Below are positions 1-34,059 of a DNA stretch of 34,059 bases, piece after piece. A program made the position numbers and the translations under genes. Numbering within the stretch: the first letter of the stretch is position 1; each line of letters opens with the position of its first letter. Source of the stretch: Acidobacteriota bacterium (GTDB taxonomy: Bacteria; Actinomycetota; Acidimicrobiia; Spongiisociales; UBA5794); assembly GCA_022562055.1 (NCBI GenBank), contig JADFQA010000033.1, positions 1-34,059 of the forward strand. Direction: 5' to 3'. Under the pieces are notes generated by a model. The model made no database searches, was not told where the DNA came from, and saw only the letters and a list, made by a program, of their open reading frames with translations.

Positions 1-2
1 TA

Positions 3-680
3 TGGGGGTTGCGCGCGTGGAACTACACCGCTGGTGAGTCGTCGAGGGTCGTCGAGGGGCTATGGAACAGCACCCGCCTTGCGTTGCTGGTCACTGCAAT
101 GTCGGTGTTGGTTGGGCTTCCGGCATCGCGTGCTCTCGGGCAAAACGAATTCAAGGGCAAAGGCACCGTCGAATGGTTGCTGTTGATGCCCATCATCGTG
201 CCAGCCCTAGTGGCCACAATGGGCATCCACCAGATCTTCATAAGGCTCCGGCTAACCGAGACACTGTTCGGCGTTGCACTGGTGCACCTCATTCCGGCTA
301 TCCCCTATTTCGTGCTGGTCATGGCGAGCGTTTTTGCGAACTACGGCACCGCACTCGAAGACACAGCTCGGACGCTCGGAGCGAACCGGTTTCGAGTGTT
401 CATACACGTCACGTTCCCCGCAATCTCGTCGGGTCTCTTGGTGGCGTCGATGTTCACATTCTTCATCTCGTGGGGGCAATACGTGACAACGTTGCTCATC
501 GGAGGCGGCACGTTCATTACGCTCCCGCTGGTGCTGTTCCCCTTCCTGAGCGGCGGCAATCACTCGACCGCTGCTGCCATCAGCCTGGTGTTTGTCGCTC
601 CCGCTGTTCTCGTCTTGATCCTTACTTCTCGACAACTCAGTCGAGATTCCGCTCTTATGGGAGGTTTTGGAAAACTATGA
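3..680 (+). CDS. ABC transporter permease, PotC/UgpE-like (5' end cut off by the window)
   Basis: This is the inner-membrane permease of a binding-protein-dependent importer. The frame is open to the window edge and the visible part lacks the N-terminal transmembrane segments, so the true start lies upstream; TTG at 9 is only the first start-like codon. Several hydrophobic segments alternate with short loops. The EAA loop that docks the ATPase is visible as EDTARTLGANRFRVF, about 115 residues into the visible part. The family is the MalFGK/PotBC-type (BPD_transp_1) permease. The stop overlaps the next gene's ATG (ATGA), so permease and ATPase are translationally coupled. A partner permease and a binding protein would be expected upstream. 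Substrate cannot be read from the permease; the downstream nucleoside-cleaving genes suggest a nucleoside or related sugar compound (inference). Confidence 0.85.
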   Translation, partial: WGLRAWNYTAGESSRVVEGLWNSTRLALLVTAMSVLVGLPASRALGQNEFKGKGTVEWLLLMPIIVPALVATMGIHQIFIRLRLTETLFGVALVHLIPAIPYFVLVMASVFANYGTALEDTARTLGANRFRVFIHVTFPAISSGLLVASMFTFFISWGQYVTTLLIGGGTFITLPLVLFPFLSGGNHSTAAAISLVFVAPAVLVLILTSRQLSRDSALMGGFGKL

Positions 681-1783
681 CAGCTGTTTCACTTCGTGGC
701 ATCTCGAAGTACTTTGGTGACCTTGCCGCCGTACGCGATCTCGATCTTGAGATAGCATCCGGGGAGATGGTGGCCTTCCTCGGTCCGTCTGGCTGCGGCA
801 AGACGACGACCCTGCGGTTGATCACCGGCCTCATAGATCCAACGTCTGGTGACGTTCTATTTGACGGCAAGTCAATCCTCGGGGTTCCCACCGAGCGCCG
901 GGGTGCCGTCATGGTTTTCCAGAAGCACCTGTTGTTTCCGACCATGGACGTCGCCCAAAACGTCGGGTTCGGCCTCAGGATGGCGGGCGTATCAAAGAGC
1001 GAAATGGCGGGCAGGGTGACCGAAATGCTCGAACTCGTCGAGCTCCCAGGCCTCGAACATCGAAAGGCGCACGAACTATCTGGTGGACAACAACAACGTG
1101 TCGCGCTCGCCAGGGCATTGATTGTTCGACCAAACGTGCTGCTCCTCGACGAACCGCTTGCCAATCTCGACGCAAACCTGCGTATCACGATGAGGCATCT
1201 GATCCGCTCCATCCAGCACGAACTGGGTATCACCGCCATTTTCGTGACCCACGACCAGGAAGAGGCAGTCATGCTTGCTGATCGGGTTGCGCTCATGTTT
1301 GGCGGCACACTGCAGCAGGTCGGCAAACCCGAAGGCTTCTTCCGCAGCCCTCGAACCGCTGAGATTGCACGGTTTTTCAGAAACAGCAACTTCCTCCCTG
1401 GCAATCGAATCGGGTCGACCGTGCAAACCCGGGCGGGAGACATTGAGATCGACATCTCACGAATGCCCGGTGGTGATGGCCCGGTGACACTTACGGTACG
1501 ACCAGAAGAGGTCCGAATCTCGCCGGCATCGTCCGACGAGGAGAACGTGGTCGACGCGAAGGTAATCTCGCTCATTTACATGGGTTCATACACACAACTG
1601 CAGGTGACAATCGGCGGTGAACCGTGGCAGGTCAACGGCCCCGCAACGTTGCGTGCTCGAGAGGGCGACAGCATCGCACTCCAATTACCGCAAGAGCACA
1701 TCTGGCTCGTTGCAGACGACGCACCCCTGTCCGCAGACGATGATCCAGCAGACGCGGCACGCGACAAGTCGGCAGTGGCATGA
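677..1783 (+). CDS. ABC transporter ATP-binding protein, PotA/UgpC type
   Basis: 368-residue ATPase that powers the permease upstream. Walker A GPSGCGKT is at about 36-43, the Q-loop follows in the segment around 82, the signature LSGGQ is at 134-138, Walker B LLLDEP is at 155-160 with the D-loop NLD after it, and the switch histidine is in FVTHDQEEA near 192. The last ~130 residues form a TOBE-like beta domain typical of the MalK/PotA/UgpC class of importers for sugars, polyamines and glycerol phosphates. The start at 677 is fixed by the ATGA overlap with the permease stop and by the protein beginning just ahead of the usual first beta strand; the longer open frame back to base 62 overlaps the permease and is not coding. 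The stop overlaps the next ATG at 1780. Substrate unknown. Confidence 0.93.
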   Translation: MTAVSLRGISKYFGDLAAVRDLDLEIASGEMVAFLGPSGCGKTTTLRLITGLIDPTSGDVLFDGKSILGVPTERRGAVMVFQKHLLFPTMDVAQNVGFGLRMAGVSKSEMAGRVTEMLELVELPGLEHRKAHELSGGQQQRVALARALIVRPNVLLLDEPLANLDANLRITMRHLIRSIQHELGITAIFVTHDQEEAVMLADRVALMFGGTLQQVGKPEGFFRSPRTAEIARFFRNSNFLPGNRIGSTVQTRAGDIEIDISRMPGGDGPVTLTVRPEEVRISPASSDEENVVDAKVISLIYMGSYTQLQVTIGGEPWQVNGPATLRAREGDSIALQLPQEHIWLVADDAPLSADDDPADAARDKSAVA

Positions 1784-2760
1784 CAACTGTGGAAACAACC
1801 ACTCCCAGAGCGCACGGGTGCCTGTCCGTTGGCAAACGTCGAGGCCTGCAAACGCTGTCCACGAAGGAACGCGTCTTTGCGGTACTCGCAGTTGATCACA
1901 TTTCCGCTTTGTCTTCCGTGGTAAGACCTGAAGACCCGTCATCGTTGACATCTGCGGAGCTTGTCTCGCTCAAACTCCGCCTCATCGAAGAGATTGCCGC
2001 GCCCGCGTCTGGCGTTCTTATCGACGCTGCACTAGGCCTCGAGCCTCTCGTTGAGCAGAATGTGCTACCGGGAGCGACAGGCCTCATGGTCGGTCTCGAA
2101 GATGCCGGGTACGCCTCGAGCGAGTCGTCGCCTCGCCTCTTTGAAGGTTGGGACGTCGCCCGCGCTGCCGCGTCGGGGGCGACAGCAGTGAAATGCTCAT
2201 TCGTGTACGACCCGTTTGCGCCTACCAACGAGGCACACGAGTTCGTGTCGGACCTCGTAGCAGCGTGCGAAACGTTCGGTCTGCCGTTGTTCGCTGAGCC
2301 ACTCACGCCACAGTCTCAGTTGTCGAACCGACGGTCCGTCGTGATCGAGACGGCAAAGAGGATCGGGGCCCTCAATGTGGACATCCTCAAACTCGAAGCC
2401 CCTCTCGACGACCACGCAGACGAAGCCGAGCTGGTCGAGGCCTGTCATGAACTCACGCAGGCCAGTCCGGTGCCATGGACATTGCTCTCGGGTGGCGCTG
2501 ACTTCGATACCTTTGCACATCGACTTGAGATTGCGTGTAGGGCCGGTGCCTCGGGGTATGTTGCCGGGAGGACGGTGTGGAAGGATTTCGTCGTCCGAAT
2601 CCATTCGAACACTCAAAGCGCGACGCTTGACGCCAACCGCAGGCTGCAACACCTCACTGATATCGCGGTGGCGTTCGGCAGACCGTGGTCCGATTGTTAT
2701 GGACAATCCGATAGCGAATGCACATGCGCTGCTCATGGGCGTCACCGAGCAACCGAATGA
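1780..2760 (+). CDS. Class I aldolase, LacD / tagatose-1,6-bisphosphate aldolase family
   Basis: 326-residue TIM-barrel aldolase resembling LacD and the sulfofructose-phosphate aldolase YihT. The Schiff-base lysine is the Lys in DILKLEAP (about residue 204). A second lysine in VKCSFVYD (about 138) and the glutamate in LFAEPL (about 173) match conserved active-site positions of LacD. GRTVWKD near 263-269 corresponds to the phosphate-binding GRATW-type motif. Such enzymes cleave ketose 1-phosphates or 1,6-bisphosphates to dihydroxyacetone phosphate and an aldehyde. It overlaps the ATPase stop and the next start by ATGA. Next to two nucleoside-cleaving enzymes it may split the sugar phosphate released from a nucleoside (inference). 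No ketose kinase or aldose-ketose isomerase is present in the window, so the exact substrate is open. The tail after about residue 305 is not family-like and is rich in Cys/His. Confidence 0.82.
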   Translation: MTTVETTTPRAHGCLSVGKRRGLQTLSTKERVFAVLAVDHISALSSVVRPEDPSSLTSAELVSLKLRLIEEIAAPASGVLIDAALGLEPLVEQNVLPGATGLMVGLEDAGYASSESSPRLFEGWDVARAAASGATAVKCSFVYDPFAPTNEAHEFVSDLVAACETFGLPLFAEPLTPQSQLSNRRSVVIETAKRIGALNVDILKLEAPLDDHADEAELVEACHELTQASPVPWTLLSGGADFDTFAHRLEIACRAGASGYVAGRTVWKDFVVRIHSNTQSATLDANRRLQHLTDIAVAFGRPWSDCYGQSDSECTCAAHGRHRATE

Positions 2761-3854
2761 CCACGACCGGCGTCGCACAAATCTCCGAGTCCCACCGCAC
2801 ACGCCTCCTCTTGCCTCCGACCGGTCGTGTCCGTGTGGTGATCGACACAGATACGGCCAACGAGATCGACGACCAGTTTGCGCTGACCTGGGCGTTGCAG
2901 TCGCCTGATCGGCTCGACATCGAAGCAGTCCTCGCTGCGCCGTACTCGTTCGAGCATCTTCGCGCCGGTTTACTCGAAGCTGCTGAACAGCTTGAGAAAC
3001 ACGACAACCCATCGATTGACAGCGGCTTGGTCGACCGGTTCTCGAGTTGGGCCATTCGACTTCGCGACGCCGGTGTAGCTGCCGACGAAATCGAGTTTGT
3101 AGGGCCGGCTGAGGGGATGGAGCGAAGTTTCCAAGAAATCGTCCGTATCTTCGATCTTGTCGGTGTCGAATCAGACGGCCGGGTGTTCCAAGGTTCACCG
3201 GGTTACTTGCCGGGACCCAATCGGCCTGTCGACAGCGCTGCTGCTCGCCGACTCATCGAGCTGGCATTGGCCGGCAGTGATGACCCGTTGTACGTCGTAG
3301 CGATCGGATGTGTCACCAATGTCGCGTCAGCAATAATGCTCGAACCAGCGATTCTTGATCGCATCGTCGTTCTCTGGACGGCCGGCTATCCAACATTTTC
3401 GTCTCGATCGAACGGTGACTCGCTCAACCTGGTGCAAGACGTCGCCGCTGCAAGGTACCTCTTCGAATGCGGTGTTCCATTGGTGTATTTGCCCGGGTAC
3501 TACGTGGGTGCACAGCTCAGGGTTTCGCTACCCGAGATCGAGCGGTGGGTGCGCGGCCGCGGGAGGTCGGGCGACTACCTGCACCACCTGTACACCAACA
3601 ATCCTCTGCATGCGCAGCGCGCGATCCCAGATCACTTCGGACGGTCATGGGTGATGTGGGACATGATCAACATTGCTTGGCTGATAGAACCGAGCTGGGT
3701 TCCCACCGATCTCGTACCGACGCCAACGCTCGATGGCGAGTTGCACTGGACACCGCAAACCGGCGAACCGCACCACATGCGCGAGGCACACGACGTCGAC
3801 CGCGACGCAATTTTCCGTGACTTTTTCGAGAAACTGGACAAAGCCGCCAAATGA
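2757..3854 (+). CDS. Nucleoside hydrolase (inosine/uridine-preferring N-ribohydrolase family)
   Basis: 365-residue protein of the IunH/RihA fold. The calcium-binding motif appears as DTDTANEIDD at about 30-39, a variant of the canonical DTDPGxDD. GCVTNVASAI in the middle is the usual conserved helix start, and a WDMINIAWLIEPS segment matches the late conserved D..AVAYLIDP element carrying the last metal-binding Asp. The family hydrolyses ribonucleosides to free base and ribose. The start at 2757 is set by the ATGA overlap with the aldolase; the longer reading from 2718 overlaps it for no reason. The NEIDDQFAL variant defines a subfamily whose substrates I do not know. The stop overlaps the phosphorylase start, so hydrolase and phosphorylase are made together, which is unusual because they are alternative ways of cutting the same bond. 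Confidence 0.88.
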   Translation: MTTTGVAQISESHRTRLLLPPTGRVRVVIDTDTANEIDDQFALTWALQSPDRLDIEAVLAAPYSFEHLRAGLLEAAEQLEKHDNPSIDSGLVDRFSSWAIRLRDAGVAADEIEFVGPAEGMERSFQEIVRIFDLVGVESDGRVFQGSPGYLPGPNRPVDSAAARRLIELALAGSDDPLYVVAIGCVTNVASAIMLEPAILDRIVVLWTAGYPTFSSRSNGDSLNLVQDVAAARYLFECGVPLVYLPGYYVGAQLRVSLPEIERWVRGRGRSGDYLHHLYTNNPLHAQRAIPDHFGRSWVMWDMINIAWLIEPSWVPTDLVPTPTLDGELHWTPQTGEPHHMREAHDVDRDAIFRDFFEKLDKAAK

Positions 3855-4618
3855 CAACGCCCCCCACAAAGGCACGGTCGCTCCTTGAAATGGAACCGCA
3901 AGAGTGGCAACGCGCTCTCAAACTCGCTGACGACGACTTACCCGTCGCCGTGATCAGCGAAGGGTCCTGGTGGCGGGCCGACCGCACGAAGTGGAGGCTC
4001 AGCGCTCTGACCGACGTCCGCGAACTGGCATTCCCTGACATGTTCTGGGGGCGCTGGCACGGTCGGCCGGTCGTCTACTGCTGCGCCTACGGCGCACCTC
4101 GGGCAGTGGAGGTTGCACATGTGTTTGGCAGTCTTGGTGCCAAGCTCGCTATTCAGATAGGCACCTGCGGCGGCCTTCAACGTGAGCTACGTCCCGGCGA
4201 CGTTGTGATTCCCGACGACGCCGTCTGCAGCGAGGGTATCGCCCCGTTGTACGGTGCCGACGGCGTGATTGCGGCAGATACCAAGGCCAGCGCCACGGCT
4301 CGATCGCTCATGGCGGGCCGCAGCCACACCGTCCACCGTGGCACCCACCTCACCTGGTATTCGATTTTCGCCCAAGACGGCCCGATGGTTGAGGACTGGC
4401 AAGCCCAGGGCTACACCTCAGTCGACATGGAGACGGCAACCACGCTTGCAGTCGCAAAGCACTTCGGAATGGCTGCGGTTTCGATGTTGGTCGTTTGGGA
4501 TGATCTGCTCAACGGCCGTAGTTTCCTCGATCCTCTGAGCTCACAAGAACAACAGCATGTCGATGCCGGGAACCGCGCTGTGTATGAAGTCGCTCTCGAA
4601 CTCGTCGATTCGCTCTAA
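3851..4618 (+). CDS. Nucleoside phosphorylase, PNP/UDP family
   Basis: 255-residue protein of the PNP_UDP_1 family (uridine phosphorylase, purine nucleoside phosphorylase DeoD, MTA/SAH nucleosidase). The phosphate and ribose site is marked by IQIGTCGGLQRELRPGDVVIP around 97-117, where family members read GxxGg......GDvvi. The substrate signature VDMETATTLAVAKHFG matches the conserved VEMEaaa.l..a motif with the ribose-contacting Glu. The reaction expected is nucleoside plus phosphate to base plus (deoxy)ribose 1-phosphate, or hydrolysis if it is nucleosidase-like; sequence alone does not decide. ATGA overlap with the hydrolase upstream. A 31-nt gap separates it from the E1 alpha gene. Confidence 0.85.
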   Translation: MTTPPTKARSLLEMEPQEWQRALKLADDDLPVAVISEGSWWRADRTKWRLSALTDVRELAFPDMFWGRWHGRPVVYCCAYGAPRAVEVAHVFGSLGAKLAIQIGTCGGLQRELRPGDVVIPDDAVCSEGIAPLYGADGVIAADTKASATARSLMAGRSHTVHRGTHLTWYSIFAQDGPMVEDWQAQGYTSVDMETATTLAVAKHFGMAAVSMLVVWDDLLNGRSFLDPLSSQEQQHVDAGNRAVYEVALELVDSL

Positions 4619-4649
4619 ACAATGTCATTCGCCGCTCGAAAGGCACACC

Positions 4650-5612
4650 ATGAACCTTGACCGTGAAACCATGCTCGGACTGTGGGAAAGGATGGTCCGT
4701 ATCCGCGCCTTCGAGACGCGAGTCAGCGAAGTCGCCGAAGCCAAAGAGGTCGAGGGGTACCTCCATACGTACTCGGGGCAGGAAGCAGTCGCGTGCGGCG
4801 TGATCCCATTGCTGCGCGAGGACGACTGGTTCACTTCAACATATCGGAATCACGGTCATGCGATTGCTCGCGACATCCCACTCGACGCTATTGCGGGTGA
4901 GATCTACGGCAAAACAACCGGCGTGTGCGGCGGCAAGGGCGGCTCGATGCACGTCGCGGATCAATCACGCGGAATGATCGGCGGCATGGGAATCGTGGCA
5001 GGCGGCCTTCCTATTGCGACCGGGGCTGCGCTTGCGTCGCGATACCTCGGTAGAGACTCCGTCGCAGTCGCGTTCTTTGGTGACGGTGCGGTACACCAGG
5101 GTGCGTGGCACGAGGCACTCGACTTCGCTGCGTTGTTCGGTTGTCCCGTCGTGTTCGTGTGCGAGAACAATCTTTATGCAGAGACGACCGCGGTTGACTA
5201 CCACCTCCTGGCGGGCTCGGTTGCGGCCATGACTGCCCCGTACGGCATCCCGTCAGTACAGGTAGATGGCATGGATGTGTTTGCGGTGCGAGAAGCAACG
5301 CAAGAAGCGTTTGCACGAGCACGCAATGGCGACGGCCCGAGCTTGATCGAGGCGATGACCTACCGCTATGGAGGCCAGTACGAGGGCGACACACAAACCT
5401 ACAAACCTCCCAAGGAGGTTGCCTGGTGGAGGACGCAAGACCCCCTGCTTCGGTTTCGCGCGGCAGTTGCAGATCAGCTTGATACCGCGGAACTCGACAG
5501 TATCGAAACGTCGGTAGCAGCCGAAGTGGTCGCCGCGTTCACGGCGGCCCAGGATGCTCCGTGGCCCGACCTCTCAGAACTGACGACCGACGTATACACG
5601 CCGGTCGCGTAG
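4650..5612 (+). CDS. 2-oxoacid / acetoin dehydrogenase E1 component, alpha subunit
   Basis: 320-residue thiamine-diphosphate enzyme subunit of the AcoA/PdhA type. The ThDP motif runs from GDGAVHQGAWHEA (from about 144) to CENN (NN at 173-174), the usual GDG...NN spacing. TYRNHGH and GGKGGSMH are further family signatures. ATG 4650 is chosen because GAAAGG lies a few bases before it and the protein then starts exactly where E1 alpha proteins start; the frame open from 4557 overlaps the phosphorylase. With the beta subunit it would decarboxylate a 2-oxoacid (pyruvate or branched-chain) or cleave acetoin, passing the acyl group to a lipoyl E2. No E2 or E3 gene is in the window, so partners are elsewhere or this E1 has a special role in the nucleoside operon. 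The start-region similarity favours pyruvate/acetoin over branched-chain E1. Confidence 0.9.
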   Translation: MNLDRETMLGLWERMVRIRAFETRVSEVAEAKEVEGYLHTYSGQEAVACGVIPLLREDDWFTSTYRNHGHAIARDIPLDAIAGEIYGKTTGVCGGKGGSMHVADQSRGMIGGMGIVAGGLPIATGAALASRYLGRDSVAVAFFGDGAVHQGAWHEALDFAALFGCPVVFVCENNLYAETTAVDYHLLAGSVAAMTAPYGIPSVQVDGMDVFAVREATQEAFARARNGDGPSLIEAMTYRYGGQYEGDTQTYKPPKEVAWWRTQDPLLRFRAAVADQLDTAELDSIETSVAAEVVAAFTAAQDAPWPDLSELTTDVYTPVA

Positions 5613-5621
5613 GGACGCACC

Positions 5622-6647
5622 ATGACTCGAACTCTCAACATCAAGGACGCCATCAACGAAGCCCTCCGTCAGGAGATGACCGCAGACGACCGAATCATCC
5701 TCATGGGAGAGGACATTGCAGGCGGAGCCGGCAGGGACGAAGCGTATCCCGAGGCCGCTGACGCCTGGGGCGGGCCCTTTGGGGTAACGCAGGGTCTCCT
5801 TCCGTTGTTTGGCCGCCGCCGCGTAATGGACACTGCCATTGCCGAGACCGGGTTTGTTGGCGCAGCTATCGGTGCTGCCATCGTCGGCCTGCGACCGATC
5901 GTCGAGATCATGTACGTCGACTTCATCGGTACGTCGTTCGACCAGCTTCTCAACCATGCCGCCAAGCTGCGGTATGTCTACGGCGGCAAAGTCTCCGTTC
6001 CAATGGTGGTGCGAACCGTTGCAGGCGCCGGCTTCCGGGCAGCGGCAGAGCACTCACAGACGCTGTACTCGATCTATACCCACATCCCGGGTCTCAAGGT
6101 GGTTGCCCCCGCAACAGCCGAGGACGCAAAAGGTCTCCTCATCAGCGCCATTCGGGACCCCGACCCGGTGATTTTTATCGAGCACAAACGCCTTTACATG
6201 GTCGAGGGTCCTGTGCCTGAGGAGTCATATGCGATCCCCTTGGGGGTGGCCAAGATCGTCCGTGAGGGGAGTGATGTCACGATCGTCGGTGTTCAGAAGA
6301 TGGTCCACACTGCGTTAGACGCGGCGGAACTGCTGTCACGCGAGGGGATCGAGGCCGAGGTCATTGACCCCCGAACCTATTCTCCGCTTGATACGGACAC
6401 CATCCTCGGATCGGTAGAAAAGACTGGCCGGTTGGTCGTGGTAGACGAGTCGCACCCGCGATGCTCGCTCGCAACGGACATCGCCGCGCTCGCCGCGGAC
6501 CGTGTCTTCTCGTCGTTGCGGAGCCCGATACGCATGGTGACGGGCGCCCACACGCCGATCCCGTTCAGCCCGCCGCTCGAAGACGCCTTCATTCCAAGCG
6601 CTGCCCGCATAGTCGAAGCGGTCCACAGCCAGCTCGAGTCCGTGTAG
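5622..6647 (+). CDS. 2-oxoacid / acetoin dehydrogenase E1 component, beta subunit
   Basis: 341 residues, full length for AcoB/PdhB. The catalytic ThDP-activating glutamate is in AIAETGFVGAAIGAA (about E75). The N-terminal pyrimidine-binding domain (GEDIAGGAGRDEAYPEAAD) and the C-terminal transketolase domain (VIDPRTYSPLDTDTI, then VVVDESHPR) are both present. It lies 9 nt after the alpha subunit, so the two form the alpha2beta2 E1. The gene ends the rightward operon; the next gene faces it 30 nt away. Pyruvate, acetoin or another 2-oxoacid are all possible substrates. Confidence 0.92.
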   Translation: MTRTLNIKDAINEALRQEMTADDRIILMGEDIAGGAGRDEAYPEAADAWGGPFGVTQGLLPLFGRRRVMDTAIAETGFVGAAIGAAIVGLRPIVEIMYVDFIGTSFDQLLNHAAKLRYVYGGKVSVPMVVRTVAGAGFRAAAEHSQTLYSIYTHIPGLKVVAPATAEDAKGLLISAIRDPDPVIFIEHKRLYMVEGPVPEESYAIPLGVAKIVREGSDVTIVGVQKMVHTALDAAELLSREGIEAEVIDPRTYSPLDTDTILGSVEKTGRLVVVDESHPRCSLATDIAALAADRVFSSLRSPIRMVTGAHTPIPFSPPLEDAFIPSAARIVEAVHSQLESV

Positions 6648-6677
6648 GAGAGCAACCGGTCGACGTCGTCCACAACC

Positions 6678-6878
6678 TCATCCAGCGGCGGCTTTTGGGG
6701 TGTTGTTCACCACAAGACGTAGCGGTGACACCATCCCGGCATCGGACAGGTTGGCAATGGCTTGCTCCTCGGTCACCGTCAGATCGATTACGCCGTGACC
6801 GTCAAGAATTGCGGTCACGAAACAGTCGCTGCAGGCTTCGGTATGTGCAAGCTCGCACACTCCGCAGTCAATGATCAT
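6678..6878 (-). CDS. Small cysteine-rich actinobacterial protein (two CxxC pairs)
   Basis: 66-residue protein beginning MIIDCGVCELAHTEACSDCF, with two closely spaced CxxC pairs (Cys 5, 8, 16, 19) that could bind zinc or iron or form disulfides. After that comes a short region containing LTVTEEQAIANLSDAGMVSPLRL. I know such CxxC...CxDC small proteins from many actinobacteria as hypothetical proteins; no function is established to my knowledge. ATG 6878 is preferred over GTG 6893 because GAAAGG sits 7 nt upstream of it. It converges with the E1 beta gene and diverges from the LLM oxidoreductase, so it is its own unit. The short length leaves some doubt, but the ordered cysteines and good ribosome site argue for a real gene. 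Confidence 0.7.
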   Translation of the reverse strand: MIIDCGVCELAHTEACSDCFVTAILDGHGVIDLTVTEEQAIANLSDAGMVSPLRLVVNNTPKAAAG

Positions 6879-6966
6879 CGTCGGGCCTTTCACTCGTCTT
6901 CTTCATTGCGCAGGTACCGTACGCCCCCGGTGTGACAAGAACGCGACCGTGGCTCACGCAGGTTGG

Positions 6967-6972
6967 TAGCGT
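6967..6972 (+). promoter_or_regulatory. Candidate -10 box for the LLM oxidoreductase gene
   Basis: TAGCGT fits the actinobacterial TAnnnT -10 pattern and lies 33 bp before the gene's ATG, leaving room for a short leader containing GGAG at 6993. No good -35 hexamer is seen, so this is tentative. Confidence 0.3.
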
Positions 6973-7005
6973 GGGCGCCCTTGACCACGAACGGAGTCAT
7001 TGCAG

Positions 7006-8037
7006 ATGCGTCTTGGATTGAACATTGGGTACTGGGGGTCGGGACAGACCACGCCGTTGGAGTTGGTGATCGAGGCTGAGAAGCTCGGCTACGACGTTGT
7101 GTGGGCTGCTGAAGCATGGGGTTCGGACGTTGTCACTGTCTTGACGTGGATCGCCGCACGGACAGAGAAGATAAAGGTCGGCGCGGGAGTCATGCAGATC
7201 CCAGCTCGGACCCCTGCGATGACTGCCATGACAGCGGTCACCCTCAATGAACTCTCCGGCGGTCGTTTTGAGCTAGGCCTTGGGGTGAGCGGACCGCAGG
7301 TTGTCGAGGGATGGCACGGTCTCGCCTATGGGAAGCCGCTTGGCAAAACGCGCGAATACGTTGAGATCCTCCGCAAAATCTTTGCCCGCGATGAACCCGT
7401 CACCCACGACGGAATGCACTACGCGATCCCCTACCAGGGCGACGACGCAACGGGGCTTGGCAAGCCATTGCGTCTCATCACCCACCCGACACACGACGTC
7501 CCGATCCTGATCGCTTCGATTGGACCAAAGAATGTCGAGCTAACTGCAGAGATCGCAGACGGTTGGCTACCCATCTTCTACTCCCCCATGCAAGCACCTA
7601 AGGTGTACCAACCGTTGCTCGATACCGGATTCGAGAAGTCTGGTGACCCGAACAAGAGCTCCACCTTCGACATCGCACCCAGCCTGTCCGTCGTCATCAC
7701 CGACGACCTCGAAGCAGGCCGCCGCCAGATGAAACCGATGGCCGCTCTCTACATCGGGGGAATGGGGGCCAAGGGACGGAACTTCTACAACACACTTGCC
7801 TGCCGTTACGGATACGAAGAGGCCGCCGAGAAGATCCAGGATCTCTATCTTGCAGGTAACAAGATGGCTGCCACGGAGGCGGTCCCCGATGACCTCGTCG
7901 AGCAGATCAATCTCATCGGGCCGCGCAAGAAGGTCGCCGAGGAGATCGAAATCTGGAAGGCAGCCGGCGTAACAACCATGAACGTCGCCGCCACCGACAT
8001 CGCAACTTTGCGAACCCTCGCCGAGCTGGTGCTCTGA
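7006..8037 (+). CDS. LLM-class oxidoreductase, probably F420-dependent
   Basis: 343-residue TIM-barrel flavin/deazaflavin oxidoreductase of the luciferase-like family. It starts MRLGLNIGYWGSG and carries the family-typical EAEKLGYDVVWAAEAWGSD, TARTPAMTAMTA-like and LSGGRFELGLGVSGPQVVEGWHG segments. That combination is usual in actinobacterial F420-dependent members (MER/Fgd-like) rather than FMN luciferases, though cofactor choice is inferred. ATG 7006 is used instead of TTG 7000 because GGAG at 6993-6996 is well placed for it. Substrate unknown. It ends 7 nt from the convergent NYN gene and is probably transcribed alone. Confidence 0.88.
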   Translation: MRLGLNIGYWGSGQTTPLELVIEAEKLGYDVVWAAEAWGSDVVTVLTWIAARTEKIKVGAGVMQIPARTPAMTAMTAVTLNELSGGRFELGLGVSGPQVVEGWHGLAYGKPLGKTREYVEILRKIFARDEPVTHDGMHYAIPYQGDDATGLGKPLRLITHPTHDVPILIASIGPKNVELTAEIADGWLPIFYSPMQAPKVYQPLLDTGFEKSGDPNKSSTFDIAPSLSVVITDDLEAGRRQMKPMAALYIGGMGAKGRNFYNTLACRYGYEEAAEKIQDLYLAGNKMAATEAVPDDLVEQINLIGPRKKVAEEIEIWKAAGVTTMNVAATDIATLRTLAELVL

Positions 8038-8044
8038 GGGTCAC

Positions 8045-9262
8045 TTATCGAAGCCAGGCAACGACGGCGTCTGACCAGATGGCAAGCGCTCCCCTGGCTT
8101 CACTTCTTTCTCGGACATCGCGATCGTTCGATACAACGATCACGCGGTCAGCGCCCGAGCGCTCCACGATCGCATCGTCAGCGGTCTGATGCGCCGGGGC
8201 GAACACCACATCGAACATCTTCCCGGATATGACGTCTCGATCTCCCTGCACTGCCGAGTCGTATACCACCACTACCGAGGACGTGGGAGCGGCCTTCCTG
8301 CTCAACCGAGTGAGGCCTTGCCTCAGTTCGCGCCGTGCCCGCGCCGGGTTGTCCATTGCTTTGCCGAGCGCAAACGACAGGTTGTACCCATCGATGATCC
8401 AGCTAGCCGAGTCGCCGTTTGCCAAGAGCCACACAACGGCCGCCGAGTCGTCGGGTCTTATCCCGGGCGGCAACGAAAGCTCCGGTTTGCGATCAAGCTG
8501 ATCGGGCGAATCATCGGTCGTGTGCCGCACAGGCTCAACGCCGACACCCATTGCAACGAGGGCATCGAGCTCGCGTGCAAAGAGCACGGGGTCTGTACGG
8601 TTTCTTTCGACGCCTCCGCTGCCAAGGGCACGACGGAGATCGGCCAGCTCGGTTCTTAATTCTCGGGCCTGCGCTCGGGCGTCGTCTCGTTCGCCGCGCG
8701 ACGTCTCCGCTATGACTGTCGCGACGTCCCGTTCGGCTGCGGCTTTCGCACGAGCTTCGTCGCTCTCAGCGAGGCGTCGCTCGAGGTTGTTGCTTCGATG
8801 TTGCAGGGATTCGACCTGTTCGTCCGTGCGATGGGCCGTTGCGGCTACTTCGAGATCGGCCCTGAGACTGGCAATCCGCCGTTTTGCTTCGGAAAGCTTG
8901 CTCTGCACCGTAACAAGTTCGGCACTCAACGATTTGGAGTCGGCAGAACCAGCGAACGCACTCGCCTGAAGAACACGTTCGACGACGACCTCCCACCACC
9001 CGGGGTCCTGCACAAGAAAGGCCTGCACTGCGCCGTTGCCGGCCCCGTCAACGTCGGCAACCTTGGCGCGAAACCAATCGTTCGTGACGAGGGTGTCCAG
9101 CAGGGCACCGGCGAGGGGCGGCGGGAGTGTGCCGCCGCTGTACTTTGCAACCGGGCGCAGGGCGCTTGGCAGGTCGTCCCAGTCGATATCACGAACCGCG
9201 GTGCGGGCGACCTCAACGACGTCCGTAAACACCCGCGCATGACGTACCCAGAATCGCTTCAT
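8045..9262 (-). CDS. Coiled-coil NYN-domain protein (YacP-like predicted ribonuclease)
   Basis: 405 residues. The C-terminal ~130 residues are a NYN/PIN-like nuclease domain of the YacP type: WIIDGYNLSFALG near 290 (first acidic residue), then VVVVYDSAVQG, then AHQTADDAIVE and VVSNDRDV with further conserved acids. The middle (about 130-215) is a long Glu/Arg/Ala coiled coil. The N-terminal region begins MKRFWVRHARVF. Bacillus YacP/Rae1 is an endoribonuclease acting on ribosome-bound mRNA; that role here is inference. The start is supported by AGGTGA about 9 nt before the ATG on the minus strand. The gene is divergent from the ilvB leader, with about 40 bp between its start and the ilv -35 box, so the regions controlling the two overlap. 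Confidence 0.85.
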   Translation of the reverse strand: MKRFWVRHARVFTDVVEVARTAVRDIDWDDLPSALRPVAKYSGGTLPPPLAGALLDTLVTNDWFRAKVADVDGAGNGAVQAFLVQDPGWWEVVVERVLQASAFAGSADSKSLSAELVTVQSKLSEAKRRIASLRADLEVAATAHRTDEQVESLQHRSNNLERRLAESDEARAKAAAERDVATVIAETSRGERDDARAQARELRTELADLRRALGSGGVERNRTDPVLFARELDALVAMGVGVEPVRHTTDDSPDQLDRKPELSLPPGIRPDDSAAVVWLLANGDSASWIIDGYNLSFALGKAMDNPARARRELRQGLTRLSRKAAPTSSVVVVYDSAVQGDRDVISGKMFDVVFAPAHQTADDAIVERSGADRVIVVSNDRDVRERSEARGALAIWSDAVVAWLR

Positions 9263-9305
9263 GTGTGCTTTTCACCTGCCGTTATCGTGCTTGACGCGTA
9301 TGAGC

Positions 9306-9333
9306 TTGACACTGTGTCACAGAATGCCATACT
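9306..9333 (+). promoter_or_regulatory. Promoter of the ilvBNC-leuAB operon
   Basis: A perfect -35 TTGACA (9306-9311), a 16-bp spacer and a -10 CATACT (9328-9333, 4 of 6). The expected start of transcription is near 9340, which puts the leader-peptide ribosome site AAGGA (9353-9357) just inside the transcript. Confidence 0.65.
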
Positions 9334-9365
9334 CGCTGCACAAGTTGTTATCAAGGACAAACAGC

Positions 9366-9401
9366 ATGACACCAACTCTCAACCTCGTACTTATTTGGTA
9401 G
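9366..9401 (+). CDS. ilvB leader peptide (branched-chain amino acid attenuator)
   Basis: An 11-codon reading frame, ATG to TAG, encoding MTPTLNLVLIW. Five of its last seven codons are branched-chain: Leu CTC, Leu CTC, Val GTA, Leu CTT, Ile ATT. AAGGA lies 8 nt before the ATG. It sits between a consensus promoter and an intrinsic terminator ahead of ilvB, the standard layout of transcription attenuation, where ribosome stalling at scarce Leu/Val/Ile tRNA prevents termination. Leader peptides of this kind are known for ilv operons of enterics and for ilvB of corynebacteria and relatives. It is too short for ordinary gene finders. Confidence 0.85.
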   Translation: MTPTLNLVLIW

Positions 9402-9433
9402 GCGCATAGAAACGCCAGAGTTTCTTATGCGCC
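9401..9433 (+). promoter_or_regulatory. Leader hairpin of the ilvB attenuator
   Basis: GGCGCATA (9401-9408) plus GAAAC pairs with GTTTC plus TATGCGCC (9426-9433), 13 bp with one bulged T and a 6-nt loop. Its first G is the last base of the leader stop codon TAG, so a ribosome at the stop would melt the stem and a ribosome stalled at the Leu/Val/Ile codons would not. The stem can extend by GGT (9397-9399) pairing with ACC (9437-9439), which takes three bases from the terminator's 5' arm. Confidence 0.75.
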
Positions 9434-9436
9434 GAC

Positions 9437-9460
9437 ACCCTCCATCCGGAGGGTTTTTTT
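9437..9460 (+). terminator. Intrinsic terminator (attenuator) before ilvB
   Basis: ACCCTCC (9437-9443), loop ATCC, GGAGGGT (9448-9454), then a run of seven T ending at 9460. This is a textbook rho-independent terminator located 58 nt before the ilvB ATG, so it must be read through for the operon to be expressed. Confidence 0.88.
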
Positions 9461-9518
9461 GTATCCGTATCCACAAACCAGCACACCCAACAACAAGCAG
9501 TAGCAACGGAGCACCAGG

Positions 9519-11237
9519 ATGAGCGAACAACTCACCGGGGCGCAGGCCCTCATACGATCACTCGAACTTGAAGGTGTCGAGGTCGTCTTCGGGATACCCG
9601 GCGGTGCGATCCTGCCCGCATACGACCCGTTGTTGGACTCACCGATCCGCCACGTCCTTGCGCGGCACGAACAGGGAGCCGGGCATATGGCGTCTGGTTA
9701 CGCCCACGCCTCTGGCAAAGTCGGGGTGACCATTGCAACGTCTGGCCCGGGTGCCACGAACCTCGTCACGCCACTCGCTGACGCCTACGCCGATTCGATA
9801 CCCGTGGTCGCAATCACCGGCCAGGTGGCAACAACATCGATCGGGTCCGACGCCTTCCAGGAAGCCCACACCTGGGGGATCACAGCGCCGTGTACAAAAC
9901 ACAACTACCTGGTCACCAACGTCAACGACATCCCAAACGTCATCCGCGAGGCTTTCCACCTGGCATCTACGGGTAGACCTGGTCCGGTGCTTGTTGACCT
10001 CCCAAAAGACTTGCTCGTCGCCACCATGGAGTGGACCGGCAGAGGAGAGATCGATCTCCCTGGGTACAAGCCGCGCAGCGAAGGAAACCACAAGCAGATC
10101 GTTGCGGCGATCAAGCTGCTCCTCGAGTCAGAACGTCCGGTGTTTTATGCGGGCGGTGGGTTGATTCGCGCCGCGGCGTCAGCAGAAGCACATGCGTTTG
10201 CGAGGGCAGCCAACCTCCCAGTGGTGACCACACTCATGGGCCGCGGCGCCATCCCTGATTCATATGAGAAACATCTCGGAATGCCGGGCATGCACGGCAC
10301 CTACGCCGCGACGATTGCCATGCAAGAGGCCGATCTGCTGTTCACTATCGGGGCACGGTTTGACGACCGCGTCACCGGCAAGGTCTCGGCGTTTGCGCCG
10401 CACGCAAAGGTTGTCCACGTCGATGTCGACCCGGCAGAAATCGGCAAGGTTCGTAACGCCGAGGTCCCGGTCGTTGGCGACGCCAAGGCGGTTTTGAACC
10501 AGCTCATTGTAGAACATGCCAAGCAGCTTGACGGTGCCGCAGCGCCAACGTACCAACCGTGGATCGACACAATTCTCGGCTGGCGGTCGGAACACCCGCT
10601 CGCCTTCGATCAGAACCCCGATGGCCCGATCCTCCCGCAATACTTCATCAGCGAACTCTCGAACCGGGTCAGTGACCACGCCATCGTGGTTGCGGGAGTC
10701 GGACAACACCAGATGTGGGCGTCACAGTTTTGGCACTTCGAGCGGCCGAATACATGGATCAACTCGGGCGGACTCGGAACGATGGGGTACGCAGTCCCGG
10801 CGGCTGTCGGTGCACAGGCAGCAATGCCAGACACCACGGTTTGGGTCATTGATGGCGACGGATGTTTCCAGATGACGAGCCAAGAGCTCATCACAGCCGC
10901 CATCGAGGGTCTGCCGGTCAAAATCGCCATAATGAACAACGGGTCCCTCGGGATGGTGAAGCAGTGGCAAAGCCTTTTTTACAACGGACGCCTCTCGTCA
11001 GTTGACCTCTCTGGCGGTATCCCAGACTTTGTGATGCTCGCGGAAGCTATGGGCTGCGCGGGATTGCGGGTCGACCATCCATCGGAAGTGCCCGCAATCA
11101 TCGAAAAAGCAATCGGCATCACCGACAAACCCGTCGTCATCGACGTCGTGTGTGACCCCGACGAGATGGTTTTTCCGATGGTGCCGGCCGGCGGGTCGAA
11201 CAGCGACCTCGTGCTGAACATTGAAGGTTTGCAGTGA
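9519..11237 (+). CDS. ilvB: Acetolactate synthase, large (catalytic) subunit
   Basis: 572-residue ThDP/FAD/Mg enzyme that condenses two pyruvates to acetolactate, or pyruvate with 2-oxobutyrate, the first shared step to valine, leucine and isoleucine. The ThDP-activating glutamate is E51 in ARHEQGAGHMASGYA. The C-terminal ThDP-Mg motif runs from GDGCFQMTSQEL to IMNN. The segment GMPGMHGTYAA and the substrate-channel residues around SLGMVKQWQ are typical of biosynthetic AHAS rather than catabolic AlsS. Length fits the family. The start at 9519 follows GGAGCACCAGG. It overlaps ilvN by GTGA. Control by the attenuator upstream is strongly indicated. Confidence 0.97.
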   Translation: MSEQLTGAQALIRSLELEGVEVVFGIPGGAILPAYDPLLDSPIRHVLARHEQGAGHMASGYAHASGKVGVTIATSGPGATNLVTPLADAYADSIPVVAITGQVATTSIGSDAFQEAHTWGITAPCTKHNYLVTNVNDIPNVIREAFHLASTGRPGPVLVDLPKDLLVATMEWTGRGEIDLPGYKPRSEGNHKQIVAAIKLLLESERPVFYAGGGLIRAAASAEAHAFARAANLPVVTTLMGRGAIPDSYEKHLGMPGMHGTYAATIAMQEADLLFTIGARFDDRVTGKVSAFAPHAKVVHVDVDPAEIGKVRNAEVPVVGDAKAVLNQLIVEHAKQLDGAAAPTYQPWIDTILGWRSEHPLAFDQNPDGPILPQYFISELSNRVSDHAIVVAGVGQHQMWASQFWHFERPNTWINSGGLGTMGYAVPAAVGAQAAMPDTTVWVIDGDGCFQMTSQELITAAIEGLPVKIAIMNNGSLGMVKQWQSLFYNGRLSSVDLSGGIPDFVMLAEAMGCAGLRVDHPSEVPAIIEKAIGITDKPVVIDVVCDPDEMVFPMVPAGGSNSDLVLNIEGLQ

Positions 11238-11728
11238 GCCACGTCATCAGTGTCCTCGTCGAGAACAAACCCGGCGTTCTCGCCAGGGTCGCCACCATGT
11301 TTGCCCGTCGTGGATTCAACATTCATTCGCTAACAGTCGGACCAACGGCCGAAGAGGGCATGTCACGCATGACTGTGGTGGTCGACGCTCCCGCGGTCGA
11401 ACAGATCACCAAGCAGCTTTACAAGCTGATCAACACGGTGAAGGTCACAGAATTCGCTCCGGGCCAAGCGGTCGAACGAGAACTCATGCTTGTCAAAGTC
11501 AACGTCGATCCCAAACGTCGCTCGGAGGTGCTCAACGCCGCCGCCGTGTTCGACGCATCGGCTGTGGACGTCGGGTCGGCGTCGCTGATGTTTCAGGTCG
11601 CGGGCACACCTGAGACCCTTGCAGATTTCCTCGAGATGATGCGACCCTATGGTGTCGCAGCGCTGGTGAAATCGGGACGCATTGCACTAGCCAAGAACTC
11701 GAAATCGAAAGCGGCCGCCAGGGCTTAG
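11234..11728 (+). CDS. ilvN: Acetolactate synthase, small (regulatory) subunit
   Basis: 164 residues with an N-terminal ACT domain (VISVLVENKPGVLARVATMFARRGFNIHSL) that binds valine for feedback inhibition in known homologues, and the C-terminal ALS_ss_C domain (VERELMLVKV onward). It starts with GTG inside the ilvB stop (GTGA), ensuring coupled synthesis of the two subunits. The Lys/Ala tail is ordinary for actinobacterial IlvN. Confidence 0.96.
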   Translation: MSHVISVLVENKPGVLARVATMFARRGFNIHSLTVGPTAEEGMSRMTVVVDAPAVEQITKQLYKLINTVKVTEFAPGQAVERELMLVKVNVDPKRRSEVLNAAAVFDASAVDVGSASLMFQVAGTPETLADFLEMMRPYGVAALVKSGRIALAKNSKSKAAARA

Positions 11729-11760
11729 ACGTCACCACATGGTGAGGAGCATTCACAACA

Positions 11761-12777
11761 ATGACACATATGTACTACGAGAAGGACGCCAACCCGGCGC
11801 TGATCGCCAACCGCAGAGTTGCCGTGATCGGTTTTGGCAGCCAGGGCCACGCCCATGCCCTCAACCTCAAGGACTCCGGCGTCGATGTGATGGTCGGTCT
11901 GCGCGAGGAATCGGCACGCCGCGACCTCGTGGCCGCCAACGGTCTCAAGGTGACAACACCAGCGGAGGCTGCCGACTGGGCTGACCTCACCATGGTTCTG
12001 GTGCCCGATCAGCACCAGGCCAAGCTGTACGTCGAGTCCATTGCCCCAACTCTGCGGAGTGGCGACGCACTGTTTTTTGCCCACGGCTTCAACATCCACT
12101 TCGGATACATCAAACCACCCGAGGGTGTTGACGTTGCAATGGTCGCACCAAAAGGGCCCGGCCATCTCGTCCGTCGCCAGTACCAAGAGAACAGCGGCGT
12201 GCCGGCGTTGATTGCAGTGCACCAGGACGCATCCGGTTCAGCAAAGGATCTGGCACTGTCGTACGCCCACGGCATCGGAGGCACCCGCGCCGGTGTCATC
12301 GAAACGACGTTCAAGGATGAAACCGAAACGGACCTGTTTGGGGAGCAGGTCATCCTCTGCGGTGGCATCGACGAGTTGATCCGAGCCGCGTTTGAGACAC
12401 TCACCGATGCAGGGTACGCACCTGAAATGGCGTATTTCGAGGTACTCCATGAGCTCAAGCTCATCGTCGATCTTCTCTGGGAAGGCGGCATCACGTGGAT
12501 GAGGTATTCCGTGTCTGACACCGCCGAATACGGCGACGTCACACGAGGACCGCGCATTGTCACCGAAGAGACACGTGCCACGATGCGCACGATCCTGAGC
12601 GAGATCCAATCCGGCGAGTTTGCCCGCGAATGGATGGCTGAGAACGAGGCCGGGGCACCAAATCTTCTTGCTGCCCGACGTGCTGTTGCAGAACATCCGA
12701 TTGAAGCCATCGGGAAGCAACTTCGTGCAATGATGCCTTTCCTGGTCGAGAAAAGCCCAGAGAACGAGGGTATCTAG
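11761..12777 (+). CDS. ilvC: Ketol-acid reductoisomerase (class I)
   Basis: 338 residues, the usual class I length. It isomerises and reduces acetolactate to 2,3-dihydroxyisovalerate with NAD(P)H and Mg. The Rossmann motif [12 protein letters not shown] is near 24, [13 protein letters not shown] follows, and the C-terminal knotted domain carries the metal- and substrate-binding acids in [15 protein letters not shown] and [25 protein letters not shown] lies upstream of the ATG. Position after ilvBN completes the common ilvBNC unit; ilvD and ilvE are not in the window. Six nucleotides after its stop begins the leuA leader peptide. Confidence 0.97.
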
Positions 12778-12782
12778 TTCTG

Positions 12783-12833
12783 ATGAAAACGACGATCTCG
12801 ACACAGTTGCTAGCGAACCTGCTCCTTACGTAG
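12783..12833 (+). CDS. leuA leader peptide (leucine-rich)
   Basis: A 16-codon frame encoding MKTTISTQLLANLLLT, with five leucine codons (TTG, CTA, CTG, CTC, CTT), ending in TAG at 12831-12833. It begins 6 nt after the ilvC stop, so ribosomes leaving ilvC could reinitiate; GAGGG at the end of ilvC is the only ribosome-site-like stretch and is a little far. Position directly before leuA, leucine enrichment and the hairpin that follows all fit a leucine attenuator; leader-peptide control of leuA is described in other actinobacteria. This one is internal to the ilv-leu operon. Confidence 0.72.
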   Translation: MKTTISTQLLANLLLT

Positions 12834-12857
12834 CCGGGCGGCTGACGCCGACCCGGC
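12833..12857 (+). promoter_or_regulatory. Leader hairpin of the leuA attenuator
   Basis: GCCGGGCGGC (12833-12842), loop TGAC, then GCCG and CCCGGC (12847-12850, 12852-12857) with one bulged A: ten G-C pairs. As in the ilvB leader, the stem starts at the last base of the leader TAG stop codon. No T-run follows directly, so it is not a plain intrinsic terminator; rho-dependent or translational control is possible. Confidence 0.65.
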
Positions 12858-12897
12858 GAACCAGCCATTTTCGCTCAACAACCGCAAAGGATCATCC

Positions 12898-14414
12898 ATG
12901 ACCGACAGACTCATCATTCTCGACACCACCCTGAGGGATGGAGAACAGGCCCCGGGCATAGCGCTCTCTCCCGACGACAAGGTGGCCATTGCTCACCAGC
13001 TCGCAAGACTCCAAGTAGACGTCATCGAGGCGGGTTTTGCCGCCTCATCACCTGGCGACTTCCTGTCGGTGTCACGAATCGCAGCCGAAGTCAGGGGTCC
13101 GGTCATTGCGTGTCTTGCTCGCACAATGTCCGATGACATCGACCAGGCGGCCGACGCTCTGCGCCCAGCGGACCGATCGCGCATCCATGTGTTCATCTCG
13201 ACCTCGCAGATCCATATGGAACAGATGTTGCGCATGGACAAGCAACAAGTACTCAAGGCGATCGTGGAGAGTGTTACGCGTGCCAAGGGATACTGCGAGG
13301 ACGTCGAGTTCTCGCCACAGGACGCAACCCGTACCGACCCTGATTTTGTGATCGAGACGTGCCGTGTTGCCGTCGCGGCCGGCGCAACAACAATCAACAT
13401 CCCCGACACGGTCGGGTACGCAATGCCAGAGCAGTTCGCCGCTCTGATGACCAGGGTATTCGAGGAAGTCAGACAGGGCAACGAGGACGTGATCCTGTCG
13501 ACACACTGCCACAACGACCTCGGACTTGCGGTCGCGAACTCGCTGGCGGCGATCGAGGCAGGAGCCCGACAGATCGAGGGCGCAATCAACGGTATCGGCG
13601 AACGCGCTGGGAACACTTCCACCGAGGAGATCATCATGGCGGTAAAAACCCGCCAGGACTATTTCAACGTTGAGATCGGTGCAAACACGACTGAAATTGT
13701 CGAAACATCGAGGATGGTTGCGCGTCTTACGGGCTACCCCGTCCAGTACAACAAGGCGGTTGTTGGTAGGAACGCATTTGCCCACGAGTCAGGGATCCAT
13801 CAGCACGGAGTGCTCCGCCATCGAGAGACTTATGAAATTATGGACCCGGCGTCGGTGGGACACCGATCGGTCCTGGTGCTCGGCAAACATTCTGGGAGAG
13901 CAGCGTTTGCCGACGCCCTCAACAAGATGGACATCAGCCTTGATGACGAGGCATTTGCAAGGGCGTTCAAACGCTTCAAAGAACTCGCCGACCGCAAGGG
14001 CGAGATCAGCGAAAAAGGTCTGCGCGCCATCATCAACACACAGGCTGCAGTCCCGCGCGGCGAGATCACCCTCATAGGGATACAAGTATCGGGTGGTCAC
14101 GACCAGACACCTAAAGCCTCCGTGACGGTGGCACAAGGCGGAGTCGAGGACACGTTTGCGGGCGAGGGGGACGGCATGATCAACGCCACGTTTGTGGCCC
14201 TCCAGGATGCCTTTGGTGTTGCGGCCACGCTGCTCGACTACCGCGTCAGCCCGGTCACTCCGGGTGCCGACGCGATCGCCGAGGTGAATGTCATCCTCCA
14301 GGTGGGTTCTTCGACCTTTTCGGGGCGAGGTGTGTCGACGGACGTCGTCGAAGGATCGGCACTCGCGTTTGTCGCCGCCCTCAACAAAACCCTTACCGAA
14401 GATGAGGTCGCCGA

Positions 14415-14418
<4 letters not shown>
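12898..14418 (+). CDS. leuA: 2-isopropylmalate synthase
   Basis: 506-residue enzyme that condenses 2-oxoisovalerate with acetyl-CoA, committing carbon to leucine. N-terminal HMGL-like barrel: DTTLRDGEQ at about 9-17 with the metal-binding Asp and Arg, [12 protein letters not shown] near 202 with metal-binding histidines, and [10 protein letters not shown]. The C-terminal LeuA dimer/allosteric domain (about 360-500) is where leucine binds in homologues. At 506 residues it is the shorter LeuA form seen in E. coli rather than the ~600-residue form common in mycobacteria and streptomycetes. AAAGGA lies 6 nt before the ATG. It overlaps leuB by GTGA. Confidence 0.95.
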
Positions 14419-15494
<1,076 letters not shown>

Positions 15495-15522
15495 ACTTCC
15501 CATTTACGACTTCGGAGGCCAA

Positions 15523-16998
15523 ATGAACCGCGCACGCGCTACGTTTACTGCGTTGGTGATCTTCGCCGCAGCTTGTTCGGCGTCTTCCACGTCGACTACA
15601 TTGACGCCATCCGCGACGACGGCCTCGACCCAGCCCCCGACAACATTTGCTGCTGAAACGATCGTCGGCACAGCGGGCGCTCCGGGTCTCGGCGACAGCT
15701 ACTACCCAGGACTCGGGAACGGCGGTTACGACGCACAGACGTACACGGTGGCAATCACCTGGGACCCTGACACTGGTATCTTGACCGGGACCACAACGAT
15801 GGTCGCGGTTGCCACTAAGGATCTCGCCAGTTTTTTTGTCGACTTCGCCGGTTTCGACGTACTGGAGATCAAGGTAGACGGTGCCAACGCCGGGGCGCGT
15901 GCCCCTGTTCCATCAGAGTTCGACATGTTGGTCACGCCGGCTGATCCGATTGGCAGGGGGACGATGTTCGAACTCGTGATCACCTATACAGGCACTCCCC
16001 GCCCCATTCAAAGTGTCGCTCTCCCAATCGATGCGGGGTGGACCACAACAAACACCGGCACGTCGTACGTCGTGACCGAGCCCGATGGCGCATATTCTTG
16101 GTTCCCGGTGAACGACCATCCGCTCGACAAGGCGATCTTCCGCTTCGAGATCACGGTCCCCGAGGGCGTCACCGCGGTTGCCAACGGCGTTCTTGCTGAG
16201 ATAGTGACAGACATCGGCTCCAACACCTGGATCTGGCAAGGCACCCAACCGATGGCGCCGTATCTAGCCACCGTCGTCATTGGCGATCTTGAAATCGTCG
16301 ACGACCCCGCCGGCTCTGAGCTCGCAGGGGTGACGATCCGCAACGTTTTGCCACCAGACATCGCCGCTGACCCGCCTGAGGCGCTCGGTCTCCAGGGGGA
16401 GATGATCAGCTACTTTTCCACGATATTCGGGCCGTATCCGTTTGCGACGTACGGTATCGCCAGCGTTGCAGGCTTCGACGCTGCGTTGGAGAACCAGACT
16501 CTGTCGGTTTTCAGCGAAGACATCGTTCGTTCGGGGTTCCTTGAGATCGTCCTCGTGCACGAGATCGCCCACCAGTGGATCGGCAACTCAGTGTCGCTTT
16601 CGGACTGGAGTGACATTTGGCTCAACGAGGGGTTCGCAACCTACGCCGAATGGCTCTGGGAGGAAAACCAACGCGGACCGCAGGCACGCGACCTCCTGAT
16701 TGCTGACGCCTACGCAACCATGGAACAACTGCCGCCCCTCGCCCCGGGCGCTCCCCCGCCGGATGACCTGTTCGCCTTCTCGGTGTACAACCGAGGTGCG
16801 CTCACTCTGCACGCGCTCCGCCAAAGAGTCGGCGACGACGTTTTCTTCGACATTCTCAAAACCTATGCCACACGCTTCGCAAACGGCAACGTACGCACTG
16901 CTGACTTCATTGCAGTCTCCGAAGAACTGTCCAGCCTCGATCTTGCATCCCTGTTCGACGAGTGGCTGTATGCGCTCGAACTGCCACCACTCCCGTAA
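15523..16998 (+). CDS. M1-family zinc metallopeptidase, lipoprotein
   Basis: 491 residues. The N-terminus is a lipoprotein signal (MNRARATFTALVIFAAAC, Cys 18 after the FAAA lipobox), then a Ser/Thr-rich linker, so the enzyme is probably anchored outside the membrane. The zinc site is HEIAH at 346-350 with the third ligand Glu 369 in WLNEGFATY, the exact HExxH-18-E spacing of gluzincin aminopeptidases. The GAMEN-like element reads AALENQT, so the exopeptidase Glu-Asn pair is kept. It is shorter than PepN-type enzymes and lacks their C-terminal ERAP-like domain, resembling two-domain bacterial M1 enzymes. GGAGG precedes the ATG. It sits 28 nt after leuB and may be read from the same transcript. 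Confidence 0.9.
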   Translation: MNRARATFTALVIFAAACSASSTSTTLTPSATTASTQPPTTFAAETIVGTAGAPGLGDSYYPGLGNGGYDAQTYTVAITWDPDTGILTGTTTMVAVATKDLASFFVDFAGFDVLEIKVDGANAGARAPVPSEFDMLVTPADPIGRGTMFELVITYTGTPRPIQSVALPIDAGWTTTNTGTSYVVTEPDGAYSWFPVNDHPLDKAIFRFEITVPEGVTAVANGVLAEIVTDIGSNTWIWQGTQPMAPYLATVVIGDLEIVDDPAGSELAGVTIRNVLPPDIAADPPEALGLQGEMISYFSTIFGPYPFATYGIASVAGFDAALENQTLSVFSEDIVRSGFLEIVLVHEIAHQWIGNSVSLSDWSDIWLNEGFATYAEWLWEENQRGPQARDLLIADAYATMEQLPPLAPGAPPPDDLFAFSVYNRGALTLHALRQRVGDDVFFDILKTYATRFANGNVRTADFIAVSEELSSLDLASLFDEWLYALELPPLP

Positions 16999-17030
16999 CT
17001 CCTGGCTGGGTCGCACCACAGTGGCGGTGA

Positions 17031-17057
17031 TTGACGCGGTGCCTGAGGGTCTATTGT
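17031..17057 (+). promoter_or_regulatory. Candidate promoter of the 6-phosphogluconate dehydrogenase gene
   Basis: TTGACG (17031-17036) and TATTGT (17052-17057) with a 15-bp spacer, slightly short. They lie in the 83-bp gap between the M1 peptidase and gnd and would start transcription near 17064, before the AAGGAG ribosome site. Confidence 0.45.
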
Positions 17058-17081
17058 GCAGGTCTCTCACCAAGGAGTGCA

Positions 17082-18539
17082 GTGGGCGCAGACAAAGCAG
17101 ACATTGGCCTCATCGGACTTGCGGTCATGGGGCAAAACCTCGTCCTCAACATGGCCGACCACGGGTTCAAGATCGCCGTGTACAACAGAACTACGTCCAA
17201 AGTTGATACGTTTATTGCATCGCTTGAGGCGGATACCGCGATTGTGGGCACACACAACCTCGCCGATCTCGCCGAAGCAGTCTCCTCGCCGCGCAAGATC
17301 ATGATGATGGTGCGCGCCGGTGCGCCGGTTGACGCAACCATCGACGCGCTCCTCCCCCACCTCGATCGCGGCGACATCATCATCGACGGCGGAAACTCAA
17401 ACTACGAAGACACCCGCCAGCGGATGCAGCGCCTCGAGTCGCTCGGCATCCACTTTGTAGGAACGGGAGTTTCCGGCGGCGAGGAGGGTGCCCGCACCGG
17501 CCCTTCGATCATGCCGGGAGGGTCACCAGAGGCGTGGCCTCACATCAAGAACATCTTTCAGTCAATCGCGGCCGTGTACGACGGTGAACCATGCTGCGAC
17601 TGGCTCGGACCTGGCGGCGCCGGTCACTTCGTAAAAACCGTGCACAACGGCATTGAGTACGGGGACATGCAGGTCATTGCCGAGGCTTACGACATCATGC
17701 GTCGCGGTCTCGGAATGGACCACGACGACATGGCATCGACATTCGACGAGTGGGGAACCGGTGTTCTCGACAGCTACTTGATCGATATCACCGCGGTGAT
17801 TCTGCGCACGACGGATGACGATGGCTCGCCGCTGGTCACCAAGGTTCTCGATGCGGCAGGTCAGAAGGGCACTGGTCGGTGGACGGTCGATGCGTCAATG
17901 GATTTCGCGATGCCGGTGACGTTGGTCGCCGAAGCGGTCCATGCCCGCATCGTGTCAGCGCTCGTAGATGAGCGTCATCAGGCAGCGGACGCTCTCGGGG
18001 AACCAAACGTTGGCCTGATCGCGGGCGACAAAGCAGAACTCCTCAACGATCTTCACTCGGCTGCGTACGCCGCAAAGATCGTGTCCTATGCGCAGGGGTT
18101 CATGTTGCTCACAGCGGCGTCTCGCGAACACATGTGGGATCTCGATCTGGGTCTCGTTGCGTCCTTGTGGCGCGAGGGCTGCATCATCCGATCTCAGTTC
18201 CTCAACGACATCACCGCGGCATATCGAAACCAGCCCGACCTCCCCAACCTGTTGATTTCGCCGTATTTCGTCGACGCGCTATCAGCATCGCACGACGGTC
18301 TCCGGCGCACCGTTGCGAGGGCAGCGCTCAGCGGTATCCCGACCCCGGCATATTCGTCGGCGCTGGCGTTTCTCGATGCGTTCCGCACCAGACGTCTGCC
18401 CGCCAACCTCCTTCAGGCGCAACGGGACTACTTCGGTGCACACACGTACGAGCGGGTTGACCGGCCGCGAGGTGAGTTTTTTCACACCAATTGGACCGGG
18501 ACCGGCGGCGATGTCACGTCCACCACTTACGACGCCTAA
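17082..18539 (+). CDS. gnd: 6-phosphogluconate dehydrogenase, decarboxylating
   Basis: 485 residues, the long dimeric form. It oxidises 6-phosphogluconate to ribulose 5-phosphate and CO2, making NADPH. Rossmann start DIGLIGLAVMGQNLVLNMADHG, IIIDGGNSNYEDTRQRM, and the substrate-binding TGVSGGEEGARTGPSIMPGG are visible, followed by the catalytic-Lys segment GAGHFVKTVHNGIEYGDMQ. GTG 17082 is chosen over GTG at 17031 because AAGGAG precedes it by 4 nt and the protein then begins where the family does. The next genes make transhydrogenase, so both adjacent loci supply NADPH. Confidence 0.94.
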   Translation: MGADKADIGLIGLAVMGQNLVLNMADHGFKIAVYNRTTSKVDTFIASLEADTAIVGTHNLADLAEAVSSPRKIMMMVRAGAPVDATIDALLPHLDRGDIIIDGGNSNYEDTRQRMQRLESLGIHFVGTGVSGGEEGARTGPSIMPGGSPEAWPHIKNIFQSIAAVYDGEPCCDWLGPGGAGHFVKTVHNGIEYGDMQVIAEAYDIMRRGLGMDHDDMASTFDEWGTGVLDSYLIDITAVILRTTDDDGSPLVTKVLDAAGQKGTGRWTVDASMDFAMPVTLVAEAVHARIVSALVDERHQAADALGEPNVGLIAGDKAELLNDLHSAAYAAKIVSYAQGFMLLTAASREHMWDLDLGLVASLWREGCIIRSQFLNDITAAYRNQPDLPNLLISPYFVDALSASHDGLRRTVARAALSGIPTPAYSSALAFLDAFRTRRLPANLLQAQRDYFGAHTYERVDRPRGEFFHTNWTGTGGDVTSTTYDA

Positions 18540-18595
18540 CAAGACCCGACAACTCGATACCAGCCCTCACGGGCCTTCGTGTTACCGTCCCCGTG

Positions 18596-19729
18596 ATGCA
18601 CATCTTCATTCAACGAGAGCGGGCTGAACACGAACGCCGCGTTGCAGCCACACCGCAAACTGTGAAGCGCTTCGTGGAGTGGGGGTGGGATGTCACAGTC
18701 GAACACGACGCTGGTTTACACGCCGGGTTTCCCGACGATCTCTTCGCTGCTGAGGGTGCTGTGATCAGCGATAAGCCAACCCCGGCCGACATCGTATTGC
18801 GCGCCGGGACGCCCGCTCCCGAAGAACTCGCTGCCTACGGTACCGACACGACCGTCATCGGTTTCTTTGATCCCTACGTCAACGTCGATCTCATGCGGGC
18901 ATGCGAAAAGGCCGAAGTGACGGTCGTCGCACTCGAAGCCATCCCACGAACGACGCTCGCACAATCAATGGACGCCCTCAGTTCTCAAGCAACGGTGGCT
19001 GGTTACGCAGCAGTCCTTCTTGCCGCCGAGACATCTCCAAAGTTCTTGCCGATGCTCGTGACGGCCGCGGGCACCATCCCACCGGCGCGAGCGCTGATCC
19101 TTGGGATTGGCGTCGCCGGGCTTCAGGCCATCGCAACCGCACGGCGTCTCGGGGCCATCGTTCACGCATACGACGTACGCCCAGAAACTCGGGAGCAGGT
19201 CGAAAGTCTTGGTGCCAAATTCATCGAAGCTCCGACGACCGAAACCGACGCCGCTGGTTATGCCAAGGAGGTTGGTGACGACATCCAAGCAAAACAGTTT
19301 GCAGCACTCGCTCCCTTCGTCTCCGATGCAGACCTGATCATCACCACGGCTCAAATCCCTGGCCGCCCGGCGCCACTGCTCATCAATGACGCAATGGTTG
19401 CCACGATGAACCCGGGGAGCGTCATCGTCGACACGGCAGCTCAGAGTGGTGGAAACGTGCAGCCCTCCCGGCCTGACGAAACCGTCATTGTTAACAACGT
19501 CATTGTTCTCGGACCAACAAATCTGCCAAGCACGGTTGCAGCCGATGCATCTCGAATGCTCGCCCGCAACATGCTCACGGTCCTAGAGCGTGCAAGGTCA
19601 GACGATGGCTCACTGCAATTTGCACAAGACGCCGAAGTGCTCGGCCCGGCGACCGTAATAGTTAACGGGACCGCTGTCGATCCACGCACACGCGTCCTCC
19701 TCGGTTACGACGCGGAGGGCGACTCGTGA
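18596..19729 (+). CDS. pntAA: NAD(P) transhydrogenase alpha subunit, part 1 (dI, NAD-binding)
   Basis: 377 residues, matching PntAA of three-gene transhydrogenases such as that of Rhodospirillum. It starts MHIFIQRERAEHERRVAATP, has the alanine-dehydrogenase-like two-domain fold with ILGIGVAGLQAIATARRLGA for NAD binding and HAYDVRPETREQVESLGA after it, then TTAQIPGRPAPLLI and VIVDTAAQSGGN. The cytoplasmic dI domain binds NAD(H). No ribosome site precedes the ATG, but TACCGT (TAnnnT) ends 7 nt before the GTG-ATG pair, compatible with a leaderless mRNA. GTGA overlap with pntAB. Confidence 0.93.
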   Translation: MHIFIQRERAEHERRVAATPQTVKRFVEWGWDVTVEHDAGLHAGFPDDLFAAEGAVISDKPTPADIVLRAGTPAPEELAAYGTDTTVIGFFDPYVNVDLMRACEKAEVTVVALEAIPRTTLAQSMDALSSQATVAGYAAVLLAAETSPKFLPMLVTAAGTIPPARALILGIGVAGLQAIATARRLGAIVHAYDVRPETREQVESLGAKFIEAPTTETDAAGYAKEVGDDIQAKQFAALAPFVSDADLIITTAQIPGRPAPLLINDAMVATMNPGSVIVDTAAQSGGNVQPSRPDETVIVNNVIVLGPTNLPSTVAADASRMLARNMLTVLERARSDDGSLQFAQDAEVLGPATVIVNGTAVDPRTRVLLGYDAEGDS

Positions 19730-20028
19730 GCGACGTATTCATCACCGGGATTGTCATATTCGTACTCGCTGCGTTCGTGGGCCTTGAGGTCATTGCAAAA
19801 GTCCCCGCAACCCTGCACACGCCACTCATGTCGGGCGCAAACGCCATTTCGGGAATCACTCTCGTTGGGGCAATCATCGTCGCAGCCGAGATCGGGAACG
19901 GTGGCGCAGCAGCCACAGTCCTTGCGTTTGTGGCTGTCGCGGCGGCCACTGTGAATGTGGTCGGTGGGTTCCTCGTCACGGACCGCATGCTCGAAATGTT
20001 CAAGAAGAAACCCCAGCAGAAACCATGA
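19726..20028 (+). CDS. pntAB: NAD(P) transhydrogenase alpha subunit, part 2 (membrane)
   Basis: 100 residues with three to four hydrophobic helices: an N-terminal FITGIVIFVLAAFVGLEVI, then the conserved VPATLHTPLMSGANAISGIT loop that marks this family, then two more helices. It is the small membrane subunit that, with PntB, forms the proton channel. It starts in the pntAA stop (GTGA) and ends in an ATGA overlap with pntB. Confidence 0.94.
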   Translation: MSDVFITGIVIFVLAAFVGLEVIAKVPATLHTPLMSGANAISGITLVGAIIVAAEIGNGGAAATVLAFVAVAAATVNVVGGFLVTDRMLEMFKKKPQQKP

Positions 20029-21386
20029 CCGAGCTTCTCTACCTCGCGGCATCCGTGCTCTTCATTCTCGGTCTCAAGAATCTCGGATCGCCCCGCACTG
20101 CGCGACTTGGTAACCAACTCGCCGCACTCGGAATGTTGGTCGCGATAGTCACGGTGCTCGTCGATCTGGACCGCGTTTCGTGGGGTGTCATCGTTAGCGG
20201 AATGGTCGTCGGTGCCGTAATCGGCGCCGCGCTTGCACTGCGAGTCCAAATGACCTCGATGCCCGAACTCGTCGCGGCGTTCAACGGCTTCGGCGGGATA
20301 TCGTCAATGCTGGTCGCCCTGGTCGCTCTCCTGGTTTCTGGAGGCCGCTGGGAATCGGAGACCGGTGTCACAGTCGTGCTGTCAGTCGTCATTGGGGCCA
20401 TCACCTTCACCGGAAGTTTTATTGCATACGGAAAGCTCAAAGGCATCATCTCCGGCAGCCCGCTGCTATTTCGCGGCGGTAAGACACTCAACGCGGTGAT
20501 CGCGGTCGCGATTGTTGTTTCCGGCTACGCGGGTGTTGCTGGTGACGCAACCTGGCCGTACTGGGTGGCTGTCGGTCTCGCGGGCCTACTTGGCGTGCTT
20601 GGTGTGCTCCCCATCGGTGGCGCAGACATGCCCGTCGTGATTTCGCTGTTGAACTCCCTGTCGGGCGTCGCCGCCTCGACAGCCGGGTTTGTCATTGGAA
20701 ACAACGCACTGATCGTCGGCGGTGCCCTCGTGGGTGCGGCCGGTCTTATCCTCACGCTGCAAATGGGTAGCGCGATGAACCGCACCATCGCCAACGTGTT
20801 GTTCTCAGGTTTCGGCACTGCAGGAGGCGGTGGTCCGACTGACATTGGCGACAAGCCGATAAACCGGGCCACACCAGATGATGTTGCGATCGCCCTTGCA
20901 TACGCACAGTCTGTACTCATAGTGCCCGGGTACGGCCTCGCCGTGGCGCAAGCGCAGCACGTCACGAAGGACCTTGCCTCACTGCTCGAAGACAAGGGAA
21001 TCGATGTTGGGTATGCGATTCACCCTGTCGCCGGGCGTATGCCGGGACACATGAACGTACTCCTGGCCGAAGCCGACGTGCCGTATGACCAACTGTTTGA
21101 CCTTGAGCAGTCAAACCCGAAGTTCCAACAGACGGACGTTGTATTGGTCATCGGCGCAAACGATGTCGTCAACCCTTCCGCCCGCGACGATCCCGGCAGC
21201 CCAATCTACGGGATGCCCATTCTTGACGTCGACAAGGCAAGGACGGTCGTCGTAGTAAAGCGCTCACTGTCCCCCGGGTTTGCCGGCATCGACAACCCAC
21301 TGTTCTACATGGACGGAACCCTGATGCTCCTCGCAGACGGCAAGGTCGCGATCGAGGAGACCATCAAATCTATCAAGGCTCTTTGA
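20025..21386 (+). CDS. pntB: NAD(P) transhydrogenase beta subunit
   Basis: 453 residues: about eight transmembrane helices up to residue ~255, then the soluble NADP-binding dIII domain. The dIII motifs are VPGYGLAVAQAQH near 305, HPVAGRMPGHMNVLLAEA, VIGANDVVNPSARDDPGSPIYGM-type dinucleotide contacts and VVVKRSLSPGFAGIDNP. With PntAA/AB it uses the proton gradient to reduce NADP with NADH. Full length and apparently intact. Confidence 0.96.
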   Translation: MTELLYLAASVLFILGLKNLGSPRTARLGNQLAALGMLVAIVTVLVDLDRVSWGVIVSGMVVGAVIGAALALRVQMTSMPELVAAFNGFGGISSMLVALVALLVSGGRWESETGVTVVLSVVIGAITFTGSFIAYGKLKGIISGSPLLFRGGKTLNAVIAVAIVVSGYAGVAGDATWPYWVAVGLAGLLGVLGVLPIGGADMPVVISLLNSLSGVAASTAGFVIGNNALIVGGALVGAAGLILTLQMGSAMNRTIANVLFSGFGTAGGGGPTDIGDKPINRATPDDVAIALAYAQSVLIVPGYGLAVAQAQHVTKDLASLLEDKGIDVGYAIHPVAGRMPGHMNVLLAEADVPYDQLFDLEQSNPKFQQTDVVLVIGANDVVNPSARDDPGSPIYGMPILDVDKARTVVVVKRSLSPGFAGIDNPLFYMDGTLMLLADGKVAIEETIKSIKAL

Positions 21387-21390
21387 CGAA

Positions 21391-21984
21391 ATGGAGTTCT
21401 GTGATGTGATTCGCCGCCGCAGGATGGTCAGGGAGTACCTCGATACACCGGTGCCGGCTGATGCGTTGCAGCGTATCGTGGATGCAGCCGTCAAAACTCC
21501 AAGCGCCGGCTTTTCACAGGGGCAGTCCCTCGTTGTGGTGATCGACAAAGGCCAACGTGAACGCATTGCTAAGTCGGCTCGTGAACGAGAATACATCGGG
21601 CGCGGGTTCGAGCCGTGGCTGTCGGTAGCGCCGGTCCACTTTGTCATCACAGTGAGCGAACAGGCCTACATCGATCGCTACCGCGAAAATGACAAGCTCG
21701 GTCCCGAGATGGACGTTCTCCCCTGGGATGTCCCGTACTGGTGGGTCGATGGTGGCGCCACAATGATGGCTATCCTGCTCGCCGCGGTGGCCGAAGGGCT
21801 CGCCGCGGGTTTCCTGGGGGCACACAGCTTCAAGGACCTGCGCTCGATCGTCGACATTCCAGACTCCGAATCGGTGCTCGGTGTCGTCACCGTTGGTTAC
21901 GAAGCACACAGCGTCCAAGAGAGCAGATCGTTGCCCCGCCGGCGTCGCCCACGATCTGAGGTCGTGCATTGGGACCGCTGGTGA
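21391..21984 (+). CDS. Nitroreductase-family flavoprotein
   Basis: 197 residues of the FMN-dependent nitroreductase fold. The opening VIRRRRMVREYLDTPVP and the following TPSAGFSQGQSLVVV match the FMN-phosphate and ribityl-binding elements of the family; AAVAEGLAAGFLGAH is the usual late helix. Starts 4 nt after pntB, so it probably shares that transcript. Substrate cannot be assigned; members reduce nitroaromatics, quinones or act in F420- or FMN-linked steps. The Arg-rich tail is extra. Confidence 0.85.
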   Translation: MEFCDVIRRRRMVREYLDTPVPADALQRIVDAAVKTPSAGFSQGQSLVVVIDKGQRERIAKSAREREYIGRGFEPWLSVAPVHFVITVSEQAYIDRYRENDKLGPEMDVLPWDVPYWWVDGGATMMAILLAAVAEGLAAGFLGAHSFKDLRSIVDIPDSESVLGVVTVGYEAHSVQESRSLPRRRRPRSEVVHWDRW

Positions 21985-22008
21985 ACCGACCGTCACCAGG
22001 AGGGCAGC

Positions 22009-22413
22009 ATGCTTGAGATCTCAGAATTGTCCAAGAGGTATGGCGACGTGGTCGCCCTCGATGGGTGCACGTTCTCTGCTGCGCCGGGCCAGCTTCTCGG
22101 TTTTTTGGGACCAAACGGGGCCGGCAAGACTACAGCGATGCGGGCGATTTTCAGCCTGATCCGTCCCGACCGAGGATCTGAAATCCCCATCCTTCGAGCA
22201 GCTTCGTTGTTCCCCGCGTTCAGCCCGATGACTATGCCGCTGAGACAGGCGCGCGGCGATGTAACCGGGCTCGAGGTGGCGTTGTCGGTCGGTCTCATAA
22301 TGCTCGCAATCTGGCTCGTCATTAGGCTCGCAGGCCGTATTTATACGGGTGCTGCGCTTCGCACGGGTGGCAAAGTCAAAGCACGCGAAGCCTTGAACTC
22401 GTCCGACTTATGA
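22009..22413 (+). pseudogene. Deletion fusion: N-terminus of an ABC ATPase joined to C-terminus of an ABC-2 permease
   Basis: 134 codons. Residues 1 to about 56 are the start of a drug/sodium-export type ATPase, with Walker A GPNGAGKT at 34-41 and a normal beginning after AGGAGG. From about residue 57 (near base 22180) the protein switches to what looks like the last part of a NatB-type permease: ILRAASLFPAFSPMTMPLRQ, a hydrophobic helix, then GRIYTGAALRTGGKVK. The Q-loop, signature, Walker B and most permease helices are missing. The simplest reading is one in-frame deletion that removed the end of a natA-like gene and the front of an adjacent natB-like gene. The hybrid cannot be a working ATPase. 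Its stop overlaps the kynU start (ATGA), so it may be kept because translation through it drives kynU. Confidence 0.8.
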
Positions 22414-23669
22414 TCTCGTCACCCCGACACCTCGCTGCCAAAGCCCACGATCTCGATGGTTCAGATCCCCTGGCACACTTCCAGGACTACTTCGTCTCCC
22501 CCACCGACGGCGTCCTATATCTTGACGGAAACTCACTTGGCAGGCTGCCCAAAGCAACGATGTCGGCCGTGGCACACACGGTCGAACACGAATGGGGAAC
22601 TGATCTAGTGAGGTCGTGGAAGACGTGGATCGATCTCCCGACGGCCATTGGCGACGAACTCGCGCCCCTTATCGGAGCACAGCCCGGGACCGTCGTCATT
22701 ACCGACCAAACGTCGTTGAACATTTTCAAGATGGCGTCGGCGCTGCTCGAAGCTTCGGGACGACCCAACATTGTGAGCGACTCGACAAATTTCCCCAGCG
22801 ACCTCTACATTCTCCAGGGTGTCGCGCAACGCGCCGGCGGCGAACTCCGCGTCATCGAGGCGAGCGCGGATGTCGGCTGCACACCGCAGGCCCTGGCTGA
22901 CGCGATCGACGACACGGTTGGCCTCGTTGAGCTGAGCCATGTGACCTTCAAGGGAGGTGCGGTGGCCGCCATGGATCGGCTGACACAAACGGCGCACGAC
23001 GGCGGCGCCTATACCCTGTGGGATCTCGCCCACTCGGCCGGTGTCTACCCCGTAGACCTTGCGGGAACGAATACCGATGCTGCGATTGGCTGCACCTACA
23101 AGCACCTCAACGCCGGTCCCGGCGCCCCCGGCTTCATCTACGTCCGTTCTGACCTCATCACGACATTGCACCAACCGATACAGGGCTGGTGGGGGCACAC
23201 CGACCCGTTCGCATTCGACCTGGACTACCGCCCAGTGGAGGACATCCGCCGATTTGGTGTTGGGACCGTTGCGGTGCTGTCCCTCATCGGGGTCCGTGAG
23301 GGCGTCAGGTTGAGCGCTGAGGCCGGGATATCTGCCATCCGTAAGAAGTCCACTGGGTTAACGTCGTTCATTATTGAGTTCTACGACGCTGTATTGTCAG
23401 AGCTGGGCTGTGGCCTCGCCACCCCGCGATCTGACGATACGCGCGGCGCTCATGTTGCAATCACGCATCCACACGCGTACCAGCTCTCCCAAGCCCTCAT
23501 TGATCGCAACGTCGTGCCCGACTTTCGGGCGCCCGACACATTGCGTCTCGGAATAGCACCCCTCGCAAACTCGTACTGCGAGGTGTACGAAGCGCTGGAC
23601 ACCCTCCGAGAGATTCTCGCGTCCAAAGCCTATTTGTCGTCCACACCGCAACGTGGTGTGCTCACATGA
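22410..23669 (+). CDS. kynU: Kynureninase
   Basis: 419 residues, a PLP-dependent fold-type I enzyme that cleaves kynurenine to anthranilate and alanine (tryptophan catabolism; the 3-hydroxy form serves NAD synthesis). Early motif YLDGNSLGRLP, SDSTNFPSD, WDLAHSAG with the pyridine-contacting Asp, and the PLP lysine at about 231 in CTYKHLNAGPGAPGF. GWWGHTDPF is also family-specific. Coupled by ATGA to the remnant ABC gene. No tryptophan dioxygenase, formamidase or kynurenine monooxygenase is nearby, so the pathway partners must lie elsewhere. Confidence 0.94.
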   Translation: MISSPRHLAAKAHDLDGSDPLAHFQDYFVSPTDGVLYLDGNSLGRLPKATMSAVAHTVEHEWGTDLVRSWKTWIDLPTAIGDELAPLIGAQPGTVVITDQTSLNIFKMASALLEASGRPNIVSDSTNFPSDLYILQGVAQRAGGELRVIEASADVGCTPQALADAIDDTVGLVELSHVTFKGGAVAAMDRLTQTAHDGGAYTLWDLAHSAGVYPVDLAGTNTDAAIGCTYKHLNAGPGAPGFIYVRSDLITTLHQPIQGWWGHTDPFAFDLDYRPVEDIRRFGVGTVAVLSLIGVREGVRLSAEAGISAIRKKSTGLTSFIIEFYDAVLSELGCGLATPRSDDTRGAHVAITHPHAYQLSQALIDRNVVPDFRAPDTLRLGIAPLANSYCEVYEALDTLREILASKAYLSSTPQRGVLT

Positions 23670-23748
23670 CGCTACGCGGACCTTAAGGCGGAGACCGTTA
23701 TCACCGACTGAATAGCAGATTCACGACAATGCCAGGTGAGGAGGCACA

Positions 23749-24594
23749 ATGTCAGACGACGAAAACAAGCAGAACGAGCCGCTGTCGAGCGAGGATCTCA
23801 TTGCTCGCGCCCGCGAGTCAATGAAGTCGAGCATCCCCGACGCGCCCCAATCAGATTTCGATGCTGACATAACCCCGGATTCCTCCGGTACTGCGGCGCC
23901 CCAACACAGCGACGAACGTCAGGACAGATACTCTACGGAGAATGCTGAGTTCGACGAGCCGCTTCCCCCGTCCGATCCATGGCAGCCGCCATCATCGGAA
24001 CAAACTCCAACAGCCTGGGCACCGCCCGCTGCCGAAACAGCCACCCCGGCGGCGACACCGGAGCGTGGCAATCCAACGGACTCCATCACCCGCCCCGCCG
24101 ACCGAATCGGGACGACTTCTCCCAAGAGGTCCCGGCTGCGGGCCCTGAGACCGCTACTCATCGTCGGCGGGATCGGTGCCTTCCTGGGAGTCTCGTCATT
24201 CTTTGGCTCAACGCCCGTCAGCGATGTCCGGGCCGGCGACTGCTTCGATGCGTTCGACGAGGCGGAGGAGATCTTTGAGATCAAGACGTTCTCGTGCGAC
24301 GAGCCACATACGTACGAAGTGATGCACATCTTCAACTACGCCGACGATCCCGCAGCACCGTACCCGGGAGAAGAAGTCGTTTGGGAAGAGGCTGTCTTGG
24401 GTTGCATCGAAGAATTTGCCGACTTCACCGGTCTCGTCTGGGAAGAGGAGGTCGATGTGTTTATCGATGCGCTCTACCCAGTTCGCGCCGGATGGGAGGA
24501 CGAAAACGACCGCGAGGCGATTTGTATGCTTGTACAAGTCGACGCAAACGGTGATTTCGTCCAGCAAACGGGATCCTTGCGTTCAGATACTTAA
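23749..24594 (+). CDS. Membrane protein with a C-terminal septum-formation domain
   Basis: 281 residues. Residues 1-130 are low-complexity, acidic and Pro/Thr/Ser-rich, probably disordered in the cytoplasm. A single helix at about 135-155 (LRPLLIVGGIGAFLGVSSFF) puts the rest outside. The outer domain has the order GDCFDAF, FSCDEPHTYEVMHIF, LGCIEEFADFTG and a late REAICMLV, which is the Septum_form (PF13845-like) pattern of cysteines that probably pair as disulfides. The family is widespread in actinobacteria and was named from a link to septation; its molecular role is unclear. A strong ribosome site GAGGAGG precedes the ATG. Confidence 0.82.
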   Translation: MSDDENKQNEPLSSEDLIARARESMKSSIPDAPQSDFDADITPDSSGTAAPQHSDERQDRYSTENAEFDEPLPPSDPWQPPSSEQTPTAWAPPAAETATPAATPERGNPTDSITRPADRIGTTSPKRSRLRALRPLLIVGGIGAFLGVSSFFGSTPVSDVRAGDCFDAFDEAEEIFEIKTFSCDEPHTYEVMHIFNYADDPAAPYPGEEVVWEEAVLGCIEEFADFTGLVWEEEVDVFIDALYPVRAGWEDENDREAICMLVQVDANGDFVQQTGSLRSDT

Positions 24595-24911
24595 CGCCCA
24601 CACGAAGCTGGCCGCAAACTGAAGTCGCCCTGTATGCCGGACGGTGCTTAGCGCGAGTCACATCGGTACCATCTACCCTGTCACCTGTTCGGCGCATAGT
24701 TCAATCTCTGCAACGTCACCAACCACTACGAAGGTGAAAACGCGACGGACACGGCCCGCAAATGGCTTCAGGACAACGGCCTCATCTAGGTGGCGATCGG
24801 CGAAACACGAGCGTGATCCGTGGAGCGCTTCGGCACCCCATAGTCGCCTCACGCGACGGCGCTCGACACCGGTAGTGGCGGAAGGCGGCGATTCCGACAA
24901 CAATCACCATC
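24595..24911 (+). other. 317-bp gap with one possible gene remnant
   Basis: No full gene is seen between the septum-type protein and the diaminopentanoate-dehydrogenase-like gene. The only coding-like stretch is the short frame at 24700-24789 described separately. No good promoter or terminator was found. Confidence 0.5.
24700..24789 (+). pseudogene. Possible C-terminal remnant of an OpuAC/ProX-type substrate-binding protein
   Basis: A 29-codon open stretch ending NATDTARKWLQDNGLI and a TAG stop, preceded in frame by another TAG. The ending with an Ala-rich turn, a WL(x)ENGL helix and an immediate stop resembles the C-termini of glycine-betaine binding proteins. It is too short to be sure, and nothing upstream in any frame extends the similarity. 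Confidence 0.3.
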
Positions 24912-25835
24912 ATGTCAAACCTTGCCCTCATCGGAGCTGGCCAGATCGGGACGGCCGCGGCTCTCGCGGCCCGTGACGACGGTATTTGCTCCGCAATTTC
25001 AGTTGTAGTCGATCCCGACCCCGCCGCCCGCGCAGAGCTTGTCGCGGTCACGGGAGCCTCGTCACACGCGTCGACGGCCGAGCTGTCGTCGGCGATCGAA
25101 GGAGACAGAGCGCTAGTTGCGTTTTCGTCCGATGCCAACAAGGTCGGGCGCGAGATCATCCAGCTTGTGTCGCTCGGCTACCACTGTGTGACCACATGCG
25201 AAGAGCTTGCGTGGCCCGACCGCCACTTGTGGGAGGCTCTCCACACGGCCGCCGCTACTGAAAAAAGAGTCATCATTGTCACGGGGGCGAATCCTGGTTT
25301 CGCAATGGACAGGTTCCCCCTGTTAGCCGCTGCCGCCACCCGGTCGCCGTCGTCCATCAAGGTGACCCGCCGGGTGAACACATCCCGACGCCGGGATTCG
25401 CTGATCGCAAAAACTGGACGCGGTCTGACACCCGAAGAGTTCGAGCGGGCATGGCAGGCAGGTAAGGCGGGGCACAAAGGGCTTGAGGCGTCGGCTCGTC
25501 TGCTTGCACACTCGCTCAACTGGGACCACAACGACCTTCGCGAAACGATTGACCCCATCATCGTCGACGGCATCGTGACTGGATATGAGCAGCGGGTTCT
25601 TGTGCGCACGACCGACGGCCGCAAGATTTCTCTTCACCTAGTGCTCGACGAAAACCTCGAGGACGAAGTCGATGAGGTGGTCGTCGAAGGAACACCACCG
25701 ATCACCATGCGTATCGAGGGTGGCTACCACGGGGACGAAGGTGCAAAAGCTCAGATTCTCATGGCGCTGCAACGCTGCCGGGAACTCGAGCCCGGGTTCT
25801 ACCGGCCGACGGACCTGCCGCTTCGATTCGGCTAA
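24912..25835 (+). CDS. Dehydrogenase resembling 2,4-diaminopentanoate dehydrogenase
   Basis: 307 residues. An N-terminal Rossmann domain starts LALIGAGQIGTAAALAA, and the loop VAFSSDANKVGREI follows as in DapB-like folds. The C-terminal half matches the diaminopentanoate/amino-acid dehydrogenase C-domain: VTGANPGFAMDRFPL, RRVNTSRRRDSL, KTGRGLTPEEFERAWQAG, GHKGLEASARLLAHSLNW. Clostridial Ord uses this fold to deaminate 2,4-diaminopentanoate in ornithine degradation; actinobacterial homologues have unknown substrates, so function is only family level. No ribosome site is obvious before ATG 24912. Confidence 0.75.
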   Translation: MSNLALIGAGQIGTAAALAARDDGICSAISVVVDPDPAARAELVAVTGASSHASTAELSSAIEGDRALVAFSSDANKVGREIIQLVSLGYHCVTTCEELAWPDRHLWEALHTAAATEKRVIIVTGANPGFAMDRFPLLAAAATRSPSSIKVTRRVNTSRRRDSLIAKTGRGLTPEEFERAWQAGKAGHKGLEASARLLAHSLNWDHNDLRETIDPIIVDGIVTGYEQRVLVRTTDGRKISLHLVLDENLEDEVDEVVVEGTPPITMRIEGGYHGDEGAKAQILMALQRCRELEPGFYRPTDLPLRFG

Positions 25836-25943
25836 ATAGCCGCACCATGAACCGGATTCTCTCACCCGTCTGCGTGTCGGCTCTCGCGGCTCTTACAGTC
25901 GCCCGTCGCCATTGTCCGGGAGCGGCAGGGGAAGTTGGTTGCC

Positions 25944-26717
25944 ATGAAGCTTGACATCCTCTCAACATCGAATCCGCGAGTGAAGTCTTGGTCAGCCCTC
26001 AGCACCCGCAAGGGCCGCGATAGGACGCGGCTGTTCCTTGTTGAGGGTTTTCGTGAAATCCAACGGATGGCTGCGACGGGCGTCGTGCTCGACACGGTGA
26101 TCCTATGCCCCGACATAACGGGCAACGACACCGACCCGCCCGCAGCCGACCGTCTCAACACGGTGAGCAAGGACGTTTTTGCAAAACTCTCACACCGGCA
26201 GAACCCTGACGGATGGCTCGCCGTTGCGGTCCAGCCGTCACTTTCGCTCGACCGTTGCACTGTGTCGGATCAACCGTTCGTGGTCGTTGTCGAGGGACTC
26301 GAGAAACCTGGCAACCTTGGCGCGATTCTTCGCTCGGCCGACGGGGCCGGAGTTGATCTGGTGATCCTTGCGGACACCGTTGTTGACGTGTTCAACCCAA
26401 ACGTCATTCGCGCGGCGCAAGGTTCCCTGTTTGTTACACAGGTCGCAGCAACTTCGGCGGAACACACGCTGCAATGGCTGACCGAGCATTCAATCGAACT
26501 CCTCGTTGCCACGCCCGACGCCGAACACGCTCTATGGGACGCCCCAATCGGAGACAGGATTGCGTTGCTCGTGGGAAGCGAACATTGGGGCGTGTCGCCG
26601 ATGTTTAGAGCAGGTGCCAGGGCAGTGTCGATCCCGATGGCTGGGACTGCAGACAGCCTCAACGCGGCGACCGCCGCGGCTCTGCTTATGTTCGAGGTTG
26701 TGAGGCGGCGACGCTAA
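25944..26717 (+). CDS. SpoU/TrmH-family RNA 2'-O-methyltransferase
   Basis: 257 residues. An N-terminal substrate-binding domain (STSNPRVKSWSAL, LFLVEGFREIQRM) is followed by the knotted SPOUT methylase. Motif 1 is EGLEKPGNLGAILRSADGAG near 117-136, then NPNVIRAAQGS (150s), LLVGSEHWGVS as motif 2, and IPMAGTADSLNAATAAALLMFEV as motif 3. It uses S-adenosylmethionine to methylate ribose in rRNA or tRNA; the target nucleotide is not predictable, and close relatives include TsnR and RlmB. ATG 25944 is used; TTG at 25935 is too close to the AGGGGA ribosome site. Confidence 0.9.
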   Translation: MKLDILSTSNPRVKSWSALSTRKGRDRTRLFLVEGFREIQRMAATGVVLDTVILCPDITGNDTDPPAADRLNTVSKDVFAKLSHRQNPDGWLAVAVQPSLSLDRCTVSDQPFVVVVEGLEKPGNLGAILRSADGAGVDLVILADTVVDVFNPNVIRAAQGSLFVTQVAATSAEHTLQWLTEHSIELLVATPDAEHALWDAPIGDRIALLVGSEHWGVSPMFRAGARAVSIPMAGTADSLNAATAAALLMFEVVRRRR

Positions 26718-26726
26718 ATGGTCGGC

Positions 26727-27269
26727 CTACGGTTTGCTCACAGACCACAGGCCGTCGTCGTTGAGCATTGAATCGAACACGACCAAACGGGCGGTGGCGC
26801 TCCCCTCAAGCACGACGGGGGTCGTCACGACATGGAGCGGCACCCCGGCGCGATACAGCGATGGCACCGCGGCAACACCTAGGCTGCGGGCTTCCTTCAT
26901 CGTCTTGTCGAGCAACAACTCGCCTCGCCGATCGTGCACCACCTGGCGGCATACATCGGGTTCGACACCCGACGCCTTGGCCGCGATGAGGAGGGTGTCG
27001 AGTTCGTCGGCTGGCGCCTTCTCGTCATGCAACAACACCATCGCCATCTGCACGAACCGCTCCGCGGCGGGCGGATCGGCACGATGCAACCACTCGTAAA
27101 AGCTGAGCATGGTGCGTGCGCTCGGCGACGACGTCGGCGGGTCCTCAGAGAATCCGGTCCAGTCAAGAATAATCTGCGAGCCCTCAATACGAGCACGACC
27201 AAAAAGCTGGTGGAGACGCCACGAATCGTCTGATTCAAAGTCAAAGTACACCCGTGCTGCAAAGTCCAT
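26727..27269 (-). CDS. DsbA-fold thioredoxin-superfamily protein without CxxC
   Basis: 180 residues starting MDFAARVYFDFES. The opening beta strand, the helical insertion (LHDEKAPADELDTLLIAAKASG) and the late GVAAVPSLY with a cis-proline at about 136 fit the DsbA/HCCA-isomerase branch. The position of the redox CxxC is occupied by SDDSW, so it cannot act as a thiol oxidase; a glutathione- or CoA-linked isomerase or a purely binding role is possible. The frame extends further upstream to 27671 but that part runs into the opposite gene. No ribosome site precedes ATG 27269; TACGCT ends 6 nt before it, which suits a leaderless transcript. It is divergent from the exonuclease gene with the SOS box between them. 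Confidence 0.6.
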   Translation of the reverse strand: MDFAARVYFDFESDDSWRLHQLFGRARIEGSQIILDWTGFSEDPPTSSPSARTMLSFYEWLHRADPPAAERFVQMAMVLLHDEKAPADELDTLLIAAKASGVEPDVCRQVVHDRRGELLLDKTMKEARSLGVAAVPSLYRAGVPLHVVTTPVVLEGSATARLVVFDSMLNDDGLWSVSKP

Positions 27270-27309
27270 ACCGCAAGCGTAGTTGCTCGGATGAACCGCC
27301 CTTTTTGCA

Positions 27310-27325
27310 TCGAACACATGTTCGT
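27310..27325. promoter_or_regulatory. SOS box (LexA-binding site)
   Basis: CGAACACATGTTCG at 27311-27324 matches the Bacillus/actinobacterial SOS consensus CGAACRNRYGTTCG at every position and is flanked by T on both sides. It lies just upstream of a TAGTAT -10 box and 54 bp before the start of the DEDD/GIY-YIG nuclease gene, where LexA binding would block transcription. Confidence 0.82.
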
Positions 27326-27327
27326 CA

Positions 27328-27333
27328 TAGTAT
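27328..27333 (+). promoter_or_regulatory. -10 box of the SOS-controlled nuclease gene
   Basis: TAGTAT fits TAnnnT, starts 4 bp after the SOS palindrome and predicts a transcript start near 27340, giving a ~39-nt leader that contains CCGGAG before the GTG start. Confidence 0.5.
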
Positions 27334-27378
27334 GACCCACCGATTCTGTATCGGGACCTATTCACGATCCGGAGCGCC

Positions 27379-29016
27379 GTGTCGGCATTGCAAGGCCAGA
27401 GAACTTTCGACAACCTCGGTGCTCCGTTGCACGAGGTCCCGTTTTGCGTGCTCGACCTGGAGACCACCGGTCTGACACCGGGTCTGCATGCAATCACCGA
27501 AATCGGTGCGCTTCGGTATGTCGGAGGCGCGCTCGTCGGCACCTTTGACACGCTGGTGAACCCCGACGCACCGATCCCGCCGCGGATCACCGTGATCACC
27601 GGCATCACCCAGTACATGGTCATCGAAGCTCCAAGAATCGAGGAGGCCCTACCATCCCTGTTGGAGTTCATCGGTGATGCGGTGATTGTTGGTCACAACA
27701 TTCGCTTCGACATGTCGTTTCTCAATTCGGCTGCGGTGGCCCTGGGGTACGGCGAACTCAAGAACCGCACCGTTGACACACTCGGTCTTGCTAGGCGTCT
27801 CGTGCGCAACGACGTGAGAAACCTGAAACTGGACACCCTGGCTGCGCACTTTCGCTCGCCGACGTCGCCGAACCACCGGGCGTTCACGGATGCGCAAGCA
27901 ACGGCCCATGTCTTCTGGGAACTACTCGGTCGCGCCGGAGACCTCGGCGCCACCCATCTGGACGACCTCCTCCGTCTCCCGACAGCTCGTGGATCGGCGC
28001 ACTATCGAAAGATCGAACTCACCGACGTCCTGCCGCGTTCGCCTGGCATCTACCGATTCCACGACCGGGACGGGACGGTTATCTATGTTGGCAAGGCAAC
28101 AGATCTGCGCACACGGGTGAGGTCGTACTTCTACGGTGACCCCCGTAAATCAATCACGAACATGCTTCGAGAACTTCATCACATCACCCACGAAGTATGC
28201 GCCCACGAGCTTGAGGCCGCCATCACCGAGCTTCGCCTCATCCATGCCCATCGACCGAAGTTCAACCGAAAGTCGCGACCAGCAAAGTCACCGCACTGGC
28301 TAAAGCTGACCGACGAGGAGTTCCCCCGGTTCTCAGTTGTGCGCTCGAGCCGCGACGGGGGGCGGTTGCTGCTCGGACCGTTTCGATCCAAGCCCGCCGC
28401 GACCGCGGTGCTGTTCGCTCTGTGGGACGCGGTGCCGATTCGTCGCTGCCGCACCGCAACCGCCGGTCGAACGTCGGCCTGCGGGTTTGCGGAGCTCGGG
28501 GTTGCGGTGTGCCCGTGCGACGGATCGGTGTCGGCCTCCGACTACGCCGAGATTGTTAACCAACTTGTGAACGGCGTGTGCAACGACCCGTCCTCTCTCC
28601 TCACGCCAATCGAGGAAAAGATGATGGTCCACGCCCGGGCATCACGTTTCGAAGATGCAGCAACGCTACGCGATCGACACAAGGCGCTCGCGCGGTGCCT
28701 TGAAGACCGCCGAATCTGGCAAACATTGCAGCGGGCGGGCATGGTGCGTGCCGTGAGAGGTGAGACCGGTTGTCTTGTTGAGAACGGTCGTTTTGTGGCC
28801 GGCTGGTCTGGTGACGAACCGTTCAACGTTCTCTCGCTTGCCGATTCCGACGACTTCGAAGTCGAGGAGGTACCACCGACGCCGGCACTGGCAGCCGAGT
28901 CACGTCTGATCTGGAAGTGGCTGACAAAACCCGACACCCGGCTACTCGATTCGACCCGTCCACTCGTGTATCCCGCAACACGAGTCCCGTCACTCCCCCA
29001 CGCAGCTTCGGCCTGA
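27379..29016 (+). CDS. DEDD 3'-5' exonuclease fused to a UvrC/Cho-like GIY-YIG nuclease
   Basis: 545 residues, two nucleases in one chain. Residues ~20-180 are a DnaQ-type DEDDh exonuclease: VLDLETTGL (D26, E28), VGHNIRFD (D111) and NHRAFTDAQAT (H166, D171), so all catalytic residues are present. Residues ~215-310 are a GIY-YIG endonuclease with SPGIYRF and VIYVGKATDLRTRVRSYF as in the N-terminal UvrC domain and E. coli Cho. A UVR-like helix pair (ARASRFEDAATLRDRHKALARCLED) follows near 420. The UvrC C-terminal RNase H and HhH domains are absent. This fusion is known in actinobacteria (for example mycobacterial UvrC-like proteins). A role in nucleotide-excision-type repair is inferred, supported by the SOS box. 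Start is GTG with GGAG 4 nt before it. Confidence 0.9.
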   Translation: MSALQGQRTFDNLGAPLHEVPFCVLDLETTGLTPGLHAITEIGALRYVGGALVGTFDTLVNPDAPIPPRITVITGITQYMVIEAPRIEEALPSLLEFIGDAVIVGHNIRFDMSFLNSAAVALGYGELKNRTVDTLGLARRLVRNDVRNLKLDTLAAHFRSPTSPNHRAFTDAQATAHVFWELLGRAGDLGATHLDDLLRLPTARGSAHYRKIELTDVLPRSPGIYRFHDRDGTVIYVGKATDLRTRVRSYFYGDPRKSITNMLRELHHITHEVCAHELEAAITELRLIHAHRPKFNRKSRPAKSPHWLKLTDEEFPRFSVVRSSRDGGRLLLGPFRSKPAATAVLFALWDAVPIRRCRTATAGRTSACGFAELGVAVCPCDGSVSASDYAEIVNQLVNGVCNDPSSLLTPIEEKMMVHARASRFEDAATLRDRHKALARCLEDRRIWQTLQRAGMVRAVRGETGCLVENGRFVAGWSGDEPFNVLSLADSDDFEVEEVPPTPALAAESRLIWKWLTKPDTRLLDSTRPLVYPATRVPSLPHAASA

Positions 29017-29172
29017 CACCGACCTGCGGGCTGCTTCGGGCCGCCGATCACGCGTGGATGGTGTCCAGTAGCCTGTATTGTAGCTCTCGAAGTGTTGCGG
29101 ATCCGATGATCCTGTGCCGGGTCCTGCTCCCTTTCGGTCCATCTTCCAGTTGCATGTGGCGATGCGGGTCGT

Positions 29173-29440
29173 CTGAAACAGCAGGCTTGCACAGTCAACC
29201 TTGGTGAGAGTTCGGCGAACGTTTCCCAGTCCGATAGCAGCTGTCACTACCGGTGTTGGGCCGATGTTCGAGGATCCGGAGTGGCCAAGACCATACGGAT
29301 GGCCAAATTCGTGCAGCAGCGCGGACCGAGCGTCGTACTCGTTGCCAGGTGTCCCAGCCCCCGTCTACCAGTTGTAGAACGTGTTCACTGTCAGGGTGCA
29401 GTCCGAGGTTGACAAACCGCTACGGTACGCGCTCCTCGTC
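29173..29440 (-). pseudogene. Matrixin-like metalloprotease remnant with an in-frame stop
   Basis: On the minus strand a frame reads SDCTLTVNTFYNW, stop, TGAGTPGNEYDARSALL and then HEFGHPYGLGHS (29313 down to 29278), followed by RRTLTKVDCASLL. This is the order of a secreted matrixin: WYTG(T)GTP, YDxxS, the zinc site HExxHxxGxxH, then RTLTxxD. All three zinc histidines and the catalytic Glu are intact. The stop (TAG at 29367-29365) falls where the Tyr of WYTG is expected. No signal peptide or promoter was found upstream, so I call it a decayed fragment inside a gene-free 517-bp gap. Confidence 0.72.
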
Positions 29441-29485
29441 CACCCAGCACATTGACAATTAGGGCACCCGTACTTCCGAGTCCGA

Positions 29486-29494
29486 TGATATGGT
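29486..29494 (+). promoter_or_regulatory. Candidate extended -10 promoter for the EF-Tu domain-2-like gene
   Basis: TGaTATGGT is an extended -10 element that would start a transcript near 29501, with AAAGGAGG inside its short leader. No good -35 accompanies it. Confidence 0.35.
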
Positions 29495-29533
29495 TGTGGT
29501 ACTTGACGTTCTGCACAACGAAAGGAGGCAGAC

Positions 29534-29791
29534 ATGACCGAGAAACTTGTCGGGACCGTCAGCCACTACTACAGCAAGCTGGAGGTCGCGGGTATCGACC
29601 TCTCCGACAAACTCAACGTCGGTGACACGGTTCACATTCTCGGACATACATCGGACTTCACCCAGACCGTCGACTCGATCCAGGTCGAACACGAGGCGGT
29701 CTCTTCGGCACAACCGGGCGAGCCTATCGCCATCAGAGTGAACGAACGGGCACGCGTCCATGACAAGGTTCTTGTAGTCACACCCGACTGA
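29534..29791 (+). CDS. Stand-alone EF-Tu domain-2-like protein
   Basis: 85 residues that resemble only the second (beta-barrel) domain of translational GTPases: GTVSHYYSKLEVAGIDL, LNVGDTVHILGHTSDFTQTVDSIQ, AQPGEPIAIRV, ARVHDKVLVV. There is no GTPase domain. Similar single-domain proteins, often called elongation-factor-like, occur in bacteria and archaea without known function. The full Shine-Dalgarno AAAGGAGG lies 6-7 nt before the ATG, suggesting strong translation. Single gene, followed by the hairpin-rich stretch. Confidence 0.8.
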   Translation: MTEKLVGTVSHYYSKLEVAGIDLSDKLNVGDTVHILGHTSDFTQTVDSIQVEHEAVSSAQPGEPIAIRVNERARVHDKVLVVTPD

Positions 29792-29796
29792 GCATC

Positions 29797-29951
29797 GCCC
29801 CACGTACGTCGGCACAAACGGATGTTCACGGGAGTTCCGGGTGAACGCGTGCCGAAATGCCCGATGGACGTATGGGGTTCTCGCGAATCCGAGAAGGTGA
29901 CCGAAACCGCCCTGTGAGGGCGAAGAGCAACAGGGACCGACGAAATCCCTG
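29797..29951 (+). ncRNA. Hairpin-rich region, candidate structured RNA of unknown class
   Basis: Consecutive helices can be drawn by eye: CCCCA/TGGGG plus TACGTC/GACGTA closing 29798-29877 with a 2-nt bulge; GGCAC/GTGCC and GTTCAC/GTGAAC nested inside; TTCTCG/CGAGAA (29878-29895); GCCCT/AGGGC (29909-29921); CAGGGA/TCCCTG (29931-29951). No reading frame covers it. I tried to fit RNase P RNA, SRP RNA, tmRNA and common riboswitches and found none of their signature sequences. It might be an RNA on either strand or a 3' UTR structure of the flanking genes. Confidence 0.4.
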
Positions 29952-30041
29952 CAGGGTCTCGCAAAAACGCGTTGAACCCGATCGCTGCGGGCCGCGAATC
30001 CCCACCGCAAATTAAGTTGTTCGGCGTGCTGCGCTGCCTTG

Positions 30042-30875
30042 TCAACCGGAGCCGGGGAGAAACACATTGTCGAGGAACACCGTCACCGCGTCCACAAGTC
30101 GGTCACCGGCCGTCAGCTCGAAGTCGTTGTGATCAGCGCCCTCGATCAATACAAACTCCTTCGGCTCGGAGGCTGCCTCGAACACGCTCCGACTCTGAGC
30201 AGCGGGCACCACACTATCGGCTGATCCGGCCACGACAAGGACAGGGACCTCGATTCCGCGAATCCTCTCCAGGTTCGGATAGCGGTCCCTCAGCAAGACG
30301 GACACCGGCAGGAATGGGTAGTGCACCGATGCGACGTCGGGAAGAGACGTGAACGGCGAGCGCAGCACCAAAGCCGCCGGGGGACGCTCATCCGCTACCC
30401 CGATTGCCACGGCCGCTCCGAGCGACTCACCGAAGTACACCAAGCGGTCGGCATCGACATCGGGACGGGCCTCAAGGAAAGCAACGGCAGCTCTCCCGTC
30501 GGCCAACAAACCATCTTCTGTGGGCGTCCCCGGATTCCCCCCGTATCCGCGGTAGCCAACAAGCAACACACCGTATCCCCTTTCGGCGAGCGAATTCGCA
30601 AGCGAAACCCGGTCGCCACGGTTGCCGGCGTTGCCGTTGAATACCACGACTGTCACCCCGTAGGAGTCTCCGGTCGCCGGTACCAGCCACGCTGCCAGAG
30701 TCAACCCATCGTCAGTAGGAAACGTTACTTCCTCGGCGCCGGGTAAGACGGTGGACACGTCCGGCAGAACCTGCGACGGATAATAGATAAGCCGCCGCTG
30801 GGCGACCCACATCACGCCGACGACGATCACTATTGCAACGCTCGCGACCAGGACGACCCTCACGATGCGCCGCAC
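30042..30875 (-). CDS. Membrane-anchored alpha/beta hydrolase
   Basis: 277 residues from the GTG at 30875. One N-terminal transmembrane helix (VVLVASVAIVIVVGVMWV) is followed by RRLIYYPS, typical of the BEM46/YfhR-like serine hydrolases. The oxyanion segment is FNGNAGNRGDR, the nucleophile is in FGESLGAAVA (GxSxG), the acid in GSADSVVP and the histidine in IEGADHNDF. The active site is probably outside the membrane. Substrate unknown. The frame stays open to 31136, but that part lacks protein character and overlaps the remnant of another gene; GGAAG 8 nt before 30875 supports the shorter start. Confidence 0.85.
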   Translation of the reverse strand: MRRIVRVVLVASVAIVIVVGVMWVAQRRLIYYPSQVLPDVSTVLPGAEEVTFPTDDGLTLAAWLVPATGDSYGVTVVVFNGNAGNRGDRVSLANSLAERGYGVLLVGYRGYGGNPGTPTEDGLLADGRAAVAFLEARPDVDADRLVYFGESLGAAVAIGVADERPPAALVLRSPFTSLPDVASVHYPFLPVSVLLRDRYPNLERIRGIEVPVLVVAGSADSVVPAAQSRSVFEAASEPKEFVLIEGADHNDFELTAGDRLVDAVTVFLDNVFLPGSG

Positions 30876-31039
30876 ATTTCTCGCTTCCGACACCGTCGGC
30901 ACGCATCCCGCCCTCGGCGCAGAAAGACAACAGGCGAATACCACATGAGGCAAGCCTGGCAGATCCATCCACAGCCACCAACTCGCAAGTCGGAGGCGAG
31001 CGCGGTCTCTGCATCTCGCTCGCGGCGTCCGGCGAGCGG

Positions 31040-31251
31040 TGCTCAAGGCGAGCGAAACGACCTTTCGGCCCCGTACGGGTGCAGGGGTGTCCGGTAGCCT
31101 TGGAACCACCGGCGAAGAGGATGGCGTGACCGGCAAACGACGGCGTCGTCGTGTTCGGCGATGGCATTGAGGCGGACCGTCTGCACATCAACTGGGCCAG
31201 ACCGTGCAGATCGGCATAGCGCCCGAGACTCTGGAACTCGTCGTCGGATGA
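31040..31251 (+). pseudogene. Broken tail of a gene coupled to the NrtR-like regulator (possibly NAD-kinase-like)
   Basis: A frame reads GPVRVQGCPVALEPPAKRMA, stop (TGA 31127-31129), PANDGVVVFGDGIEADRL, HINW, and then, after a one-base loss in the GGG at 31194-31196, GQTVQIGIAPETLELVVG and TGA at 31249-31251. That TGA overlaps the ATG of the next gene as ATGA, the coupling used across this window, which argues the tail was a real gene. The DGVVVFGDGIE...WGQ.V.I...LV pattern reminds me of the C-terminus of ATP-NAD-kinase-like proteins, but this is from memory and weak. How far it extends to the left is unclear; the rest of 30876-31040 shows nothing recognisable. Confidence 0.45.
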
Positions 31252-31979
31252 ACGAAAACGATTTCCTTGCAAGCTACTCACCATCGGACTTCGAACGACC
31301 GTCCGTTGCCGTCGACGTCGCTCTCGTGACGGTGTTTGACGGGTGCCTCCGTGTGCTGATGATCCGCAGAACCGAGCATCCCGATGCAGGCAAGTGGCAG
31401 CTTCCCGGCCGATTCCTCCGTGACGAGAGTCCCGATACGGCAGCCATGCGAGCCCTCCAAGAAAAGACCAGCATTCATGACATCTATGTCGAGCAGCTCT
31501 ACACATTCGGATCACCCGACCGTGACCCACGCACCCGTGTGATCTCTATCGCCTACTACGCGCTTGTGAATCCCGTCCGCCTCGCAACTGAGGCGACCGA
31601 TGTTGTCCTCGCAAGAATCGACGTACCCTGGCAAGGGGAGATCGGAGGTAGCGTGACACTGCGTCATAACCGCCAGCAGTTGCCTATTGCGTTCGACCAC
31701 GCTGACATGATCGCGATCGTCGTGAAGAAACTGCGCGGCAAACTCGACTACTCCCCCATCGGCTATGAACTACTTCCGGAGGAATTCTCATTGCTCGATC
31801 TCCAGGAGATTCACGAGACAATCCTCGGACGCTCGTTGAACAAGGATTCCTTTCGTCGCCGAATGCTGAGCTCCGGAGACCTCGAGGCCACGGGTCACCG
31901 CCAGGGAGGGGTCGGACACCGCCCGGCTGCGTTGTACCGGTATCACCGCTACGCCCTTGACGAGGAGTCTGGTAACTAA
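31248..31979 (+). CDS. NrtR-like transcriptional regulator (Nudix-like domain plus winged helix)
   Basis: 243 residues. The N-terminal Nudix fold has a degenerate Nudix box at 54-76: GRFLRDE keeps the first Gly and Glu, but the REUxEExGU part is RALQEKTSI, which loses two of the metal-binding glutamates, so hydrolysis is unlikely. The C-terminal ~75 residues (GYELLPEEFSLLDLQEIHETILG, then DSFRRRMLSSGDLEATG and RPAALYRY) are the winged-helix DNA-binding domain of the NrtR family, which senses ADP-ribose or NAD and controls NAD metabolism genes. ATG 31248 is used because the upstream broken gene ends in it (ATGA) and homology starts here. Its targets are not evident; transhydrogenase and kynureninase genes lie within 14 kb. 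Confidence 0.82.
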   Translation: MNENDFLASYSPSDFERPSVAVDVALVTVFDGCLRVLMIRRTEHPDAGKWQLPGRFLRDESPDTAAMRALQEKTSIHDIYVEQLYTFGSPDRDPRTRVISIAYYALVNPVRLATEATDVVLARIDVPWQGEIGGSVTLRHNRQQLPIAFDHADMIAIVVKKLRGKLDYSPIGYELLPEEFSLLDLQEIHETILGRSLNKDSFRRRMLSSGDLEATGHRQGGVGHRPAALYRYHRYALDEESGN

Positions 31980-32259
31980 CACCTCCACGGAGATCGACAG
32001 TCAGACGCGCTTTTCGCCGGGACGACGACGGTCGTCAAAGTAAGTGACGAGCGTCGTTCAGCGGGTCTCCGATGAACTCTCGACCTTCGTGTGGCACCGA
32101 ACTGCTGAACACACCTGCGGTCCTTTGCACGCCTGAAAGAGGACATCCCACTGTCCAGTGATCATCCGGGTCGCGACCGACGCCCGAGATCGGCACCAAG
32201 ATGTTGCATCGCATCCGAAGGCAGCTCGTCGGCTCGAGAACTCTCGACCGGTCCGCAAG

Positions 32260-33626
32260 GTGGCGAGATGCTGCTCTCGCCCGACGCCAAAAACGTTTCG
32301 CACCTTGGCCCTACCGCTTCTTGTGGTTTTCGCCCTTATCATTTCTGCTTGTCCCTCATCCGCCGCTCCTGCGGAGGTCCCGACGTCCCCACCGTCTTCA
32401 GTGACGAGCTCCACGGTCGCTCCGACGACCACGACCTCGGCTCCGACGACGACTGCACCGCCCGAGGCCACAACCACCACTCCCCCGACGACGACCACGA
32501 CTGCTGTGCCACAGGCTTCGGTCTGGATCCAGGTTGCCAACGACAGGTCAGTGTTCGGCGGCTCGACGAACCAGGTTGTCGTGAGCATTGTCGAAGGCGT
32601 TCCCGGGCTTGTGGCAGTCGGACGAGACGGAAACGATGGGGCACTGAACGCCGCGGTGTGGACTTCTTCAAACGGGATCGACTGGGCGCGTGTACCCGAT
32701 GATGAAGCAGCGTTTGGAGGGTCCGGCAGTCAGGCGATGTTCAGCGTTGCCGCCAGCGAGTCCCGACTTGTCGCCGTCGGTTATGACGCTTCGGGCGGGG
32801 ACGCCGATGCCGCTGTGTGGAGGTCGTCCGACGGAATCACCTGGGCGCGGGTGCCCCACGACGAGGGCGTATTCGGCGGCGGCGACGACCAGGACATGCT
32901 GGGCAATACCGTTGGCGGACCGGATTTGTTGCGGTTGGCGATGACTATGCGTCCGGTGAGTCCGACGGTGCGGTGTGGACCTCCCCCGATGGCTCTGACT
33001 GGACACGCCTAACCGCTGCGACGCTTGCGCGCGCAGACGCGCAGGTCGTCGAGACTGTGACAGCCGGTGGACCCGGCTAGTGGCGGTAGGGTACGAATAC
33101 GTCGGCTCAGATTGGAACGGCGTCGTCTGGACATCCTCCGACGGCGCTACCTGGAAAAGAGCAGCGGACCCCGGATCGGCACTGGCGGGGAGTAACAACG
33201 AGGCGCTTCTCGGCGTTTCTGCAGGTGGGCCAGGGCTGATCGCGGTCGGCTACGACGATGGGAATGGTGACTCGAGGGTGTGGACGTCGGTCGATGGTTC
33301 CGAGTGGACGTTACTTCCCGCCGACCGAGCCGTCTTTGGTGGATCCGGAAACCAGCAGATCGCAAAGGTCGTCGAAGGAGCGCAGGGTTTCGTTGCGGCT
33401 GGACGAGAGTCCACAGGCAACGGGTCCGATGCGGTCGTCTGGGCATCGCCTGACGGGATCGAATGGACCCGCGCCGACGACCCCGGATCAGTGTTCGGCG
33501 GCCCGCGCAGCCAGCGCATCTTCGGCGTCACGGCCCACAACCTACGGGGTGTCCGCCGCCGGATTCACGCAGACGTCTGCTGGGGACTGGGACGCGGCAA
33601 TCTGGATGCTGGCCCCATATAACTAG
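32260..33626 (+). pseudogene. Lipoprotein with seven propeller-type repeats, broken by three single-base indels
   Basis: It starts with a lipoprotein signal (LALPLLVVFALIISAC) and a Thr/Pro-rich linker. Then come seven copies of a ~52-residue repeat built on VFGGSxxQ...GGPGLVAVGxD...DAAVWTSxDGxxWxRVP, as expected of a seven-bladed beta-propeller. The reading frame breaks three times: about 32928 (one G lost, TTG-TT for TTGGTT), about 33077 (one C lost, GGCTAG for GGCCTAG, creating a TAG), and about 33542 (one C gained). Restoring them gives an uninterrupted protein ending MLAPYN. The start is uncertain: GTG at 32260 or 32158; neither has a ribosome site. Ligand and function unknown. Could be decay or sequencing error. 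Confidence 0.75.
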
Positions 33627-33645
33627 ACCCGACGTGCTCAACACA

Positions 33646-33669
33646 GGGCGACATGCATGTGGATCGCCC
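33646..33669 (+). terminator. Weak hairpin after the propeller lipoprotein
   Basis: GGGCGA (33646-33651) pairs with TCGCCC (33664-33669) around a 12-nt loop; no T-run follows. It may help end transcription. The remaining ~230 bp up to 33898 show no convincing gene. Confidence 0.3.
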
Positions 33670-33898
33670 ACACCTCGAACATTCGACTGCGGCGTCCTCG
33701 GTCACTCAACCGGGGTTCTCGTAGGTCCGATGCAATCGCCAACGCCTGTATCGATAGTGAACCGATGCCCGCACCCATTCGAACAGGACCACCCTGTAGT
33801 GATTGAAGCGCCGAGGCTGCCAGTCCGCGATCTGACAGCGCGACGCAGAGCTCCGACATTCGAGGTGCTGCTTCACCGCAAACGAGGGGCTGGTCCGG

Positions 33899-34057
33899 TC
33901 AGGCTCTATCGAAACGGTAGTGGCACGACTTGTATTTCACCCCGCTCTCGCACCAGCACCGATCGTTGCGACCTGGTTGCTCCTTCGACGATTCGGGACG
34001 CGTGGGGGTATTTGGAGGATCAGCTGCCGCGGTCAATTTCCTCCCGGTCTCTCGCCA
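33899..34057 (-). CDS. SEC-C zinc-motif protein, C-terminal end only (SecA-like tail)
   Basis: The last 52 codons of a minus-strand gene that enters from the right edge; no start is in the window. After a Pro/Thr-rich linker it reads QPGRNDRCWCESGVKYKSCH and ends RFDRA with TGA at 33901-33899. GRND(P)CxCxSGxKYKxCH is the SEC-C zinc-binding motif that closes SecA and several other proteins; all three cysteines and the histidine are present, while the usual Pro after GRND is Arg. SecA is the best-known owner but the visible part cannot distinguish it from other SEC-C proteins. Confidence 0.7.
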   Translation of the reverse strand, partial: WRETGRKLTAAADPPNTPTRPESSKEQPGRNDRCWCESGVKYKSCHYRFDRA

Positions 34058-34059
34058 TA

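Follow-up and report, generated by a model that had tools for sequence, protein, structure and literature searches.

A leader-peptide attenuator proposed for the ilvBNC-leuAB operon of an acidimicrobial genome, with counterparts across the Actinomycetota

Leader peptides have been described before ilvB of Corynebacterium, Mycobacterium, and Streptomyces, and the mode of ilvB regulation has been termed unclear (Seliverstov et al., PMC1262725). As far as its available text goes, that study reports leaders together with terminators at actinobacterial ilvB without listing an antiterminator there, describes the LEU element of leuA as a pseudoknot without a terminator, and cites codon substitutions in the S. 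coelicolor ilvB leader that were reported to be ineffective. In S. lividans, an IlvL leader precedes ilvBHC, and LeuL leaders precede leuS and leuA (available text of PMC8079986). The elements described here resemble the candidate leaders of Streptomyces and other Actinobacteria in having Leu/Val/Ile leaders at ilvB and Leu leaders at leuS and leuA (PMC1262725, PMC8079986). No leader before the citramalate synthase gene (cimA) or before leuB-ilvE-cimA was found in the available portions of these two papers, and the literature searched on leader peptides and ribosome-mediated attenuation, in Acidimicrobiia and with citramalate synthase, yielded no description of an attenuator upstream of this gene.

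According to the accessible text of PMC13236596, changing LVVI to AAAA in the leader of M. tuberculosis ilvB1 abolishes induction, and a terminated RNA of ~120 nt has been observed. The ilvB1NC leader shares with the present locus an upstream open reading frame (uORF) rich in codons for branched-chain amino acids (BCAA), with LVVI and a GUA codon, a terminated transcript of ~120 nt (only expected here), and a proposed antiterminator that forms when the ribosome stalls and is masked when it stands at the stop codon; however, it is described there as two mutually exclusive structures, in another lineage and for ilvB1 only (PMC13236596). In C. glutamicum ilvBNC, mutations in the terminator raise expression seven- to eight-fold, and the antiterminator and terminator have a boundary trinucleotide in common, as described in the available part of PMC11857589. 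This leader and the ilvB-II motif resemble the present locus in their CUU GUA control codons and in the order of a hairpin and then a terminator before ilvB (PMC11857589, PMC10272879, as far as available).

The attenuators of the E. coli thr, leu, his, trp, phe, ilvGMEDA, and ilvBN operons likewise use a leader peptide with control codons, and the position of the ribosome decides termination. In contrast to most of the elements described below, their antiterminator takes 4-9 nt of the 5' arm of the terminator in all seven cases. In the literature on attenuators without an antiterminator, or on antitermination by a hairpin adjacent to the terminator, nothing on point was found.

The leader region of ilvB in the window

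The window is the whole stretch of DNA that was analyzed, 34,059 nucleotides of an acidimicrobial contig. A first-pass annotation, made from the letters alone, had read a promoter, an AAGGA ribosome-binding site, an 11-codon leader, a 13-bp hairpin, and a terminator with seven T between positions 9306 and 9460, and all of these parts were read again in the sequence (Table 1). The promoter matches the consensus at 10 of 12 positions, and such a promoter was found once, against 0.2 expected from shuffles. The leader codons are ATG ACA CCA ACT CTC AAC CTC GTA CTT ATT TGG, followed by TAG. One refinement of the earlier reading concerns the end of the leader, which lies on the first hairpin (P1), as the G of the TAG stop is the first paired base of its stem. 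Three nucleotides separate P1 from the terminator hairpin (P2), and the two have no bases in common. The 60-nt segment with P1 and the terminator has a free energy of -33.6 kcal/mol (z -7.1), and none of 200 shuffles was equally stable. The genes that follow encode the acetolactate synthase subunits and further enzymes of BCAA synthesis, and upstream of the element is a divergently oriented gene whose product has a YacP-like NYN domain.

The earlier description of the attenuator as complete needs one qualification, as it lacks an antiterminator that overlaps the terminator, which classical attenuators have. The 13-bp hairpin and the terminator are separate, so this hairpin is not an antiterminator of the textbook kind.

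Table 1. Positions of the leader elements and the operon genes in the window
Feature	Position	Strand	Remarks
Promoter TTGACA-16-CATACT	9306..9333	+	TTGACA 9306-9311, 16 nt, CATACT 9328-9333
Ribosome-binding site AAGGA of leader	9353..9357	+	Read from sequence
Leader ORF MTPTLNLVLIW	9366..9401	+	Codons 9366-9398, TAG stop 9399-9401
Control codons CTC GTA CTT ATT (Leu Val Leu Ile)	9384..9395	+	Codons -5 to -2 relative to the stop
Hairpin P1	9401..9433	+	13 bp, bulged T9425; 5' arm 9401-9413, loop 9414-9419, 3' arm 9420-9433; proposed ribosome-controlled antiterminator
Intrinsic terminator P2	9437..9460	+	7-bp stem 9437-9454, loop 4; T-run 9454-9460, 7 T
ilvB, acetolactate synthase large subunit	9519..11237	+	NF005860, TIGR00118 above cut-off
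ilvN, acetolactate synthase small subunit	11234..11728	+	TIGR00119, NF008864 above cut-off
ilvC, ketol-acid reductoisomerase	11761..12777	+	NF004017 above cut-off
leuA, 2-isopropylmalate synthase	12898..14418	+	TIGR00973 above cut-off
leuB, 3-isopropylmalate dehydrogenase	14415..15494	+	TIGR00169 above cut-off

Distribution of the element and amino acids of its leaders

Related genomes contained the same arrangement. A DNA search of 60 of them gave a match in 41, and the layout was identical in all 30 loci fetched. The Leu/Val/Ile codons, whose loss in close relatives would have counted against the first-pass annotation, were kept within the same genus (MARTLNLVILR, MSQTLNLVILR). With a first covariance model (R1), the element was detected in 94 of the 110 genomes of the order, mostly in two copies per genome; among the 16 genomes without a match, 11 belonged to one family (f8; G043, G050, G056, G074, G075, and G078-G083), in which matches were thus largely missing. 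A second model (R2, E ≤ 0.001) matched 186 of 246 genomes at the level of the class and 72 of 296 at that of the phylum. The element was also present in 67 of 80 named ilvB contigs, labeled mostly as Acidimicrobiia and other Actinomycetota. Four contigs titled Bifidobacterium breve, Acidobacteria, or Thermoanaerobacterales (L253, L256, L272, and L287) all carried it, and their IlvB proteins were 56-58% identical to the acidimicrobial-type protein; these titles are probably wrong.

Eight genomes from the phylum were inspected by hand. Six showed control codons, a few nucleotides, P1, 0 nt, and P2, and no such leader was seen in the other two. In a 9.2-Mb genome (L338), the leader was the S. lividans IlvL peptide MRTRILVLGKRVG, and the control codons were followed by 4 nt, P1, 0 nt, and P2. 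The leader of one further element (L013, genome G003) continues beyond the usual stop, enters P1, and finishes at a TAG within the hairpin, like the Streptomyces-type leader of L338.

The model searches gave 173 hits, of which three were duplicates of the same place, leaving 170 distinct elements. These precede ilvB (89), cimA (44), leuA (18), leuB (11), and leuS (5, one of them on a very short contig end and four assigned by tblastn similarity only), and three outliers were retained in the set. One outlier (L131, genome G330) is an element-like hit before a 92-aa ORF that is followed by the prephenate dehydratase gene (pheA); another (L185, genome G322) lies before isocitrate lyase, and its leader is poor, and it may have matched by chance; the third (L049) is at a contig end.

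In nearly all 170 elements, codons -4 to -2 before the stop specify BCAA, and the amino acid corresponds to the gene downstream. Within the last six codons, the leaders of cimA contain on average 3.34 Ile and 0.07 Leu, those of leuA 3.83 Leu and 0.06 Ile, and those of ilvB 2.04 Leu, 1.62 Val, and 0.87 Ile. The citramalate synthase leaders end in runs of Ile (TIIIT, IIIID), and those of leuA and leuS in runs of Leu (DLLLLM, RLLLT). The count of Ile minus Leu did not overlap between these groups, with a minimum of +2 for cimA against a maximum of -2 for leuA and leuS (0 of 20000 permutations). The joint response to Leu, Val, and Ile that had been expected of the operon fits the ilvB leaders, as all three amino acids occur together in 72 of the 89.

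The leaders of leuB contain Ile and Val and hardly any Leu. In two of three operons examined (L332 in G143 and L334 in G217), a PRK03437-type leuB is followed by ilvE and then citramalate synthase, and in the third (L333 in G176) citramalate synthase lies farther downstream. With these gene orders, leaders with Ile and Val fit an isoleucine operon, which suggests that the PRK03437-type "leuB" of these three operons serves the citramalate route to isoleucine. The genome of the window itself carries a second element on another contig (L065, G000:C12:10687-10767), directly before citramalate synthase (TIGR00977), and its leader ends in ...SFEIIT, with Ile control codons.

Since R1 and R2 contain leader columns, which biases them toward BCAA leaders, a third model (R3) was built without the leader. 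It starts at the stop codon and is built on an alignment of 58 sequences out of 60 offered; diversity and hairpin size guided their choice among 111 of the 170 elements. R3 matched 101 of 119 genomes of the class (E ≤ 0.01). Forty of its hits, hand-picked from a longer list as not previously seen, were fetched; they lie before ilvB (16), cimA (4), leuA (3), and leuB (17), and 35 of them have BCAA codons at all three of -4, -3, and -2, while the leader of one (L297) is poor. The search with R3 for members with leaders other than BCAA yielded none among these 40 hits.

Rare codons were preferred in the leaders. At leader positions -6 to -2, 106 of 163 Val codons (65%) are GTA, compared with 3.6% in the downstream genes (18-fold), and CTT (34% vs 6.5%) and ATT (37% vs 9.4%) are likewise enriched, with CTG down to 12% from 36%. 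A rare codon is well suited to sensitive sensing, and the control codons of the window are CTC GTA CTT ATT. Of the 170 elements, 160 have TAG as the stop of the leader, and 4 or 5 nt lie between the last control codon and P1 in 148. It is this distance that is conserved, because the control codons shift along with the stop when it comes one codon earlier.

A crude promoter pattern was found in 94 of 170 elements, and boxes like TTGAC...ATACTC lie upstream of the leaders of most relatives. In 62 of the 92 elements with a recognizable promoter, the first in-frame start follows the -10 box within 12 nt, and in many at ~10 nt, which suggests that these leader-peptide mRNAs may be leaderless. The window is an exception, with 32 nt from the -10 box to the start and a Shine-Dalgarno site.

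Two hairpins side by side and the position of the ribosome

All 170 elements fold as exactly two hairpins, and P1 begins 0-4 nt downstream of the stop codon's A. The gap between P1 and P2 is 0 nt in 54 elements, 1 nt in 38, 2 nt in 31, 3 nt in 33, and 4-6 nt in 14, so that 156 lie within 0-3 nt. Both hairpins co-vary, with double-sided changes in 13 of 15 pairs (alignment A3) and 14 of 18 (alignment A6), and none of 500 shuffles reached this.

In a classical attenuator, the structure of the starved state would take bases of the 5' or 3' arm of the terminator, or at least have a small boundary in common with it, as in the "fast" attenuator of C. glutamicum with its three boundary nucleotides (PMC11857589, available text). 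We consider this the best of the alternative readings and nonetheless an unlikely one, on the following evidence. Twenty pairs of segments, drawn from the leader, the buffer, the 40 nt downstream, and the arms and loops of both hairpins, were compared, native against permuted. Co-evolution appeared only between the two arms of P1 (z -41) and the two arms of P2 (z -34); the other 18 segment pairs gave no signal of an alternative, antiterminator pairing, and pairing of the P1 5' arm with the P2 5' arm was avoided (z +5.3).

Several pairings noticed by eye were examined in the same way. A leader/P1-loop pairing (AACTCT with AGAGTT) and an extension of the P1 foot (GGU with ACC), each seen in a few sequences, were unsupported across the set, and a helix between the 3' arms of P1 and P2 in L096 and L098 (10 and 6 bp) had no overall co-variation (z 0.8). 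The Corynebacterium-type pairing of the P1 loop with the 3' arm of P2 did not co-vary either (z -0.2), although a C-rich/G-rich pairing near -6 kcal/mol that does not vary may still occur across the set.

The stalled ribosome was then modeled, with 13 nt assumed from its A site to its leading edge, and seven E. coli attenuators were passed through the same calculation as controls. Freeing the 5' arm of the terminator cost 7.1-15.3 kcal/mol in all seven controls. In contrast, with the ribosome stalled at -4, the median of the 170 elements was 0.14 kcal/mol and the window gave 0.05, and a single element reached 3 kcal/mol; at stalls -3 and -2, the medians were 0.38 and 1.51 kcal/mol, and 11 and 36 of 170 elements reached 3 kcal/mol. 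In a coupling test with pair penalties, six of the seven E. coli controls gave 8.8-15.3 kcal/mol, and hisL gave 1.8. At stall -4, the two states have no base in common in 122 of 170 elements and in the window, against the 4-9 nt of all seven E. coli attenuators. The remaining 48 elements share 1-8 nt, and 19 share at least 4, so some elements may work by overlap. The Corynebacterium models also differ from these elements, as they need the common boundary trinucleotide or pairing of the P1 loop with P2 and their uORF crosses P1 (PMC11857589, PMC10272879, as far as available), whereas the leader described here ends at P1.

The position of the ribosome has a computed effect on P1 itself. As the A site moves from -4 to the stop, the free energy of the RNA between the ribosome edge and the terminator goes from -20.3 through -13.9, -6.6, and -3.3 to -1.8 kcal/mol, and in the window from -20.5 (stall -4) to -3.5 kcal/mol (stop). 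Thermodynamically, the formation of P1 slightly favors P2 rather than opposing it, and therefore a model in which P1 counters P2 has to rely on kinetic or steric effects that are invisible to folding programs.

A proposed mechanism and its significance

The best explanation, which we regard as likely, is that the element controls the ilvBNC-leuAB operon by ribosome-mediated transcription attenuation. For this organism, we infer from the sequence where transcription starts, that the leader is translated, and that termination and regulation take place. RNA polymerase would start near 9340 and make the leader, and a ribosome would translate MTPTLNLVLIW close behind it. When the tRNAs for Leu, Val, and Ile are all charged, the ribosome would reach the TAG, and its front edge would extend over the P1 5' arm by about 10-12 nt; P1 would be blocked, and P2 with its T-run would end transcription. 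If any of Leu, Val, or Ile were short, the ribosome would halt on CTC GTA CTT ATT with its edge at or just before P1, P1 would form, and the polymerase would continue into ilvB. P1, 0-3 nt from the base of P2, would keep P2 from closing in the exit channel of the polymerase without taking one of its strands.

The conserved unit, the co-varying hairpins, and leader amino acids that follow the downstream gene support the attenuator before ilvB proposed in the first-pass annotation, and the window element is almost certainly a BCAA-sensing attenuator. P1 is probably its antiterminator: biosynthesis genes need read-through on starvation, so P1 would have to counter P2 without common bases. The step in which P1 blocks P2 is drawn from geometry and physiology, because folding energies fail to show it, and we give about even chances to P1 acting without base-pair overlap in the window.

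P1 might instead merely pause the polymerase or protect the RNA, keeping the ribosome and polymerase in step, while something unseen in the sequence, such as a protein, blocks termination. The position of P1 relative to the leader would fit this role, and hairpins of classical attenuators double as pause signals. However, the terminator would then have no switching element, the abutment of P1 and P2 would be needless for mere pausing, and the placement of the control codons leaves P1 free when the ribosome stalls on them but blocked when the ribosome stands at the stop. We judge a pausing role improbable, somewhat more so than overlap.

The attenuator in which starvation lets P1 form is also preferred over the reverse logic, in which the P1 3' arm is released once the ribosome stands at the stop, this arm weakens P2, and ample amino acid leads to read-through. 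The median advantage of the terminator is indeed lower at the stop (8.5 kcal/mol) than at stall -4 (14.3 kcal/mol), but P2 is still ahead by 8.5 kcal/mol, the difference in the window is about 1 (11.1 vs 10.2 kcal/mol), the complementarity between the 3' arms of P1 and P2 shows no co-variation, and M. tuberculosis shows induction upon BCAA depletion (PMC13236596, available text), which makes this reading very improbable. Least credible of all is an unregulated element (a constitutive terminator that happens to follow an ORF arisen by chance) or a riboswitch or T-box: the S. coelicolor codon substitutions cited in the available text of PMC1262725 would agree with the former, but the 170 + 40 elements have product-matched codons, the window has no match in Rfam (release 15; T-box, ppGpp riboswitch, and all others) at gathering scores, and eight loci searched at a relaxed threshold gave none above gathering (best 28.3 bits against 50 needed).

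Because six of the eight phylum genomes examined by hand, including the S. lividans IlvL-type leader, share the layout, the window element belongs to a phylum-wide kind. What is added here is the form in Acidimicrobiia, the spread over the BCAA regulon, and the absence of base sharing. These findings suggest why an antiterminator is missing from the available account of Seliverstov et al. (PMC1262725), as a predicted starved-state hairpin would abut the terminator and not overlap it. We propose tentatively, at somewhat less than even confidence, that the Actinomycetota have a distinct class of attenuator with a non-overlapping, abutting antiterminator, in which one chassis with three or four re-coded codons runs the whole BCAA regulon (ilvB, cimA, leuA, leuS, and leuB-ilvE-cimA).

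If this is true, RNA structure need not compete for the strands of an intrinsic terminator in order to switch it, and programs that seek mutually exclusive hairpins will miss such switches. The element would be a modular part whose amino-acid specificity is set by three codons. The order of control codons, 4-5 nt, hairpin, 0-3 nt, and terminator may serve as an annotation marker for BCAA regulation in uncultured Actinomycetota, where it would also flag the citramalate route to isoleucine.
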